DNA from: Spiribacter curvatus
GTDB lineage: Bacteria > Pseudomonadota > Gammaproteobacteria > Nitrococcales > Nitrococcaceae
NCBI RefSeq assembly: GCF_000485905.1
Contig: NC_022664.1
Coordinates: 1,302,001-1,366,000 of the forward strand
Length of the DNA stretch: 64,000 nucleotides
Direction: 5' to 3'
The position numbers were made by a program, and so were the translations under genes. The notes below the pieces were generated by a model. The model ran no database searches. It saw only the letters and a program-made list of their open reading frames with translations, and was not told where the DNA came from. Shown here in pieces: positions 1 to 64,000 of this stretch. Within the stretch, counting starts at the first letter, position 1. Each line of letters opens with the position of its first letter.

Positions 1-2559
1 CGCATCAAGGCAGCGCACCCCGATATCCTGCTGTTCTATCGCATGGGCGACTTCTACGAGCTCTTCTATGAGGATGCGCGCCGGGCGTCGGCACTGCTCG
101 ATATCACCCTGACACAGCGCGGCGAATCAGCGGGTGCGCCGATCCCCATGGCCGGCGTGCCGATCCATAGCTATGAGGGCTACCTGGCTCGGCTTCTGGC
201 ACGGGGCGAGTCGGTCGCGATCTGCGAGCAGGTCGGTGACCCAGCCACCGCCAAGGGCCCCGTGGAACGCCAGGTGGTCCGGGTGGTGACGCCCGGCACG
301 GTCACCGACGAGGCCTTGCTGGAGGATCGGCGCAGCAATCTACTCACCGCCCTGACCCGTGACGGCGATGACTGGGGACTCGCCAGCCTGGAGCTTGCGG
401 CTGGCCGGTATACGGTCTGCGAGGGACGGGGAGAGGCCGAGCTGAGCGCCGAACTCGAACGCCTCTCGCCGACTGAGCTGTTGATCGCTGAATCGGCCCC
501 ACCACCGGCCAGCTGGCGGGACGCTGCGGGCCTGACCCGCCGGCCGCCCTGGCATTTCGAGCATGAGGCCAGCGAGCGGGCACTCATCCGCCACTTCGGC
601 ACCCGCGATCTGAGTGGTTTCGGTGTGACCGCAATGCCCCGGGCAATCGCGGCTGCCGGGGCTATCCTGCAGTATGTCGCCGATACACAGCGCTCGGCAC
701 TGCCGCATATCCGCGAACTGCGCATCGAACAGACCGATGCCGCGATCACGATCGACGCCGCCAGCCGGCGTAATCTCGAGCTCGAAACCAACCTCGCCGG
801 TGGGAGTGATCACACCCTTGCCGCAGTGCTCGACACGACCGTTACCGCCATGGGCAGCCGTACGCTGCGGCGCTGGATCAACCGCCCGCTGCGTGACCAG
901 GCGGTGCTTCGCGATCGTCAGTCGGCGATCGCTGCGCTGATCGAGCGCGACCCGACCCCATTGCGCGAACAGTTGCGGCGCTGTGCCGATGTTGAGCGGA
1001 TCAGCGCCCGCGTCGGGATGGGATCGGCGCGACCGCGCGATTTGACCGGGCTACGCGACACACTCGGCGTGCTGCCGGATCTCGCCGCCGATCTCCACGG
1101 ATTCGAGGAACCACGACTGCAGACGCTCGCCCGTGACGCCGCACCGCTACCAGTGCCGGCCGATGCGCTGCAGCGAGCGCTGGTCGCCCAGCCACCGGTG
1201 GTGATCCGCGACGGCGGCGTCATTGCCGATGGATACGACGCCACCCTCGATGAGCTGCGCGATCTCTCGCGTCATGCCGATGACTATCTCGCCGATCTCG
1301 AGGTCCGTGAACGCGAGGCCACCGGACTCAACTCGCTCAAGGTGAGTTTCAACCGCGTCCATGGCTACTACATCGAAATCAGTCGCAGCCAGAGCGGACA
1401 GGCACCCACCCGCTACACCCGGCGACAGACGCTCAAGGGAACCGAGCGCTATATCACCCCTGAGCTCAAGGCATTCGAGGACAAGGTATTGTCCGCCCGC
1501 GAGCGGGCACTGGCCCGGGAGAAAACCCTCTACGAGGAACTGGTCGACTGGCTTGGCGAGCACCTCGCCGGGCTGCTCGATCTTGCCGCCGCGCTTGACG
1601 AACTGGATACTCTTGCCACCCTGGCGGAACGGGCCGATCGCCTCGGCTACAGCCGGCCAGTCCTGCAACCAACGCCGGGGATTACGATCAGCGAGGGCCG
1701 GCACCCGGTCGTCGAGCACAGCACCGAGGATCCGTTCATCGCCAATGACATCGGACTCGATGATCGGCAACGGATGCTCATGATCACGGGCCCTAATATG
1801 GGCGGCAAGTCGACCTATATGCGCCAGATCGCCCTGATCACGCTGATGGCCCACATTGGCAGCTTCGTCCCGGCAACGGCGGCGACATTCGGACCCATCG
1901 ATCGTATTTTCACCCGCATCGGCGCGTCCGACGATCTCGCCGGCGGGCGATCGACGTTCATGGTGGAGATGACCGAGACGGCGAACATCCTCCGCAATGC
2001 CACCCGCGAGAGCCTGGTCCTGCTCGACGAAATCGGTCGGGGCACGAGCACGTTCGACGGTCTGGCGCTCGCGTGGGCAACCGCGGAGGCCCTCTGCGAG
2101 CGCATCCGTGCTTTCACGCTGTTCGCGACACACTATTTCGAGATGACGGCACTGCCCGAGCAATACCCAAGTGCCGCGAATGTCCATCTGGAGGCCGTCG
2201 AGCATGCCGAGCGGATCGTCTTCCTGCACAGCGTCCGCGACGGCCCCGCCAGCCAGAGCTATGGGCTCCAGGTGGCTGCCCTCGCCGGCGTTCCCGAGAC
2301 CGTCATCCGTGCTGCCCGTGACAAACTCGCGCGGCTCGAGGCGAGTGAGCCGGCCGCACCGCAGCTTTCGTTGTTTGCCGAGCCGGCGGCGGCACCAGCG
2401 CCTGCACCGGCGGATCCGAGGGCCACTGCGCTTCGGGAGCGGCTGGAGGCGATTGACGCCGATGAGCTGACGCCGCGCCAGGCGCACGAACTTCTGTATA
2501 ACCTCCAGGAGCAGATCAGCGACGGCGCCGACCCGACGGGCAAACCCCAACGCACGTAG
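1..2559 (+). CDS. mutS: DNA mismatch repair protein MutS (5' end outside window)
   Basis: MutS is the mismatch-recognition ATPase of methyl-directed repair. The reading frame is open from base 1 ([22 protein letters not shown]), so the start lies upstream and roughly 20 N-terminal residues are missing. The Phe-X-Glu mismatch-wedge motif is seen in GDFYELF at about bases 46-66. Connector, lever and clamp regions follow. The ATPase has the Walker A motif GPNMGGKST near 1790-1815, and Walker [17 protein letters not shown] near 2015-2060. The C-terminal tail has a QLSLF segment, which resembles a beta-clamp-binding pentapeptide, and ends with the helical [14 protein letters not shown] dimer/tetramer element. 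Length fits the MutS family of about 850 residues. No terminator is visible before the ferredoxin gene on the same strand. Confidence 0.97.
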
Positions 2560-2624
2560 GTTGATGCCATCACACCACCCGCCTACGCTCTTTCGTATTC
2601 AATGCACCTACGCCGGAGAGAACC

Positions 2625-2948
2625 ATGACGTACGTCGTCACCGATAATTGCATCAAGTGCAAATACACTGATTGCGTTGAGGTCTGCCCCGTGGACTGCT
2701 TCCACGAAGGACCCAACTTTCTCGCGATCGACCCGGATGAGTGTATCGACTGCACACTCTGCGAGCCCGAGTGCCCCGCCGAGGCGATCTACTCGGAGGA
2801 CGACCTGCCCAGCGAAATGGCGCATTTCCTTGATCTCAACGCCGAGCTGGCGCAGAAGTGGCCGGTCATCACCGAGATGAAGGAGTCACCGGCGGATGCC
2901 GAACAGTGGGATGGGGTACCCAACAAACTCGAGCACCTCGAGCGCTAA
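2625..2948 (+). CDS. fdxA: 7Fe-type ferredoxin, FdxA family
   Basis: Small soluble electron carrier of 107 residues. The N-terminal half carries the cysteines for a 3Fe-4S plus a 4Fe-4S cluster. The first group is [17 protein letters not shown], in which the spacing lacks the standard CxxCxxCxxxCP of a pure 4Fe cluster. The second group is [12 protein letters not shown]. The C-terminal extension of about 45 residues, ending in a helical WPVITEMK segment, is typical of Azotobacter FdI-like ferredoxins. A GGAGAG ribosome-binding site lies 5 bases before the ATG. The gene follows mutS by 65 bases, as in many gammaproteobacteria. Its TAA stop overlaps the stop of the convergent xerD. Confidence 0.93.
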
Positions 2949-3859
2949 CCACGGGGATGGTGCTCGGCATGCAGCGCCTGCAGCCTGGCCCGGGCGACAT
3001 GGGTGTAGACCTGCGTGGTCGAGAGATCACTGTGGCCCAGCAGCAGTTGGACAACGCGCAGATCGGCGCCGTGATTGAGCAGGTGTGTGGCGAACGAGTG
3101 ACGCAGCGTATGCGGTGAGAGTGGCTGATGGATGCCGGCATTGCGGGCATGATCGCGAATGCGATACCAGAACGCCTGGCGCGTCATGCCCCGTCCACGA
3201 TTCGTGATGAACACCGCTGGCGTCGATGCGGCCCCCTCGATCAACGCCCTCGCTGCGTCAAGATAGCGGTCAAGCGCCTCCAGCGCCGCATCGCCGAGCG
3301 GTACCAGTCGCTCCTTGCCACCCTTGCCAGTCACCCGTACCACACCCTGCCGGCGGTTGACCTGGTCCATACGCAGTGAGACCAGTTCTGAGACCCGCAG
3401 GCCGGTCGCGTAAAGCACCTCTAGCATCGCCCGGTCACGCAGGCCCAGCGTTGTGCCGGCATCGGGCGTATCCAGCAATCGCTCCACCTCGTCCTCGCTG
3501 AGCGATGCGGGGAGGGGGCGACCGGGCTTGGGCGCATCCACTCGGGCGGTGGGATCACGCTCCAGCGCTCCCTGGCGCACCTGAAACCGATAGAAACGTC
3601 GCAGCGTTGATAGCAGCCGCGCACTACTCCGCCGACTCGACCCGGCGGCGACGCGGGCCGACAGATACCCCATCACATCGGCTCGCCCGACCTGCCTCAG
3701 CGATGGCTTCCCGCCCTGGCTCAACCAGCGCGCGAACGCCTGTAGATCGCTTCGGTAGGCAGCGAGAGTGTTATCCGCCAGCCCGCGCTCCATCCACAGA
3801 CCGTCCAGAAAGGCCTCGATCGTTGCCGGGTCTTCCCCGCCCGGACCGCGTTCAGCCAT
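2945..3859 (-). CDS. xerD: tyrosine recombinase XerD
   Basis: Site-specific recombinase that acts with XerC at dif to resolve chromosome dimers, normally activated by FtsK (also present here). The N-terminal SAM-like core-binding domain (about residues 10-95) is followed by the catalytic domain. The catalytic residues are visible: Arg in ATGLRVSEL, Lys in [12 protein letters not shown], His-x-x-Arg in [12 protein letters not shown], His in [11 protein letters not shown], and the nucleophile Tyr in VYTHV. I place the start at the ATG at 3859 (MAERGPGG), giving 304 residues, the usual XerD size. Upstream in-frame starts lie inside the slipin gene. The ATG overlaps the slipin stop by 8 bases, which predicts translational coupling. 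XerD is preferred over XerC from overall similarity, but the two are close. Confidence 0.9.
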
Positions 3860-4664
3860 CCGCGCCGGCAGGGTTGGCAGCAGCGCCCGGCGCCACATTG
3901 AATGGCGCACCCCCGGTCTGCAGTCCGCCCGGTCCCAACGACTTCATCATCTCCATCGGCACCGGGAAGACGATCGTCGAGGCATTATCCACCGAGATGT
4001 CGCTCAGCGTCTGGAGGTAGCGCAGCTGGATCGCCTGGGGGTTTTCAGCCAGCACATTCGCGGCACTGAGCAGCTGCTGCGAAGCCTGGTATTCGCCCTC
4101 GGCGTGGATCACCTTGGCCCGGCGATTGCGCTCCGCCTCGGCCTGTCGGGCGATGGCCCGAATCATCGACTCATCGAGGTCAACGTGCTTGATCTCGACG
4201 TTGGCCACCTTGATCCCCCAGGCATTGGTCTGGTCATCAAGGATCTCCTGGATGTCGGCGTTGAGCTTGTCGCGCTCCGAGAGCATCTGATCGAGGTCGT
4301 GCTTACCCAGGACCGAGCGCAGCGTGGTCTGCGCGAGCTGGCTGGTGGCGGCGTTGAAATCCTCAACGTGAATCACAGCCCGTTCAGGATCCATGACGCG
4401 GTAGTACAGAACCGCGTTCACCTTGACTGTGACGTTGTCCTTGGAGATGACGTCCTGAGACGGTACGTCCAGTGTGATCACGCGCAGATCGATCTTCACC
4501 GCCTGCTGGATGAACGGAATGATGAGCCGCAACCCGGGGCCCTTGACCCGCCAGAAACGACCCAGGAGAAACACCACGCCACGCTCGTACTCGCGGAATA
4601 CCCGGAACGAGGCGAAAAGAATAATGGCGACCGCGGCGGCAACGATCAGACTCGGAATCAACAT
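3852..4664 (-). CDS. slipin (stomatin-like SPFH membrane protein)
   Basis: SPFH-domain protein of 270 residues that should sit on the inner membrane and form large oligomeric rings. It has one N-terminal hydrophobic segment (about residues 3-20), then the SPFH core beginning [14 protein letters not shown] with [10 protein letters not shown]. An Ala/Glu-rich coiled-coil region follows ([24 protein letters not shown]), then a short C-terminal hydrophobic tail. A GGGGAAG ribosome-binding site precedes the ATG. Slipins are usually encoded beside an NfeD partner, but none is found on either side here. The downstream partner is xerD, whose start codon lies inside this gene. A terminator 40 bases upstream separates it from the iron-binding protein gene. 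Confidence 0.9.
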
Positions 4665-4701
4665 GGTGCTTCCCCCAATAGTGTGTCTCCATTCTAGACA
4701 T

Positions 4702-4736
4702 AAAAGGCCGCGACCGGGTTCGCCCCGATCGCGGCC
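4702..4736 (-). terminator. intrinsic terminator after iron-binding protein gene
   Basis: On the minus strand a GC-rich stem (GGCCGCGATCGGGG pairing with CCCGGTCGCGGCC, 4706-4736) is followed by TTTTA. It sits 28 bases after the stop of the fbpA-like gene and before the slipin, so it should end the fbpA transcript. Confidence 0.85.
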
Positions 4737-4763
4737 CTGAATGAAGCGGGGTCATGAGCCGGA

Positions 4764-5789
4764 TCAGCGCCAGCCCGCCCGATCCATGAGGCGAACCGCA
4801 TCGGCGTTATTCTCGCCGAGCACGCTCATGCGTACATCATCGAGCTTGTAATCGCTGAAGGGCTGCAACACCGCGACGGGCTCAACACCGTTCACTGCCG
4901 GGAACTCGTTGTTACCGGCGGAGAACAGTTTCTGCGCCTCATCCGAGGCGAGGAACTCGAGGAACTGACGGGCTGCGTCAGGGTTCGGTGCCCCTTCCAC
5001 CATGCCGGCGCCACCGATGTTGCGGTGCGTTCCACGATCCTCCTGATTGGGGAAGATCATTCCGACCTGATCGGCAACGGCCTGGTCGGCATCGCTATCC
5101 GACAGCGACAGACGGACCCAGTAATAATGGTTTCCGACCGCCAGGCTGCACTCGCCCGCGGCCACCCCGCGAATCTGGTCGGTGTCGCCACCCTGCGGAG
5201 TGCGGGCCATGTTGTCGACCAGCCCCTCGGCCCAGTCCTCGGTGGCCTCAGGTCCATTGGCGGCAATCAGCGATGCGACCAGTGACTGGTTGTAGTCGTT
5301 GCTCGACGAGCGGATGCAGACCTCACCCTCGAAACGGGGGTCGGCGAGCGCCTCATAACGAGCCAGCGGCGGTTCGTCATACGCCGACCTGTCGTAGAAC
5401 ACGATCCGGACGCGCTCGCTGAAGCCAAACCAGAGGTTATCCGGATCGCGCAATGCGTCTGGAATTCGATCCTCAAGGACCGAGGATTCGACTGGCGCGA
5501 ACAGCCCCGCATCCTCTGCACGCTGCAGGCGGGCGGCATCCACGGTCATGAACACATCCGCCGGACTTGCCGCGCCCTCACGACTGATCCGCTCGATGAG
5601 CTGATCGGAATCACCCTCCAGCACGTTCACCTCGACGCCCGTGCGGCGTTCGAAAGCATCATAGAGCGCCTCGTCGGAATCGTAGTGACGGGCCGTGTAG
5701 AGATTGAGTGTCTGCGCACCGGCGACACTGATGCCAGCGCTGAGGCCAACGCCAATCAGCAGGGCCGCGCTGCGGATCATCCTCGACAT
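4764..5789 (-). CDS. fbpA: iron(III) ABC transporter substrate-binding protein (FbpA/FutA type)
   Basis: Periplasmic ferric-iron-binding lipid-free protein of 341 residues. The Sec signal peptide is MSRMIRSAALLIGVGLSAG, cleaved near VAGAQ, and the mature start LNLYTARHYDSDEALY is typical of the FutA/IdiA/FbpA family. The adjacent tyrosines in GNHYYWVRL are the usual Fe(III) ligands of this family. The ribosome-binding site AGGAGA is 6 bases from the ATG. On the minus strand a promoter with TTGACG, a 17-base spacer and TTTAAT lies at 5846-5874, with a Fur-like palindrome just downstream. The cognate ATPase is divergent and the permease gene is convergent to that ATPase, so the importer is not one operon. 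Confidence 0.93.
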   Translation of the reverse strand: MSRMIRSAALLIGVGLSAGISVAGAQTLNLYTARHYDSDEALYDAFERRTGVEVNVLEGDSDQLIERISREGAASPADVFMTVDAARLQRAEDAGLFAPVESSVLEDRIPDALRDPDNLWFGFSERVRIVFYDRSAYDEPPLARYEALADPRFEGEVCIRSSSNDYNQSLVASLIAANGPEATEDWAEGLVDNMARTPQGGDTDQIRGVAAGECSLAVGNHYYWVRLSLSDSDADQAVADQVGMIFPNQEDRGTHRNIGGAGMVEGAPNPDAARQFLEFLASDEAQKLFSAGNNEFPAVNGVEPVAVLQPFSDYKLDDVRMSVLGENNADAVRLMDRAGWR

Positions 5790-5813
5790 GGTTATCTCCT
5801 AAGCTGTTTTAGA

Positions 5814-5834
5814 TGCGGATACGAATCATTCGCA
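5814..5834. promoter_or_regulatory. Fur-box-like palindrome in the fbpA leader
   Basis: The core CGAATCATTCG (5822-5832) is a perfect 5-1-5 palindrome. It matches the inner AATnATT of the Fur consensus and is flanked by TGCG/CGCA-type bases. It lies just downstream of the predicted fbpA transcription start, where bound Fur would block transcription. Family knowledge: Fur represses FbpA-type importers when iron is replete. Confidence 0.55.
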
Positions 5835-5845
5835 ATCCAAAGACG

Positions 5846-5874
5846 ATTAAATCGAAGACTTTTGCCTGCGTCAA
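5846..5874 (-). promoter_or_regulatory. sigma70-type promoter of fbpA
   Basis: Read on the minus strand: -35 TTGACG (5869-5874), a 17-base spacer, -10 TTTAAT (5846-5851). The predicted start of transcription is near 5839. The match to consensus is 5/6 in each box. Confidence 0.65.
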
Positions 5875-5881
5875 CTGGCAA

Positions 5882-5896
5882 TGAGAATCGCTTGCA
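5882..5896. promoter_or_regulatory. second Fur-box-like site, next to the ATPase gene
   Basis: TGAGAATCGCTTGCA matches about 9 of 14 informative positions of the TGATAATnATTATCA Fur consensus. It lies 34 bases before the ATPase start and upstream of the fbpA -35 box, so it could serve either divergent gene. A weaker match than the site at 5814-5834. Confidence 0.4.
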
Positions 5897-5929
5897 AAAA
5901 CGCCGGGCAATGGCGGACACTCATGCCCT

Positions 5930-7069
5930 ATGAGCGCAGAGCAGCACGATCTTGTATCCCGGTTTCCGGCGGGTGGCGTAGCAGCCGTTCAGGCGCCCTG
6001 TCCGACCCCCTCGGGCGAGGCCCTGCAACTGGAGTCGATCAGCCATCGGTTCGACACCGTCACTGCCGCCGAGGACATCAACCTCAGCGTCGAGCCGGAA
6101 GAGCTCCTCTGTCTGCTTGGTCCCTCCGGCTGCGGCAAGACGACCCTTCTACGGTTTGCCGCAGGGCTCGAGCGGCCGCAGCAGGGGCGGGTACGCATTG
6201 GCAGTAACCTGATGTCCGATGCGGCTGGCAGCACATGGACACCGCCGGAGCAACGTCAGGTTGGGTTGGTGTTCCAGGATGCCGTGCTGTTCCCGCACCT
6301 GAGCGTGCTCGATAACGTCGGTTTCGGACTGCCGAAAATGTCGGCCCGCGAGCGCGAGCAGCGCTCCCGGGCACTGCTCGCGCAACTGGGTCTGGCGCCG
6401 TTCGCGGAGAGCTTCCCGCATGTCCTGTCGGGCGGACAGCAGCAACGCGTGGCGCTGGCCCGGGCGCTGGCACCGTCGCCGCGGATCATGCTGCTGGACG
6501 AGCCGTTTTCAGGGCTTGATGCCCGCCTTCGCGATCGCATCCGCGATGACACGCTGCATCTGCTCAAGCGCAACGGTACGGCGACGCTACTGGTGACGCA
6601 TGATCCGGAAGAGGCGCTTTTCATGGCCGACCGGATCGCCGTGATGCGCGATGGCCGGATCGTCCAGCAGGGCACGCCCACGGATATCTACTGCAATCCG
6701 CAGGATCCATTCGTCGTGCGCTTTTTCGGCGACGTGAATGAGGTGCGCGGCGTCGTCGGCGACGGCCGCGTGGAGACGCCACTGGGCCCCGTGGATGCCG
6801 GCCACCTCACCGATGGGACCAATGCGCAGGTACTCATCCGCCCCGAGGCGCTGAGTGTCGAGAAACGCTCGGGGCCGATCGATCACAGCCACAGCCATGT
6901 CTTGATGTCACGGCTGCTTGGCGGCGCCAGCTTCATTCATCTGTGTGTCCATCAGGGCAACGATGAATTCCACATGCATGCCCACATGCCGGGGGTGTTT
7001 CTGCCGCAGCGCGACGACCCCATCGACATCCATCTGGATCAGAGCCAGGCCTTCGTTTTCCCGGCCTGA
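5930..7069 (+). CDS. fbpC: iron(III) ABC transporter ATP-binding protein (FbpC type)
   Basis: Cytoplasmic ATPase of 379 residues powering ferric-iron import. It has Walker A GPSGCGKTT (about residues 64-72), a Q-loop in FQDAVLFPHLS, signature LSGGQQQR, Walker B IMLLDEPFSGLD, and the switch His in VTHDPEEA. A C-terminal TOBE/regulatory domain of about 130 residues is present. The family normally starts close to LESISHRF; here about 30 extra residues precede it, and no good ribosome-binding site is visible. A His-rich DHSHSH patch occurs in the regulatory domain. The gene is divergent from fbpA and convergent with the permease. Its TGA at 7067-7069 directly abuts the permease stop, with no intergenic base. 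Confidence 0.92.
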   Translation: MSAEQHDLVSRFPAGGVAAVQAPCPTPSGEALQLESISHRFDTVTAAEDINLSVEPEELLCLLGPSGCGKTTLLRFAAGLERPQQGRVRIGSNLMSDAAGSTWTPPEQRQVGLVFQDAVLFPHLSVLDNVGFGLPKMSAREREQRSRALLAQLGLAPFAESFPHVLSGGQQQRVALARALAPSPRIMLLDEPFSGLDARLRDRIRDDTLHLLKRNGTATLLVTHDPEEALFMADRIAVMRDGRIVQQGTPTDIYCNPQDPFVVRFFGDVNEVRGVVGDGRVETPLGPVDAGHLTDGTNAQVLIRPEALSVEKRSGPIDHSHSHVLMSRLLGGASFIHLCVHQGNDEFHMHAHMPGVFLPQRDDPIDIHLDQSQAFVFPA

Positions 7070-8788
7070 TCAATCCTCGTCGTCGGCCGATCCGGGCCGG
7101 GAACGACGCATCGCACGACTGAGCAGGATCACCGGGATGATACCTACCAGCACGATGGCGAGCGACGCCGTCGAGGACTGACTCAGCCGTTCGTCAGAGG
7201 CGAGTTCATAGGAGCGCACCGCCAGCGTCGTGAAATCGAACGGCCGCAGGATGATCGTGGCCGGCAGCTCCTTCATGACATCGACGAACACCAGGATCCC
7301 CGCGCCCAGCAGACTGCCGCGCATGATTGGCGCATGGACCCGACGCAGCGTCCCACCGGCGGTCTTGCCGAGCGTGCGCGATGCGGCATCCATTGTCGGC
7401 GTCACCTTGGTCAGGCTCGCCTGAACCGCGTTGTAGGAGACCGCCAGAAAACGCACAAGATAGGCATACACCAGCGCCAGGCCGCTGCCGGTCAGCACCA
7501 GCCCGACGTCCCAGCCAAACTCACCCTTCAGCACGCCATAGATCTGCTGATCCATCCAGCCCAGTGGGATCAGTATCCCCACCGCGATCACCGCACCCGG
7601 AACCGCGTAACCCATCGCAGACACCCGCACCGCCGCCTCGGTGAGCGGTGACGGCGCCAGACGGACGCCATACGAGAGCAGCACAGCCAGTCCCACAGCG
7701 CCCAGCGCCGCGGCCGTCGACAGACTCACGCTATTGATGATGTACGGCAGAAACGACCAGCCCAGACGCCCGTCGCCATTGGTGATACTCATTTCCAGCA
7801 GCAGCAGCGCAGGCACCAGAAAACCGAGCAGCACCGGCAGACTGCAGCCGATCACTGCCAGCCAGCGACGGGCCCCGGTAAGCTCGTACTGCGGGAGCGC
7901 CCGATAACGGCTGGAGGTATGAAAGTACTGCGCCTTGCCACGCGAGACCCGCTCGATGAGTAGCAAAGCCAGCACAAACAGCAGTAGCACACCGGCAAGC
8001 TGGGCAGCCGCGGTCCGCTCACCCAACCCGAACCAGGTTCGATAGATACCGGTGGTGAAGGTATCCAGCGCGAAGAACTGCACCGCGCCGAATTCGTTGA
8101 GTGTCTCCATCAGCGCCAGCGCCGCACCGCCAGCGATCGCCGGCCGGGCGAGCGGGATCGCGATGGTGCTGAACAAGCGCCAGGGGCCGCGCCCCAGTGT
8201 CCGCCCGACCTCCAGTACGCACACCGACTGCTCCAGAAAGGCCGCACGCGTCAGCAGATAGACATACGGGTAGAGCACCAGTGACAGCAATGCGATCGCA
8301 CCGCCCAGCGAGCGCACCGGCGGGAACCAGTAATCCCCCGCGCCCCAGCCAAAGGTGTCACGGAGCAGGCTCTGCAGCGGTCCTGCGAACTGCAGGAAGT
8401 CGGTGTAGGCATAGGCGATCACATAGGTCGGCACGGCCAGGGGCAGCAGCAGCGCCCATTCGAACACCCGCTGGCCGGGGAACCGGCACATGACCACCAG
8501 CCAGGCCGTCCCCACCCCAAGGACCAGGACCCCCACGCCTACGCCAACCGCCAGTCCGGCAGTGTTGAGGAGATAGCGGGGCAGCACGGTGGTCGCGAGA
8601 TGCGCCCAGATATCCGGCGCCGGTACGAACACATGGCCAAGCACCGTGAGCACGGGAAGCGCGACCAGCAGCGCGATCGTCAGCATCATGACCGTCCAGA
8701 TGCTCATGCGCCGGGAGGCGAGGAGCAGCCTGGGGAAGAAGGAAAGCGAACGCGCAGAGACCGCCAAGGTTGAATACTCCAGACGCAA
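7070..8788 (-). CDS. fbpB: iron(III) ABC transporter permease, two fused permease domains (FbpB type)
   Basis: Inner-membrane permease of up to 572 residues with about 12 membrane spans in two homologous halves. Each half has an ATPase-docking EAA loop: EVGRTLGRGPWRLFSTIAIP in the first and ASRTLGKTAGGTLRRV in the second. Fused permeases of this form serve FbpABC-type ferric importers (ThiP of the thiamine system is a relative). The start at 8788 would be TTG with no clear ribosome-binding site. The first in-frame ATG is at 8707 (MSIWTVMML) and would give a shorter cytoplasmic tail, so the start is uncertain. It is the only permease near fbpA and fbpC and is inferred to complete that importer although it lies on the opposite strand from the ATPase. 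Confidence 0.88.
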   Translation of the reverse strand: MRLEYSTLAVSARSLSFFPRLLLASRRMSIWTVMMLTIALLVALPVLTVLGHVFVPAPDIWAHLATTVLPRYLLNTAGLAVGVGVGVLVLGVGTAWLVVMCRFPGQRVFEWALLLPLAVPTYVIAYAYTDFLQFAGPLQSLLRDTFGWGAGDYWFPPVRSLGGAIALLSLVLYPYVYLLTRAAFLEQSVCVLEVGRTLGRGPWRLFSTIAIPLARPAIAGGAALALMETLNEFGAVQFFALDTFTTGIYRTWFGLGERTAAAQLAGVLLLFVLALLLIERVSRGKAQYFHTSSRYRALPQYELTGARRWLAVIGCSLPVLLGFLVPALLLLEMSITNGDGRLGWSFLPYIINSVSLSTAAALGAVGLAVLLSYGVRLAPSPLTEAAVRVSAMGYAVPGAVIAVGILIPLGWMDQQIYGVLKGEFGWDVGLVLTGSGLALVYAYLVRFLAVSYNAVQASLTKVTPTMDAASRTLGKTAGGTLRRVHAPIMRGSLLGAGILVFVDVMKELPATIILRPFDFTTLAVRSYELASDERLSQSSTASLAIVLVGIIPVILLSRAMRRSRPGSADDED

Positions 8789-8865
8789 CGGTGGAACAGG
8801 ACCTTATTGGTCCACAATCATACCCGCCTCAGCCCGCGTTTTCAGCCCATCAGCCCGGATCGGCG

Positions 8866-8894
8866 CTGACGCTCACGGGCGCTGGCGGTATACT
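8866..8894 (+). promoter_or_regulatory. hisC promoter, probably near-leaderless
   Basis: CTGACG (8866-8871), a 17-base spacer and TATACT (8889-8894). Only 6 bases separate the -10 from the hisC ATG at 8901, so the mRNA should start at or within a base or two of the ATG. A GGAG in that gap would then lie upstream of the transcript. Confidence 0.55.
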
Positions 8895-8900
8895 GGAGCC

Positions 8901-9977
8901 ATGACTTATGAACGCGACATCGTCCGTCACATGGCGGGCTACGTGCCGGGCGAGCAGCCCACTGATTCCGGCATCATCAAACTCAACACCAATGAGAATC
9001 CGTGGCCGCCATCGCCGCGCGTTATCGACGCCCTTGCCACGGTGAGTGCTGAATCACTACGCCGCTACCCGTCCCCGAGCGCGGCGGCATTCCTGGCCGA
9101 GGCGGCGACGCTGCACGGCGTCGACACCGATCAGCTGGTCGCCACCAACGGCGGCGATGAGCTGCTGAGGCTGGCGATCACCACTTTCGTCCCGCCGGGT
9201 CGACCGATCGGCATCGCCGAGCCGAGCTACTCGCTCTATCCAATCCTCGCCGCCATCCACGACAGCCCGGTGCATCGCGTGGCACTCGACGACGACTGGT
9301 CGCTGCCCGCTGGCTTTCCCGACGAGCTGAACGCCGCCGGTGTGCCGCTCACTTTACTGGTCAACCCGCACGCGCCCAGCGGCCGACTGCTCAACGCCGC
9401 GGCCATCGCCCGACTGGCCGACGCGCTGGAGGGGGTGCTGCTGGTGGACGAGGCCTACGTCGACTTCGCCGACCCCGACCATGATGTCGTGAGTCTGATC
9501 GCGCATCACGACAATCTGATGATCCTGCGGACCCTGTCCAAGGGCTATTCGCTGGCCGGGCTGAGGCTGGGCTACGGCATTGGTCCGGCCAGCCTGATCC
9601 AGCCCATTGCCGCGAAAACGCGTGACAGCTACAGCGTCGATGCCGTCGCCGACCAGCTGGGTGCCGCCGCGCTGGCGGATCCCGGGACCGCCCGGGCGAG
9701 CTGGGCATCGGTTCGGCGCGAGCGTCAGCGGCTGACCGACACGCTACGCGGCTGGGGGTTCGGGGTACCCGACAGCCAGGCGAATTTCTGCCTGGCTCAA
9801 GTGCCCACCGACGCACACCGCAGTGCCGCCTCGATCTACGCCGGGCTCAAGCATGACGGCATTCTCGTGCGGCATTTCGACACCCCGCGGCTACAGGATC
9901 AGCTGCGGATATCGGTCGGAACGCCGGCACAGAATGACGCCCTGCTCGAGTCGCTACAAAGGCAGCTCGAGCGCTAG
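8901..9977 (+). CDS. hisC: histidinol-phosphate aminotransferase
   Basis: PLP enzyme of 358 residues converting imidazole-acetol phosphate and glutamate to histidinol phosphate in histidine synthesis. It has the N-terminal IIKLNTNENPWPPSP signature, the VDEAYVDFA motif, and the PLP lysine in TLSKGYSLAGLRLGYG near residue 213. The frame stays open for about 100 codons upstream, but those codons encode no family sequence and overlap the permease gene. The ATG at 8901 matches the family start and lies beside the promoter. No other his gene is in the window. The TAG stop shares CTAG with the convergent MATE gene. Confidence 0.93.
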   Translation: MTYERDIVRHMAGYVPGEQPTDSGIIKLNTNENPWPPSPRVIDALATVSAESLRRYPSPSAAAFLAEAATLHGVDTDQLVATNGGDELLRLAITTFVPPGRPIGIAEPSYSLYPILAAIHDSPVHRVALDDDWSLPAGFPDELNAAGVPLTLLVNPHAPSGRLLNAAAIARLADALEGVLLVDEAYVDFADPDHDVVSLIAHHDNLMILRTLSKGYSLAGLRLGYGIGPASLIQPIAAKTRDSYSVDAVADQLGAAALADPGTARASWASVRRERQRLTDTLRGWGFGVPDSQANFCLAQVPTDAHRSAASIYAGLKHDGILVRHFDTPRLQDQLRISVGTPAQNDALLESLQRQLER

Positions 9978-11326
9978 GCAAACCAATAACCGCGCCGCCA
10001 GGATCGCCAGAAAACAGCGCCCAGCAGCAGGCTGCGCGCCACGGTAAAGCTCACGAACGCCAGCCACAGGCCGTGATTACCCAGAGACTGGCTGAACCAC
10101 CAGACCGGCAGATAGAACCCCGCCACTGCAAGGATCATGGTGTCGCGCATGGCACCGGTCCGGGTGGCGCCGATGAAAAGCCCGTCGAGCAGATAACTTC
10201 CCACCGCCAGGATCGGCATGGCGATCATCCAGGGCAGGAACCGCTCCGCCATGGCCTGAACCTCGGGTAGATCCGTCAGCAGTGCGATCAGCGCTTCACC
10301 GCCCAGCGCAAAGCCGAGACTGGCCACCGCTGCCGTTGCCAGCGACCATTCGATCGCTGCACCCACTACACGACGGAACCCGTGCCGGTCGTTGGCACCG
10401 ATCTGCTGGCCGACCAGTGATTCCGTGGCATGGGCGAATCCATCAAGCCCGTAGGAGGCAAGCAGCACAAACTGCAGCAGTACCGCGTTGGCGGCCAGTG
10501 TCACGTCACCCAGCTGAGCGCCCCGGGAATGGAAGAAGGCAAACGCGAACAACAGACAGAGCGTGCGGATGAAAAGCGCCAGGTTCACGCCAACCAGACG
10601 CCGATAGCCAGCAATATCCGCGACCACCCCCGACACGCGACGCCAGCCCCATCCGTGCCAGGCGCGCAGTGCCAGTCCGGCACCCACCACAAAGGTCAGG
10701 TAGTCGGCGATCACACTGGCCAGCGCCACACCGTCCGTGGTCATCTCCAATCCGACGACGAACACCAGATCGAGAACGATATTGGCGGCGTTATTGATGA
10801 TCATGAGCAGTAGCGTGACACGGCTGTAACCGCGCCCCAGAAACCAGCCGATCAGGGCATAGTTGGCGAGCACGGCCGGTGCACTCAGGATACGGATACG
10901 GGCGTAGAGATCGGCCTCGGCGGTAACCGCAGCACTGCCGTCGAGCAGCTGCAGTCCGAGCGGAATCAGTACTGGATGGAGGGCAATCAGCGCGACGCCG
11001 ATCAGCCCCGCCAGCGCAAGACTCTGTCCCAGCAACCGGATGAGGTCGTCAAGGTCGTCGCGGCCACAGGCCTGCGCCGCCAGACCGGTCGTACCCATAC
11101 GCAGGAAACCAAATCCCCAATAGAGGAAGCTGAACAGCGTCGCGCCCAGGGTCACGCCACCGAGAAACCGGCTGTCGGGCAGATGCCCGACGACGGCGGT
11201 ATCCACCAGCCCCAGCAGCGGCACGGTGAGATTGGAGACGATCAGCGGCCAGGCAAGCGCGAACACCCGGCGGCGGGGTGACAGCGGCGTGCGACCAGTG
11301 TCTGGGCTGCTATAATCAGTCACCAT
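9974..11326 (-). CDS. MATE family efflux transporter (DinF-like)
   Basis: Multidrug/toxin extrusion antiporter of 450 residues with 12 predicted membrane spans. The first, VFALAWPLIVSNLTVPLLGLVDTAVVGHL, is characteristic of the DinF branch, and the second MatE half begins near residue 230. Substrate cannot be told from sequence. The ATG at 11326 is chosen because longer reading starts lie inside the divergent yhhQ gene. A GTG at 11323 is an alternative, and neither has a clear ribosome-binding site. The start codon shares CATG with the divergent yhhQ ATG (11324-11327), and the stop shares CTAG with hisC. Confidence 0.9.
   Translation of the reverse strand: MVTDYSSPDTGRTPLSPRRRVFALAWPLIVSNLTVPLLGLVDTAVVGHLPDSRFLGGVTLGATLFSFLYWGFGFLRMGTTGLAAQACGRDDLDDLIRLLGQSLALAGLIGVALIALHPVLIPLGLQLLDGSAAVTAEADLYARIRILSAPAVLANYALIGWFLGRGYSRVTLLLMIINNAANIVLDLVFVVGLEMTTDGVALASVIADYLTFVVGAGLALRAWHGWGWRRVSGVVADIAGYRRLVGVNLALFIRTLCLLFAFAFFHSRGAQLGDVTLAANAVLLQFVLLASYGLDGFAHATESLVGQQIGANDRHGFRRVVGAAIEWSLATAAVASLGFALGGEALIALLTDLPEVQAMAERFLPWMIAMPILAVGSYLLDGLFIGATRTGAMRDTMILAVAGFYLPVWWFSQSLGNHGLWLAFVSFTVARSLLLGAVFWRSWRRGYWFA
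11308..11316 (+). promoter_or_regulatory. extended -10 promoter of yhhQ, probably leaderless
   Basis: TGCTATAAT is a perfect extended -10 element. It ends 8 bases before the yhhQ ATG at 11325, so transcription should begin at about 11322-11325. No -35 box and no Shine-Dalgarno sequence is visible. Confidence 0.6.
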
Positions 11327-11992
11327 GAAAACCATCACTCCTGAACAGTATCGCCGTGCCCTCCTGCTGATCGCCGGTGCACACATTGCCATCATTACCG
11401 CCAGCAATTACCTCGTGCAGCTGCCGGTCTCGCTGCTCGGCGTGCAGACCACCTGGGGCGCGTTTTCCTTCCCGTTTATTTTCCTCGCCACCGACCTGGC
11501 GGTCCGGATCTTTGGCAAGGCATCGGCCCGGCGGATCATCTTCTTCGCCATGGGCCCGGCGCTGCTGGTCTCCTACCTGCTCGGCGTGCTGTTCCAGCAG
11601 GGCAGTTTTCAGGGGACTGACGCATTACTGGCGCTGAATGCATTCGTGGGCCGGATCGCGCTGGCGAGTTTCATGGCCTATGCACTGGGTCAGTTGCTCG
11701 ACATCCACATCTTCGACCGTCTACGGCAGTCGGCGCGCTGGTGGATCGCACCCGCGGTCTCCACGGTGTTCGGGAACCTCGCCGATACCATCGCTTTCTT
11801 CGGCATCGCATTCCACCGCAGTCCTGATGCATTCATGGCCGCCAACTGGCCCGAGATCGCGGCAGTGGACTACGCCCTCAAGATCACCATCTCGCTGCTG
11901 CTGTTCATCCCGGCCTATGGCCTGCTCCTGGGATGGCTGCGGCGCCGCGTGCTGGGGCCGGATGGCCGCGTCGGGCTGCAGACGGCGTCGCG

Positions 11993-11996
<4 letters not shown>
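11325..11996 (+). CDS. yhhQ: queuosine precursor transporter (YhhQ/DUF165 family)
   Basis: Integral membrane protein of 223 residues with about six spans. It has the family's early ASNYLVQLP segment, TTWGAFSFPFIFLATDLAVRIFG and the central AYALGQLLDIHIFDRLR motif. Members import 7-cyano/7-aminomethyl-7-deazaguanine for queuosine tRNA modification. The TATAAT at 11311-11316 leaves no space for a leader, so a preQ1 riboswitch is excluded here. Its start overlaps that of the divergent MATE gene and its stop shares CTAG with the convergent GNAT gene, so it has no private flanking DNA on either side. Confidence 0.88.
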
Positions 11997-13677
<1,681 letters not shown>

Positions 13678-14061
13678 CTAGAAACTTCGGGTGATGAGGA
13701 TACCCGCTAGTGTGGCCAGCAGGCAGGTCGTCACGCTGGCCACCACATAGAGTGCGGCACGCAGGCCAGCACCCGCCTCGTAGAGCGCGACGGCGTCGAG
13801 TGAGAAAGTCGAGAATGTCGTGAATGCGCCAATCACCCCGACACCGAAGAAAAGCCGCCATCCGGATCCGGGCATCGCCCTTTCCACGAGCAGCACAAAG
13901 GCGACACCCATTAATAGGCTGCCGAGCACATTCACGGTAAGGGTTCCCCAGGGAAAGCCCCTGGGGAGCCAGCCAGTCACCAGCGCCGTGACGCTGTAGC
14001 GCATGACGGCGCCGATCGCGCCACCGGTGGCAACGGCTACGGCTTCACCGACGAATGCCAT
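13678..14061 (-). CDS. crcB: fluoride channel CrcB/Fluc
   Basis: Four-span membrane protein of 127 residues that exports fluoride as a dual-topology dimer. Family motifs seen are GGAIGAVMRY, GTLTVNVLGSLLMG (with the pore Asn) and GAFTTFSTFSLD (the Phe-box and Na+ site region). An AGGGA ribosome-binding site precedes the ATG. The 63-base gap to rarA contains no recognisable fluoride riboswitch. The rarA-crcB-serS order is common in gammaproteobacteria. Confidence 0.95.
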   Translation of the reverse strand: MAFVGEAVAVATGGAIGAVMRYSVTALVTGWLPRGFPWGTLTVNVLGSLLMGVAFVLLVERAMPGSGWRLFFGVGVIGAFTTFSTFSLDAVALYEAGAGLRAALYVVASVTTCLLATLAGILITRSF

Positions 14062-14124
14062 TCATCCCTACCCCAAGTGTCAGACGGCGGAAGTGTACGC
14101 GAATCGCGGTCACGATCGTAGCGG

Positions 14125-15423
14125 TCAGTGGCGGCGCGCGGCTTCGTCGAGCTCGGCAAGCCAGGCGAGCCGGTCCGCGATACGCCGCTCCAGTCCGCGG
14201 TCAGTGGGCTGATAGTAACGCCGCCCGGCGAGGGCCTCCGGCAGATAGGTCTCATCCGCGGCGTAGCCATGCGGTTCGTCGTGGGCGTAGCGATAGTCAT
14301 GGCCGTAACCAAGGGATTTCATCAGCCGGGTTGGCGCGTTGCGCAGATGGACCGGCACTTCGAGCGAGCCCTCGGAACGGGCATCCGCCATCGCCGTGCT
14401 GAAGGCACGATAGACCGCATTGCTCTTTGGCACAGCGGCGAGGTAGCTGATCGCATGCGCGATGGCCAGCTCACCCTCGGGAGAGCCCAGACGCTCCTGC
14501 GCCTGCCAGGCATCAAGGCCAATCTGCAGGGCCCGGGGGTCGGCATTGCCGATGTCCTCTGAGGCCATGCGTACCACGCGTCGGGCAATGTAGAGCGGAT
14601 CGCAGCCGCCATCGAGCATACGGGCGTACCAGTACAAGGCGGCATCGGGCGCAGAACCCCGCACCGATTTGTGCAGGGCGGACATCAGATCGTAGAAGGC
14701 GTCGCCGCCCTTATCGAAGCGTGCCCGTCCCCCCGCGGCGGCCTCACGGATCTGGTCCACATCAATCGTTGCCGCGTCACCGGCAAGGTCAGCGGCGACC
14801 TCGAGCAGACTGAGCGCGGTGCGGGCGTCCCCGTCGGCGAGCTGGGTCAGGGCCTCCCGCGCCGCATCACTCAGACTCAGATCAGTGTCGCCGAGGCCGC
14901 GCTCCGCATCAGTCATCGCGGCATCGATCAGACGACCGATGGCGACCGGCTCGAGGGCACGGAGGACATAGACCCGCACTCGTGAGAGCAGCGCATTGTT
15001 CAGCTCGAAGGACGGGTTCTCGGTCGTGGCACCAATAAACAGGAGCGTGCCGTTTTCGATGTAGGGCAGGAAAGCGTCCTGCTGCGCCTTGTTGAAGCGG
15101 TGGACCTCGTCGACGAACAGCAACGTCTGTCGTCCCGCCTCGCGGTTGGCACTGCCACGGGCAGCGCACTCGCGGATGTCCTTGACCCCTGCCATGACTG
15201 CCGACAACGTGAGGAATTCGGCATCGGCCGCAGCAGCCACCATCCGTGCGAGCGTCGTCTTGCCCGTCCCGGGCGGCCCCCACAGGACCATGGAATGCGG
15301 CCGACCCGCCGCCAGCGCCTCACCCAGCGGCCTTCCAGGCGCAAGCAGGTGATCCTGACCCGCGAACTCATCCGCGCGGCGTGGCCGCATCCGATCGGCG
15401 AGTGGACGGGTACGGTCGATCAT
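14125..15423 (-). CDS. rarA: replication-associated recombination protein RarA (MgsA)
   Basis: AAA+ ATPase of 432 residues of the clamp-loader-like RarA/WRNIP1 family, acting at stalled forks. It has Walker A GPPGTGKTTLAR near residue 50, Walker B LLFVDEVHRFNKAQQDAFLP, sensor 1 GATTENPSFELN and the arginine-finger region LLSRVRVY. The C-terminal tetramerisation domain has GGCDPLYIARRVVRMASEDIG and NAVY. The ATG overlaps the lolA stop as ATGA, so lolA and rarA are translationally coupled, a conserved pairing. Confidence 0.96.
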   Translation of the reverse strand: MIDRTRPLADRMRPRRADEFAGQDHLLAPGRPLGEALAAGRPHSMVLWGPPGTGKTTLARMVAAAADAEFLTLSAVMAGVKDIRECAARGSANREAGRQTLLFVDEVHRFNKAQQDAFLPYIENGTLLFIGATTENPSFELNNALLSRVRVYVLRALEPVAIGRLIDAAMTDAERGLGDTDLSLSDAAREALTQLADGDARTALSLLEVAADLAGDAATIDVDQIREAAAGGRARFDKGGDAFYDLMSALHKSVRGSAPDAALYWYARMLDGGCDPLYIARRVVRMASEDIGNADPRALQIGLDAWQAQERLGSPEGELAIAHAISYLAAVPKSNAVYRAFSTAMADARSEGSLEVPVHLRNAPTRLMKSLGYGHDYRYAHDEPHGYAADETYLPEALAGRRYYQPTDRGLERRIADRLAWLAELDEAARRH

Positions 15424-16097
15424 GACCCCTGCATGACATCGACCCCCTCCGGGGGCTGGAAATCAAAACGCCCGGACTCGATCGTGGGGTTACGCACGAT
15501 CTCGAGCAGCTTCACGGTGATGCGCTGACCAAGACCGTCCGCGACCTCAATGGCCACCGGTACACCCTGCTCGAGGGTGAGATGAACGCGCTGGAAATCC
15601 CAGGCAGGATCGGTCGGCTTCATCACGATCCGGCCGTCATCCGCGACGGAGAGCTCAAAGCGCTCCTGCAGACGCGCAAAATCGCCGCTCAGAAGCTGCG
15701 CCGCGCCCACGCCGAGCGCCTCGTCGAGCGGGCGCACTACGACCTGATCAAGCGCGACATCGTGGACCCAGAGCTTTTCACCATCGGCGGTGATGATCTG
15801 CTCCCAGGGCGTTTCATAGTCCCAGACAAAGCGTTGCGGGCGGGCGATCACAAACGACCCGGCCGCTTCTTCGACGACTGCTCCGGTCTCATCCATTGTC
15901 ACCTGACGGAACTCGCCCTTGAGCGTATCGACCGCCTCAAAGTACTGCTCGAGGCGCTGCAATGCCTCGGGGGGTGATGCCGGGGAAGCCGCATCCGTTG
16001 TGCCGGCGGCCACCGCCGACATGCCACCCAGCGCCAACAGGGCGCCGATGAGCACGCCACCCAGTCGACGCTTCAGCCCGCTCGTCAATCCTGTCAT
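15420..16097 (-). CDS. lolA: outer-membrane lipoprotein carrier protein LolA
   Basis: Periplasmic chaperone of 225 residues that carries lipoproteins from LolCDE to LolB. The signal peptide contains RRLGGVLIGALLALGGMSAVAA. The mature protein has the LolA beginning LEQYFEAVDTLKGEFRQ, then PQRFVWDYETPWEQIITADGEKLWVHD. I choose the ATG at 16097, which overlaps the ftsK stop as TGATG, rather than the TTG one codon earlier. The gene is coupled both to ftsK upstream and rarA downstream. Confidence 0.95.
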   Translation of the reverse strand: MTGLTSGLKRRLGGVLIGALLALGGMSAVAAGTTDAASPASPPEALQRLEQYFEAVDTLKGEFRQVTMDETGAVVEEAAGSFVIARPQRFVWDYETPWEQIITADGEKLWVHDVALDQVVVRPLDEALGVGAAQLLSGDFARLQERFELSVADDGRIVMKPTDPAWDFQRVHLTLEQGVPVAIEVADGLGQRITVKLLEIVRNPTIESGRFDFQPPEGVDVMQGS

Positions 16098-18478
16098 CAA
16101 CCCCCCGGTGGCGGTGGCGCGATCACCTCGCGCGAGCCATTGGCCTGCAGCGGTCCGACGATGCCGGCCGCCTCCATTTCCTCAACCAGCCGTGCCGCGC
16201 GGTTATAGCCCACCTTCAGCCGTCGCTGGACACCCGAGATCGAGGCCTTGCGCGTCTCGGTGACGATACGCACCGCCTGATCATAGAGCGGATCGGACTC
16301 GCCACCCGCCGCATTCATTTCGCCCGGCAGTGCACCGGCACTGGCGCTCTCTCCCGTGGATTCATCGAGGATCCCATCGACATAATCCGGCGAGCCCGTC
16401 TGTTTGAGATGCTCGGCGATCCGGTGCACCTCGGCGTCCGAGACGAAGGCGCCGTGGACCCGCTCAGGCAGTCCGCGACTGCTGGGACCGAGGTAGAGCA
16501 TATCGCCATGGCCAAGCAGTGATTCGGCGCCCATCTGATCGAGGATGGTGCGTGAATCGACACGTGATGACACCTGGAACGCCATGCGCGTCGGGATATT
16601 GGCCTTGATCAGGCCGGTGATCACATCAACCGACGGGCGCTGCGTGGCGAGGATCAGATGGATCCCAGCTGCACGGGCCTTCTGTGCGAGTCGGGCAATC
16701 AGCTCCTCGACCTTCTTGCCGACCATCATCATCATATCGGCGAACTCGTCCACCACGACGACGGTGTACGGCATGGGCTCAAGCAGTGGCGGCTGCGGCG
16801 CCTCCCCATCGAGGGTCGGCTCGATCCGTCCCCCCGCCTTTTCCCAGAGCGGATCGGTGATCGGCTCACCCCGATCCCGCGCGGCGCGGATCTTCTCATT
16901 CGCACCATCGATGTTGCGCACGCCCAGCGTCGACATCACGCGGTAGCGGCGCTCCATTTCGCCCACACACCAGCGCAGCGCGTTGGCCGCCTCTTTCATG
17001 TCGGTGACCACCGGCGCGAGCAGATGCGGAATCCCATCATAGACCGAGAGCTCGAGCATTTTGGGATCGATCATGATCATGCGGACCTGCTCTGGGCTAT
17101 TCTTGTAGAGCATGCTGATGATCATGGCGTTAACGCCCACCGACTTACCGGAGCCGGTGGTACCGGCGACCAGCAGATGCGGCATCTTGGCGAGATCGAC
17201 GACCTGCGTGAAGCCACCGATATCCTTGCCGATCGCCAGAGTCAGCGGCGAATCCGACTGATCGAAGGCATCGGCGCGGATGATCTCCGACAGGGCAATG
17301 ATCTGGCGGTGCGCGTTCGGGATTTCCAGACCAACGACCGACTTGCCGGGGATGACCTCGACCACCCGGACAGCAGTGACGGAAAGCGCGCGCGCCAGAT
17401 CCTTGGACAGATTGCTGATCTGACTCACTTTTACGCCGGCCGCGGGCTTGAGCTCGAAGCGGGTGATCACCGGGCCCGGCTGGACCGCCACGACCTCGAC
17501 CTGGACGCCAAAATCGCGGAGCTTGGTCTCGACCAGCCGTGACATCGTCTCCAGCGCGTCTTCGCTATAGCCCGGCTGCTCCGCCTGTGGCGTGTCGAGC
17601 AGCGACACCGGTGGCTGACCGCCTGGCGCGGGTGATGGCGCCGGGCGCTGACGCGGCTGCGCCCGGCTTGTTTTCCCCGGCGCTGGGGCTGGCGCCGGCG
17701 ATGCCGGTGCGGCGGTCGGTGCGACCGCCGGCTCAGGCGCCGGCGCCGCAATCGCTGGACGGTTCCGCTCGCGGCTCTCGCGGCGCTCAGCGCGTTTCGC
17801 TGTCTGTCGGGCGTGCGCGGCCCGCAGCGCGGTCATGCCCGACTGGATCCAGCCCTGCAGGGCCACCAGATACTTACCCTGGGCGAGTACGAACTGTCCG
17901 AGCCGGTCCATGAGCAGAATCCATGACAGGCCGGTGAAAAGCGTGACGCCGGCGAGCAGGACCGCCAGTGCCAGCAATGTGGCGCCGATGAAACTGAACG
18001 CATCCGTGGCCCAGTCGCCGACCAGATTGCCGAGCACGCCGCCGGAGCTGAGCGGGACGGTGCCAACCACCGGCGGGATATGCAGTCTTGCCACGGCCGC
18101 CCCGGCAAGCAGAGTGAGCACGAAGCCCAACACCCGCACCCCCATCACGCCCCAGTGCACAGGACCGCCGCGGCGCTGCCAGCGATACACCAGTGTCGCC
18201 AGCAACGCGATCAGAATGGGAAACAGATAGGCGAGATAGCCGAACAGATACAGGCTCAGATCGGCCCAGTAGGCACCGACCACACCCCCCGCGTTATCGA
18301 CGCCCCGAACCGGGCCGGACTGGCTCCACCCGGGATCAGCCGGCGCGTAGGTCAGCAGCGAGAGCACGAGAAAGCCGGCCACGGCCATCAGCAACAGCAG
18401 GGCCGCCTCCCGGATGACCCGACTGATGTGATGGCTCCCTGGCGCCATCAGTTGCCGCGCTGTCGTCTTGCCTGCCAT
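16097..18478 (-). CDS. ftsK: DNA translocase FtsK
   Basis: Septal DNA pump of 793 residues that segregates chromosome termini and activates XerD. There are four membrane spans in the first 190 residues, then an unusually short Pro/Ala-rich linker (about residues 215-300, e.g. [21 protein letters not shown]). The alpha/beta RecA-like motor follows, with Walker [16 protein letters not shown] near residue 440 and Walker [13 protein letters not shown]. The C-terminal winged-helix gamma domain ([22 protein letters not shown]) reads KOPS sequences. It is shorter than the 1329-residue E. coli protein, as in many gammaproteobacteria with compact FtsK. A TACACT box lies 7 bases before the ATG. FtsK-LolA-RarA form an overlapping operon. 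Confidence 0.96.
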
Positions 18479-18485
18479 GGCCTTG

Positions 18486-18491
18486 AGTGTA
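18486..18491 (-). promoter_or_regulatory. possible ftsK -10 box close to the start codon
   Basis: Minus-strand TACACT, preceded directly by TG, ends 7 bases before the ftsK ATG. No convincing -35. Listed because the same close spacing recurs at hisC, yhhQ, mnmA and relA. Confidence 0.35.
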
Positions 18492-18562
18492 CAGTAGGCG
18501 TCCGGCCTTTAGCAGCGGGGAAAGCCGGGCACTTCAGGGTGACTTATGCGGTCTGTCCAGAC

Positions 18563-19720
18563 ATGCAACTCAGAGCCATATCAGCAATCAACGAAATCGC
18601 CGCCGAGCGATGGAACGCACTGATCGGGGCTGACAACCCGTTCCTGCGCCATGAATTCCTCGATGCGATGGAGCGCCATGGCGCTGTGTCCCGGGAGAAC
18701 GGCTGGGTCCCTTACCATCTTCTCCTCGAGGATGGCGACACCCTGGCCGCGGCGGCGCCGGCCTATATCAAGGGCAACTCATGGGGCGAGTTCGTATTCG
18801 ATTTCGCCTGGGCGCATGCCTACGAGCGCAACGGGCTGGACTACTATCCAAAGCTGATCATTGCGGTGCCCTACAGCCCCGTGAATGGCCCTCGCATGCT
18901 GTTGAATAGTGATTACCCAGCGGATGGGCTCCGCCGGACGCTCGCCGACGGCGCGCAGCAGATGGCCGATGCAATGGCGATCAGCTCAGTCCACTGGCTA
19001 TTCCCGCAGGCCGATGACATGGCCGCGCTGGAGAGTGCCGACTACGCTCGTCGGGACGGCTGCCAGTACCATTGGCGGAATGCCGGCTATCGCGACTTCG
19101 AGGCGTTCCTTGGCGGGCTCAACGCTAAAAAGCGCAAGAATATCCGCCGCGAGCGTCGCCGGGTCGATGAACAGGGCCTGGAGATGCGCACGCTCCACGG
19201 CCATGAAGTCAGCGATGAACTCTGGACGGCGCTGCACGGCTTCTACGAGGACACCTTTCACGCCCATGGCAATCTGCCGGTCATAAGCCGGGACTGCTTT
19301 GCGGAACTCGGCGAACGGCTCGGCGATCGGGTGGTGGTCTTCCTCGCCGAGGCCGACGGTACCCCCGTCGCGGCAGCGATCTGTCTGCGTAGTGACGACA
19401 CACTCTATGGCCGCTATTGGGGGGCCGCTTACGACTACGACGACCTGCATTTCGAGGCCTGCTACTATCAGGGCATCGACTATTGCATCCGTGAGGGGAT
19501 GGATCGGTTTGAACCCGGCGCGCAGGGCGAGCATAAGGTGGCTCGTGGGTTTCTGCCTGTCCTCACACACTCCGCCCACTATCTGCGCGACGAACAGTTC
19601 CGCGCCGCCGTGGATGACTTTCTCGCCCGCGAGCGACCCGCTGTGGCCGAGTACGCTCAGACCCTGACCGCAGAAGGCCCCTATCGGGCCGACATACTGG
19701 AGCAGCTACCCCGTGACTGA
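18563..19720 (+). CDS. FemAB-like GNAT protein (COG3146/DUF482)
   Basis: Protein of 385 residues resembling the 'peptidoglycan biosynthesis/recognition' family, which has a double GNAT fold related to FemABX aminoacyl-tRNA-dependent transferases. Visible family hallmarks are NPFLRHEFLDAMERHGAV near the start, a basic stretch LNAKKRKNIRRERRRV in the middle, YGRYWGAAYDYDDLHFEACYYQGIDYCI and FEPGAQGEHKVARGFLPVLTHSAHYL near the end. The frame is open far upstream, but the family homology begins at this ATG; a GTG at 18539 is possible. The stop overlaps the aat GTG start by 8 bases, so the two are translationally coupled. The biochemical role is not established for this family. Confidence 0.82.
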   Translation: MQLRAISAINEIAAERWNALIGADNPFLRHEFLDAMERHGAVSRENGWVPYHLLLEDGDTLAAAAPAYIKGNSWGEFVFDFAWAHAYERNGLDYYPKLIIAVPYSPVNGPRMLLNSDYPADGLRRTLADGAQQMADAMAISSVHWLFPQADDMAALESADYARRDGCQYHWRNAGYRDFEAFLGGLNAKKRKNIRRERRRVDEQGLEMRTLHGHEVSDELWTALHGFYEDTFHAHGNLPVISRDCFAELGERLGDRVVVFLAEADGTPVAAAICLRSDDTLYGRYWGAAYDYDDLHFEACYYQGIDYCIREGMDRFEPGAQGEHKVARGFLPVLTHSAHYLRDEQFRAAVDDFLARERPAVAEYAQTLTAEGPYRADILEQLPRD

Positions 19721-20462
19721 GCCGGCGCTCCCCGTCCCATGGCTTGCGCCGAATGACGAGACGACACCACTCCCTGATCCGGAAACCGCCCTTGCCGATC
19801 CCAATGGGCTGCTCGCCATCGGGGCGTCACTGTCGCCGCAGAGACTGGAATCGGCCTATCGGCGCGGCATATTCCCCTGGTACGCCCCGGGCGAGCCGAT
19901 CCTGTGGTGGAGTCCGGATCCACGCGCGCTGATCACCCCATCGGGCTTTCACATGAGCCGATCACTGCGCCGGCGGCTGCAGAAACCCGATTACGAGGTG
20001 TCCATGGACACCGCCTTCGAGGCGGTTGTCGCCGCCTGTGCCGCACCGCGGCTGGATCAACCCGGCACCTGGATCACACCGGAAATGGCTGATGCCTACT
20101 GTCAGCTGCATACACTCGGGCTCGCCCACTCCATTGAGGTCTGGCGCGGGAAACGTCTGATCGGTGGGTTATACGGCGTTTCCACCGGCCATGCCTTTTT
20201 CGGAGAGTCGATGTTCAGTCGCGCCACCAATGCCAGCAAGATCGCCATCGCCTGGCTGCTCCGACAGTTGGACGAATGGGGATTCGACTTCCTCGATTGC
20301 CAGATGCCGACCGAACACCTGCTCAGCCTGGGCGCCGAAACAGTGCCCCGCAAACGCTTTCTGCTCAGGCTGGCCGCCAGTCAGCGGGGGGCGACACGCC
20401 TCGGAGACTGGTCTGTTTCGATCACTCGCAGTGATGTCAGCCACGCATGGCGGCGGTCGTGA
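19713..20462 (+). CDS. aat: leucyl/phenylalanyl-tRNA--protein transferase
   Basis: Cytoplasmic enzyme of 249 residues that transfers Leu or Phe from tRNA to proteins with N-terminal Arg or Lys, marking them for ClpS/ClpAP. It has the family segments ALADPNGLLAIGASLSPQRLESAYRRGIFPWY, ILWWSPDPRALI, and HSIEVWRGKRLIGGLYGVSTGHAFFGESMFS. The start is GTG at 19713, overlapping the FemAB-like gene stop. The C terminus overlaps bpt by 16 bases. The catalytic GNAT-like core is complete. Confidence 0.96.
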   Translation: MTEPALPVPWLAPNDETTPLPDPETALADPNGLLAIGASLSPQRLESAYRRGIFPWYAPGEPILWWSPDPRALITPSGFHMSRSLRRRLQKPDYEVSMDTAFEAVVAACAAPRLDQPGTWITPEMADAYCQLHTLGLAHSIEVWRGKRLIGGLYGVSTGHAFFGESMFSRATNASKIAIAWLLRQLDEWGFDFLDCQMPTEHLLSLGAETVPRKRFLLRLAASQRGATRLGDWSVSITRSDVSHAWRRS

Positions 20463-21181
20463 CCGGGCCCGATACCACCCACCAGATACGGCTCTTCGGG
20501 ACCGGCTATCGCCCCTGCCCGTATCTCCATGACCGGCCATCGCAGTTCGACTTCGTTGACCCACGGCTGACCCCGACTCCGGCCCTTTATGACGAATTGC
20601 TCAAGAATGGCTTCCGACGCGGTGGCGAGCACCTCTATCGCAATGCCTGCCCTGGCTGTCAGCTGTGTCAGAGCATCCGTATCCCTGTGGCGCGGTTCCA
20701 GCCCCGGCGCCGACATCGGCGCTGCCGCCGGGACAATCCACATGTCTATCTCCGCAGCGTTGGGTTCCGGTATCGGCCCGAGCACTTTGATCTCTACAGT
20801 CGCTATGTCTCATCGCGCCATCCCGGTGGTGGTATGGACGACGCCGACCCGGATCTCTACTGGCAATACCTGACCTCGGACTGGTGCACCACGGAGTTCA
20901 TGGAACTCCGCGAAGCGCCGGATGATCGACTACTCGGCGTTGCGGTCACTGACGATACGGGCGCGGCGTTCTCGGCCGTCTATACCTTCTACGACCCAAG
21001 CCTCACTGAACGCAGTCTGGGGACGCTGGCGATCCTGTTGCAGATCGAGGAAGCGAGAAGACGGCAACGGGACTGGCTGTATCTCGGGTACTGGATCGAA
21101 GGCTGCCCGGGAATGGACTACAAGATTGGCTTTCGGCCGCATGAGCGGCTATCACCGAGCGGCTGGGTCGCAGACGACTAG
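20447..21181 (+). CDS. bpt: aspartate/glutamate leucyltransferase (Bpt)
   Basis: Leu-tRNA-dependent transferase of 244 residues adding Leu to N-terminal Asp or Glu (bacterial R-transferase homologue). The N-terminal Cys-containing ATE domain is seen in RPCPYLHDRPSQFDF and YRNACPGCQLCQSIRIPVARF. The C-terminal ATE domain has YTFYDPSLTERSLGTLAILLQIE and YLGYWIEGCPGMDYKIGFRPHE. Starts at ATG 20447 inside aat; a GTG at 20459 is an alternative. Together with aat, clpA and clpS nearby, both the Arg/Lys and Asp/Glu branches of the Leu/N-degron pathway are encoded within 6 kb. Confidence 0.95.
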   Translation: MAAVVTGPDTTHQIRLFGTGYRPCPYLHDRPSQFDFVDPRLTPTPALYDELLKNGFRRGGEHLYRNACPGCQLCQSIRIPVARFQPRRRHRRCRRDNPHVYLRSVGFRYRPEHFDLYSRYVSSRHPGGGMDDADPDLYWQYLTSDWCTTEFMELREAPDDRLLGVAVTDDTGAAFSAVYTFYDPSLTERSLGTLAILLQIEEARRRQRDWLYLGYWIEGCPGMDYKIGFRPHERLSPSGWVADD

Positions 21182-21193
21182 ATCCCGCCGCGA

Positions 21194-21222
21194 TTGGTGA
21201 ACGTAACCGGCTCGGGTAGAAT
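21194..21222 (+). promoter_or_regulatory. infA promoter
   Basis: TTGGTG (21194-21199), 17-base spacer, TAGAAT (21217-21222). The predicted start near 21229 leaves a leader of about 25 bases with an AGGAAGAG ribosome-binding site. Confidence 0.6.
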
Positions 21223-21253
21223 CAAGTCTTTTAATCAGGAAGAGAAAAGCTGA

Positions 21254-21472
21254 ATGGCGAAGGAAGAGAATATTCGTATGCAGGGCACCATCACTGAGGT
21301 GATGCCCAACACTATGTTCCGCGTCGAGCTGGAGAACGGCCACATTGTCACCGCCCATATATCCGGAAAGATGCGTAAGCACTACATCCGGATCCTGCGC
21401 GGCGACAAGGTGACCGTCGAGCTCACGCCCTATGATCTCAACAAAGGGCGTATCGTTTTCCGAGCCCGCTGA
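21254..21472 (+). CDS. infA: translation initiation factor IF-1
   Basis: OB-fold protein of 72 residues, the exact family length, binding the ribosomal A site during initiation. The sequence [20 protein letters not shown] through [13 protein letters not shown] and the ending GRIVFRAR are diagnostic. It has its own promoter and the AGGAAGAG ribosome-binding site. Placement between aat/bpt and clpA is the conserved gammaproteobacterial neighbourhood. The stop is 6 bases from the convergent clpA stop. Confidence 0.98.
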
Positions 21473-21493
21473 GCCGGCCTACTCGACCGGCTC
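21471..21493. terminator. hairpin spanning the infA and clpA stop codons
   Basis: GAGCCGG (21471-21477) pairs with CCGGCTC (21487-21493) around a 9-base loop that contains the clpA stop. No T tract follows on either strand, so termination ability is doubtful. Confidence 0.3.
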
Positions 21494-23749
21494 CGGTGTC
21501 TCGATGTGGAAGGCCAGCGATTCACCGGTATCATCCAGATCGACACTGACATGCCCACCGTTGGTCAGCTTGCCAAACAGTAGCTCGTCCGCCAGCTCAC
21601 GCTTGAGCCGATCCTGGATGAGGCGGGCCATTGGCCGAGCACCCATCTTCGGATCATAGCCCTGCTCCGCGAGCCAGTCCCGGGCCGGGTCACTGACCGC
21701 GAGCGTGACCCGCTTGTCGGCCAGCTGGTGTCGTAGATCACGGATGAACTTGTCCGCCACCCGCTGGATGACCTCCGGCGCCAGACCATTGAACTGGATA
21801 ATCGCATCCATCCGGTTACGGAACTCCGGCGTGAACTGCTTGCGGATCACCTCGATCTGATCGCTGCTCTGATCCTGCGGTGTGAACCCGATCGTCCGCC
21901 GGCTCTGCTCTTCGGCGCCGGCGTTGGTGGTCATCACCAGGATCACGTTACGGAAGTCCGCATGGCGGCCGTTATTATCGGTCAGCGAGCCGTGATCCAT
22001 GACCTGTAGCAGCAGGTTGAACACGTCCGGATGCGCTTTTTCGATCTCGTCGAGCAGCACGACGGAGTGGGGGTGCTTGAGCACCTCCTCGGTCAGCAGC
22101 CCGCCCTGATCAAAACCGACATACCCCGGCGGTGCACCAATCAGCCGTGACACCGTGTGCCGCTCCATGTACTCCGACATATCGAAGCGGATCAGGTTGA
22201 TCCCCATGGTCTCGGCGAGCTGCCGTGTGACCTCGGTCTTGCCGACACCGGTGGGTCCGGCGAACAGGAAGCTGCCCACCGGCTTGCCGGTATCACGCAG
22301 CCCGGCGCGCGACATCTTGATGGTCGTGGCAAGGGTATCGATCGCCTCGTCCTGACCAAAGATGGTCCGCTTGAGATCCTTTTCCATCGTCTCCAGCAGC
22401 CGCATGTCCGACGTCGACACCCGCTTGGGAGGAATCCGTGCGATTTTCGCGATGATCGTCTCCACATCGCTGACACTGACCGTCTTTTTTTTCTTCGACG
22501 GCGGCAGCAGACGCAGATTGGCGCCCGCCTCATCAATCACGTCGATCGCCTTGTCGGGCAGGAACCGGTCACTGATGTACTTGGCTGCCAGCTCCGCCGC
22601 CGACTCCAGGGCCGGATGTGTGAACCGCACGCCGTGATGCTGTTCGAACCGATCCTTGAGCCCACGCAGGATCTGCACCGTTTCCTCGACGGTTGGCTCG
22701 GCAACGTCGATCTTCTGGAAGCGCCGCGCCAGTGCCCGATCCTTCTCGAACACGCTGCGATACTCCTGATAGGTCGTCGAACCGATGCACTTGAGCTCAC
22801 CACTCGCGAGCATGGGCTTGAGGAGGTTCGACGCGTCCATGACTCCACCGGATGCCGACCCGGCACCAATGATGGTGTGGATCTCGTCGATGAAAAGGAT
22901 CGCGTGCTGCTGCTTTTTAAGCTGTGCAAGCAGGCCCTTCAGCCGCTTTTCAAAGTCACCCCGATACTTCGTACCGGCCACCAGCGCCCCCATGTCGAGG
23001 GAATAGATCGTGGCATCGGCGAGCACATCCGGGACCTCATCGTCCTCGATGAGCTTGGCCAGACCCTCGGCGATGGCGGTCTTGCCGACGCCGGCCTCAC
23101 CGACATAGAGCGGGTTGTTCTTACGCCGACGGCAGAGGATCTGGATGGTCCGCTCAACCTCGAACTTGCGACCGATCAGGGGATCGGTCCGCCCCTGACG
23201 GGCCCGGTTGTTGAGGTTGGTCGCGAAGCTCTCCAGCGGATTGGTGCTCTCGCCATCTTCGCTGACCTCACCCTCTTCGCGCGATGACTCGGATTCGCCA
23301 CCGCCTTCCTCACTGCTGCCCTTGGAGACGCCGTGGGAAATGAAATTCACCGCATCAAGCCGGGAAATGTTCTGCTTGTGGAGGAAATACACAGCCTGCG
23401 ACTCCTGCTCGCTGAAGATCGCCACCACCACATTAGCGCCACTCACTTCCTTCTTGCCGGACGACTGGACGTGCAGGATCGCCCGCTGCAACACCCGCTG
23501 GAACCCCAGTGTGGGCTGCGTCTCGCGGTTGTCGTTGGCCGGTAGCAGCGGTGTCGTCTCATCGAGGAACGCCTCGAGATCCTGCCGCAGGGTCTCGAGA
23601 TCGGCCTCGCAGGCGCGCAGCACCTCGAGCGCCGCCGGGTTGTCGGTCAGCGCGAGGAGGAGATGCTCCACGGTAAGGAACTCATGACGCTTGTCACGCG
23701 CTTCCTTGAAGGCGAGGTTCAACGTGAATTCCAGCTCTTTGCTCAGCAT
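21479..23749 (-). CDS. clpA: ATP-dependent Clp protease ATP-binding subunit ClpA
   Basis: Class I Hsp100 unfoldase of 756 residues that feeds ClpP. The N domain (residues 1-145, LSKELEFTLNLAFKEARDKRHEFLTVEHLLLAL) is the ClpS docking site. AAA-1 has Walker A GEAGVGKTAIAEGLA near residue 220, and AAA-2 has GPTGVGKTEVTRQLA near residue 500. There is no ClpB-type middle coiled coil. An acidic/Ser linker (GGGESESSREEGEVSEDGES) joins the N domain to AAA-1. The gene lies downstream of clpS on the same strand, with a 58-base gap. clpP is not in the window. Confidence 0.97.
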   Translation of the reverse strand: MLSKELEFTLNLAFKEARDKRHEFLTVEHLLLALTDNPAALEVLRACEADLETLRQDLEAFLDETTPLLPANDNRETQPTLGFQRVLQRAILHVQSSGKKEVSGANVVVAIFSEQESQAVYFLHKQNISRLDAVNFISHGVSKGSSEEGGGESESSREEGEVSEDGESTNPLESFATNLNNRARQGRTDPLIGRKFEVERTIQILCRRRKNNPLYVGEAGVGKTAIAEGLAKLIEDDEVPDVLADATIYSLDMGALVAGTKYRGDFEKRLKGLLAQLKKQQHAILFIDEIHTIIGAGSASGGVMDASNLLKPMLASGELKCIGSTTYQEYRSVFEKDRALARRFQKIDVAEPTVEETVQILRGLKDRFEQHHGVRFTHPALESAAELAAKYISDRFLPDKAIDVIDEAGANLRLLPPSKKKKTVSVSDVETIIAKIARIPPKRVSTSDMRLLETMEKDLKRTIFGQDEAIDTLATTIKMSRAGLRDTGKPVGSFLFAGPTGVGKTEVTRQLAETMGINLIRFDMSEYMERHTVSRLIGAPPGYVGFDQGGLLTEEVLKHPHSVVLLDEIEKAHPDVFNLLLQVMDHGSLTDNNGRHADFRNVILVMTTNAGAEEQSRRTIGFTPQDQSSDQIEVIRKQFTPEFRNRMDAIIQFNGLAPEVIQRVADKFIRDLRHQLADKRVTLAVSDPARDWLAEQGYDPKMGARPMARLIQDRLKRELADELLFGKLTNGGHVSVDLDDTGESLAFHIETPEPVE

Positions 23750-23807
23750 CGATATCTCACTTGCAATCTTGTTGGGAAAACCCGGTTGCGCCCGGTCGGT
23801 AAAGCAA

Positions 23808-24128
23808 TCAGGCCGGTTCCAGCGTACACATCAGTGGATGATCATTCTCACGTGCGTAGTCGTTGACCTGATCCACCTTGGTTTCCGCGACGTCTCGGCT
23901 GAACTCCCCGCAGACACCCTTACCCCGGGTGTGGACATGCAGCATGACCTGTGTGGCCTGCTCCCGATCCATGCGGAAGAACGTCTGGAGGACCTCGACG
24001 ACAAACTCCATCGGCGTGTAGTCATCATTCAACAGCACGACACGATAGAGCGGCGGTTGCTTGACGCTCGGTTCACTTTCTTTGACCGATAAATCGTCGT
24101 CGCGTTTCGGATCGTTCTCTTCGCTCAT
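23808..24128 (-). CDS. clpS: ClpAP adaptor protein ClpS
   Basis: N-degron recognition adaptor of 106 residues handing Leu/Phe/Tyr/Trp N-end substrates to ClpA. A flexible acidic N-terminal tail is followed by the core [20 protein letters not shown], whose Asn-Asp and Met form the N-end pocket, and the [20 protein letters not shown] helix region. The ATG at 24128 is chosen over a TTG one codon earlier. It heads the clpS-clpA unit. It is the reader for the marks made by aat and bpt. Confidence 0.96.
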
Positions 24129-24207
24129 CAACCGTTCATCCCAAGGGCTTCACATCTGGATATGAGGACACTTCCCGTCGAGTAAAAGGTCCATCGGGCA
24201 TCCTCAG

Positions 24208-24216
24208 TGTTATTAT
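24208..24216 (+). promoter_or_regulatory. extended -10 promoter of mnmA, probably leaderless
   Basis: TGTTATTAT is an extended -10 element ending 6 bases before the mnmA ATG. No Shine-Dalgarno sequence is present, so transcription should begin at or next to the ATG at 24223. Confidence 0.5.
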
Positions 24217-24222
24217 TTCATC

Positions 24223-25344
24223 ATGCAGCGCACATCACACGTCATTGTCGGGCTGTCGGGCGGTGTCGACTCCGCGGTCAGCGCCTGGTTGCTCAAAGAG
24301 CAGGGCTACCGGGTCGAGGGCCTGTTCATGAAGAACTGGGAAGACGACGACACCGACACCTATTGCAGCGCCGAAACCGACCATGCCGACGCGAGGCAGG
24401 TCGCAGACGCCCTTGGAATCCCATTGCATCGGGCCAATTTCGCCGCGCAGTACCGGGCAGAGGTATTCGATCACTGCCTGCGCGAGTTCCGCGCCGGCCG
24501 CACCCCGAATCCAGACATCCTGTGCAATCAGCGTATCAAGTTCCGGGCATTCCTCGACCACGCGCGCCGGCTCGGTGCCGATGCCGTCGCCACTGGCCAT
24601 TACGCCAGCGTGGGCGGCGAGCCGGGCGCACGGACACTGCGTCGCGCAGCCGATGCCAACAAGGATCAGACTTACTTCCTCTACACACTTGGCCAGGAAC
24701 AGCTCGAGGCGGCGATCTTTCCGCTCGCTGACCTGAGCAAGCCGGCGGTCCGGCGGCTGGCTGATGAGGCCGGGTTCGAGAACTTCGACAAGCCCGACAG
24801 CACCGGCATCTGTTTTATCGGTGAGCGCGATTTTCAGGGCTTTCTGAGCCGCTATATCGACAGTACGCCAGGGGCAGTCGTGACGCCCGAGGGTGATACG
24901 GTCGGTCGGCATGACGGACTTGCGTTCTACACCCTCGGCCAGCGTCGCGGCCTGAACCTGGGGGGGCATGCAGCGCGCCCGGGGCTGCCCTGGTATGTCG
25001 CCGACAAGGATATGACCACCAACCAGCTGATCGTCGTACAGGGACACGATCATCCGGCACTCATGAACGATGGCCTCATCGCGGCGGACTGGCACTGGGT
25101 CGACGGCCGTGGCCCCGCGGCACCCATCCGCTGTACCGCCCGACTGCGGCATCGCCACGTCGATCAGCCCGGGTGGCTGACGCCGCTCACGGCGGGCCGC
25201 CGCAGACTGATTTTCGATCATCCGCAGCGCGCCGTGGCGCCCGGGCAGTCAGTGGTCATCTACGACGGTGGGGACTGCCTGGGCGGTGGCATCATCGAGA
25301 CGCGTCTTCCGGTGGCGGGGAGCCCGATCAGTGGCGTCGCCTGA
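24223..25344 (+). CDS. mnmA: tRNA-specific 2-thiouridylase MnmA
   Basis: Enzyme of 373 residues that makes the s2U34 modification in Glu, Gln and Lys tRNAs, using ATP and sulfur relayed by TusE. The PP-loop GLSGGVDSAVSAWLL is at about residues 10-24. The catalytic cysteines are in NPDILCNQRIKF (about residue 100) and STGICFIGERDF (about residue 196). C-terminal beta-barrel domains are complete. The gene overlaps hflD by 14 bases, a conserved operon. No leader is expected, from the promoter position. Confidence 0.96.
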   Translation: MQRTSHVIVGLSGGVDSAVSAWLLKEQGYRVEGLFMKNWEDDDTDTYCSAETDHADARQVADALGIPLHRANFAAQYRAEVFDHCLREFRAGRTPNPDILCNQRIKFRAFLDHARRLGADAVATGHYASVGGEPGARTLRRAADANKDQTYFLYTLGQEQLEAAIFPLADLSKPAVRRLADEAGFENFDKPDSTGICFIGERDFQGFLSRYIDSTPGAVVTPEGDTVGRHDGLAFYTLGQRRGLNLGGHAARPGLPWYVADKDMTTNQLIVVQGHDHPALMNDGLIAADWHWVDGRGPAAPIRCTARLRHRHVDQPGWLTPLTAGRRRLIFDHPQRAVAPGQSVVIYDGGDCLGGGIIETRLPVAGSPISGVA

Positions 25345-25948
25345 GCAGGAGCGTACCGAGGCGCTCGGCGCCGTCTTTCAGGCCCTCGGCGAAGTCCGCT
25401 CGATTGCCGAACGGGGACAGCATGATGCGACTCGCACCGAGACCTGCCTGCGCGGACTGCTGGGCGATTACTCGGGGTCGGTGGAAACGCTTTATGGCGG
25501 TCCCGGGGCCCTCGATACAGGCCTGAGGGACCTGGTGAATCACCTCTCGAAACCCGAATCCATGCATCTGACCCGTTACATGATCGGCGTCCTGCAACTC
25601 GAGCGGCGGATCCGGCGTGACAGGCACCGTCTGCCGGCAATCGCTGGTGGTCTGGAGCGCGCTCGCAGTCAGGCGGACTATTTCGGCCGGATCGACCATG
25701 ACAGTGTCATCCACCATCTTGGCGATCTCTACAGCGAGCACATCAGCCCGCTGCGGCCGCGGATCCTTGTCCAGGGTCACGCCACCTATCTACAGGGGAC
25801 GCGCAATGCCGCGCTCATCCGCGGATTGCTGCTCGCCGCGATCCGCGCGGCGGGGATCTGGCAGATGAACGGCGGCGGCCGCCTGAGGCTTGTATTCGGC
25901 CGGCGGGCGATCATCGAGTCAGCAGAGGCGATACTGACCGCGCATTGA
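25331..25948 (+). CDS. hflD: high frequency lysogenization protein HflD homologue
   Basis: Helical, membrane-peripheral protein of 205 residues (E. coli HflD has 213) of incompletely known cellular role. In E. coli it was found through effects on lambda CII. Recognised from ALGAVFQALGEVRSIAERG, the middle SVETLYGG and LTRYMIGVLQLERRI, and LRPRILVQGHATYL near the end. I choose the GTG at 25331 (VASPEQERTEAL), with GGGGAG at 25317-25322 as its ribosome-binding site 8 bases upstream. Longer starts lie inside mnmA and add no family sequence. Confidence 0.88.
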   Translation: MASPEQERTEALGAVFQALGEVRSIAERGQHDATRTETCLRGLLGDYSGSVETLYGGPGALDTGLRDLVNHLSKPESMHLTRYMIGVLQLERRIRRDRHRLPAIAGGLERARSQADYFGRIDHDSVIHHLGDLYSEHISPLRPRILVQGHATYLQGTRNAALIRGLLLAAIRAAGIWQMNGGGRLRLVFGRRAIIESAEAILTAH

Positions 25949-26077
25949 CCGCCGTCGGCGGCCTGCGAAGCGCATGCCCTTGTGGTCATGCGTCATGTAA
26001 AATGACAGATTCAGACGGGTCGATGGACCCATTACAACGGTCGTGCATGGTGCGCACGCCGATTCCGGGAGGAAGTC

Positions 26078-28831
<2,754 letters not shown>

Positions 28832-28855
28832 ACCACCGCCATCCGGCGGAGACAG

Positions 28856-28884
28856 AAAACCCGGCCATGTGGCCGGGTTTTTTT
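28856..28884. terminator. bidirectional terminator between acnA and tpx
   Basis: AAAA, stem CCCGGCC (28860-28866), loop ATGT, GGCCGGG (28871-28877), then seven T. The A and T runs on both sides allow it to end acnA on the plus strand and tpx on the minus strand. Confidence 0.92.
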
Positions 28885-28957
28885 ATGCTCGAATGACAGT
28901 CCCGATGACGCGGTCGCGGACCCACCGACAATGGCGGGGCGAGCAATCACCCGTCGA

Positions 28958-29467
28958 TCAGCCCGCCGACTCGAGTGCCGCCAGGGCCGCGTCGTAATCC
29001 GGCTCCTGGCGGATTTCGGGGACAAGATCGCGGTAGACCACGACATCATGGGTGTCCAGCACCAAGACCGCGCGGGCGGTGAGGCCCGCCATTGGGCCAT
29101 CGACCTGAAGGATGCCGTAGTCGGTGGCAAAGCGTCGGTCGCGCATCATCGACAGAGCCTCAACGGCCTCGATGCCCTCGATCTCGCAGAACCGCGCCAT
29201 GGCAAAGGGCAAGTCGGCGGAGATGTTGAGCACCACGGTGTTCTCGAGCGCCGCCGCGCGCTGGTTGAACTGCCGCGCGGACATCGCGCAGGTCGGTGTA
29301 TCCAAGCTGGGGACAATGCTGAGTACCTTGCGCAGGCCGGCGTAGTCCGCCAGGGAGACGTCGCTCAGGTCCTTACGGGTCAGTTTGAAATCCGGGGCCG
29401 GGCTGCCCACGGCCGGCAGGTCACCATTGATATGCACGGTCTCGCCGCGTCGGGTAATCGTGGTCAT
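28958..29467 (-). CDS. tpx: thiol peroxidase (Tpx-type peroxiredoxin)
   Basis: Atypical 2-Cys peroxiredoxin of 169 residues reducing lipid and hydrogen peroxides with thioredoxin. The peroxidatic Cys is in PSLDTPTCAMSARQFN (about residue 60), and the resolving Cys is in ARFCEIEGIEAVEALS (about residue 92), the same spacing as in E. coli Tpx. The ATG at 29467 has a GGAGAG ribosome-binding site and matches the family start. An upstream in-frame start would add 17 unrelated residues. Divergent from mmsA, with a large palindrome between them. Confidence 0.93.
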   Translation of the reverse strand: MTTITRRGETVHINGDLPAVGSPAPDFKLTRKDLSDVSLADYAGLRKVLSIVPSLDTPTCAMSARQFNQRAAALENTVVLNISADLPFAMARFCEIEGIEAVEALSMMRDRRFATDYGILQVDGPMAGLTARAVLVLDTHDVVVYRDLVPEIRQEPDYDAALAALESAG

Positions 29468-29579
29468 GTCGTGCTCTCCATTCACCGCGGTTGAGGCAGC
29501 GTGGGCGATTGGCCCCATCGCGGCGGCGTCTGATTGTTTTAATCGCTTTCCACCACACGCTTGGGCGATAGGATAAACG

Positions 29580-29610
29580 TGTGACGATCGCGCACAAGGT
29601 TATCGTCACA
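29580..29610. promoter_or_regulatory. operator-like inverted repeat upstream of mmsA
   Basis: TGTGACGAT (29580-29588) and ATCGTCACA (29602-29610) form a perfect 9-base inverted repeat with a 13-base spacer. The right arm overlaps the expected -35 position for a TACACT -10 at 29624-29629, which fits a repressor site. The regulator is unknown. Confidence 0.55.
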
Positions 29611-29660
29611 TGGTCTGAGTCGCTACACTCGCCCGTGGAGAGACCATAGGAGGAGAGACC

Positions 29661-31199
29661 ATGGCCACCGCATCCCAGGACGCCACCGCCACCGGCGAGA
29701 TCGGCCACTTCATCAACGGCGAAGCCGCCGCCGGTGCCACCGGCGGCCGCACTCACCCCATCTACAACCCTGCGACAGGGGCGCGGACTCATTCGGTCGC
29801 GCTCGCCTCGGTCGATGAGGTGGAGCATGCCATCGCCCATGCCACCGCCGCGCAGATCGCGTGGGGGGCCACGCCCCCGCTGCGTCGGGCGCGGGTCATG
29901 TTCCGCTTCAAGGAACTGATCGAGCGTCACCACGACCGGCTGGCCGAGTGCATCACCCGCGAGCACGGCAAGACCTTCTCCGACGCCAGGGGTGAGGTGG
30001 TCCGCGGCCTGGAGGTCGTCGAGTTCGCCTGCGGCATTCCGCATCTGATCAAAGGTGAGCACTCGCCCAACGTCGGCACCGACGTGGACAGCCACTCCAT
30101 GCAACAGCCCGTGGGCGTGTGTGCCGGCATCACGCCGTTCAACTTCCCCGTCATGGTGCCGCTGTGGATGGCGCCCGTGGCGCTCGCCTGCGGGAATAGT
30201 TTTATCCTCAAGCCCTCGGAGAAGGATCCGTCGGCGAGCATGCTGCTGGCGGAACTACTCAAGGAGGCCGGCCTGCCCGATGGCGTGTTGAACGTCGTCA
30301 ACGGTGATAAGGAGGCCGTCGATGTCCTGCTGACCGATCCGCGGGTTGGCGCCATCAGCTTCGTGGGCTCCACGCCGATCGCCCAATATATCTATTCCAC
30401 CGGATCGGCCCACGGCAAGCGCGTCCAGGCCCTCGGGGGCGCCAAGAATCATGCCGTGGTCATGCCCGATGCCGACATGGAGCAGACCGTGGACGCCCTC
30501 ATGGGCGCCGCCTACGGCTCGGCCGGTGAGCGCTGCATGGCGATCTCGGTCGCCGTTCCAGTCGGCGAAGAGACCGCCGATCGCTTGGTGGCGGGTCTGG
30601 AGGCCCGTCTCAAGACCCTCACCATCGGCGACGGCCTCAGCAAGCCCGAGCCCGAAATGGGCCCGCTGGTCACCCGCGAGCACCGCGACAAAGTCGCCAG
30701 CTATCTCGATATCGGCACTGCCGAAGGGGCTGAGCTTGTCGTTGATGGCCGGCGGGGCGATTTCCCGGGAGACGATACAAGCGACGGGTTCTTCATCGGC
30801 GGCTCTCTGTTCGATCGCGTCCGCCCGGGCATGCGTGTACACAGCGAAGAGATTTTCGGCCCTGTCCTCAGCGTGGTCCGCGCCGCCGACTTCGAAGCGG
30901 CCCTCGGCGTCGTCAATGGCCACGAATACGCCAACGGCACGGCCATTTTCACCCGCGATGGCGATGCCGCCCGCACCTATAGCGAGCGCGTCGAAGTGGG
31001 CATGGTCGGCGTTAACGTCCCAATCCCAGTGCCGATGGCCTTCCACAGCTTCGGTGGCTGGAAGCAGTCGCGCTTTGGCATCCTCCACGCCCATGGGCCG
31101 GACGCGGTCCGCTTCTACACCCAGATGAAGACCGTCACCAGCCGCTGGCCGAAGGGCGTGCGCGACGGCGGGAGCCAGTTCGTGATGCCAACGATGTAA
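29661..31199 (+). CDS. mmsA: CoA-acylating methylmalonate-semialdehyde dehydrogenase
   Basis: NAD-dependent aldehyde dehydrogenase of 512 residues converting (methyl)malonate semialdehyde to propionyl- or acetyl-CoA in valine, beta-alanine and inositol breakdown. It has FINGEAAAGATGGRTHPIYNPATG at the start, AGITPFNFPVMVPLWM in the cofactor domain, and the catalytic Cys in YGSAGERCMAIS near residue 290. The usual ALDH Glu general base is absent, as in this family (GGAKNHAVVMPD). A strong AGGAGGAGAG ribosome-binding site is present. No valine-pathway partner gene lies beside it, so the substrate is not settled. A terminator follows. Confidence 0.94.
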   Translation: MATASQDATATGEIGHFINGEAAAGATGGRTHPIYNPATGARTHSVALASVDEVEHAIAHATAAQIAWGATPPLRRARVMFRFKELIERHHDRLAECITREHGKTFSDARGEVVRGLEVVEFACGIPHLIKGEHSPNVGTDVDSHSMQQPVGVCAGITPFNFPVMVPLWMAPVALACGNSFILKPSEKDPSASMLLAELLKEAGLPDGVLNVVNGDKEAVDVLLTDPRVGAISFVGSTPIAQYIYSTGSAHGKRVQALGGAKNHAVVMPDADMEQTVDALMGAAYGSAGERCMAISVAVPVGEETADRLVAGLEARLKTLTIGDGLSKPEPEMGPLVTREHRDKVASYLDIGTAEGAELVVDGRRGDFPGDDTSDGFFIGGSLFDRVRPGMRVHSEEIFGPVLSVVRAADFEAALGVVNGHEYANGTAIFTRDGDAARTYSERVEVGMVGVNVPIPVPMAFHSFGGWKQSRFGILHAHGPDAVRFYTQMKTVTSRWPKGVRDGGSQFVMPTM

Positions 31200-31305
31200 T
31201 CAAGGCCGGGCACATCCCTGCTCATGCTGAGCTCCCGTTCCCTACGAGCCCCATTGAGGGCCTCAGGATCCGGGCGCTGATTCCGACAACGGGCGACGGA
31301 CCACT

Positions 31306-31332
31306 AAAAACCCGGCCATGAGCCGGGTTTTT
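31306..31332. terminator. bidirectional terminator between mmsA and the TRAP-amidase unit
   Basis: AAAAA, stem CCCGGC (31311-31316), loop CATGA, GCCGGG (31322-31327), then TTTTT. It can end mmsA on the plus strand and the small membrane protein transcript on the minus strand. The core is nearly identical to the terminator at 28856-28884. Confidence 0.9.
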
Positions 31333-31365
31333 GTATTAGACCCTTCAGAGGGACTGAAACGCCCG

Positions 31366-31530
31366 CTAGCTTCTTTTTACGGCAAGATGTCGCCACATAT
31401 CATACGTCGCCAGCACCGCGCACCCAATAATCGCGATCATCAGATCGATATGCGGCACGAAAAGCGGCACCACCAACAGGAACGCGCCGAGCATCAGTAA
31501 CGCGATCACCGCCATAACCCGATCCATCAT
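31366..31530 (-). CDS. 54-residue two-span membrane protein, unrecognised
   Basis: Short open frame read directly from the minus strand, beginning MMDRVMAVIALLMLGAFLLV and ending MWRHLAVKRS. It shows two hydrophobic spans (about residues 5-25 and 29-44) separated by a short VPHID turn, with a basic C terminus, so an N-in/C-in hairpin is likely. The ATG overlaps the amidase TGA as ATGA, which predicts coupled translation. A terminator lies about 35 bases after its stop. It is thus the last gene of the TRAP-amidase operon. I do not recognise the family; a small accessory subunit of the transporter is one guess. Confidence 0.7.
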   Translation of the reverse strand: MMDRVMAVIALLMLGAFLLVVPLFVPHIDLMIAIIGCAVLATYDMWRHLAVKRS

Positions 31531-32885
31531 GGGCCTGTCTCCTCATCCGGGCTGCACTGCAACAGCAGCCAGCGTGCCGTTCTCAATAACCGTGCATCCT
31601 GTCCATAAGCACCGACCAACTGAATACCCACCGGCATATCGTTGGGGCCTGTCAAAAGCGGCAGCGTAATCGCTGGGAGCCCACACAAGCTCCAGAGCGA
31701 GCAGAAGATCGGATCACCCGTCGTGCTCAGATCGGCGGGGGCCTCGCCCGGCGCCGCCGGGGTAATGATCGCGTCAAAACGCTCAAACAGAGGATCGAGG
31801 GCCTCGCGCAGCACCGGTTGCATATCCCGAGCTGCGAGGTAATCGACTGCTGCGATGCTGCGGCCCTGGTCCATTAATGCACCGAACGCATCACTCAGTT
31901 GATCCGTATCGCGCTCAGCGTAATGGCCGAGATTCCGCGTCATCTCACTGGCCATGATGGTTGCGAGCCATCCCGCGCTCCGACCGAATAAATCCGGCAG
32001 GGCCGCCTCAGTACCATGCTCACCGAGCAGATCGACCAGCTCTGCAAACCCCTCGGTTGTTGCCGGTTCAAGACGCTCACTGAATGGCGTATGGACCATC
32101 GCAATGTCGGGGGTAACCGGCGGCGCTGACAACGCCGTGTCCAGCAATGGTCCCGGATTCAATCCACAGTCGCGATCCTGACCATCCGGCCCCATCACCG
32201 TCGCGGCCAGAGCGACGTCCTCGACACTGCGGGCGAAAAACCCAACCTGATCAAGCGACTGGGCAGCCTTCAGCACACCCGTTCGTGGCACCGAGCCGAA
32301 GCTTGGCTTATACCCAATCACGCCGCAGTATGAGGCCGGGCGTATGACTGAGCCATTCGTCTGAGTACCGACGGCGAATGGCACCATGCCGGCCGCAACC
32401 GCCGCCGCGGAGCCGCTCGATGATCCACCCGGCGTACGTGCTGGATCGTGAGGATTCGTCGTGGGTCCGGGATGAAAGTACGCCAGTTCACTGGTGACGG
32501 TCTTACCCACAATCACCGCGCCCGCATTACGGAGCCGCTGTGTCAGCGTCGCATCCTGGGTAGGGCGTTGCCCCGCATCCAGTGAGGTGCCGTTTTCGGT
32601 CGGCATTCCACGCGCATCAATGATGTCCTTGAGGCCGATTGGAACCCCGTGGAGTGGGCCGAGGGGCAAACCCATTGCGCGCCGGCGATCGGCCTCTTTT
32701 GCCTGCATGAGCGCCTGCTGCGGGTCATAATGGGCCCACGCGTGCACACTTGGCTCTATGGCCTCGATCCGTGCCAGACAGGCTTTGGTAACCGTTTCGC
32801 TGCTCAACGCACCATCGGCCAAATGCCTCGCCATCTGCGACACCGTGAGGCTCGCCGGGTCTCCAATTTCTACGCGCTCAACCAT
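31527..32885 (-). CDS. amidase signature family hydrolase
   Basis: Amidohydrolase of 452 residues with the Ser-cisSer-Lys triad: Lys in IGLKDIIDARG (about residue 78), and the serines in TPGGSSSGSAAAVAAGMVPF and GTQTNGSVIRPAS. It resembles GatA-related amidases, but no gatB or gatC is adjacent, and the VPFAVGTQTNGSVIRPA region fits free-standing amidases. The start at ATG 32885 overlaps the dctM stop by 8 bases. Co-expression with a TRAP importer suggests it hydrolyses the imported compound or a related amide. Substrate unknown. Confidence 0.88.
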   Translation of the reverse strand: MVERVEIGDPASLTVSQMARHLADGALSSETVTKACLARIEAIEPSVHAWAHYDPQQALMQAKEADRRRAMGLPLGPLHGVPIGLKDIIDARGMPTENGTSLDAGQRPTQDATLTQRLRNAGAVIVGKTVTSELAYFHPGPTTNPHDPARTPGGSSSGSAAAVAAGMVPFAVGTQTNGSVIRPASYCGVIGYKPSFGSVPRTGVLKAAQSLDQVGFFARSVEDVALAATVMGPDGQDRDCGLNPGPLLDTALSAPPVTPDIAMVHTPFSERLEPATTEGFAELVDLLGEHGTEAALPDLFGRSAGWLATIMASEMTRNLGHYAERDTDQLSDAFGALMDQGRSIAAVDYLAARDMQPVLREALDPLFERFDAIITPAAPGEAPADLSTTGDPIFCSLWSLCGLPAITLPLLTGPNDMPVGIQLVGAYGQDARLLRTARWLLLQCSPDEETGP

Positions 32886-34296
32886 AAACAGTATCCGGAA
32901 GCCAGAAGACGATTTGCGGGAACACGTAAAGCACCACCATCGCGACGAGCACAAAGAAGAGGAATGGCATACAGCCTCTGAAAATGTCCACTAGATTCAC
33001 AGACGGTGGCGCAATCCCCTTGAGGTAATAGGCCGACATCGCCATCGGTGGCGTCAGGAATGAGGTCTGCAGGTTAAGCGCCACCAGGATCCCGAAGAAC
33101 AGCGGATCGACGCCGAAAATATCCAGCAACGGCAGGAAGATCGGCACGAATATGATGATGATCTCTGACCACTCGAGCGGCCACCCGAGCAGGAAAATGA
33201 TCAGCTGAGCGAGGATCAGGAAAGTAATGGTATTAAGGTCGAGCCCGACCACGAATTCTGTGATGAGATGCTCGCCACCCAGATAGGAAAATACCGACGA
33301 GAATGTCCAGGACCCCACAAAAAGCCAGCACACCATGGCCGTCGTCTTGAGGGTGAGATAAACCGAATCCCGCAGTTTATCCCAGGTTAGCGCCCGATAG
33401 ATCGCTGATAGCGCCAGCCCACCCAGCGCGCCTGCCGAAGCGGCCTCGGTTGGCGTGGCCAGACCGAATAGGATTGAGCCGAGGACGGCCAGGATGAGCA
33501 CCGCGAGGGGCACAAAGGACGTCAGGATCATCAGCAGTAGCCTGCTGTATGGCACGTCCCCAACCTCGTCATCGGTTGGCTTCGGCGCCACCGACGGCTG
33601 AAGAATACTCCGTATGACGATATAGCTGATATACAGGCCAGCCAGCAGCAGTCCCGGGAAGAGCGCTCCGGCGTAAAGCCGCACGATCGACGTGCCCGTT
33701 GCCGCTGCGTAAACAATCAGCATGATCGACGGTGGAATGAGGATCCCCAGGGTACCACCGGCACAAATGACGCCCGATGCGAATGCGTTGTTGTAACGCG
33801 CATTGAGCATCGCCGGTAGCGCCAGCAATCCCATCAATGTCACAACCGCGCCGACGATACCGGTCGCAGTCGCGAAGAGCGTACAGGTGATAAGCGCTGC
33901 AACGCCCATGGCGCCGGGCACTCGTCGCGCCGCGATATAAAGCGTGGAGAACAGGCGCTCCACGATGTTGGAGCGTTCGACGATATAGCCCATGAACAGA
34001 AACAGGGGCACCGCCGTCAGCACTTCGTTCGCCATGACCGAATAGGTCTGGTTGACGAATAAATCGAAAATGCGGTTGTTCAGAAATCCTTCAAGATAGG
34101 CCTGCCAGACTTCCCAGCCCTCAGCGCCCTGCTCCACCAGGCGGTCATAGGCACGCCACATCCGGCCTGGCTCAAAATAAGCAAAATAGCCGAAGGCGAT
34201 ACCCAGCGCCATCAGCGTAAAGGCGATGGGAAACCCCAGAAAGATCGAGAGGATGAAGACCCCTAACATCAGGATCCCGATTTGAGGATCGGTCAT
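32878..34296 (-). CDS. TRAP transporter large permease (DctM)
   Basis: Membrane protein of 472 residues with about 12-13 spans, forming the ion-coupled translocation channel of a TRAP importer. Family segments are FILSIFLGFPIAFTLMALGIAFGYF, FLFMGYIVERSNIVERLF, GGTLGILIPPSIMLIVYAAATGTSIVRLYAGALFPG and FLLGWPLEWSEIIIIFVPIFLPLL. The last resembles DctM proteins paired with 2-oxoacid or mannitol/chloroaromatic-type binding proteins. The ATG overlaps the dctQ stop as ATGA. The amidase start overlaps its own stop. Confidence 0.94.
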   Translation of the reverse strand: MTDPQIGILMLGVFILSIFLGFPIAFTLMALGIAFGYFAYFEPGRMWRAYDRLVEQGAEGWEVWQAYLEGFLNNRIFDLFVNQTYSVMANEVLTAVPLFLFMGYIVERSNIVERLFSTLYIAARRVPGAMGVAALITCTLFATATGIVGAVVTLMGLLALPAMLNARYNNAFASGVICAGGTLGILIPPSIMLIVYAAATGTSIVRLYAGALFPGLLLAGLYISYIVIRSILQPSVAPKPTDDEVGDVPYSRLLLMILTSFVPLAVLILAVLGSILFGLATPTEAASAGALGGLALSAIYRALTWDKLRDSVYLTLKTTAMVCWLFVGSWTFSSVFSYLGGEHLITEFVVGLDLNTITFLILAQLIIFLLGWPLEWSEIIIIFVPIFLPLLDIFGVDPLFFGILVALNLQTSFLTPPMAMSAYYLKGIAPPSVNLVDIFRGCMPFLFFVLVAMVVLYVFPQIVFWLPDTVYG

Positions 34297-34910
34297 CGTT
34301 CATTGCCTCCCGTGTCAGGTGCGGTGTCCAAAGCGTTGTCCGCGTAACCCTCACCGCCACTCTCGAGAAGCTGATCTTCCAATTCGGTCACGTCCTTGAC
34401 GTCGGCGGGCCATTCACCGGTGCGAAGGCAAACGAGGCAGCGGCAGACCTGGGCAATGCCTTGAATCAGAAGCAGCACGGCACCCACCACCATCATCGTC
34501 TTGAAATGGAAGATTGGAATCCCGGCCGGTGAAAAGGTACTCGTCTCCAGGTACTGCCAGGAGCGGGAAGCGTATTTCCAGCCGGAGAACACCAGCGCGA
34601 GGATGCCTGGAAAAAAGAACAGAAAATAAAGCGTCAACTCGACAGCAGCCTGGGTCCGTGGCTTCCAGAGCCGATAGAGAAAGTCACCTCGGACATGCGC
34701 ATTGCGCGAAAGCGTGTATGCCCCGCCAACCATGAACAGCGTGCCGTAGAGGATATACGACATGTCGTAGGCCCAGGCCGTCGGCGCATTGAAGAGATAA
34801 CGTGACACCACCTCATACCCCATTCCGAAGGCCATGAGCAGAATCAGCCAGGCGAAACTACGCCCAACCCAGGTGGTGAATCGATCAATCGTGTGGATGA
34901 TCTGGAGCAT
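34293..34910 (-). CDS. TRAP transporter small permease (DctQ)
   Basis: Four-span membrane protein of 205 residues, the small subunit of the importer. It has the DctQ pattern FTTWVGRSFAWLILLMAFGMGYEVVSRYLFNAPTAWAYDMSYILYG and the hydrophobic third and fourth spans, followed by an acidic cytoplasmic tail of about 45 residues (VTELEDQLLESGGEGYADN). The gene is separated from dctP by an 80-base gap holding a hairpin, and overlaps dctM. Confidence 0.92.
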   Translation of the reverse strand: MLQIIHTIDRFTTWVGRSFAWLILLMAFGMGYEVVSRYLFNAPTAWAYDMSYILYGTLFMVGGAYTLSRNAHVRGDFLYRLWKPRTQAAVELTLYFLFFFPGILALVFSGWKYASRSWQYLETSTFSPAGIPIFHFKTMMVVGAVLLLIQGIAQVCRCLVCLRTGEWPADVKDVTELEDQLLESGGEGYADNALDTAPDTGGNER

Positions 34911-34937
34911 AGATCACTCTTTTTCAGCCGATTGTCA

Positions 34938-34965
34938 TAAAACCACCCCGGTCGAGAGACCGGGG
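34938..34965 (-). terminator. hairpin between dctP and dctQ
   Basis: On the minus strand CCCCGGTC (34958-34965) and GACCGGGG (34946-34953) form an 8-base stem with a TCTC loop, followed by TGGTTTTA. It may act as a partial terminator or mRNA stabiliser that keeps binding protein levels above the permeases. Confidence 0.7.
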
Positions 34966-34990
34966 CGGATCAGTTGGCGGATCACCCGAT

Positions 34991-36163
34991 TTACATGTTG
35001 AGCCGGCCGGGGAAGAAGTGCTCGTAGGCGAGCTGCAGATCCGGCTGGTTCATGAGCTCATAGAATACGGTCCGCTCAACCCAGGCTTTCTGACTTTCCA
35101 TGACACGGCGCATGAAGTCGTCTTCTTCCAGCCTCGGAATGAGTGTGCTCCAGGCCTCCAGCTGTGCTTCCAGGATTTCGTCGGAAGTCCGATGTACGGT
35201 CACACCAGACTCGGTCTGCATCGTCTCAAGGTCGGCTGAGTACCGATCCAGCGCGCTGGCCGTGTTCGACGTTGAGGCCGCCTCGACCGCATGCAGAAGG
35301 ATCGCCTGCAGGTCGTCGTCCAGGCTCTCGAGCATGTCGCGGTTGAACAGCCACTCAAAGGACTCACTGGCCTGATGGTAAGAGCCCAGATAATAGTTTT
35401 TAGCGACATCCTGCGCACCGAAATCACTATCGGACGACGGGTTGTTGAATTCGAAGGCGTCGATAACGCCCCGCTCCATCGCTGGCACAATCTCGCCGCC
35501 GGGGAGCTGAGCAACTGACATGCCCATCTCATTGAGCAGATCAGCGGCAAGACCCACGGTCCGGTACTTCAGACCCTGGATGTCCTCGACCGAGGTGACA
35601 TCACTGTTTTTGAACCAACCAAATGGCTGGGATGGCATCGGAAAACCAAATTGACCGACCACGTTCAGACCCATGATGTCCTGGGTGAGCTCGCGGTACA
35701 GCTCTTTGCCGCCGCCGGCATACCACCACGCCATCATGTTGTTCGCATCGCCACCCCAGACCGGACCAGTGCCGAACAGCGAAGCGGCGTTATTTTTGCC
35801 ATACCAGTAGACCGGCACTTCATGGCCGATATCGATGATCCCGTCGCTGACTGCGTCAATGACCTGAAAGGCCCCCACGATGGCGCCAGCCGGAAGCAGA
35901 TCAATCTGTATCCGCCCGCCCGACATGCTGTGCACGCGATCCACGTATTCTTGGGCAAAATCGTTCCAGATATTGCCGCCGCCCCAGGCCGTCTGCATTT
36001 TCAGCACGATTGGCGACTGGGCGTGCACATACGGTGCACCGACGACTGCCGTGCCCGCAGCGATGCCGCCGGCCGCAGAGAGGCTGCTCTTCAGAAATTT
36101 CCGGCGCGAACCATCCGGCTCTGCCGCGTTTGCATTGACATGATCCACTCTAGACTCGGTCAT
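34991..36163 (-). CDS. TRAP transporter substrate-binding protein, 2-oxoacid (TakP)-like
   Basis: Periplasmic binding protein of 390 residues. The N terminus has a Tat motif, SRRKFLKSSLSAAGGIAAGTAVVG, cleaved near VHAQS, so export is probably through Tat as a folded protein. The body shows TakP-like features: TAWGGGNIWNDFAQEYVDRV, MMAWWYAGGGKELYREL, GLKYRTVGLAADLLNEMGM and LPGGEIVPAMERGVIDAFEFNNP, where the family's ligand/metal residues lie. TakP-type proteins bind 2-oxoacids, but related ones bind other carboxylates. A GAGGAGGAGAG ribosome-binding site is present. It follows glcB on the same strand by about 150 bases, in which an ACCGGC-GCCGGT hairpin (36228-36249) lies. Confidence 0.92.
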   Translation of the reverse strand: MTESRVDHVNANAAEPDGSRRKFLKSSLSAAGGIAAGTAVVGAPYVHAQSPIVLKMQTAWGGGNIWNDFAQEYVDRVHSMSGGRIQIDLLPAGAIVGAFQVIDAVSDGIIDIGHEVPVYWYGKNNAASLFGTGPVWGGDANNMMAWWYAGGGKELYRELTQDIMGLNVVGQFGFPMPSQPFGWFKNSDVTSVEDIQGLKYRTVGLAADLLNEMGMSVAQLPGGEIVPAMERGVIDAFEFNNPSSDSDFGAQDVAKNYYLGSYHQASESFEWLFNRDMLESLDDDLQAILLHAVEAASTSNTASALDRYSADLETMQTESGVTVHRTSDEILEAQLEAWSTLIPRLEEDDFMRRVMESQKAWVERTVFYELMNQPDLQLAYEHFFPGRLNM

Positions 36164-36315
36164 GCTGCACTCTCCTCCTCATTGTTGTAACGCACCCCAT
36201 CGTTGCAGGGCACTCTCAGCACCAGTCACCGGCCTCGCAGGACGCCGGTAATCAGTCTGCCCTCGAAATACACCATATCTGTGCCATTCGAGCAAATCAC
36301 ATTTGCCATCAATGC

Positions 36316-38493
36316 CTAAGCCTGGGACTGGGCCTTCAGTGTCAGGCGATGAGCGTGCAGCAGCGGCTCGGTGTAACCACTCGGCTGCTCGCGGCCCTTG
36401 AAGACGAGATCGCAGGCCGCCTCGAAAGCCCTGCCGTCGAATCCCGGCCCCATCGGGGTATAGGTCGGATCGTCGGCATTCTGGCGGTCCACCACTGCCG
36501 CCATACGCTTCATCGCCTCCATGACCTGGGTCTCGGTCACAATTCCGTGATAGAGCCAGTTGGCGATGTGCTGGCTGGAGATACGTAGCGTCGCACGGTC
36601 CTCCATCAGACCAATGTCACTGATGTCCGGGACCTTCGAGCAACCCACCCCATGATCGATCCAGCGCACCACATAGCCGAGGATGCCCTGACAGTTGTTA
36701 TCGAGTTCCGCAGCAACCTCCACCTCACTCCAGTCGGTGTCGGTCGCGACTGGAATCGTCAGCAGATCGTCGATGTCGGCCCGTGACTGGCCGGCCAGTT
36801 CGGTCTGGCGCGCCCGGACGTCCACCTGATGGTAGTGCGTGGCGTGCAACGTGGCCGCCGTCGGCGACGGCACCCAGGCGCAGTTGGCACCCGCCCGCGG
36901 ATGGCCGATCTTGGCGTCGAGCATATCGGCCATCCGGTCCGGCATGGGCCACATGCCCTTACCGATCTGGGCATGACCGGCCAGACCACAGGCGAGGCCC
37001 GTATCGACGTTCCAGTCCTCGTAGGCATTGAGCCAACGGGATTGCTTCATGGCGGCCTTCCGGATCATCGGCCCGGCCTCCATGCTGGTGTGGATCTCGT
37101 CACCGGTGCGATCCAGGAAGCCGGTGTTGATGAAGATCAGCCGCTCACGGGCCTCGTGGATGCAGCGCTTGAGGTTGAGCGTTGTCCGCCGCTCCTCGTC
37201 CATGACCCCGATCTTGAGGGTGTTCTCCGCCAGCCCGAGGATCTGCTCGACCTGCGCGAATAGCGCCACCGTGAGGGCGACTTCATCCGGCCCGTGCATC
37301 TTCGGCTTGACGATATACACACTTCCGGTCCGGCTGTTGCCGCCCTCGCGCTTAAGATCATGCATGGCGATCAGCGATGTGCACAGCGCATCCAGAATGC
37401 CCTCCGGGATCTCGTTGCCATTGGCGTCAAGAACCGCCGGCGTGGTCATCAGATGGCCGACATTGCGCACCAGCATCAGGCTGCGGCCCTGGAGACTGAA
37501 CGGATCCCCACCCGCGCCGGTGTAGTGCCGGTCGGCATTGAGCGTTCGGATCACCTCCCGCCCCTGCTTATAGAAACGCTCCTCCAGATCGCCCCGCATC
37601 AGGCCCAGCCAGTTGGCGTAGACAAGCGCCTTGTCCTCGCCATCCACGGCAGCGACCGAGTCCTCGCAGTCCTGAATCGAGGTGATTGCCGATTCCATCA
37701 CCAGATCGCGAACCCCGGCTGGATGAGTGCGACCAATGGGATCGGAGGAATCGATGCTGATCTCGACATGCAGCCCGTGGCGGCGCAGCAGCACGGCAGT
37801 CGGCGCCGATGCATCGCCGGCAAAGCCGACCCACTGTGCCGGCTCGGCGAGGCCGGTATCACCGCCCTCGCCGATCGTCACACGCAGGGTCTCTCCCGCC
37901 TCACCCTCGACGATGCGATAGGCGGTGACATCACCGTGACTGCCGGCCGCCAATGGGAAGTTGGCGTCCAGAAATGCCGTTGCCCAGGCCACCACGTGAC
38001 GGGCGCGTTCCGGGTTGAATTCAGTGCGCCGCTCGATGCCTTCATTGTCGGGGATCACATCGGTGCCGTAGAGCGCATCGTAGAGGCTTCCCCAGCGCGC
38101 ATTGGCGGCGTTCAGCGCGTAGCGTGCGTTGTTGAGGGGTACAACCAGCTGCGGGCCTGCGATCTCAGCGACTTCGGCATCCACGTGCGCCGTTGTCACC
38201 TGCACATCATCCACCGGCGGCTGCAGATAACCGATCTCCTCGAGAAAACCGCGATAGGCCGGCGCGGCATGCTGCCCGGGATGCTGGCGATGCCACTCAT
38301 CGATCTGCGCCTGAAGCGTGTCGCGCTGTGCGAGCAACGCGTGGTTGCGCGGGCCCAGCTCGCTGACCAGCGTCGCCAGCCCTTCCCAGAAATGGGCCTC
38401 ATCAACGCCCGTACCGACGATAGCCGACTGGCTGATGAGGTCATAAAGTGGCTTCGCCACCTGGAGCCCCGCTCGCTGAACACGCTCTGTCAT
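36316..38493 (-). CDS. glcB: malate synthase G
   Basis: Monomeric malate synthase of 725 residues (E. coli 723) condensing glyoxylate with acetyl-CoA. Recognised from [16 protein letters not shown] at the start, [12 protein letters not shown]-like [68 protein letters not shown] and [15 protein letters not shown], the last near the catalytic Asp region. The frame continues upstream for 264 codons antisense to sthA without family similarity. The ATG at 38493 has a GGGGACGAG ribosome-binding site. No aceA or glycolate oxidase gene is present in the window. Confidence 0.95.
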
Positions 38494-38524
38494 TAACTCG
38501 TCCCCGTCATGATCGATGTGAATG

Positions 38525-38552
38525 TTGTTCTCTAATACGATGTCGCTAAAAT
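38525..38552 (+). promoter_or_regulatory. sthA promoter
   Basis: TTGTTC (38525-38530), 16-base spacer, TAAAAT (38547-38552). Start of transcription near 38559, leaving a short leader with GGGAGG. Confidence 0.55.
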
Positions 38553-38565
38553 AAAGCAGATCGCC

Positions 38566-38571
38566 GGGAGG
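38566..38571 (+). promoter_or_regulatory. ribosome-binding site that decides the sthA start
   Basis: GGGAGG abuts the ATG at 38572, too close to use, but lies 9 bases from the next in-frame ATG at 38581. The latter is therefore the likely start. Confidence 0.65.
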
Positions 38572-38580
38572 ATGAACCCC

Positions 38581-39978
38581 ATGGATGACGCCCACTACGA
38601 CACACTCGTCCTCGGCAGCGGCCCCGCCGGCGAAGGCGCGGCGATGAAACTCGCCAAGGGCGGGCAACGCGTGGCGATGGTTGAGCGCCACCGTGAAGTG
38701 GGCGGCGGCTGTACCCACTGGGGTACGATTCCCTCCAAGGCACTGCGCCACAATGTCCGACGGCTGATGGAGTACAACAGCTCCCCCCTGTTCCGGGAGG
38801 CGGGGGAACCACGCCACCTGTCCTTTCAGACAATGCTCCACCATGCCCGTCGCGTCATCGATCAGCAGGTCGGCCTGAGAAGCGGTTTCTATCAGCGCAA
38901 CGACGTCCCCGTACTCACTGGGGCGGCCCGCTTTGAGGACGAACACACGCTGGCGCTGACCGGCATCGATGGTCGCACCCACCGGCTGACCGCCCGGCAT
39001 TTCCTGATCGCGACTGGCTCCCGTCCATATCGACCGGCAGATGTGGACTTCAGTCACCCGCGGATCCATGACAGCGATCAGATCCTGTCGCTCGAACACA
39101 CCCCGCGTAGCGTGATCATCTACGGGGCCGGTGTCATCGGCAGCGAGTACGCTTCGATCTTCCGCGGGCTGGGCGTCAAGGTCGATCTGATCAACACCCG
39201 AGAGCGCATGCTTGCGTTCCTCGACGATGAGATATCCGACGCTATTTCCTATCACCTCCGCGAGCACGGCGTCCTGATCCGGCACCGCGAGCAGTACCAG
39301 TCCATCCAGGCCGATGACGAAGGCGTCACCCTGGCGCTGCAGTCGGGCAAACGGGTACGCGGCGATCTACTCCTCTGGGCCAATGGCCGCAGCGGCAACA
39401 CCGACGGAATGGGTCTCGAAGCCATCGGTATCCAACCCAACGGACGCGGTCAGGTCGACGTCAACGACAATTTCCAGACCGCACAACCTCATATCTACGC
39501 GATCGGCGATGTCATCGGCTATCCCAGCCTTGCCAGCGCCGCCTACGACCAGGGCCGGTACGCGGCGACGCATATGCTCGACGGACACTGCGATTATCGA
39601 CTCGCCCATGATGTCCCGACCGGCATCTACACCATCCCCGAGATCAGCTCCGTCGGTCAGACCGAGCGCGAGCTCACCGACGCTCAGGTGCCTTACGAGA
39701 TCGGACATGCGTTCTTCAAGGATCTGGCGCGCGCTCAGATTTCCGGCCAGACCATGGGCATGCTCAAGCTATTGTTCCACGCCGATACGCTGGAACTGCT
39801 CGGGATCCACTGCTTTGGCGACCAGGCCGCCGAGATCGTGCACATCGGTCAGGCGATCATGGCGCAGCCGGCACCGAACAACACGCTGCGCTATTTTCTG
39901 AATACGACCTTCAACTACCCGACCATGGCTGAGGGCTACCGGGTTGCAGCGCTCAACGGTTATAACCGCGTCGCCTGA
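38581..39978 (+). CDS. sthA: soluble NAD(P)+ transhydrogenase (Si-specific)
   Basis: FAD flavoprotein of 465 residues (E. coli SthA 466) that moves hydride between NADPH and NAD+. The FAD site is [19 protein letters not shown]. The redox-disulfide position of the related lipoamide dehydrogenases reads [16 protein letters not shown], with only one of the two Cys, as is normal for SthA. The NAD(P) Rossmann motif is [19 protein letters not shown], and [20 protein letters not shown] binds FAD. The start at 38581 is set by ribosome-binding-site spacing. Divergent from glcB. Confidence 0.95.
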
Positions 39979-40111
39979 TTGAGCCATTGGAAAGGGAGCG
40001 CTCAAGGCGCCGCCAGGCCTCGCGGAATGCACGCTCGAATGCGCGCCCGCGTAACCTCACGGCAATCAATCTGGTCTATCCTCGGGTGTTGATTCAAAGG
40101 ACAGGGACGCA

Positions 40112-42190
40112 ATGCAAGCCGACAACCTCAACCAACCGGCCCTCTACCTCAACCGCCAACTCAGCCTGCTGGCATTCAACGAGCGGGTCATGGCACAGGC
40201 CGCCGATCTGTCCAACCCCCTTCTCGAGCGACTGAAATTCCTGTGTATCGCCAGCTCGAATCTCGATGAGTTCTTCGAGATACGGGTCGCCGGACTGCGT
40301 CAGGCCCGGGAGCTGGGCGTGGGACAGAGTGGACCGGATAATCGGTCACCCCAGCAGATCCTGCGCGAGATCAGCGAGCGCACTCATGCGCTGGTGGACG
40401 AGCAGTATCGGCTCCTGAATGACGAGGTCACGCCGGCCCTGGCTGAGGCGGGCATCCGCTTTCTGCGCCGCAACGAATGGACCGGCGAGCAGCAGGACTG
40501 GATCCGCGCCTATTTCGAGACCGAATTGCTGCCGATCCTGAGTCCGCTGGGGCTGGACCCGGCTCACCCCTTCCCGCAGGTGCTCAATAAGAGCCTGAAC
40601 TTCATGGTGTCGCTGGAGGGTAAGGATGCCTTTGGCCGCAGCAGTGGCATGGCCGTGGTCCAGGCGCCCCGGGCGCTGCCACGGATCATCAAGCTGCCCT
40701 CGGAGCTGGATGGGGGCGGCGCCTGTGACTTCGTATTCCTGTCATCGATCATTCATGCCCACGTCACTGATCTTTTCCCGGGCATGAAAACCACCGGCTG
40801 CTATCAGTTCCGCGTCACGCGCAACTCCGATCTCTACGTCGACGAAGAGGAGATCGACGATCTGCTCCGGGCGATGGAGGGCGAACTGCCCTCGCGCCGC
40901 TATGGCGACGCGGTACGGCTCGAGGTGGCGGCGAACTGTCCTGAGCATATGGCCAGCTTCCTGCTTGAGGAATTCGAGCTCGAGCCCGAGGCGCTCTATC
41001 AGGTCAACGGTCCCGTCAATCTCAACCGCCTGCTCGCGGTCTGTGACCTGGTTGACCGTCCCGATCTGAAATACCCCGGTTTTACACCGGGACTACCGGC
41101 GGAGCTCAGTCACAGCGGGGATATCTTCAAGGTCATGCGGCGGCGCGATGTCCTGCTGCATCACCCCTTCGAGTCGTTCGCGCCGGTGATCGAGTTACTC
41201 CGCCAGGCCGCTCAGGATCCAGATGTTCTGGCGATCAAACAGACCCTCTACCGAACGGGGCCCGACTCGGCGGTGGTCGATCACCTGGTGACGGCGGCCC
41301 GCGCCGGCAAGGAGGTCACCGTGGTCGTTGAGCTCCGTGCCCGCTTCGACGAGGCAGCGAACATCGGTCTGGCGAACCGGCTGCAGGAGGCCGGCGCCCA
41401 TGTCGTCTATGGCGTGGTGGGGCATAAAACGCATGCCAAGATGATGTTGATCGTCCGCCGTGAGGGTCGCCGCCTTCGGCATTATGTGCACCTCGGCACC
41501 GGCAACTATCACTCGCGGACCGCAAGGCTTTATACCGACTATGGTCTGATGACGACCCGATCTGCGATCGGTCAGGACGTCCATCGTGTCTTTCTGCAGC
41601 TCACCAGTCTGGGGAAGGTATCGGCACTGAACCACCTGCTCGAGTCACCCTTCACGCTGCATCCAGGGATGCTCGAGAAGATCGCCCGGGAGCAGGCCCA
41701 TGCCGAGGCCGGGCGCCCCGGGCGCATCATCGTGAAGGTCAATTCGCTGGTCGAGCCGAGAGTGATCCGGGCGCTTTATGCCGCCTCCCAGGCAGGCGTT
41801 GAAATCGATCTGATCGTGCGCGGTATGTGCTGCCTGCGACCCGGCGTCGAGGGCGTGAGTGAGACCATTCGTGTTCGCTCGATCATTGGCCGCTTCCTCG
41901 AGCACACCCGAGTCTTTTATTTCGCCAACAACGGCGATCCGGACCTTTTCTGCAGCTCTGCCGACTGGATGGAGCGCAATTTCTTCCGCCGTGTCGAGGC
42001 CGCTTTCCCGGTACTCGATGCCGAGCTGCGGGATCGGGTGCTGGCCGATCTGCAGACCTATCTCGCGGATAACAGCCAGGCCTGGGTGTTGGACTCCGAG
42101 GGTCGCTATGAGCGGCTGACGCCCGGTGATGAGGAGGAAGCCGTCAGTGCTCAGCACGCCCTGCTGGAGGGCTATGGCGAGGGCAGCTGA
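40112..42190 (+). CDS. ppk: polyphosphate kinase 1
   Basis: Enzyme of 692 residues that polymerises the gamma-phosphate of ATP into polyphosphate. The N-terminal domain starts LYLNRQLSLLAFNERVMAQA, followed by the head domain and two PLD-like catalytic domains. The autophosphorylated His is in GHKTHAKMMLI (about residue 440), and the second essential His is in HLGTGNYHSRTARLYTDYG. The GMCCLRPGVEG motif lies in the C2 domain. An AGGACAGGGA ribosome-binding site is present. Its TGA abuts the stop of the convergent ppx exopolyphosphatase gene with no intergenic base. Confidence 0.96.
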   Translation: MQADNLNQPALYLNRQLSLLAFNERVMAQAADLSNPLLERLKFLCIASSNLDEFFEIRVAGLRQARELGVGQSGPDNRSPQQILREISERTHALVDEQYRLLNDEVTPALAEAGIRFLRRNEWTGEQQDWIRAYFETELLPILSPLGLDPAHPFPQVLNKSLNFMVSLEGKDAFGRSSGMAVVQAPRALPRIIKLPSELDGGGACDFVFLSSIIHAHVTDLFPGMKTTGCYQFRVTRNSDLYVDEEEIDDLLRAMEGELPSRRYGDAVRLEVAANCPEHMASFLLEEFELEPEALYQVNGPVNLNRLLAVCDLVDRPDLKYPGFTPGLPAELSHSGDIFKVMRRRDVLLHHPFESFAPVIELLRQAAQDPDVLAIKQTLYRTGPDSAVVDHLVTAARAGKEVTVVVELRARFDEAANIGLANRLQEAGAHVVYGVVGHKTHAKMMLIVRREGRRLRHYVHLGTGNYHSRTARLYTDYGLMTTRSAIGQDVHRVFLQLTSLGKVSALNHLLESPFTLHPGMLEKIAREQAHAEAGRPGRIIVKVNSLVEPRVIRALYAASQAGVEIDLIVRGMCCLRPGVEGVSETIRVRSIIGRFLEHTRVFYFANNGDPDLFCSSADWMERNFFRRVEAAFPVLDAELRDRVLADLQTYLADNSQAWVLDSEGRYERLTPGDEEEAVSAQHALLEGYGEGS

Positions 42191-43720
42191 TCAATCCTCA
42201 GCGATTTTCAGGCGAAAGCCAGCCGCCTCGAGGTAGCCTGCTTCCTCGTTGAGGTCGGCCTCCACCAGCGGATTATCCTCCAGCCAGCCCGCTGGAAAAC
42301 GCACCGTCAGTTTGCGGTCCGAAGCCTTGAGGGTGAGTGACGGTAGCGGCTCATCACTTCGTGCCCGGTGGAGACCAACGGCCAGACGCAGCAGCACGGC
42401 GAGCCGGATCGAGTGCTGCTGCCAGTCACCGGGGAGATCACGGAATGCATTGCGCGGAAACTTGCGCCGGTGGGCACGGATCAGGATCGCCAGCACCTGC
42501 TGCTCCTCGCGTGCGAAACCAGCCAGATCGCTGTGCCGGACGATGTATTCGCCGTGCTTGTGATACTGGCTGTGAGACAGATCGAGGCCGATCTCATGGA
42601 TCCAGGCGGCCCAGTTGAGCGTGTCACGTGCCGTCGCGGTCTCGAGCGCCCAGTCATCCGCCACCTGACGACGGAGATACTCCGCGGACCGGGCGACTCG
42701 TCGGGCCTGATCGGCATCGACATGATAGCGCTCCGCCATCGCATCAATGCTCTCCGTGCGCACATCGGTGTGGCGGATCCGCCCGATCAAATCCAGCAGC
42801 AATCCCTCGCGGAGCGCTCCGTCGGCGGCCTCCATATGCTCCAGGCCCAATTGCCGGAAGGCCCCCAACAGCACCGCGAGCCCACCGGGCAGCACCTCGG
42901 CGCGGGCGGCACCCACACCATTGAGCCTGAGTCGCTTGATATCACCCGCCTTCATCAGCGCGCGGCGCAGTTTTTCCAGGCCGCGGATATCGATGCCGTT
43001 TGTGGTCCAGCCATTCTCGCGCAGGCAGCGCTCAATCGCGCGAATCGTACCCGAGGCACCAATGGCCCGCTCCCAGCCCAGCCGGCGGTAGCGGTCCGAA
43101 ATCGGTTCCAATTCCCGGCGTGCCGCGATCTCGGCGTTCCGGAGACGCTTATCGGTGATACCACCATCGGCGAAGAATCGCTGCGTGGTGCTCACGCAGC
43201 CCATATGCAGACTCTCCATCTCCCGCGGCACGAAGTGCTCGCCAATGATGAACTCGGTACTGCCGCCGCCGATATCCATCACCAGCCGCCGGTCGTCGTC
43301 ATCAGCGATGCTGTGGGCGACGCCCAGATAAATCAGCCGCGCTTCCTCATAACCGGAGACGATCTGAATGGGATGGCCCAGCGCACGCTCCGCTTCGCTC
43401 AGGAATTCCCGCGCATTACGCGACTGCCGAAGGGTATTGGTCCCGACCGCGCGGACAGCCCCCTGGGGTAATTCCCGCACGCGCTGACCGAATCGCTCGA
43501 GGCAGGCGAGCGCCCTTTGACGCGCCTCGGCGGAGAGCTGTTTATCGTCATCGAGGCCGGCGGCGAGCCGCACCGATTCCCGTAATCGGTCATGGGTGCG
43601 TAGCGCGGATTCCTCCGGTCGCGCGATGATCATGTGGAAGCTATTCGATCCCAGATCGACGGCTGCGACCTCATCCGCTTCAGCGGCCGCGTCGATTGCC
43701 TGCGATTGGTCGCCAGCCAT
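42191..43720 (-). CDS. ppx: exopolyphosphatase / guanosine pentaphosphatase family (Ppx/GppA)
   Basis: Phosphohydrolase of 509 residues with the actin-like ASKHA fold. Phosphate-loop motifs are VAAVDLGSNSFHMIIAR near the start and LVMDIGGGSTEFIIGE near residue 150. The C-terminal HD-like helical domain (IHEIGLDLSHSQYHKHGEYIVRHSDLAGF) is present, which favours full-length Ppx or GppA. The sequence does not settle whether polyphosphate or pppGpp is the main substrate; proximity to ppk supports Ppx. The ATG at 43720 is chosen over a TTG one codon earlier. It is 18 bases downstream of the diguanylate cyclase gene and probably co-transcribed. Confidence 0.92.
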   Translation of the reverse strand: MAGDQSQAIDAAAEADEVAAVDLGSNSFHMIIARPEESALRTHDRLRESVRLAAGLDDDKQLSAEARQRALACLERFGQRVRELPQGAVRAVGTNTLRQSRNAREFLSEAERALGHPIQIVSGYEEARLIYLGVAHSIADDDDRRLVMDIGGGSTEFIIGEHFVPREMESLHMGCVSTTQRFFADGGITDKRLRNAEIAARRELEPISDRYRRLGWERAIGASGTIRAIERCLRENGWTTNGIDIRGLEKLRRALMKAGDIKRLRLNGVGAARAEVLPGGLAVLLGAFRQLGLEHMEAADGALREGLLLDLIGRIRHTDVRTESIDAMAERYHVDADQARRVARSAEYLRRQVADDWALETATARDTLNWAAWIHEIGLDLSHSQYHKHGEYIVRHSDLAGFAREEQQVLAILIRAHRRKFPRNAFRDLPGDWQQHSIRLAVLLRLAVGLHRARSDEPLPSLTLKASDRKLTVRFPAGWLEDNPLVEADLNEEAGYLEAAGFRLKIAED

Positions 43721-43738
43721 CAAAAATCCCCCAACGCT

Positions 43739-44806
43739 CTATGCTGACTCTGTATCGATACGGGCCCGCTCGATGCCTTGCCAGATATCCGCATCCGATG
43801 ACCGGAGCATGCTGGTACCCAGCACACAGCGCATACGCTGTGTCGCCGGCAACGGCGCGAAACGGCGGTTCTCGATGCAGTTGCGCAGTTTTTGCGCGAC
43901 GCGGCTGGCCTCTTCGTCTGCTGCATCAGGCAGCACGACGAGGAATTCCTCACCCCCATAGCGGCCCAGACCATCGATATCCCGGACACAGCCGCGAAGC
44001 CGCCGCGCCACCTCGCGGAGAATCTCATCCCCGATGGCATGACTGTAGTCGCGGTTGATGCGCTTGAAATGCAGCAGGTCGATGAATATCACCGCCAGCG
44101 GTTGCCCCAGTCGCTCCGCGCGCTGACGCTCTTGATCGAGGAAGGCGATGATCGCGCTGCGATTGCTGATCCCGGTGAGGGGATCGAGCACCCGCAAGTC
44201 GTGGACCTCTTCGCGGGCGCGTTGGAGGTCGATCTGGCGATCCCGCAGCAGCCGCCGCAGCTGACTGACATGACTGGCGAAGAACCCGCCGCAGGGCACT
44301 AGCGTGCTGAGTGCAACCAGATGCAGCAGCTCCACCTGGGCATTGAACGCATCCGGGCGCTGATGCCAGACCGCCCCCACCGCCAGCGCGTAGCAGAAGA
44401 GCGCGAATCCACCGAGCGCGGTGAATTGCGGGGCGTTGAGGCGGAGCACGCCAAACATCAAAAGCACCAGAAACAGGAGCAGCAACCCGCCACGGCCACC
44501 ATCCAGCAGATACATCGTGATACCCATGAGCAGACAGACCATGAACATCTGCAGACCGGTCAGACTGGGGTCGACGAAATGCTCGTTACGGCCGCTGCGC
44601 AGCAATACATAGAGCCCCACGTTGACGAGGAGGACAACCAGGCTCAGGAACTGCCATTCGGGCACCGCCAGCAGCCCCTGCCGCACATAGAGCCCCATCA
44701 GCGCCACGGCCAGGGCATAGACCGTTGCCGCCAGGAGGAAGCGGCGCACCCGCAGCGACTGGCGCGGATCATCCTGGGGCAATACCATGCCCAGCGGGAG
44801 CTTCAT
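43739..44806 (-). CDS. membrane-bound diguanylate cyclase (GGDEF)
   Basis: Protein of 355 residues with about six membrane spans in the first 190 residues, then a short coiled-coil helix (LRRLLRDRQIDLQRAREEV) and a GGDEF domain. The active-site loop is GGEEF near residue 284, with the RDID inhibitory site for c-di-GMP five residues before it, so product inhibition is expected. LTGISNRSAIIAFLDQE and FIDLLHFKRINRDYSHAIGDEIL complete the catalytic fold. No EAL domain. The membrane part matches no named sensor domain that I can recognise. Translationally coupled (ATGA) to the upstream DUF2721 gene, suggesting they work together. Confidence 0.93.
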   Translation of the reverse strand: MKLPLGMVLPQDDPRQSLRVRRFLLAATVYALAVALMGLYVRQGLLAVPEWQFLSLVVLLVNVGLYVLLRSGRNEHFVDPSLTGLQMFMVCLLMGITMYLLDGGRGGLLLLFLVLLMFGVLRLNAPQFTALGGFALFCYALAVGAVWHQRPDAFNAQVELLHLVALSTLVPCGGFFASHVSQLRRLLRDRQIDLQRAREEVHDLRVLDPLTGISNRSAIIAFLDQERQRAERLGQPLAVIFIDLLHFKRINRDYSHAIGDEILREVARRLRGCVRDIDGLGRYGGEEFLVVLPDAADEEASRVAQKLRNCIENRRFAPLPATQRMRCVLGTSMLRSSDADIWQGIERARIDTESA

Positions 44807-45198
44807 TCCTCTGACTCCAATTCGGCGAGCTGGATATTGATCGCGTTCACGGAGATCCAGATCTCACGCACGGAAAGCCCCAGTGAAACCATCATCAGGA
44901 TCAGGCTGAGGCCAAACAGCCAGCGCGCCACCAGCACGAAACCGCCGAACAGCAGGAACATGCTCGCGACACAGGCGAGCAGACTGCCGACCCCGGCGGC
45001 CTGCATGTACTGTATGAGCCGGACACGGCGTCGCAGGTTATCGATCTGCTCGAGCAGATTGCGGCGTGGCGTCGAGGAGTATCTCGCCTGCAGGTCGCGG
45101 ATCAGCGAGGCGAGTGCCAGAAACCGGTTGGTGTAGGCGAGCAACAGCAGGGAGACCGCTGGAAACAGCAGCGACGGCGTTCCCAGCGTGAGGTCCAT
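44803..45198 (-). CDS. DUF2721 membrane protein
   Basis: Protein of 131 residues with an N-terminal span (SLLFPAVSLLLLAYTNRFLALASLIR), a basic helical cytoplasmic stretch rich in Arg (DLQARYSSTPRRNLLEQIDNLRRRVRLIQ), then two further spans (SLLACVASMFLLFGGFVLVA and LFGLSLILMMVSLGLSVREI) and an acidic tail. This is the pattern of DUF2721, whose function is unknown. Its stop overlaps the diguanylate cyclase ATG. It follows the secreted helical protein gene by 23 bases. Confidence 0.85.
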   Translation of the reverse strand: MDLTLGTPSLLFPAVSLLLLAYTNRFLALASLIRDLQARYSSTPRRNLLEQIDNLRRRVRLIQYMQAAGVGSLLACVASMFLLFGGFVLVARWLFGLSLILMMVSLGLSVREIWISVNAINIQLAELESEE

Positions 45199-45221
45199 AC
45201 CCGCTTGCTCCCCGGTACCGC

Positions 45222-45794
45222 TTATTGTGCGCCGTTGCCGGCACCACCCGCCGAACCGGAGCGGCGCTGACCCTGCACCTCCGATCGCAGGCTCTGGAAG
45301 CGCTCGATCATAGCCGGCACCTCATCGTCGATATCGCTCATGGCGCTCACGATGTCGTCCTGCAACTCGACCTGCTCTTCCTGGATGCCGCTGTCCTGCA
45401 TGGCGGTACGGCGCGCCTCGAGGAGCGACTGGCGCATACTCTGGTATTCCTCCATCAGACCGGCCCGCTCTTCCTCGGCCACGTCGCCGCCCCGAAGCTG
45501 ACTGGCGATGTCCTGCAGCCGCTTGACGTCCGCCCGCGGGTTGACACCCTCATCACGCATCCGCGACATCATGCGGTCCTCCAGGGACTGCTGGCGATCA
45601 CCCAGATTGGGGTTCTGGTTGATCGCCTCCTCGCGGATGGATGCCAGCGACTGCTGGAGCGACTGCAGCTCTTCGCGCTTTGCGGACGGGCCATCGGTAT
45701 TCTGGGCCTGTGCGATGCCCACCGCACCGAGCGCCGATACAGCGAGCATCAGGACGGTACGCCGCGCCCAGCTGGGAAGAAATAATGTCGACAT
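45222..45794 (-). CDS. secreted helical/coiled-coil protein, unrecognised
   Basis: Protein of 190 residues with a signal peptide (WARRTVLMLAVSALGAVGIAQAQ). The mature part is almost entirely charged and helical, rich in Glu, Gln and Arg with heptad-like spacing (KREELQSLQQSLASIREEAI; EERAGLMEEYQSMRQSLLEARR), and has a Gly/Ser/Ala-rich tail. No cysteine is present, so it is not a lipoprotein. The start at 45794 has GGAG in the preceding bases. It heads an operon with the DUF2721 protein, diguanylate cyclase and ppx. I do not recognise a family; a periplasmic sensor or structural partner for the membrane proteins is possible. Confidence 0.78.
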   Translation of the reverse strand: MSTLFLPSWARRTVLMLAVSALGAVGIAQAQNTDGPSAKREELQSLQQSLASIREEAINQNPNLGDRQQSLEDRMMSRMRDEGVNPRADVKRLQDIASQLRGGDVAEEERAGLMEEYQSMRQSLLEARRTAMQDSGIQEEQVELQDDIVSAMSDIDDEVPAMIERFQSLRSEVQGQRRSGSAGGAGNGAQ

Positions 45795-45893
45795 CGATGA
45801 CTCCATCCTGTCTGTTTGAACCGAAAGTAGGCTGGCAAAGTACCAGCCCGTGACGTTGTCGTGTCAACAATCCCCTACAATAATCGGGTTATC

Positions 45894-46577
45894 ATGTCGC
45901 GAATGACTGCATCACACCGGCCTGAATCATTCCAGCGCCACCATCAGCCGGATCAATTCGGCTACAGCTCGCGTGTCGTTTTCCTGGAACAACCTGTTGT
46001 TTCGACCCATGATTCGGCCGGACAGGCCGTCCCATGGTTCCCTGACATCGACGATTATCTCGATGCCTACCACCGGGTGGGCGCGCCATGGCTGTGGTCC
46101 GACCGGCTGGCTATGGGCAGGGAGCGCATCACCCGCGACCTCTCGGATCCGCGTCAGCAATGCTGGCGGGTCGACGATGAACGGGGTTTCGCGGGCTTCT
46201 GCGAGCTTGTCTCCCGCCGACCGGGCGATGCCGAGGTCCTCCACTGCGGCGTTGTCCCCACGGCTCGCGGTCGGGGGCTGGGGCGGCGTCTTATCAACAG
46301 CGCACTGACGGGTGCACGCGCGCTGGGGGCACAACGGCTCTGGCTGCACACCTGCAGTGAGGACTCCGCGGCGGCACTGGGCTTCTATCAGCGAGCCGGG
46401 TTCCGGATTTTCGCCACCCGGCTGGAATGGGTTATCGATCCGCGACGCCGCGGTCTTCTTGATGCCGGCGCAGGCGATGCCGTGAACCTGCCATGGACCG
46501 GCGAAGCGGCCGTCAATGCGTTCAGCGCGGCCGCAGATGCCGGTTCAGACGTCGCTCGATCAGCCGGAAACCGCTGA
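45894..46577 (+). CDS. GNAT family N-acetyltransferase
   Basis: Protein of about 227 residues. The acetyl-CoA motif A is LHCGVVPTARGRGLGRRLINSAL, and motif B is ALGFYQRAGFRIFATRLEW. The N-terminal 100 residues include VPWFPDIDDYLDAYHRVGAPWLWSDRLAMGRE, suggesting a member of a bacterial GNAT group with a substrate-binding lid. Substrate unknown. The ATG at 45894 is preferred because a TACAAT -10-like element at 45876-45881 would place an earlier GTG (45861) upstream of the transcript. The last 56 bases overlap the convergent ABC permease gene. Confidence 0.78.
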   Translation: MSRMTASHRPESFQRHHQPDQFGYSSRVVFLEQPVVSTHDSAGQAVPWFPDIDDYLDAYHRVGAPWLWSDRLAMGRERITRDLSDPRQQCWRVDDERGFAGFCELVSRRPGDAEVLHCGVVPTARGRGLGRRLINSALTGARALGAQRLWLHTCSEDSAAALGFYQRAGFRIFATRLEWVIDPRRRGLLDAGAGDAVNLPWTGEAAVNAFSAAADAGSDVARSAGNR

Positions 46578-47208
46578 GAATAAAGACGGTGAGCAGCCCA
46601 TAGATCAGCCCGGCGGCGAGGAACAGCTCCATCGGGGTGTAGGTCCGCGCGATGATCGTCCGCGCGACCCCGGTCAGATCCATAAGCGTGATGGTACTGG
46701 CGAGCGCACTGCCCTTGAGCATGAGGATGACCTCATTGCTGTAGGCCGGCAGGGCAATGCGGAACGCACGGGGAAGACGGATCCGACGCCAGATGAGCGC
46801 CGGCCCCATGCCAACCGCCCTGGCGGCCTCTATCTCACCGCGGGGAACGGTCTGTATCGCGCCCCGAAGGATCTCGGCGGTATAGGCAGAGGTATTCAGT
46901 GTGAACGCAATGATCGCGCACCAGTAGGCCTGACTGAGGTATGGCCAGAGCATGGATGTGCGGACCGCTTCGAACTGCCCTGCCCCGTAATAGACAAGGT
47001 AGATCTGCACCAGCAGCGGTGTCCCACGGAAAAAGTAGATATGCGCCATTGGCAATGCACGCATCCACCAGCGATCGGAAACGCGGGCGATGGCAACGGG
47101 CACCGCCAGCATAAAGCCGAGGACACCGGAGACCGCTACCAGCTCCAAAGTCAGCAGCGCACCTTCGGCAAGCGCCGGGAGGCTTTCGAGCATGACCGCC
47201 CAGTTCAT
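46522..47208 (-). CDS. polar amino-acid ABC transporter permease (HisM type)
   Basis: Membrane protein of 228 residues with five or so spans and the ATPase-docking motif EIEAARAVGMGPALIWRRIRLP. It begins with the HisM/ArtM-like LPALAEGALLTLELVAVSG and includes YFFRGTPLLVQIYLVYYG, the conserved entry-loop motif of this family. The ATG overlaps the stop of the other permease as ATGA. Last gene of the four-gene importer operon; its 3' end overlaps the convergent GNAT gene. Confidence 0.93.
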   Translation of the reverse strand: MNWAVMLESLPALAEGALLTLELVAVSGVLGFMLAVPVAIARVSDRWWMRALPMAHIYFFRGTPLLVQIYLVYYGAGQFEAVRTSMLWPYLSQAYWCAIIAFTLNTSAYTAEILRGAIQTVPRGEIEAARAVGMGPALIWRRIRLPRAFRIALPAYSNEVILMLKGSALASTITLMDLTGVARTIIARTYTPMELFLAAGLIYGLLTVFILSGFRLIERRLNRHLRPR

Positions 47209-47897
47209 TCTGTCAGCGTCCGCATACCGTGGGTGGTTCGCCGTTCCAGCCAGTGGATACCCAGGGTCGCTACGGCGGTCAGGCCCAGATAGATGAAAGC
47301 GGCGGCGACGTAGAAGGTGAAGGGGGCTTTGCTATAGCCAACCGCAATGGAGGTCTCACGCATGAGATCCTCCAGACCGATCACCGACACCAGCGCAGTG
47401 TCCTTGAGCAGCGACAGAAAGATGTTGCCGCCCGCGGGCAGCGCGACTCGCCAGACCTGAGGGAGAACGATGCGCCGGAAGATCCGCGCCGGGCTCATCC
47501 CCAGCGCCAGGCCGGCCTCACGATGCCCGGGAGGTATGGTCGCCAACGCGCCCCGGAAAACCTCGGTCATATAGGCGCCATAGTTGAACGCCAGTGCGAT
47601 CACCCCCGCCATGAATGGGGAGAGCGCGATGTAATCGCTGTAGCCAAACGCGGTGGCCACGTGATTGATGGCGTTGGCCGCACCGAAGTACACCAGAAGG
47701 ATGACCAGCAGCTCGGGGAGTCCACGGACCGTTCCGGTATAAACCGTTCCAAGCCACCGCAGTGGGCGCGGGCCAGCGGTTTTCGCACTGGCACCGAGCA
47801 GCCCCAGAACCACGGCGCAGACCATACTGACGACGGCCAGCTGCACCGTGATCCAGGTGCCCGAGGCGAGCTGCGCGCCAAACCCCTGAAGATCCAT
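47205..47897 (-). CDS. polar amino-acid ABC transporter permease (HisQ type)
   Basis: Membrane protein of 230 residues with about five spans and the EAA loop HREAGLALGMSPARIFRRIVLP. It contains TVRGLPELLVILLVYFGAAN, typical of HisQ/ArtQ permeases, and DTALVSVIGLEDLMRETSIA near the end. It forms a heterodimer channel with the next gene's product. It lies 18 bases downstream of the binding-protein gene. Confidence 0.93.
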   Translation of the reverse strand: MDLQGFGAQLASGTWITVQLAVVSMVCAVVLGLLGASAKTAGPRPLRWLGTVYTGTVRGLPELLVILLVYFGAANAINHVATAFGYSDYIALSPFMAGVIALAFNYGAYMTEVFRGALATIPPGHREAGLALGMSPARIFRRIVLPQVWRVALPAGGNIFLSLLKDTALVSVIGLEDLMRETSIAVGYSKAPFTFYVAAAFIYLGLTAVATLGIHWLERRTTHGMRTLTE

Positions 47898-47915
47898 GCG
47901 CGGACGCCTGGCGGA

Positions 47916-48653
47916 TCAGTAGATGTCGAAGGGGAAATAGTCGGCGTTGATCGCCTGATACGTCCCGTCGGCGCGGATGGCCTCAATCGCCTCACTGAAT
48001 CGCTCGGCCAGCGCCTCATTGCCCTTGCCAACGGCGACGGCAATCTTGTCATCGTCGTAGACCGGATCGCCCTTGAACTCGTAAGCGGCGCCCTCGTCGC
48101 TATCCAGCCACTCATAGCTGACATAGACATCAGCGAGCACGGCATCCAGACGACCGCTTTCCAGATCGAGGTAGGCATTCTCCTGCGTGTCGTAGACCCG
48201 GATCTCGGCCTCGGGAATATTATCCTGAAGCCACTGCGCGGCGATCGTGGCGCGCTGGGCGCCAATCACCGCATCAGCGGCATCGGCCGGCATGAACTCA
48301 CTTTCATCCGGCGCAATAAACTGCAGCTTGTTGGAGTAATAGGGCTCGCTGAAGCTGACCGCTTCCTGGCGCTCGGGCGTGATCGACATGGACGCGATGA
48401 TGGCGTCGTAACGACCGGCGATGAGGCCCGGGATGATCCCGTCCCAGGACTGCGTCACGAGCTCGCAGTCGGCGCCCATTTCCGCACACAGGGCGTCGGC
48501 GATATCGACATCGAAGCCTTTCACCTCGCCCGAGGCATCGATGAAGTTGAAGGGAGGATAAGCCCCTTCCGTGGCAATCCTGAGGGTGTCCTGAGCGAAC
48601 ACGGGGAAGGCCAAGAGGCTGCCCAGCAGCAGACCGAACATTGAACGGATCAT
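47916..48653 (-). CDS. polar amino-acid-binding protein (HisJ/ArtJ type)
   Basis: Periplasmic binding protein of 245 residues. Signal peptide MIRSMFGLLLGSLLAFPVFAQ. The mature start DTLRIATEGAYPPFNFIDASGEVKGFDVDIADALCAEM and ASMSITPERQEAVSFSEPYYSN are diagnostic of the SBP_bac_3 family. The paired Cys in DALCAEMGADCEL match the conserved disulfide of Lys/Arg/Orn and His binders. The Asp in DIADAL and the ERQEAVSF motif favour basic amino acids, but the ligand is inferred. The ATG overlaps the ATPase stop. Confidence 0.93.
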   Translation of the reverse strand: MIRSMFGLLLGSLLAFPVFAQDTLRIATEGAYPPFNFIDASGEVKGFDVDIADALCAEMGADCELVTQSWDGIIPGLIAGRYDAIIASMSITPERQEAVSFSEPYYSNKLQFIAPDESEFMPADAADAVIGAQRATIAAQWLQDNIPEAEIRVYDTQENAYLDLESGRLDAVLADVYVSYEWLDSDEGAAYEFKGDPVYDDDKIAVAVGKGNEALAERFSEAIEAIRADGTYQAINADYFPFDIY

Positions 48654-49444
48654 GACGGTGTCACTCCTTTTGGTTCCGAGAGATGGGTGGTTAAGAATGC
48701 GCGACAGCGCTCCGATCGGGGGCGACCGAACACCTCGGATGGCGGCCCCTCCTCCTCGATTCGACCGGCGTCGAGAAAGACGACACGGTGAGCGACATCC
48801 CGGGCGAAGCGCATCTCGTGGGTGACGATCAGCATGGTCCGGCCCTCTTCGGCCAGCTGGCGGATCACACCGAGCACCTCGCCGACCAGTTCCGGATCAA
48901 GTGCCGAGGTCGGTTCGTCAAACAGGATGACCGCGGGCTTCATGGCGAGCGTCCGGGCGATGGCCGCACGCTGTTGCTGTCCACCGGAGAGAAACGCCGG
49001 ATAGTCGGTTCTCTTATTGCCCAGACCCACCTTTTCGAGCATCGCCTCGGCCTCGGCGATGGCCTGTCGCCGGGATATGCCCAGCACATGCATCGGCGCC
49101 TCGATGACATTCTCGAGGACGCTCATATGCGGCCAGAGATTGAAGTTCTGGAATACAAAACCGATCCCTGCTCGAACGCGGGTGATCTGATCGCGATTCG
49201 CCGGATGGAGCGTGCCATCACGACCGGTGCGAAGATCGAGGGTCTCACCGTTGAAAACGATCTCGCCAACATCGGGTTGCTCGAGGAGGTTGACGCAACG
49301 CAGCAACGTGCTCTTTCCAGAACCACTGGTACCGATCAGCGCCACGACCTCACCGCGCCGGGCGGTCAGATCGATCCCCTTAATGACCTCCAGATCGCCG
49401 AAGCGCTTGTGAATCCCGCGCAACTCGATTGCGGCCTCATCCAT
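48650..49444 (-). CDS. polar amino-acid ABC transporter ATPase (HisP/ArtP type)
   Basis: ATPase of 264 residues heading the importer operon. Walker A IGTSGSGKSTLLRC, Q-loop FQNFNLWPHMSVLENV, signature LSGGQQQRAAIAR, Walker B VILFDEPTSALDPELV and switch His VTHEMRFARD are all present. The Arg-rich HisP hallmark region GRDGTLHPANRDQITRVRAGIGF matches basic amino-acid systems. The ATG at 49444 is chosen because GGGGA lies 8 bases upstream and the family starts there. The operon order is ATPase, binding protein, permease, permease. Confidence 0.95.
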   Translation of the reverse strand: MDEAAIELRGIHKRFGDLEVIKGIDLTARRGEVVALIGTSGSGKSTLLRCVNLLEQPDVGEIVFNGETLDLRTGRDGTLHPANRDQITRVRAGIGFVFQNFNLWPHMSVLENVIEAPMHVLGISRRQAIAEAEAMLEKVGLGNKRTDYPAFLSGGQQQRAAIARTLAMKPAVILFDEPTSALDPELVGEVLGVIRQLAEEGRTMLIVTHEMRFARDVAHRVVFLDAGRIEEEGPPSEVFGRPRSERCRAFLTTHLSEPKGVTPS

Positions 49445-49515
49445 GCGACATCCCCGAGCCATGACAGACAGATGACAAGGTTAGCAGCGCAGCATCGCAG
49501 TGTCGCCCTGTACGC

Positions 49516-51162
49516 TCAGGGTGTCGGCGCCATCATGTCGACGATGATCGGATCATGATCGGACAGCCGCCAGTAGCCCTTGCCCTCGCGCGCCAGATAG
49601 GCAGGTTCGTCGGCATTGATCGGCCAGACATCGACGTCGGCGACATGCTCGAGCAGGGCCGGGTTCGCCAATGCGTGATCAAGGTAGCCCGCCCGGCCGT
49701 GATAGTTGTAGGTATAGCGCGCCATCGGCGGGACATAGCGGGCCAGGAGATCCGCATAGCCTGCCGACGCCCAGCGCGACAGGGCCGATTCCTGTGGATA
49801 GGCATTGAAGTCCGCCATCACCAGTAGCGGGCGCTGGCTCACAGTCGGCGATTGCGCGGTTTGACCCAGCCAGTCGATCATGGCATCACTCTGGGCCTGT
49901 CGGCGCTGGGCCCAGCAGCCCTGGCCACGGTCGACATCACCGTCGTCGGGGCATCCGCCACGGGACTTGAAATGCGCCACGGCAACCCGGAAGTGCAACC
50001 CATGCCCGGTGCGGAACCGTGCCTGTATCGGATCTCGCGGGTGAACGGAGCGGGTCTGGTGACCGCCGCTCATCCGGGATAATCGGGCGGGTCGATAGAG
50101 CAGCGCGCTACGGATGACCGCCTCGCTGCGCCCGCGGACCGACCGCCGATATGCCTCGGACTCGGATGCGCCATCATTCAACAGCGCGATCAGGTTCTCC
50201 ATGGTTGCCGGGTTGTTTTCGATCTCATGGAGCGCCAGCAGATCCGCATCGAGAGCGCGTACGAAGCGGCGCAGGCGCGCCCGCTGACGTTGAAACGCCG
50301 ATTCGGTTCGGGCCCCTCGACCGTCACGATCGGTGAAGTAGTTGTGCAGGTTGAGATGCACCGCACGAATCCCCGCTGCGCGCGGCGGCACGTCCGGGCG
50401 GGGATTCGTGGCCCGGAAGGCCGGTGGCTGAGTCGGATGGATCCGCCAGCGCCCGAAGGCCCGGGTGAGGATCCCGGTGACCGATTCAACGCGATCGCCC
50501 GCACGTCGGACACCGCTATCGGTATGGGGAATCGGTCGCGGATCGCGCTGATAGCTGCCATCGTCGATGAGCAGGTCCAGGCGCTGACCACCGATCCCGC
50601 CGTTATTGGGGTGGAAGGGCCGCTCGCCCCGCGCCAGCCGCAGAGTACCGTAGCGGCCCAGATTATAGACCTCAGCGACGCTCAGCGGCCCATCAATCCG
50701 GACCAGGCGATCCTGCAGGCGCGCATAGGCCGGATCGTTACCCGGCTTGAGTGTAGCGGGCGTCGCGGTCCCGGACCCGCAGTGGACCATCGATACAATG
50801 CGCTCGAGCTGGACATGCCCCCGGTAGCGGCCACTCCGGGCCCGGATCCGCCAGCGCTCGTCACGCTCAGGCATTGCCGCCGGAGAGAGATCCGGGGCAT
50901 AGACAAACAGACCGGCCGCCGGCTCATCCGCTGCGAGGTAGAAGCCGTTCAGCCCCTGATCGCCCGGGAAGCGGGCGCTGACGACGGCCTCAACCTCGAT
51001 CTCCCGCCCCTCAGCGACCGCGGAACCGTTCAGGCCACGGACATCCGCCAGCGAGGTCGTACCCGGCGCCCCACAGCTCGGATCGGTGGCTGCCACCGCC
51101 ATACCCGGCATAGCCATCACAAAGGCCGCAACAAGCCACCCTTCAAACCGCACGATGGACAT
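49516..51162 (-). CDS. secreted endonuclease/exonuclease/phosphatase-family nuclease (ExeM-like)
   Basis: Exported protein of 548 residues. Signal peptide MSIVRFEGWLVAAFVMAMPGMAVAA. An N-terminal OB-fold-like region (about residues 30-190, including EGREIEVEAVVSARFPGDQGLNGFYLA) precedes the catalytic EEP domain. That domain has HLNLHNYFTDRDGRG, LALHEIENN (metal Glu), VAVAHFKSRGG, MADFNAYPQES and the terminal LSDHDPIIVD His-Asp. ExeM/NucH-type enzymes degrade extracellular DNA. Two cysteines in the catalytic half, CPDD and GCW, are typical. The ATG lies inside the last codons of relA (20-base overlap). Confidence 0.9.
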   Translation of the reverse strand: MSIVRFEGWLVAAFVMAMPGMAVAATDPSCGAPGTTSLADVRGLNGSAVAEGREIEVEAVVSARFPGDQGLNGFYLAADEPAAGLFVYAPDLSPAAMPERDERWRIRARSGRYRGHVQLERIVSMVHCGSGTATPATLKPGNDPAYARLQDRLVRIDGPLSVAEVYNLGRYGTLRLARGERPFHPNNGGIGGQRLDLLIDDGSYQRDPRPIPHTDSGVRRAGDRVESVTGILTRAFGRWRIHPTQPPAFRATNPRPDVPPRAAGIRAVHLNLHNYFTDRDGRGARTESAFQRQRARLRRFVRALDADLLALHEIENNPATMENLIALLNDGASESEAYRRSVRGRSEAVIRSALLYRPARLSRMSGGHQTRSVHPRDPIQARFRTGHGLHFRVAVAHFKSRGGCPDDGDVDRGQGCWAQRRQAQSDAMIDWLGQTAQSPTVSQRPLLVMADFNAYPQESALSRWASAGYADLLARYVPPMARYTYNYHGRAGYLDHALANPALLEHVADVDVWPINADEPAYLAREGKGYWRLSDHDPIIVDMMAPTP

Positions 51163-53359
51163 CGCGGATGTTGCGCAGACCGACCATTCGCTGCATCACC
51201 CGGCTCAGTTGGTCGACATCAGCCACCTCGACGGTCATGACCATGCGGGCCACCTGATCATCGGGGTCGGTCCGGGTATTCACCGCCGTTACATTGATCC
51301 CTTCATTATTGAGCAGCGAGGAGATATCGCGGATCAGCCCCGGCCGATCATAGGCCTCAACCAGAATGTCGACCGGATAGGCCCGACCTGAATCCTGACT
51401 CCAGCTGACTTCGATCAGTCGCTCCGGAGCGGTTTCCTGAAGACGGCGGATATTGGGACAGTCGGTGCGGTGAACCGCCACGCCCTCACTACGGGTGATG
51501 AAACCGAGAATGCTGTCACCCGGCGTCGGCTGGCAGCAGCGAGCCATCCGGGTCATGAGGTTACCGACGCCATAGATGCTGATATCGTCCTGCGGCGCGG
51601 TCGGTTTCGACGCCGTACCACTACGACGACGCAACAGCTGCTCGTCGGTCTCCGACTCCGTTGGCAGCAAGCGGTCGCGCAACAGGTGAGCGATCTGTCC
51701 CCCGGTGATGTCGCCCCGCCCGATCGCGGCGAGGAACTCCGGCAGCCGTGAAAAGCGCGATCGTGCCGCCAGTGTCTCGAGGTTAACGTCGGCCAGACCC
51801 AGGCGATGCAATTCACGGTCGAGCAGCTCGCGACCGAGCTGCGCGGTCTTGTCCTGATCCTGCTGGCGGAACCAGGCACGCACCTTTGCCCGTGACCGGG
51901 GTGAATTGAGATAGCCCAGCGCCGGGTTGAGCCAGTCGCGGCTGGGGCGGGCGTTCCGGGCGGTGAGTATCTCCACCTGGTCGCCGTTTTGCAGGGGCTG
52001 CGTCAGTGTGACCATTCGACCGTTCACCCGCGCGCCACGACAGTGATGGCCGATCTCGCTATGGATGGTGTAGGCGAAATCCAGCGGCGTGGTGCCCTGC
52101 GGCAGATCAATCACATCGCCCTTGGGCGTGATCACATAGACCCGGTCCTCGAAGATCTCGGCACGGAAGCGATCGATGAGGTCGCCGTCGGTATCGCTAT
52201 CCGACGCCGACTCGAGCAGCCGGCGCAGCCAGGCGACCCGCGCATCGAAATCGGGATCCTCGCCGCGCCCTTCCTTGTAGCGCCAGTGCGCGGCGATCCC
52301 GAGCTCCGCCTGATCATGCATCTCCCGGGTCCGGATCTGGACCTCGACGGCACGACCGCCGTCGCCCATCACGGCGGTATGCAACGAGCGGTAGTCATTC
52401 TCCTTGGGGCTTGCGATGTAGTCATCGAACTCGCGCGGGATCGGCTGCCAGAGGCTGTGGACGATCCCCAGCGCGGTATAACAGGCCGGAACGCTATCCA
52501 CCAGAATACGCACGGCGCGCAGATCGAAGAGCTCCTCGAACCCCAGTCCCTTGCGCTGCATTTTCCGCCAGATGCTGTAGATATGTTTGGGCCGGCCGGT
52601 GATCTCGGCATTCAGGCCCGCCTCGGCAAGGCTCGTTTCCATACGCGCTTTCATGGCCTCGATGAAGCGCTCGCGATCGACACGCCGCTCGGCCAGCAAC
52701 CGGGCGATCCGGCGGTAGTTTTCCGGTTCCAGATAGCGGAATGACAGATCCTCAAGCTCCCACTTGATCTGCCAGATCCCCAGTCGATTCGCTAGCGGTG
52801 CATGCAGGTCGAGGGTTTCCCGGGCAATCCGCTGCTGGTCGGATTCCGGCAGCACGCTGAGAACGCGCATGTCATCCAGGCGCTCCGCCAGCACCAGGAA
52901 GACCACACGGATGTCGCGGGCCATCGCCAGCAGCATCTTGCGCAGCGCCTCGCCCCGCTTGCCCTCGTTCTCCGTGGTACCGGCCATGTACAGGCGACTG
53001 ACCTGCCCCATGCGCAGGCAGCCTTCCACCAGACTCGCGACCGTATCACCCATCCGTGCCCGGATCGCCGCAAGATCAGGCCCGCCGCAGTTGGGCAGAT
53101 CATGCAGGAGACCGGCAATGATCGAATCGGCATCGAGTTCGAGGCCACTCAATGTGTCGGCCACCGCAACGGCATGATCGAGACGGCGATCCCCGGTGAC
53201 TCGAACGTCGTCACCGTAAGACGTGACGGCATAGTCCCAGGCATCTGCCAGACGCTCGCGCGCCTCCGCATCCGGGCGCCTGGGCATGGCGGCCAGCCAG
53301 TCCGCGATGGACTGATCACCGGGACGACCGACGGCCGGGTTGTCGCTCACTTTCACCAT
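51143..53359 (-). CDS. relA: GTP pyrophosphokinase RelA
   Basis: Long RSH protein of 738 residues making (p)ppGpp on starved ribosomes. The N-terminal hydrolase-like domain keeps His-Asp in LLHDLPNCGG but lacks the ED box of active hydrolases. The synthetase domain has EFDDYIASPKENDYRSLHT, i.e. the ExDD signature of monofunctional RelA rather than the RxKD of bifunctional enzymes. A TGS domain (VYVITPKGDVIDLPQGTTPLDFAY), zinc-finger/helical region and C-terminal ACT domain follow. The ATG at 53359 is used, not the TTG one codon earlier. A TAGAAT lies 7 bases upstream. No spoT is in the window. Confidence 0.93.
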   Translation of the reverse strand: MVKVSDNPAVGRPGDQSIADWLAAMPRRPDAEARERLADAWDYAVTSYGDDVRVTGDRRLDHAVAVADTLSGLELDADSIIAGLLHDLPNCGGPDLAAIRARMGDTVASLVEGCLRMGQVSRLYMAGTTENEGKRGEALRKMLLAMARDIRVVFLVLAERLDDMRVLSVLPESDQQRIARETLDLHAPLANRLGIWQIKWELEDLSFRYLEPENYRRIARLLAERRVDRERFIEAMKARMETSLAEAGLNAEITGRPKHIYSIWRKMQRKGLGFEELFDLRAVRILVDSVPACYTALGIVHSLWQPIPREFDDYIASPKENDYRSLHTAVMGDGGRAVEVQIRTREMHDQAELGIAAHWRYKEGRGEDPDFDARVAWLRRLLESASDSDTDGDLIDRFRAEIFEDRVYVITPKGDVIDLPQGTTPLDFAYTIHSEIGHHCRGARVNGRMVTLTQPLQNGDQVEILTARNARPSRDWLNPALGYLNSPRSRAKVRAWFRQQDQDKTAQLGRELLDRELHRLGLADVNLETLAARSRFSRLPEFLAAIGRGDITGGQIAHLLRDRLLPTESETDEQLLRRRSGTASKPTAPQDDISIYGVGNLMTRMARCCQPTPGDSILGFITRSEGVAVHRTDCPNIRRLQETAPERLIEVSWSQDSGRAYPVDILVEAYDRPGLIRDISSLLNNEGINVTAVNTRTDPDDQVARMVMTVEVADVDQLSRVMQRMVGLRNIRDVHRAV

Positions 53360-53366
53360 CAACAGG

Positions 53367-53372
53367 ATTCTA
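53367..53372 (-). promoter_or_regulatory. possible relA -10 box close to the start codon
   Basis: Minus-strand TAGAAT ends 7 bases before the relA ATG. No -35 at optimal spacing. The perfect palindrome GGATATTGAATATCC (53381-53395) lies just upstream and might bind a regulator. Confidence 0.4.
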
Positions 53373-53385
53373 TCGCCTATGGATA

Positions 53386-53414
53386 TTGAATATCCATACA
53401 GTACTGTATATATT
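53386..53414 (+). promoter_or_regulatory. lexA promoter
   Basis: TTGAAT (53386-53391), 17-base spacer, TATATT (53409-53414). The SOS box covers the -10. A weak ribosome-binding site follows before the ATG at 53448. Confidence 0.65.
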
Positions 53415-53419
53415 AACAG
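53404..53419. promoter_or_regulatory. LexA (SOS) box
   Basis: CTGTATATATTAACAG is a perfect CTGT-N8-ACAG gammaproteobacterial LexA operator with an AT-rich centre. It overlaps the lexA -10, so the lexA-imuA-imuB-transporter-dnaE2 unit should be LexA-repressed and induced by DNA damage. Confidence 0.9.
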
Positions 53420-53447
53420 TTAATCGCAGACTGATCGGTAGCAAACC

Positions 53448-54083
53448 ATGAACACGCTCACTCCCCGTCAGGACCAGATTCTCCAGCTTATCCAGCGCTT
53501 TCTGGAGCGTACCGGCTACCCGCCCACACGTAACGAGATTTCGGCAGAACTCGGGTTCCGGTCAGCCAATGCCGCCGAACAGCATCTGCGGGCTCTCGCC
53601 CGGAAGGGTTTCATCACCCTCCAGCCCGGTGCTTCGCGCGGGATCCGCCTGCGCCAGCAAGCGTCAGCCCCGGCCGACGATGCCGACAACACGGACACGG
53701 AGGGGCTACCGGTCATCGGTCGGGTGGCCGCCGGCAGCCCGCTGCTTGCTGAGGCCCATATCGATCACCACTACCGGGTCAGCGATGGGCTCTTCTCGCC
53801 AGGCGCGGACTATCTGCTTCGGGTTCGCGGTATGAGCATGCGCGATGCCGGCATCCTCGATGGTGATCTGCTCGCGGTTTACTCCACCACTGAAGTCCGC
53901 GACGGCCAGATCGTCGTCGCCCGCATCCAGGACGAGGTCACGGTCAAACGCTTTTCCCGGACCGGTCACCATGTCCAGTTACTCCCGGAAAACCCCGAAT
54001 TCGCCCCCATTGAACTCGATCTGCGCCAGGACGAACTGGTCATCGAGGGGATTGGCGTGGGTGTCATCCGTTCCGGGCTCTAA
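53448..54083 (+). CDS. lexA: LexA repressor
   Basis: SOS repressor of 211 residues. The winged helix-turn-helix is [20 protein letters not shown] followed by [15 protein letters not shown]. The self-cleavage Ala-Gly is in [13 protein letters not shown]. The Ser of the Ser-Lys dyad is in [10 protein letters not shown], and the Lys is in [10 protein letters not shown]. It is autoregulated by the SOS box at 53404-53419. It heads a cassette with imuA, imuB and dnaE2, the arrangement found in many proteobacteria lacking umuDC. Confidence 0.97.
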
Positions 54084-54106
54084 GCCGAATCGACAGGAGG
54101 TTCATC

Positions 54107-54781
54107 ATGAAAGAAGCCATCCACGAGCTACTCGACCAGCCCGGTATCTGGCGCGCCAACACATCGCACCGTGGACCATCCTCACCGGCGGGGGATCACA
54201 CCCCCAGCGGCTTCGCGGCACTGGACCGGGCACTGCCCGGCGGCGGCTTCCCCGGCAGCGCGCTCACGGAGATCCTGCACGAAGCCCACGGCATCGGCGA
54301 ACTACGGCTGGTCATGTCAGCCCTCGCCAGACTGTCACGCAGCGGTCGGTGGATCGCCATGATCGCGCCGCCCTTTGTCCCCTATGCACCCGCGCTGGCC
54401 GCACAGGGTATTGATCTGTCACGCCTGCTGGTCGTCCATCCAGGCGATCGGGCACAGGCGTTCTGGTCCATTGAGCAGGCCCTGCGAAGCGGTACCTGCG
54501 CGGCAGTCATGGCCTGGCCCAGCCGTTGCGACGATCGCAGCCTGCGCCGCCTCCAGCTGGCCGCCGAATCCGGCAGCAGTGTGGGCATGCTGTTCCGTGA
54601 ATCGGCGGCGGCCACCGAGCGCTCACCGGCGGCGCTCCGGCTGACGCTGGGCGAGAGCAGCGGTCAGCAGCTGAATATCCGTGTGCTCAAGTGCCGGGGC
54701 ACACCGCCGGGTGCCGTCTCACTGGACAGCTGGTCGACCTCGCCGGTGCGCACACAGCATCCGCTGCCGCTGGAGGAGTGA
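54107..54781 (+). CDS. imuA: translesion-synthesis protein ImuA
   Basis: RecA-like accessory protein of 224 residues of the mutasome. The RecA-fold segment is SGFAALDRALPGGGFPGSALTEILHE, as in RecA and SulA-like proteins, but the place of the Walker A motif reads EILHEAHGIGELRLVMSAL without the GK(S/T), so ATP hydrolysis of the RecA type is unlikely. An AGGAGG ribosome-binding site is present. It lies 23 bases after lexA. The role is inferred from family and context: recruitment of ImuB and DnaE2 to damaged DNA. Confidence 0.92.
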   Translation: MKEAIHELLDQPGIWRANTSHRGPSSPAGDHTPSGFAALDRALPGGGFPGSALTEILHEAHGIGELRLVMSALARLSRSGRWIAMIAPPFVPYAPALAAQGIDLSRLLVVHPGDRAQAFWSIEQALRSGTCAAVMAWPSRCDDRSLRRLQLAAESGSSVGMLFRESAAATERSPAALRLTLGESSGQQLNIRVLKCRGTPPGAVSLDSWSTSPVRTQHPLPLEE

Positions 54782-54815
54782 GGCAACGCCCCTGTGACCG
54801 GGTGAAGGCGCGGTA

Positions 54816-56270
54816 ATGCTCTGGTTATGCCTGCATCTATTCAAACTGCCGGTCGAGTGCTTTCGTGATGCCGAGGGTGAGGGTGAGACACGGCCACTCT
54901 TCGTCTCTCAGGCGGGCCGTGTCATCGGGGGCAACCAACCGGCCCGGCGACTCGGCATTCGGCCGGGTATGACGCCGACGGCCGCCCGCGCACTGACCGA
55001 AGACGGCCGCCACCAACTGCGTGACCCTGATCGGGAGCAGCGTACGCTGGAGCGGCTGGCCACCTGGGCGGTTCAATTCACACCGCGGGTCAGCATCGAA
55101 CCGCCCACGGCACTGCTGCTGGAAATAGAGGGCAGTCTGCGCTACTTCCACGGCATGGAACCACTGCGGCGGAGGATATTGGATGGACTTGAGCAATGGG
55201 GTCATCAGGCGGGCACAGGGATTGCACCGACACCCACCGGTGCATGGATGCTCGCCCGCGCAGGTGATGGCACACCGGTGACCGCGCGGTCGGAACTGGC
55301 GGAACGCCTGGCCGCCCTGTCAGTGGACGTGCTACCACTGGGCCAACGCGCCACAGACGCCCTCCAGGGCCTGGGCTGCGAAACCGTTGGCGCGCTGCGC
55401 GCCCTTCCCAGCGACGGGGCGACACGGCGTCTTGGTCGCACGCTGCTCGAAACCCTCCAGCGGGCACATGGCGAACGTCCCGACCCGCGCCGGAACTGGC
55501 AGCCGCCCGCTCACTTCGAACGCCGGGTCGATTGCCTCGAGGCGATCGCAGCCACCGACGGGCTGCGCCCAATCCTCCAACAACTGATCGATGGCCTCTG
55601 CACCGATCTGCGCCACCGCGACGCGGGTATCAGGCGGCTGCGATTCGCCCTCTGGCATCGCGAAGGAAGGCCGACGCGGCTACCGTTGGGCGTTCTTTCC
55701 CCTACCCGCGATGCCGGACATCTGAAGTGGCTGATCGATCGACAACTCGATAACCTGACGCTGACGGCCGATGTGGTCGCCGTCACCCTGCGGGCGGGGC
55801 GTTTCCATGCCCTGCAGGGCGTGAGTGAGGCATTCGATCTGCTCGACCGGGATGACCGACACACGACGGCTGCCGACTGGCGGACACTCATCGAGACATT
55901 CGACAGCCGACTGGGCGAGGAAAGGGTCTGCATGGTCAAACCGCTGGCGGAGCACCGACCCGAGCGTGCGTGGTGCTATCAACGGCCGGATACGACTATC
56001 CGACCCCTGACGCTGCCCGCGCAACCCACGCGCCCTACCTGGTTGCTCGATCACCCCCTGCCGCTGCGGAGCCCCCGGGGGCGGCCGGAGTACGACGATG
56101 CACCGCTGCTGCTGGAAGCAGGGCCAGAGCGCATCGAGACCGGCTGGTGGGACGGGCTCGACATCACCCGCGACTACTACCATGCACGCACCGCCCAGGG
56201 ACGACGTATCTGGATCTTCCGCGATCGGCGGGGACAGCGGGACTGGTACCTGCACGGGATCTTCGCCTGA
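54816..56270 (+). CDS. imuB: ImuB, catalytically inactive Y-family polymerase-like protein
   Basis: Mutasome hub of 484 residues with a Y-family polymerase fold. The usual metal-binding acidic residues are missing: the DxD position reads WLCLHLFKLPVECF, and the SxDE position reads LLLEIEGSLRYF. This is normal for ImuB and implies no polymerase activity. The palm, thumb (LAALSVDVLPLGQRATDALQGLGCETVGAL) and little-finger regions are recognisable, then the C-terminal segment RPERAWCYQRPDTTIRPL and GRRIWIFRDRRGQRDWYLHGIFA typical of the family. No strict QLPLF-type clamp motif is seen; EAFDLLD near residue 345 is a degenerate candidate. Its stop is one base before the transporter ATG. Confidence 0.94.
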   Translation: MLWLCLHLFKLPVECFRDAEGEGETRPLFVSQAGRVIGGNQPARRLGIRPGMTPTAARALTEDGRHQLRDPDREQRTLERLATWAVQFTPRVSIEPPTALLLEIEGSLRYFHGMEPLRRRILDGLEQWGHQAGTGIAPTPTGAWMLARAGDGTPVTARSELAERLAALSVDVLPLGQRATDALQGLGCETVGALRALPSDGATRRLGRTLLETLQRAHGERPDPRRNWQPPAHFERRVDCLEAIAATDGLRPILQQLIDGLCTDLRHRDAGIRRLRFALWHREGRPTRLPLGVLSPTRDAGHLKWLIDRQLDNLTLTADVVAVTLRAGRFHALQGVSEAFDLLDRDDRHTTAADWRTLIETFDSRLGEERVCMVKPLAEHRPERAWCYQRPDTTIRPLTLPAQPTRPTWLLDHPLPLRSPRGRPEYDDAPLLLEAGPERIETGWWDGLDITRDYYHARTAQGRRIWIFRDRRGQRDWYLHGIFA

Positions 56271-56271
56271 T

Positions 56272-57198
56272 ATGCCGATATCTTTCCCAGGGCTCGATCG
56301 CAGCCGTGGCATCCTGCTCGTGGCGGTCGCCGCCATCCTCTGGAGCACCACCGGGATCATGTCCCGGATACTGTTCGAGCAGACCGATGTCTCCCCTTTC
56401 ATGGTGGCGTTCATCCGACTCGCGATCGCAGCCCCGCTTTTCATGGCGGTGGGGTGGTTGCATCAGGGCCGACGCTTCCTGCAACTACCACCGTCAACCG
56501 GGCGCTGGCTGCTGGCGCTGGGCCTCGCTCAGGCCGGGTTCCAGGCGGGCTATCTGAGCGCCGTCGAGCGGATCGGCGCTGGACTGGCCACACTGGTCAC
56601 ACTCTGTCTGGCGCCGGTGCTGGTGGCCCTATTCGGCACGCTGTTGCTGGGTGAGCCCCTGACCCGTCGCATCCTCACCGCCATGGCGATCGCCATCGCT
56701 GGTACGGCGCTGCTGGTCGTCTCTCCCCAGGCGCTGAATATCGGCGACGGGCTGTGGGCCGGACTCGGCTTCGGACTCGCCGCGGCCGCGATCTATGCCG
56801 GTTTCACACTCATCAGTCGTTATGCGGCCGATCATGTCCATCCCATGCAGAGCGCCGCCCTTGGGTTCGGTATCGGCGCACTGGCCATGCTACCCATCCT
56901 GTTTGTGGAGGGCGTAACGCCACTCGTTGAGGGCGCGGCCATCGCAGTGCCAGCACTCGCCTACATCGCCCTGATTCCAACCACACTAGGGTATATCTGC
57001 TTTTTCAATGGCCTGCGGCATACCACCGCCACCATCTCCAGCATCCTCGTGCTGCTCGAACCGTTGGGCGCGGCGCTGCTGGCATGGGCGCTCCTCGGCG
57101 AGGCACTGGGTCGCTATGGATTGATCGGCGCGGTCATGCTGACGGTGGCGGTGGTACTGCTCACGGTTCCTGGCGTTGCCCGGCGAATCCTCGGCTGA
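56272..57198 (+). CDS. EamA/DMT-superfamily transporter inside the mutasome cassette
   Basis: Inner-membrane protein of 308 residues with ten predicted spans in two EamA repeats (for example ILLVAVAAILWSTTGIMSRI and GLGFGLAAAAIYAGFTLISR). The family exports metabolites such as amino acids; the substrate cannot be inferred. The ATG is one base after the imuB stop, and its own stop is 6 bases before the dnaE2 ATG. It should therefore be co-transcribed from the LexA-controlled promoter. Longer in-frame starts lie in imuB and add no family sequence. A transporter in this position is not part of the usual imuA-imuB-dnaE2 unit. Confidence 0.9.
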   Translation: MPISFPGLDRSRGILLVAVAAILWSTTGIMSRILFEQTDVSPFMVAFIRLAIAAPLFMAVGWLHQGRRFLQLPPSTGRWLLALGLAQAGFQAGYLSAVERIGAGLATLVTLCLAPVLVALFGTLLLGEPLTRRILTAMAIAIAGTALLVVSPQALNIGDGLWAGLGFGLAAAAIYAGFTLISRYAADHVHPMQSAALGFGIGALAMLPILFVEGVTPLVEGAAIAVPALAYIALIPTTLGYICFFNGLRHTTATISSILVLLEPLGAALLAWALLGEALGRYGLIGAVMLTVAVVLLTVPGVARRILG

Positions 57199-57204
57199 CC
57201 GGAC

Positions 57205-60200
57205 ATGGCAGCTGTCGATGCCGCCTATGCCGAGCTCCATTGCATCAGCAGCTTCAGCTTCCTGCGGGGTGCCTCGCATCCCGAGGAGCTGATCCAACAG
57301 GCCGATGCACTGGGCTATCAAGCACTCGCGATCACTGACGAGTGCTCTCTGGCCGGTGTGGTCCGAGCCCACGCCGCCGCCAGGGAGCGCGACATACAAC
57401 TCATCGTTGGCAGCGAGTTCCACTTCGATGATGGCCTGCATCTCGTTGTGTTGGCGCCGGATCGGTCCGCCTATGCCCGACTCTCGGCACTGGTCGCGCT
57501 GGGCCGCAGCCAGGCCGGCAAGGGCCATTATCGACTCGGCCGTGAGGATCTGCAGGACGGCGTTCCCGGCTGTCTGGCACTACTCGTCACCAGTCCTGAG
57601 GACGATGCGGAGAACGCCGCTTGGCTGAAGCGCACATTCCCCGGGCGTGGCTGGTTGACCACTGCGATCCATCGGGACGGGCGTGATGGCGAGCGACTGC
57701 AGCACTGCCAGAGCATCGCCCGCCGCCAGGGCCTGCCCGCGGTCGCGACCGGCGACGTCATCATGCACCGTCGGGGCCGGCGGGCACTGCAGGACACCCT
57801 CACCGCCATTCGTCATGGCCAGCGGCTGAGCGAACTTGGCCATGCCCTCGGAGGCAATGGCGAGCGGCACCTGCGACCGAGGCATCGCATCGCCATCGAC
57901 TATCCTCAGGCGATGATCGCCGAAACTGTCCGGATCGCCGCGCGCTGCCATTTTTCCCTGGACGAACTACGCTACGAGTATCCCGAGGAGCTGGTTCCGG
58001 CTGGACATACTCCCGCCAGCTGGCTGCGTGACCGGGTTGAGGCCGGTGCACTTCGACGCTGGCCCGAGGGAATCCCCGAGCGGGTCCGTACGTCCATTGA
58101 ACACGAGCTCACGCTGATCCGCGAACTCGCCTACGAGCCCTTTTTCCTCACCGTCGACGATATCGTCGGATTCGCCCGCGGTCAGGGCATCCTCTGCCAG
58201 GGGCGGGGCTCGGCAGCCAACTCCAGCGTCTGCTATTGCCTGGGTATCACCGCGGTCGATCCATCCCGCTCGAGTCTGCTCTTCGAGCGCTTCGTCTCCC
58301 GCGAGCGCAATGAGCCACCGGATATCGATGTCGACTTCGAGCACGACCGACGCGAGGAGGTCATTCAGTACATCTATCGCAAATACGGACGACATCGCGC
58401 CGCTCTGGCCGCGACGGTGATCTGCTACCGCCCCCGCAGTGCGATACGCGATATCGGCAAGGCGCTGGGACTGGACACCGATCAGATCGACCGCCTGACC
58501 GGGACACTGCAATGGTGGGATGGTCATGACATCGATCCTGACCGGCTCCGGGAGGCGGGATTTGACCCTGCCAACCCGATGATCCACCGCCTTGTCACGC
58601 TGGCCGGGGCACTGGTGGGGTTCCCGCGTCACCTCTCCCAGCATGTGGGGGGATTCGTGATCAGCCAGGGCCCGCTGAGTGAGCTCGTCCCCACCGAGAA
58701 CGCCGCCATGGCGGGGCGCAGCATCATTCAATGGGACAAGGACGATCTCGAGACCCTGGGACTGCTCAAGGTCGACTGTCTGGCATTGGGCATGCTCAGT
58801 GCGGTACGGCGCAGCCTTGAGCTGATCGAGCGCTATCACGGACGGCGCATGGAGCTGGCCGATATCCCTGCCGAGGATCCGGCCGTCTATGACATGCTCG
58901 AGCGCGCCGACACGGTTGGTGTATTCCAGGTCGAATCCCGGGCCCAGATGGCCATGCTGCCCCGTCTGCGGCCGCGCTGTTTCTACGATCTCGTCATCGA
59001 GATATCGATCGTCCGCCCTGGCCCCATTCAGGGCGACATGGTGCATCCCTATCTACGACGCCGCGAGGGACGGGAGGCCGTCGACTACCCGAGTGAGGCC
59101 GTCCGTGGCGTGCTCGAGCGCACTCTGGGCGTGCCCATCTTCCAGGAGCAGGTCATGCAACTCGCGATTGTGGCGGCGGGGTTCAGCCCGGGTGAGGCGG
59201 ACTCGCTGCGTCGGGCCATGGCCGCCTGGAAAAAGCGCGGTGGGTTGGGATCGTTCCGTGAGCGGCTGCTCGAGGGTATGAGTGACCGCGGCTACTCACC
59301 GGCATTCGCCGAACGGCTGTTCGAGCAGATCCGCGGTTTCGGCGACTACGGATTCCCCGAATCCCATGCCGCCAGTTTCGCGCTGCTGGTCTACGTCTCC
59401 GCGTGGATCAAGCGTCATTACCCGGCGGCGTTCGTCTGTGCATTGCTCAACAGCCAACCCATGGGGTTCTACGCCCCGGCCCAGCTGGTCCGCGACGCAC
59501 GGGCCCACGGCGTCGATGTCGAGGCAGTGGATGTCCGATTCAGCGACTGGGACTGCAGTCTCGAGCAGCATGGCGATCCATCCACTCACCCCAGCCTGCG
59601 TCTGGGGATGCGGTTGATCCATGGCTTCGGCGCAGCATCGGCGCAACGGCTGTGCCGGACCCGCGAGCGGGACGGACCATTCACCGACATCGCCGACCTC
59701 GCCCGCCGCGCCGGGCTGGATCGTGGCAGCCTCCGGGCACTGGCGGATGCTGGAGCGCTCGCGGGCATCGGCGGGCATCGCCGCGAAGCCTGGTGGCAGG
59801 TCCTCGGCATCGAGGCGCGCGGCCCGCTTCTCGAATCGGTATCGGCGAAAGAGCCCGCACCGGACCTCCCCGCCCCCTCGGAGGCCGAAGACCTGATCGG
59901 TGACTATCGGGGTATCGGGCTGAGCCTGGGTCGCCATCCCCTGGCACTGCTGCGAGCGAGACTGCGACAGCATGGCTATCGACCGGCCACGGAACTGGGG
60001 CAAAGCGGCCACCGGCGCATCGCCCGCGCGGCGGGTCTGGTCATCAACCGCCAGCGCCCGGGAGCGGCGGGCGGTGTGGTCTTTCTCACGCTGGAGGATG
60101 AGACTGGCAGCGTAAACGTGGTGATCTGGAAGGACCTCGCCCAACGCCAGCGCTCGCTGGTGGTCGGTGCCCGGCTGTTGGGCGTCGTCGGCATCTGGGA

Positions 60201-60297
60201 GCAGCGGGGCGACGTTCACCATCTTGTCGCCGGTCGACTCGAGGACCACAGCCACCTGCTGGGCGAACTGCAGACTCGATCACGGGATTTTCACTGA
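57205..60297 (+). CDS. dnaE2: error-prone DNA polymerase DnaE2 (ImuC)
   Basis: C-family translesion polymerase of 1030 residues, shorter than replicative DnaE, as is typical of DnaE2. The N-terminal PHP domain begins AELHCISSFSFLRGASHPEEL. The catalytic palm aspartates are in PPDIDVDFEHDRREEV near residue 375, with GRGSAANSSVCYCLG and RPGPIQGDMVHPYLRRREG in the active region. The helix-hairpin-helix region (GFGAASAQRLCRTRERDGPF) and OB fold (GGVVFLTLEDETGSVNVVIWKDL) complete the protein. It acts with ImuA and ImuB under SOS control. Confidence 0.96.
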   Translation: MAAVDAAYAELHCISSFSFLRGASHPEELIQQADALGYQALAITDECSLAGVVRAHAAARERDIQLIVGSEFHFDDGLHLVVLAPDRSAYARLSALVALGRSQAGKGHYRLGREDLQDGVPGCLALLVTSPEDDAENAAWLKRTFPGRGWLTTAIHRDGRDGERLQHCQSIARRQGLPAVATGDVIMHRRGRRALQDTLTAIRHGQRLSELGHALGGNGERHLRPRHRIAIDYPQAMIAETVRIAARCHFSLDELRYEYPEELVPAGHTPASWLRDRVEAGALRRWPEGIPERVRTSIEHELTLIRELAYEPFFLTVDDIVGFARGQGILCQGRGSAANSSVCYCLGITAVDPSRSSLLFERFVSRERNEPPDIDVDFEHDRREEVIQYIYRKYGRHRAALAATVICYRPRSAIRDIGKALGLDTDQIDRLTGTLQWWDGHDIDPDRLREAGFDPANPMIHRLVTLAGALVGFPRHLSQHVGGFVISQGPLSELVPTENAAMAGRSIIQWDKDDLETLGLLKVDCLALGMLSAVRRSLELIERYHGRRMELADIPAEDPAVYDMLERADTVGVFQVESRAQMAMLPRLRPRCFYDLVIEISIVRPGPIQGDMVHPYLRRREGREAVDYPSEAVRGVLERTLGVPIFQEQVMQLAIVAAGFSPGEADSLRRAMAAWKKRGGLGSFRERLLEGMSDRGYSPAFAERLFEQIRGFGDYGFPESHAASFALLVYVSAWIKRHYPAAFVCALLNSQPMGFYAPAQLVRDARAHGVDVEAVDVRFSDWDCSLEQHGDPSTHPSLRLGMRLIHGFGAASAQRLCRTRERDGPFTDIADLARRAGLDRGSLRALADAGALAGIGGHRREAWWQVLGIEARGPLLESVSAKEPAPDLPAPSEAEDLIGDYRGIGLSLGRHPLALLRARLRQHGYRPATELGQSGHRRIARAAGLVINRQRPGAAGGVVFLTLEDETGSVNVVIWKDLAQRQRSLVVGARLLGVVGIWEQRGDVHHLVAGRLEDHSHLLGELQTRSRDFH

Positions 60298-60361
60298 CGT
60301 CCCTCGCATTGCAGCGATAGGATAGTGGCTTCTGTCCAATGGGCGCCCACTGATCCAACGC

Positions 60362-62197
60362 ATGCACGACGCGATGTCCAGCAAACCCAGCGTTTCCGCC
60401 GGCCATGTCCTCGAGGCGGTCTTCGGTTATTCGCATTTCCGCGGCCGTCAGGCCGAGGTCATCGAGCACGTGATCGGCGGCGGCGACGCCCTTGTGCTCA
60501 TGCCCACCGGTGGTGGCAAGTCGCTCTGCTACCAGATTCCGGCACTGGTCCGGTCCGGTGTCGCCGTCGTCGTCTCGCCGCTGATTGCCCTGATGACCGA
60601 TCAGGTCACAGCACTCAGACAGCAGGGCGTCAGGGCCGCCGCGCTCAACTCCAGCCTGCCGACGGAGGAGCGCGCAGAGACCGAGCATGCCTTGCGGACC
60701 GGCGATATCGATCTGCTCTATATCGCCCCCGAACGCCTGCTCAACAGCGATTTGATGCAACGCCTCGCCGGCATCGATGTCGCCCTTTTCGCCATCGATG
60801 AAGCGCATTGCGTCTCCCAGTGGGGTCATGACTTCCGGCCCGAGTACCTGCAGCTCGGCGTGATTGCCGAGCGCTTTCCCGACGTACCGCGGATTGCTCT
60901 TACCGCCACCGCCGATCAGCGCACCCGCGAGGAAATCCGTGACCGCCTGCTTCCGAGCGATGCCGCGTCGTTCGTCTCGAGCTTCGATCGCCCCAACATC
61001 CGCTATCAGGTCGGCCTCAAGGAGCGTCCCCGGGAGCAGCTACTGCAGTTCATCCGCGACCGTCATGCCGGCGAATCCGGGATCGTCTACTGCATGTCGC
61101 GCCGCGCCACCGAACAGATCGCCGACTGGCTGAACACCCGCGGCGTCCCGGCACTGGCCTATCATGCCGGTCTGGAATCGACGCTCCGGGCCCACCACCA
61201 GGCCCGATTCCTCCGCGAGGAGGGACTGGTCATGGTCGCAACCGTCGCCTTCGGCATGGGCATCGACAAGCCGGACGTGCGCTTTGTCGCCCATCTCGAT
61301 CTACCCAAGACCCTCGAGGCCTACTATCAGGAAACCGGTCGCGCGGGCCGTGACGGACTGCCGGCCGAGGCCTGGCTAGTCTACGGTCTGCAGGACATCT
61401 ACCGGATTCGCCAGATGGGGGCCGAGTCGCAGGCCGGTGAAGGGCACAAACGCCGCGAGCAGCACCGGCTCGAGGCATTGCTGGGCTTCTGTGAGACCAG
61501 TGAATGCCGCCGGCCCACCCTGCTCGCGCATTTCGGCGAGTCCTATGCGGGCCACTGCGGCCACTGCGACAACTGCCAGTCACCCCCTCGCACCTGGGAC
61601 GCCGCCGATCCGGCGCGGCGTCTACTGTCCTGCGTCTATCGGACCGGTCAGCGGTTCGGCGCCGCGCATGTGATCGATGTGCTGCTGGGGCAGGACAACG
61701 AACGAATCCGCCAGCGCGGTCACCATCGGCTGAGCACGTTCGGCATCGGTAAAGACCTGGCCCGCGCCACCTGGCAGTCGGTGACCCGGCAACTCCTCGC
61801 CCGCGGCTACCTCGAACCCGATCCGGACGGCCACGGCGGCCTGCGCCTCAATGACGCCTGCCGGCCGCTACTGCGCGGCGAGTGCGGACTCTCGCTGCGC
61901 GAGGACCTCCCGGCCCGCCGGTCCGAACCCCGCACCCGCGTGGCCGCCGCCGATGTGGCGATGGCCCCGGATACCTGGGCGGCGCTGCGGGCGCAGCGAC
62001 GACGTCTCGCCGACACCGAGGGCGTCCCGCCCTATGTCATCTTCCACGATGCCACTCTGCTGGCGATGGTCGAGCAGCAACCGAGCAATCTCGAGGAGTT
62101 CGCGGCACTGCCCGGCGTCGGCGCCCGCAAACTCGAGCGCTATGCTGAAGCCTTCCTCGATACGCTGGCGGCGTTACCCGACTCGTCCATGCGTTAA
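60362..62197 (+). CDS. recQ: ATP-dependent DNA helicase RecQ
   Basis: 3'-5' superfamily 2 helicase of 611 residues. It has Q-motif [15 protein letters not shown], Walker [17 protein letters not shown] near residue 45, DEAH in [20 protein letters not shown], and motif [15 protein letters not shown]. The zinc-binding cysteines are in [29 protein letters not shown] (about residues 378-407). RQC winged-helix and C-terminal HRDC ([20 protein letters not shown]) domains follow. The ATG at 60374 (MSSKPSVS) is an alternative start; neither has a clear ribosome-binding site. It follows dnaE2 on the same strand by 64 bases, without a terminator. Confidence 0.95.
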
Positions 62198-62206
62198 ACT
62201 GGGGCG

Positions 62207-64000
62207 ATGGCAGCTTCTCCGCATTCAACCACGGCCTCCTCCGGCACCTCGAACCAGGGCTGGCGGGAGTATCTGGGGGTCTTCCGCTACAGCCGCCGCG
62301 CCATTGAGCTGGTCTGGCAGACCAGTCGGCTGCTTACCGTGGTGCTTGCCACGGGCACGCTGATCGCTGGCCTCCTGCCCGCCGCCGCGGCGTGGGTCGG
62401 ACAGCTCATCGTCGACGGCGTGGTGGCGGCGATCGATGCCAATGCCGGCATCCCCGCCGACCTGCTCTGGCTGGTGGCGCTGGAGGGTGGGATCATGATG
62501 GGGATCGCCGGCGCTCAGCGAGCCATCCAGATCGCCCAGTCGCTGCTGCGCGCCCAGCTCGGACAGCGGGTCAACGTCATGATCCTCGAGAAGGCGCAGT
62601 CCCTTGAGCTGGCGGATTTCGAGGACTCGGAGTTCTACGACAAACTCACGCGGGCCCGGCGCGAGGCCTCCAGCCGGCCACTCAGCCTGGTCAACCGCAC
62701 CTTCGGCCTGATCCAGAACGGCATATCGCTGGCGAGTTTCGCTGGTCTGCTACTCGGTTTCTCACCCTGGGCCGTCGCGATTCTGGTCGCTGCCGGTCTG
62801 CCGCAGTTCTTCTCCGAGGCGAAATTCTCCGGTGATGCATTCCGACTGTTCCGCTGGCGCAGCCCCGACACACGGCGGCAGATGTACCTCGAGACAGTCC
62901 TGGCGCGGGAGGACAGCGCCAAGGAGGTCAAGCTCTTCGAGCTCGGGCCGCTGTTCCTGCAACGCTACCGCGACATCTTCAAACGGCTCTATCGCGAAGA
63001 CCGTCGCCTGACGCTGCGACGCGATCTGTGGGGGTTTGGCCTGGGGCTGATCGCTACGCTGGCGTTCTATGGCACCTATGCCTGGATCGTCGTGACCACC
63101 GTGGCCGGTCAGATTACGCTTGGGCAGATGACGATGTATCTGAGCGTCTTTCGCCAGGGGCAGAGCGCGGTCAGCGCGAGCCTGACGGCCATCAGCGGGA
63201 TGTACGAGGACAACCTCTACCTGTCCAACCTCTATGAATACCTCGAACAGCCCATCACGGTGGGCAGCGGCGAGGCGACCGCCGGTGCCGATCCGGGTGA
63301 CGGCCTGCGATTCGAGTCAGTGAGCTTCCGCTATCCCGGCAGTGAGCTCGATGCCCTGTCCGATGTCTCGCTGCATCTCACGCCCAGCCGCAGCATCGCG
63401 CTGGTGGGGAGCAACGGATCGGGCAAGACCACCCTGATCAAGCTGCTGGCCGGACTCTATGCCCCCAGTAGCGGGCGGATCCTGCTCGATGGTACCGATC
63501 TACGTGATTGGGACAGCAGCGCGCTGCGCGAGCGCATCGGCATCATCTTCCAGGATTTCATGCGCTATCAGCTGCCGGTGGGCGAGAACATCGGCGCCGG
63601 CGACGTGGCTCATTTCAGCGACGAGGAGCGCTGGCAACGCGCGGCCCGCAAGGGACTGGCGGAGACCTTCATCGAAGACATCCCCGGCGGCTACCACGCC
63701 CAGCTGGGTCGCTGGTTCCGCGACGGCCGCGAGCTCTCGGGCGGTCAATGGCAGAAGATCGCCGTCGCCCGCGCCTTCATGCGCGAGGGTGCCGATGTGC
63801 TGGTGCTCGATGAGCCAACCGCGGCGATGGATGCCGCGGCCGAGGCGGAGATATTCGAACACTTCCGGGCCCTCACCGAGGACCGGATGGCGATCCTGAT
63901 ATCACATCGCTTCTCGACCGTGCGCATGGCCGACGAGATTATCGTCATGGATGGCGGTCGGATCATCGAGCGCGGCAACCACGACTCACTGCTCGCCGAG
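62207..64000 (+). CDS. ABC exporter, fused membrane and ATPase domains (3' end outside window)
   Basis: Open frame of 598 codons running off the window end, starting MAASPHSTTASSGTSNQGWR with a GGGG ribosome-binding site. The membrane domain (about residues 30-340) has up to six spans, e.g. LLTVVLATGTLIAGLLPAAAAWVGQLIVD. The ATPase has Walker A GSNGSGKTTLIK near residue 400, signature LSGGQWQK near 510, Walker B VLVLDEPTAAMD near 532 and switch His ISHRFST near 567. Half-size exporters of this form move lipids, peptides or drugs; the substrate is unknown. It is 9 bases downstream of recQ and probably co-transcribed. Only the last residues should be missing. Confidence 0.9.
   Translation, partial: MAASPHSTTASSGTSNQGWREYLGVFRYSRRAIELVWQTSRLLTVVLATGTLIAGLLPAAAAWVGQLIVDGVVAAIDANAGIPADLLWLVALEGGIMMGIAGAQRAIQIAQSLLRAQLGQRVNVMILEKAQSLELADFEDSEFYDKLTRARREASSRPLSLVNRTFGLIQNGISLASFAGLLLGFSPWAVAILVAAGLPQFFSEAKFSGDAFRLFRWRSPDTRRQMYLETVLAREDSAKEVKLFELGPLFLQRYRDIFKRLYREDRRLTLRRDLWGFGLGLIATLAFYGTYAWIVVTTVAGQITLGQMTMYLSVFRQGQSAVSASLTAISGMYEDNLYLSNLYEYLEQPITVGSGEATAGADPGDGLRFESVSFRYPGSELDALSDVSLHLTPSRSIALVGSNGSGKTTLIKLLAGLYAPSSGRILLDGTDLRDWDSSALRERIGIIFQDFMRYQLPVGENIGAGDVAHFSDEERWQRAARKGLAETFIEDIPGGYHAQLGRWFRDGRELSGGQWQKIAVARAFMREGADVLVLDEPTAAMDAAAEAEIFEHFRALTEDRMAILISHRFSTVRMADEIIVMDGGRIIERGNHDSLLAE

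Follow-up and report, generated by a model that had tools for sequence, protein, structure and literature searches.

Do four tightly packed genes of Spiribacter curvatus form one envelope-sensing module, and is the GGEEF protein encoded there an ordinary diguanylate cyclase? In the window, i.e. the whole 64,000-nucleotide stretch analysed (NC_022664.1, positions 1,302,001 to 1,366,000), SEC, DUF2721, GGD and ppx all lie on the minus strand, separated by 23, -4 (an ATGA overlap) and 18 bases, exactly as given by an earlier sequence-only reading. That reading saw in the set a diguanylate cyclase module of ordinary type that senses the envelope and, by way of ppx, also governs polyphosphate or (p)ppGpp. 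Our analysis instead favours, with a probability of about one half, an envelope-signalling operon of SEC, DUF2721 and GGD, in which GGD would keep GTP-Mg and c-di-GMP binding with a rebuilt phosphate-binding side.

The order SEC-[DUF2721]-GGD is kept wherever GGD occurs in the GTDB family (19/19 genomes), at most DUF2721 intervening, and spans five genera although the flanking genes differ. In G012, a Spiribacter genome in which DUF2721 was not found, SEC overlaps GGD directly by ATGA. Survival of the order amid varying flanks, and this direct overlap, argue against the view that the genes adjoin through shared ancestry and genome compaction with no functional tie; we regard that view as very improbable, even though Spiribacter genomes are small and streamlined (available part of PMC3832224) and SEC is near-universal in the order, often beside other genes. 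Some genomes depart in different ways: in G015 (74% complete) all three genes are missing and a single GGDEF match lies elsewhere, the fragmented G006 and G007 have SEC and no GGD, and G022 has only distant GGD relatives.

The fourth gene, ppx (42191..43720, minus strand, ATG start), encodes an exopolyphosphatase-family phosphatase matching both PF02541 (E 8e-72) and the domain III family PF21447 (E 8e-52), as expected of Ppx/GppA phosphatases; the two long NCBIfam models for Ppx and GppA score alike, both under cut-off, and the TIGR03706 (exo_poly_only) score is just above its own. It meets ppk1 (40112..42190, plus strand, outside the unit) convergently, the two stop codons directly adjoining. 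Directly following GGD in 13/13 Spiribacter genomes with GGD, ppx is adjacent to it in none of the six genomes of other genera that have the unit, and in G002 lies some 1.3 kb off with two other ORFs between. Control of ppx by the module is therefore unsupported, the gene being a genus-level neighbour. The consistent Spiribacter adjacency, the GGEEF domain and the membrane parts do fit a cyclase module acting on ppx, and in an Agrobacterium that makes curdlan, its production is affected by a GGDEF gene, by ppx genes and by the stringent response (PMC3293034). The available part of that paper, however, states no direct tie between GGDEF and ppx, no paper among those listed in our literature search visibly links such a cyclase to ppx, and, as described below, DUF2721 is dispensable and the catalytic region out of the ordinary; the module as first proposed is thus unlikely.

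The operon claim survives in reduced form: from the gene arrangement, SEC, DUF2721 and GGD constitute a conserved unit with membrane and periplasmic parts that is probably co-transcribed, with no support for counting ppx in it. Upstream of SEC a promoter-like element (45841..45867, minus strand) consists of TTGACA (45862-45867), 14 bases and GCTGGTA (45841-45847), and comparison of upstream regions finds TTGACA-N14-(A/G)CTGnTA in 12/13 Spiribacter genomes; G012, the exception, has TTGACC and a wider gap. The element derives from this comparison and not from the consensus promoter scan, whose sole match lay on the other strand, a number equal to the shuffled mean, with the upstream element not among the matches. 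Against a shuffle mean of 1.7, a terminator scan found four terminator-like hairpins, among them one at 45849-45829, which falls between TTGACA and SEC, and a group of overlapping ones within GGD (44478-44501); as predicted features, these would count against a single transcript. Divergent from the unit lies a GNAT acetyltransferase gene (45861..46577, plus strand), which adjoins it in only part of the genus.

The DUF2721 protein (44803..45198, minus strand) matches PF11026 strongly (E 2e-36; 125.1 bits against a gathering score of 28.3), and by eye has three membrane spans with an Arg-rich loop that the positive-inside rule would place in the cytoplasm. Searching its profile against solved structures gave nothing convincing. 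It is present in 15 of the 19 family genomes with the unit and missing from G003, G004, G005 and G012, and is therefore dispensable. Outside the family, the conserved DUF2721-GGDEF neighbourhood anticipated by the sequence-only reading failed to appear in the loci covered. Among the order's 19 DUF2721 genomes that do not belong to the family, coordinates place the GGD membrane domain, the only GGDEF-linked feature covered by that count, beside DUF2721 in none. In the class sample outside the order, DUF2721 exceeded its cut-off in at least 28 genomes, a lower bound like the other class-search counts as only the best 10 to 12 first-look candidates per genome were scored. The surroundings read for 19 of these, with genes called crudely from longest ORFs and homology and one locus (L102) ending at a contig edge just past DUF2721, showed no GGDEF gene as immediate neighbour; a GGDEF-like gene lies one ORF away at L114 and within 5 kb at L104 and L120, the last by BLAST grouping only. 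A general DUF2721-GGDEF association is accordingly rejected. In Shewanella oneidensis point mutations in SO_1320, which shares the Pfam family and three spans, confer formate tolerance; its putative operon, unlike the locus here, comprises yadS and SO_1318, with no GGDEF gene noted in the available part of the source (PMC12093963).

SEC (45222..45794, minus strand, ATG at 45794) encodes 190 residues including a signal peptide, read by eye with cleavage at about AQA/Q, and is predicted to be secreted and mainly helical. The AF2 model (182 residues, mean pLDDT 88.8) has six helices. At an E-value threshold of 0.001 Foldseek found no match, and every VIA-align row was below Z 8. Periplasmic proteins of the Spy/CpxP type are likewise secreted and helical, but SEC matches the NCBIfam Spy model only weakly (E 0.0084; 16.4 bits, far under the cut-off of 174), Metal_resist matches just one of 50 relatives (E 0.0015), and the structural searches show only common helical arrangements; a relationship to Spy/CpxP is not supported by sequence. 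SEC homologues occur in 52 of the 54 genomes of the order, and outside the GTDB family most have no GGD nearby and often other neighbours, pointing to another, perhaps older, SEC role; SEC is not specific to GGD. In favour of the pairing, SEC abuts a canonical GGD relative in G033, a genome from the clade sister to that of the family. SEC represents a secreted helical family, lacking a Pfam entry, that can now be named as a likely envelope partner.

GGD (43739..44806, minus strand) combines a six-helix membrane domain, a helical stalk and a GGEEF domain (43742..44188). PF00990 scores 113.8 bits (E 9e-33) against a gathering score of 23.8 and matches 33/33 aligned sequences. Six long N-terminal helices are modelled by AF2 (14-42, 48-71, 83-100, 105-122, 125-149 and 156-206), and the predicted GGDEF fold superimposes on PleD (2wb4) with Z 23.4 and rmsd 1.4 over 151 aligned residues. 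No MASE-type Pfam family matched the N-terminal 200 residues at E 0.01, MASE3 matched one of the 33 aligned sequences (E 0.0089), and solved structures searched by sequence with just the six-helix domain returned nothing. The whole model resembles ImcA of P. aeruginosa (PDB 8wcn), a membrane diguanylate cyclase, with 324 residues aligned (13-355, Z 20.6, rmsd 5.8; Foldseek TM 0.59 by query) that take in the membrane domain, the stalk and GGDEF, although identity is only 17-21% and the GGD profile matches ImcA from profile position 151 on and not most of the membrane part. The likeness of the six-helix domain to ImcA is drawn from the whole-GGD model. By its description in the available part of PMC12421958, DgcY of Halomonas hydrothermalis, an active cyclase linked to salt stress in a halophile, shares six membrane spans, a helical linker and GGDEF with GGD; it lacks the I-site RxxD and sits within an ectoine degradation cluster, whereas GGD has RxxD and lies beside SEC and DUF2721.

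The GGEEF domain shares with canonical PleD-type domains its fold, its metal and guanine residues and RxxD. Residues 284-288 are G284-G285-E286-E287-F288, the metal and guanine residues D243, N251 and D260 are kept, and the I-site upstream reads R275-x-x-D278, present in 33/33 aligned sequences. Equivalents of PleD D327, N335, D344, E370 and RxxD are found in all 33 and in three further family members, G170 carrying Asp at the E370 position. The alignment holds 16 of the 19 family GGDs, G005, G009 and G011 being checked separately, and 17 of at least 20 distant membrane-domain relatives (11 from the order, at least nine from the class sample), with G031, G296 and the second G233 match left out. 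Unlike PleD, 19/19 family GGDs have Asn-Arg/Gln for Asn-Asp (Asn-Arg in the window protein) and lack the terminal ALYxAK..GR motif, so that the PleD residues in contact with the phosphates of GTP, K442 and R446 (available part of PMC7288161), have no equivalents; the 17/17 aligned relatives keep both Asn-Asp and ALY/GLY-x-AK-x-x-GR. A second Asp position in the pocket has become Arg. Four of the 19 have SGEEF for GGEEF, three of them also lacking the K332 equivalent. The derived GGDs form one clade (support 100/100), with G033 and G034 as its sister group (89/87). The sequence-only reading did not remark on the missing ALYxAK..GRN in the last GGDEF helix.

The residue changes could be decay. 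The GGDEF core is under purifying selection, with dN/dS of 0.055-0.16 in the seven computable pairs of ten (0.115 and 0.162 in the two pairs of genomes with a lone GGD); the C-terminal tail is weakly constrained (0.15-0.33 in five pairs, 1.43 in one; six of ten computable), many pairs in this test having saturated dS. Lacking K442/R446 equivalents the domain may not catalyse, and since the phosphate-binding Lys and Arg are missing we do not file GGD as a proven cyclase: what stands of the "GGEEF cyclase" call is a six-helix GGEEF protein, with a derived catalytic region and c-di-GMP as a putative product. A tentative alternative is that the domain is a cyclase no longer, and serves as a nucleotide receptor (for GTP, (p)ppGpp or c-di-GMP) linking the cytoplasm to the SEC/DUF2721 envelope part. 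That 19/19 family GGDs, versus 0/17 aligned relatives, have lost both residues that contact phosphate as well as the Asp following Asn, with RxxD retained, is consistent with this, as are several hosts having no phosphodiesterase or PilZ match, the degenerate GTP-sensing GGDEF domains described in the available part of PMC7288161 and, from their PDB titles, the structures of PleD with ppGpp and pppGpp (9g85, 9g86). Against it, GGEEF (SGEEF in four) and the metal and guanine residues are under strong purifying selection, and a pure c-di-GMP receptor would not need them.

We consider GGD most likely an envelope-coupled, GTP-binding GGDEF regulator with putative cyclase activity. In the proposed mechanism SEC, a periplasmic helical protein, would be GGD's invariable partner, with DUF2721 as an accessory membrane subunit. 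Such a complex would relay an envelope signal from SEC, whether or not DUF2721 takes part, across the six-helix domain and along the stalk to a cytoplasmic GGDEF dimer. The GGDEF domain is expected still to bind GTP-Mg and c-di-GMP, and more probably than not still makes c-di-GMP. On the phosphate side, replacement of one Asp by Arg/Gln and of another by Arg may compensate in charge for the lost terminal-helix Lys and Arg.

GGD is the sole full-strength GGDEF match in seven of 14 Spiribacter genomes, including S. salinus M19-40, and EAL, HD-GYP and PilZ have no match in those seven, four of which are just 84-87% complete; counting one genome only 74% complete, none of the three was detected in 8/14, an unexpected setting for an active cyclase. 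GGDEF and c-di-GMP are not mentioned in the available main text of the Spiribacter genome paper (PMC3832224). In several relatives the other parts of the c-di-GMP system appear to have been lost, and in species with no other detected c-di-GMP genes GGD may be a lone, local regulator. Possibly, though we hold this doubtful, the family rebuilt a cyclase bound to an envelope sensor into a new GTP-dependent output through the charge changes in its GGDEF pocket, sensing or making something other than ordinary c-di-GMP; if so, this would account for GGD being kept as the one GGDEF protein in streamlined halophiles with no detected phosphodiesterase or PilZ receptor. These genomes offer a natural test of the role of a GGDEF protein left without the remainder of its c-di-GMP network, for which S. 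salinus M19-40, with its single GGDEF match, is a simple host.

Four genes lie on the minus strand at 42191-45794, separated by 23, -4 and 18 bases, an arrangement proposed by the sequence-only reading and confirmed from the window sequence. They encode a secreted, mainly helical protein (SEC, 45222-45794), a three-span DUF2721 membrane protein (44803-45198), a protein with a six-helix membrane domain, stalk and GGEEF domain (GGD, 43739-44806) and Ppx (42191-43720). The first three make up a genuine and conserved envelope-GGDEF operon whose catalytic region is derived. Of the 54 genomes in the GTDB order Nitrococcales, 52 carry SEC, 34 DUF2721 and 27 the membrane domain of GGD, the weaker matches to the last being distant relatives. 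A close GGD occurs in 19 of the 23 Nitrococcaceae genomes, in all 19 with SEC upstream and nothing called in between except DUF2721, which is part of the unit in 15. Whole-genome searches found no DUF2721 in G003, G004, G005 and G012; in G012 the SEC stop and GGD start codons overlap as ATGA, and in G003-G005 the two genes are about 250 bases apart. In G033, which belongs to another family of the order, SEC directly adjoins a GGD whose GGDEF domain is canonical; in G026 two small genes part SEC from GGD, and in G034 the two are on separate contigs. In five further genomes of the order (G035, G036, G038, G039, G041) SEC adjoins DUF2721 without GGD. SEC is thus the member common to these arrangements. 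A sample of 321 genomes from the class, including three of the order (G000, G001, G053), contains SEC in at least 19 (with one weak, partial match), DUF2721 above cut-off in at least 31 and the membrane domain of GGD in at least 10. Outside the order no two of the three genes are adjacent by coordinates among the matches listed. A general DUF2721-GGDEF association is not supported. Two DUF2721 proteins from an Anaerolineales MAG and Pontibacter ruber (Bacteroidota; L003, L004) are 58-62% identical to that of the window, suggesting that the family is either widely transferred or strongly conserved. The DUF2721-like proteins of L103, L105, L111, L112 and L114 form a second, distant subfamily, with roughly 20% identity to that of the window and an APVFLL motif near the N-terminus.

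The short gaps and a conserved upstream element would fit a single transcript, but terminator-like hairpins occur between this element and the SEC start codon (45829-45849, minus strand) and within GGD. The element, TTGACA-14 bases-(A/G)CTGnTA, precedes SEC in 12 of 13 Spiribacter genomes, the exception (G012) having TTGACC and a wider gap.

The family GGD proteins form one clade (support 100/100), with the G033 and G034 proteins as sister group (89/87). Equivalents of PleD D327, N335, D344, E370 and RxxD are present in all 33 aligned sequences, with Asp at the E370 position in G170. Two blocks split the family perfectly from its relatives: Asn-Asp has become Asn-Arg or Asn-Gln in 16/16 aligned family proteins versus 0/17 relatives, and ALYxAK..GR, missing in the same 16, is kept in all 17 relatives (counting GLY in G033 as ALY and GRG in G170 as GRN). 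The aligned named records L002, L006 and L008 are identical in the GGD gene to G020, G018 and G019. The G005, G009 and G011 proteins are also derived at both blocks, giving a family total of 19/19. In all 19, Arg replaces the Asp of the A-D pair that directly precedes ALY in canonical domains, so positive charges have been gained near the lost equivalents of K442 and R446, PleD residues described as binding phosphates (PMC7288161; PMC12943098); we infer that these charges may compensate for the loss. The GGDEF core is strongly constrained: among 10 pairs, dN/dS could be calculated for 7 and lies between 0.055 and 0.16. The AF2 model of GGD (mean pLDDT 88.4) matches PleD (2wb4) with Z 23.4, and resembles ImcA (8wcn) over 324 residues (Z 20.6, rmsd 5.8). 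GGD is most likely an envelope-coupled, GTP-binding GGDEF regulator with putative cyclase activity. PDB entries 9g85 and 9g86 are listed as PleD with ppGpp and pppGpp, a possible general GGDEF-(p)ppGpp link.

Pfam searches of 14 Spiribacter genomes found PilZ in none (5/14 named control genomes), HD-GYP (PF13487) in one (G009; 4/14 controls) and EAL in six (6/14 controls). The genome from which the window comes carries 12 GGDEF and six EAL matches. GGD is the sole GGDEF match over cut-off in five genomes (G010, G012, G013, G017, G018). G016 and G019 have one further match over cut-off, a protein bearing Cys pairs like those of a zinc ribbon and ending in a weakly GGDEF-like part, whose gene adjoins one identified by eye as a glycosyltransferase gene; the G019 protein contains TackOD1, its G016 counterpart being judged from sequence alone. 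EAL and HD-GYP matches are absent from all seven of these genomes, of which G012, G013 and G018 are at least 98% complete and the other four 84-87%. The Cys-pair proteins at L121, L122 and L124 (G011, G019, G016) retain an RxxD-like motif in that end, the first two contain TackOD1, and all three genes overlap or adjoin the putative glycosyltransferase gene, possibly as a c-di-GMP-controlled exopolysaccharide pair.

It had also been proposed that the module controls polyphosphate or (p)ppGpp hydrolysis through ppx. The ppx gene lies directly 3' of GGD in all 13 Spiribacter genomes having GGD. In G001, G003, G004, G005 and G008 it was not found beside GGD, and in G002 two other ORFs, one a histidine-phosphatase family gene, stand between GGD and ppx and ppk. 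The link is therefore a feature of the genus, and control of ppx is not supported. In the window ppx and ppk1 are convergent, their stop codons back to back at 42190/42191 with zero bases between.

Window SEC matches no Pfam family at E 0.01, and 50 relatives give only single scattered matches. Its AF2 model has six confident helices; Foldseek matched it to nothing at E 0.001 or better, and its VIA-align scores are no more than middling. SEC of other families in the order belongs to a conserved island (L078, L079, L081, L088, L090-L093, L097, L098) with a glutathione S-transferase family gene adjacent or a few genes off and, at some loci, an M23 peptidase gene. In one genus of the order the SEC genes are duplicated in tandem (L081, L082).
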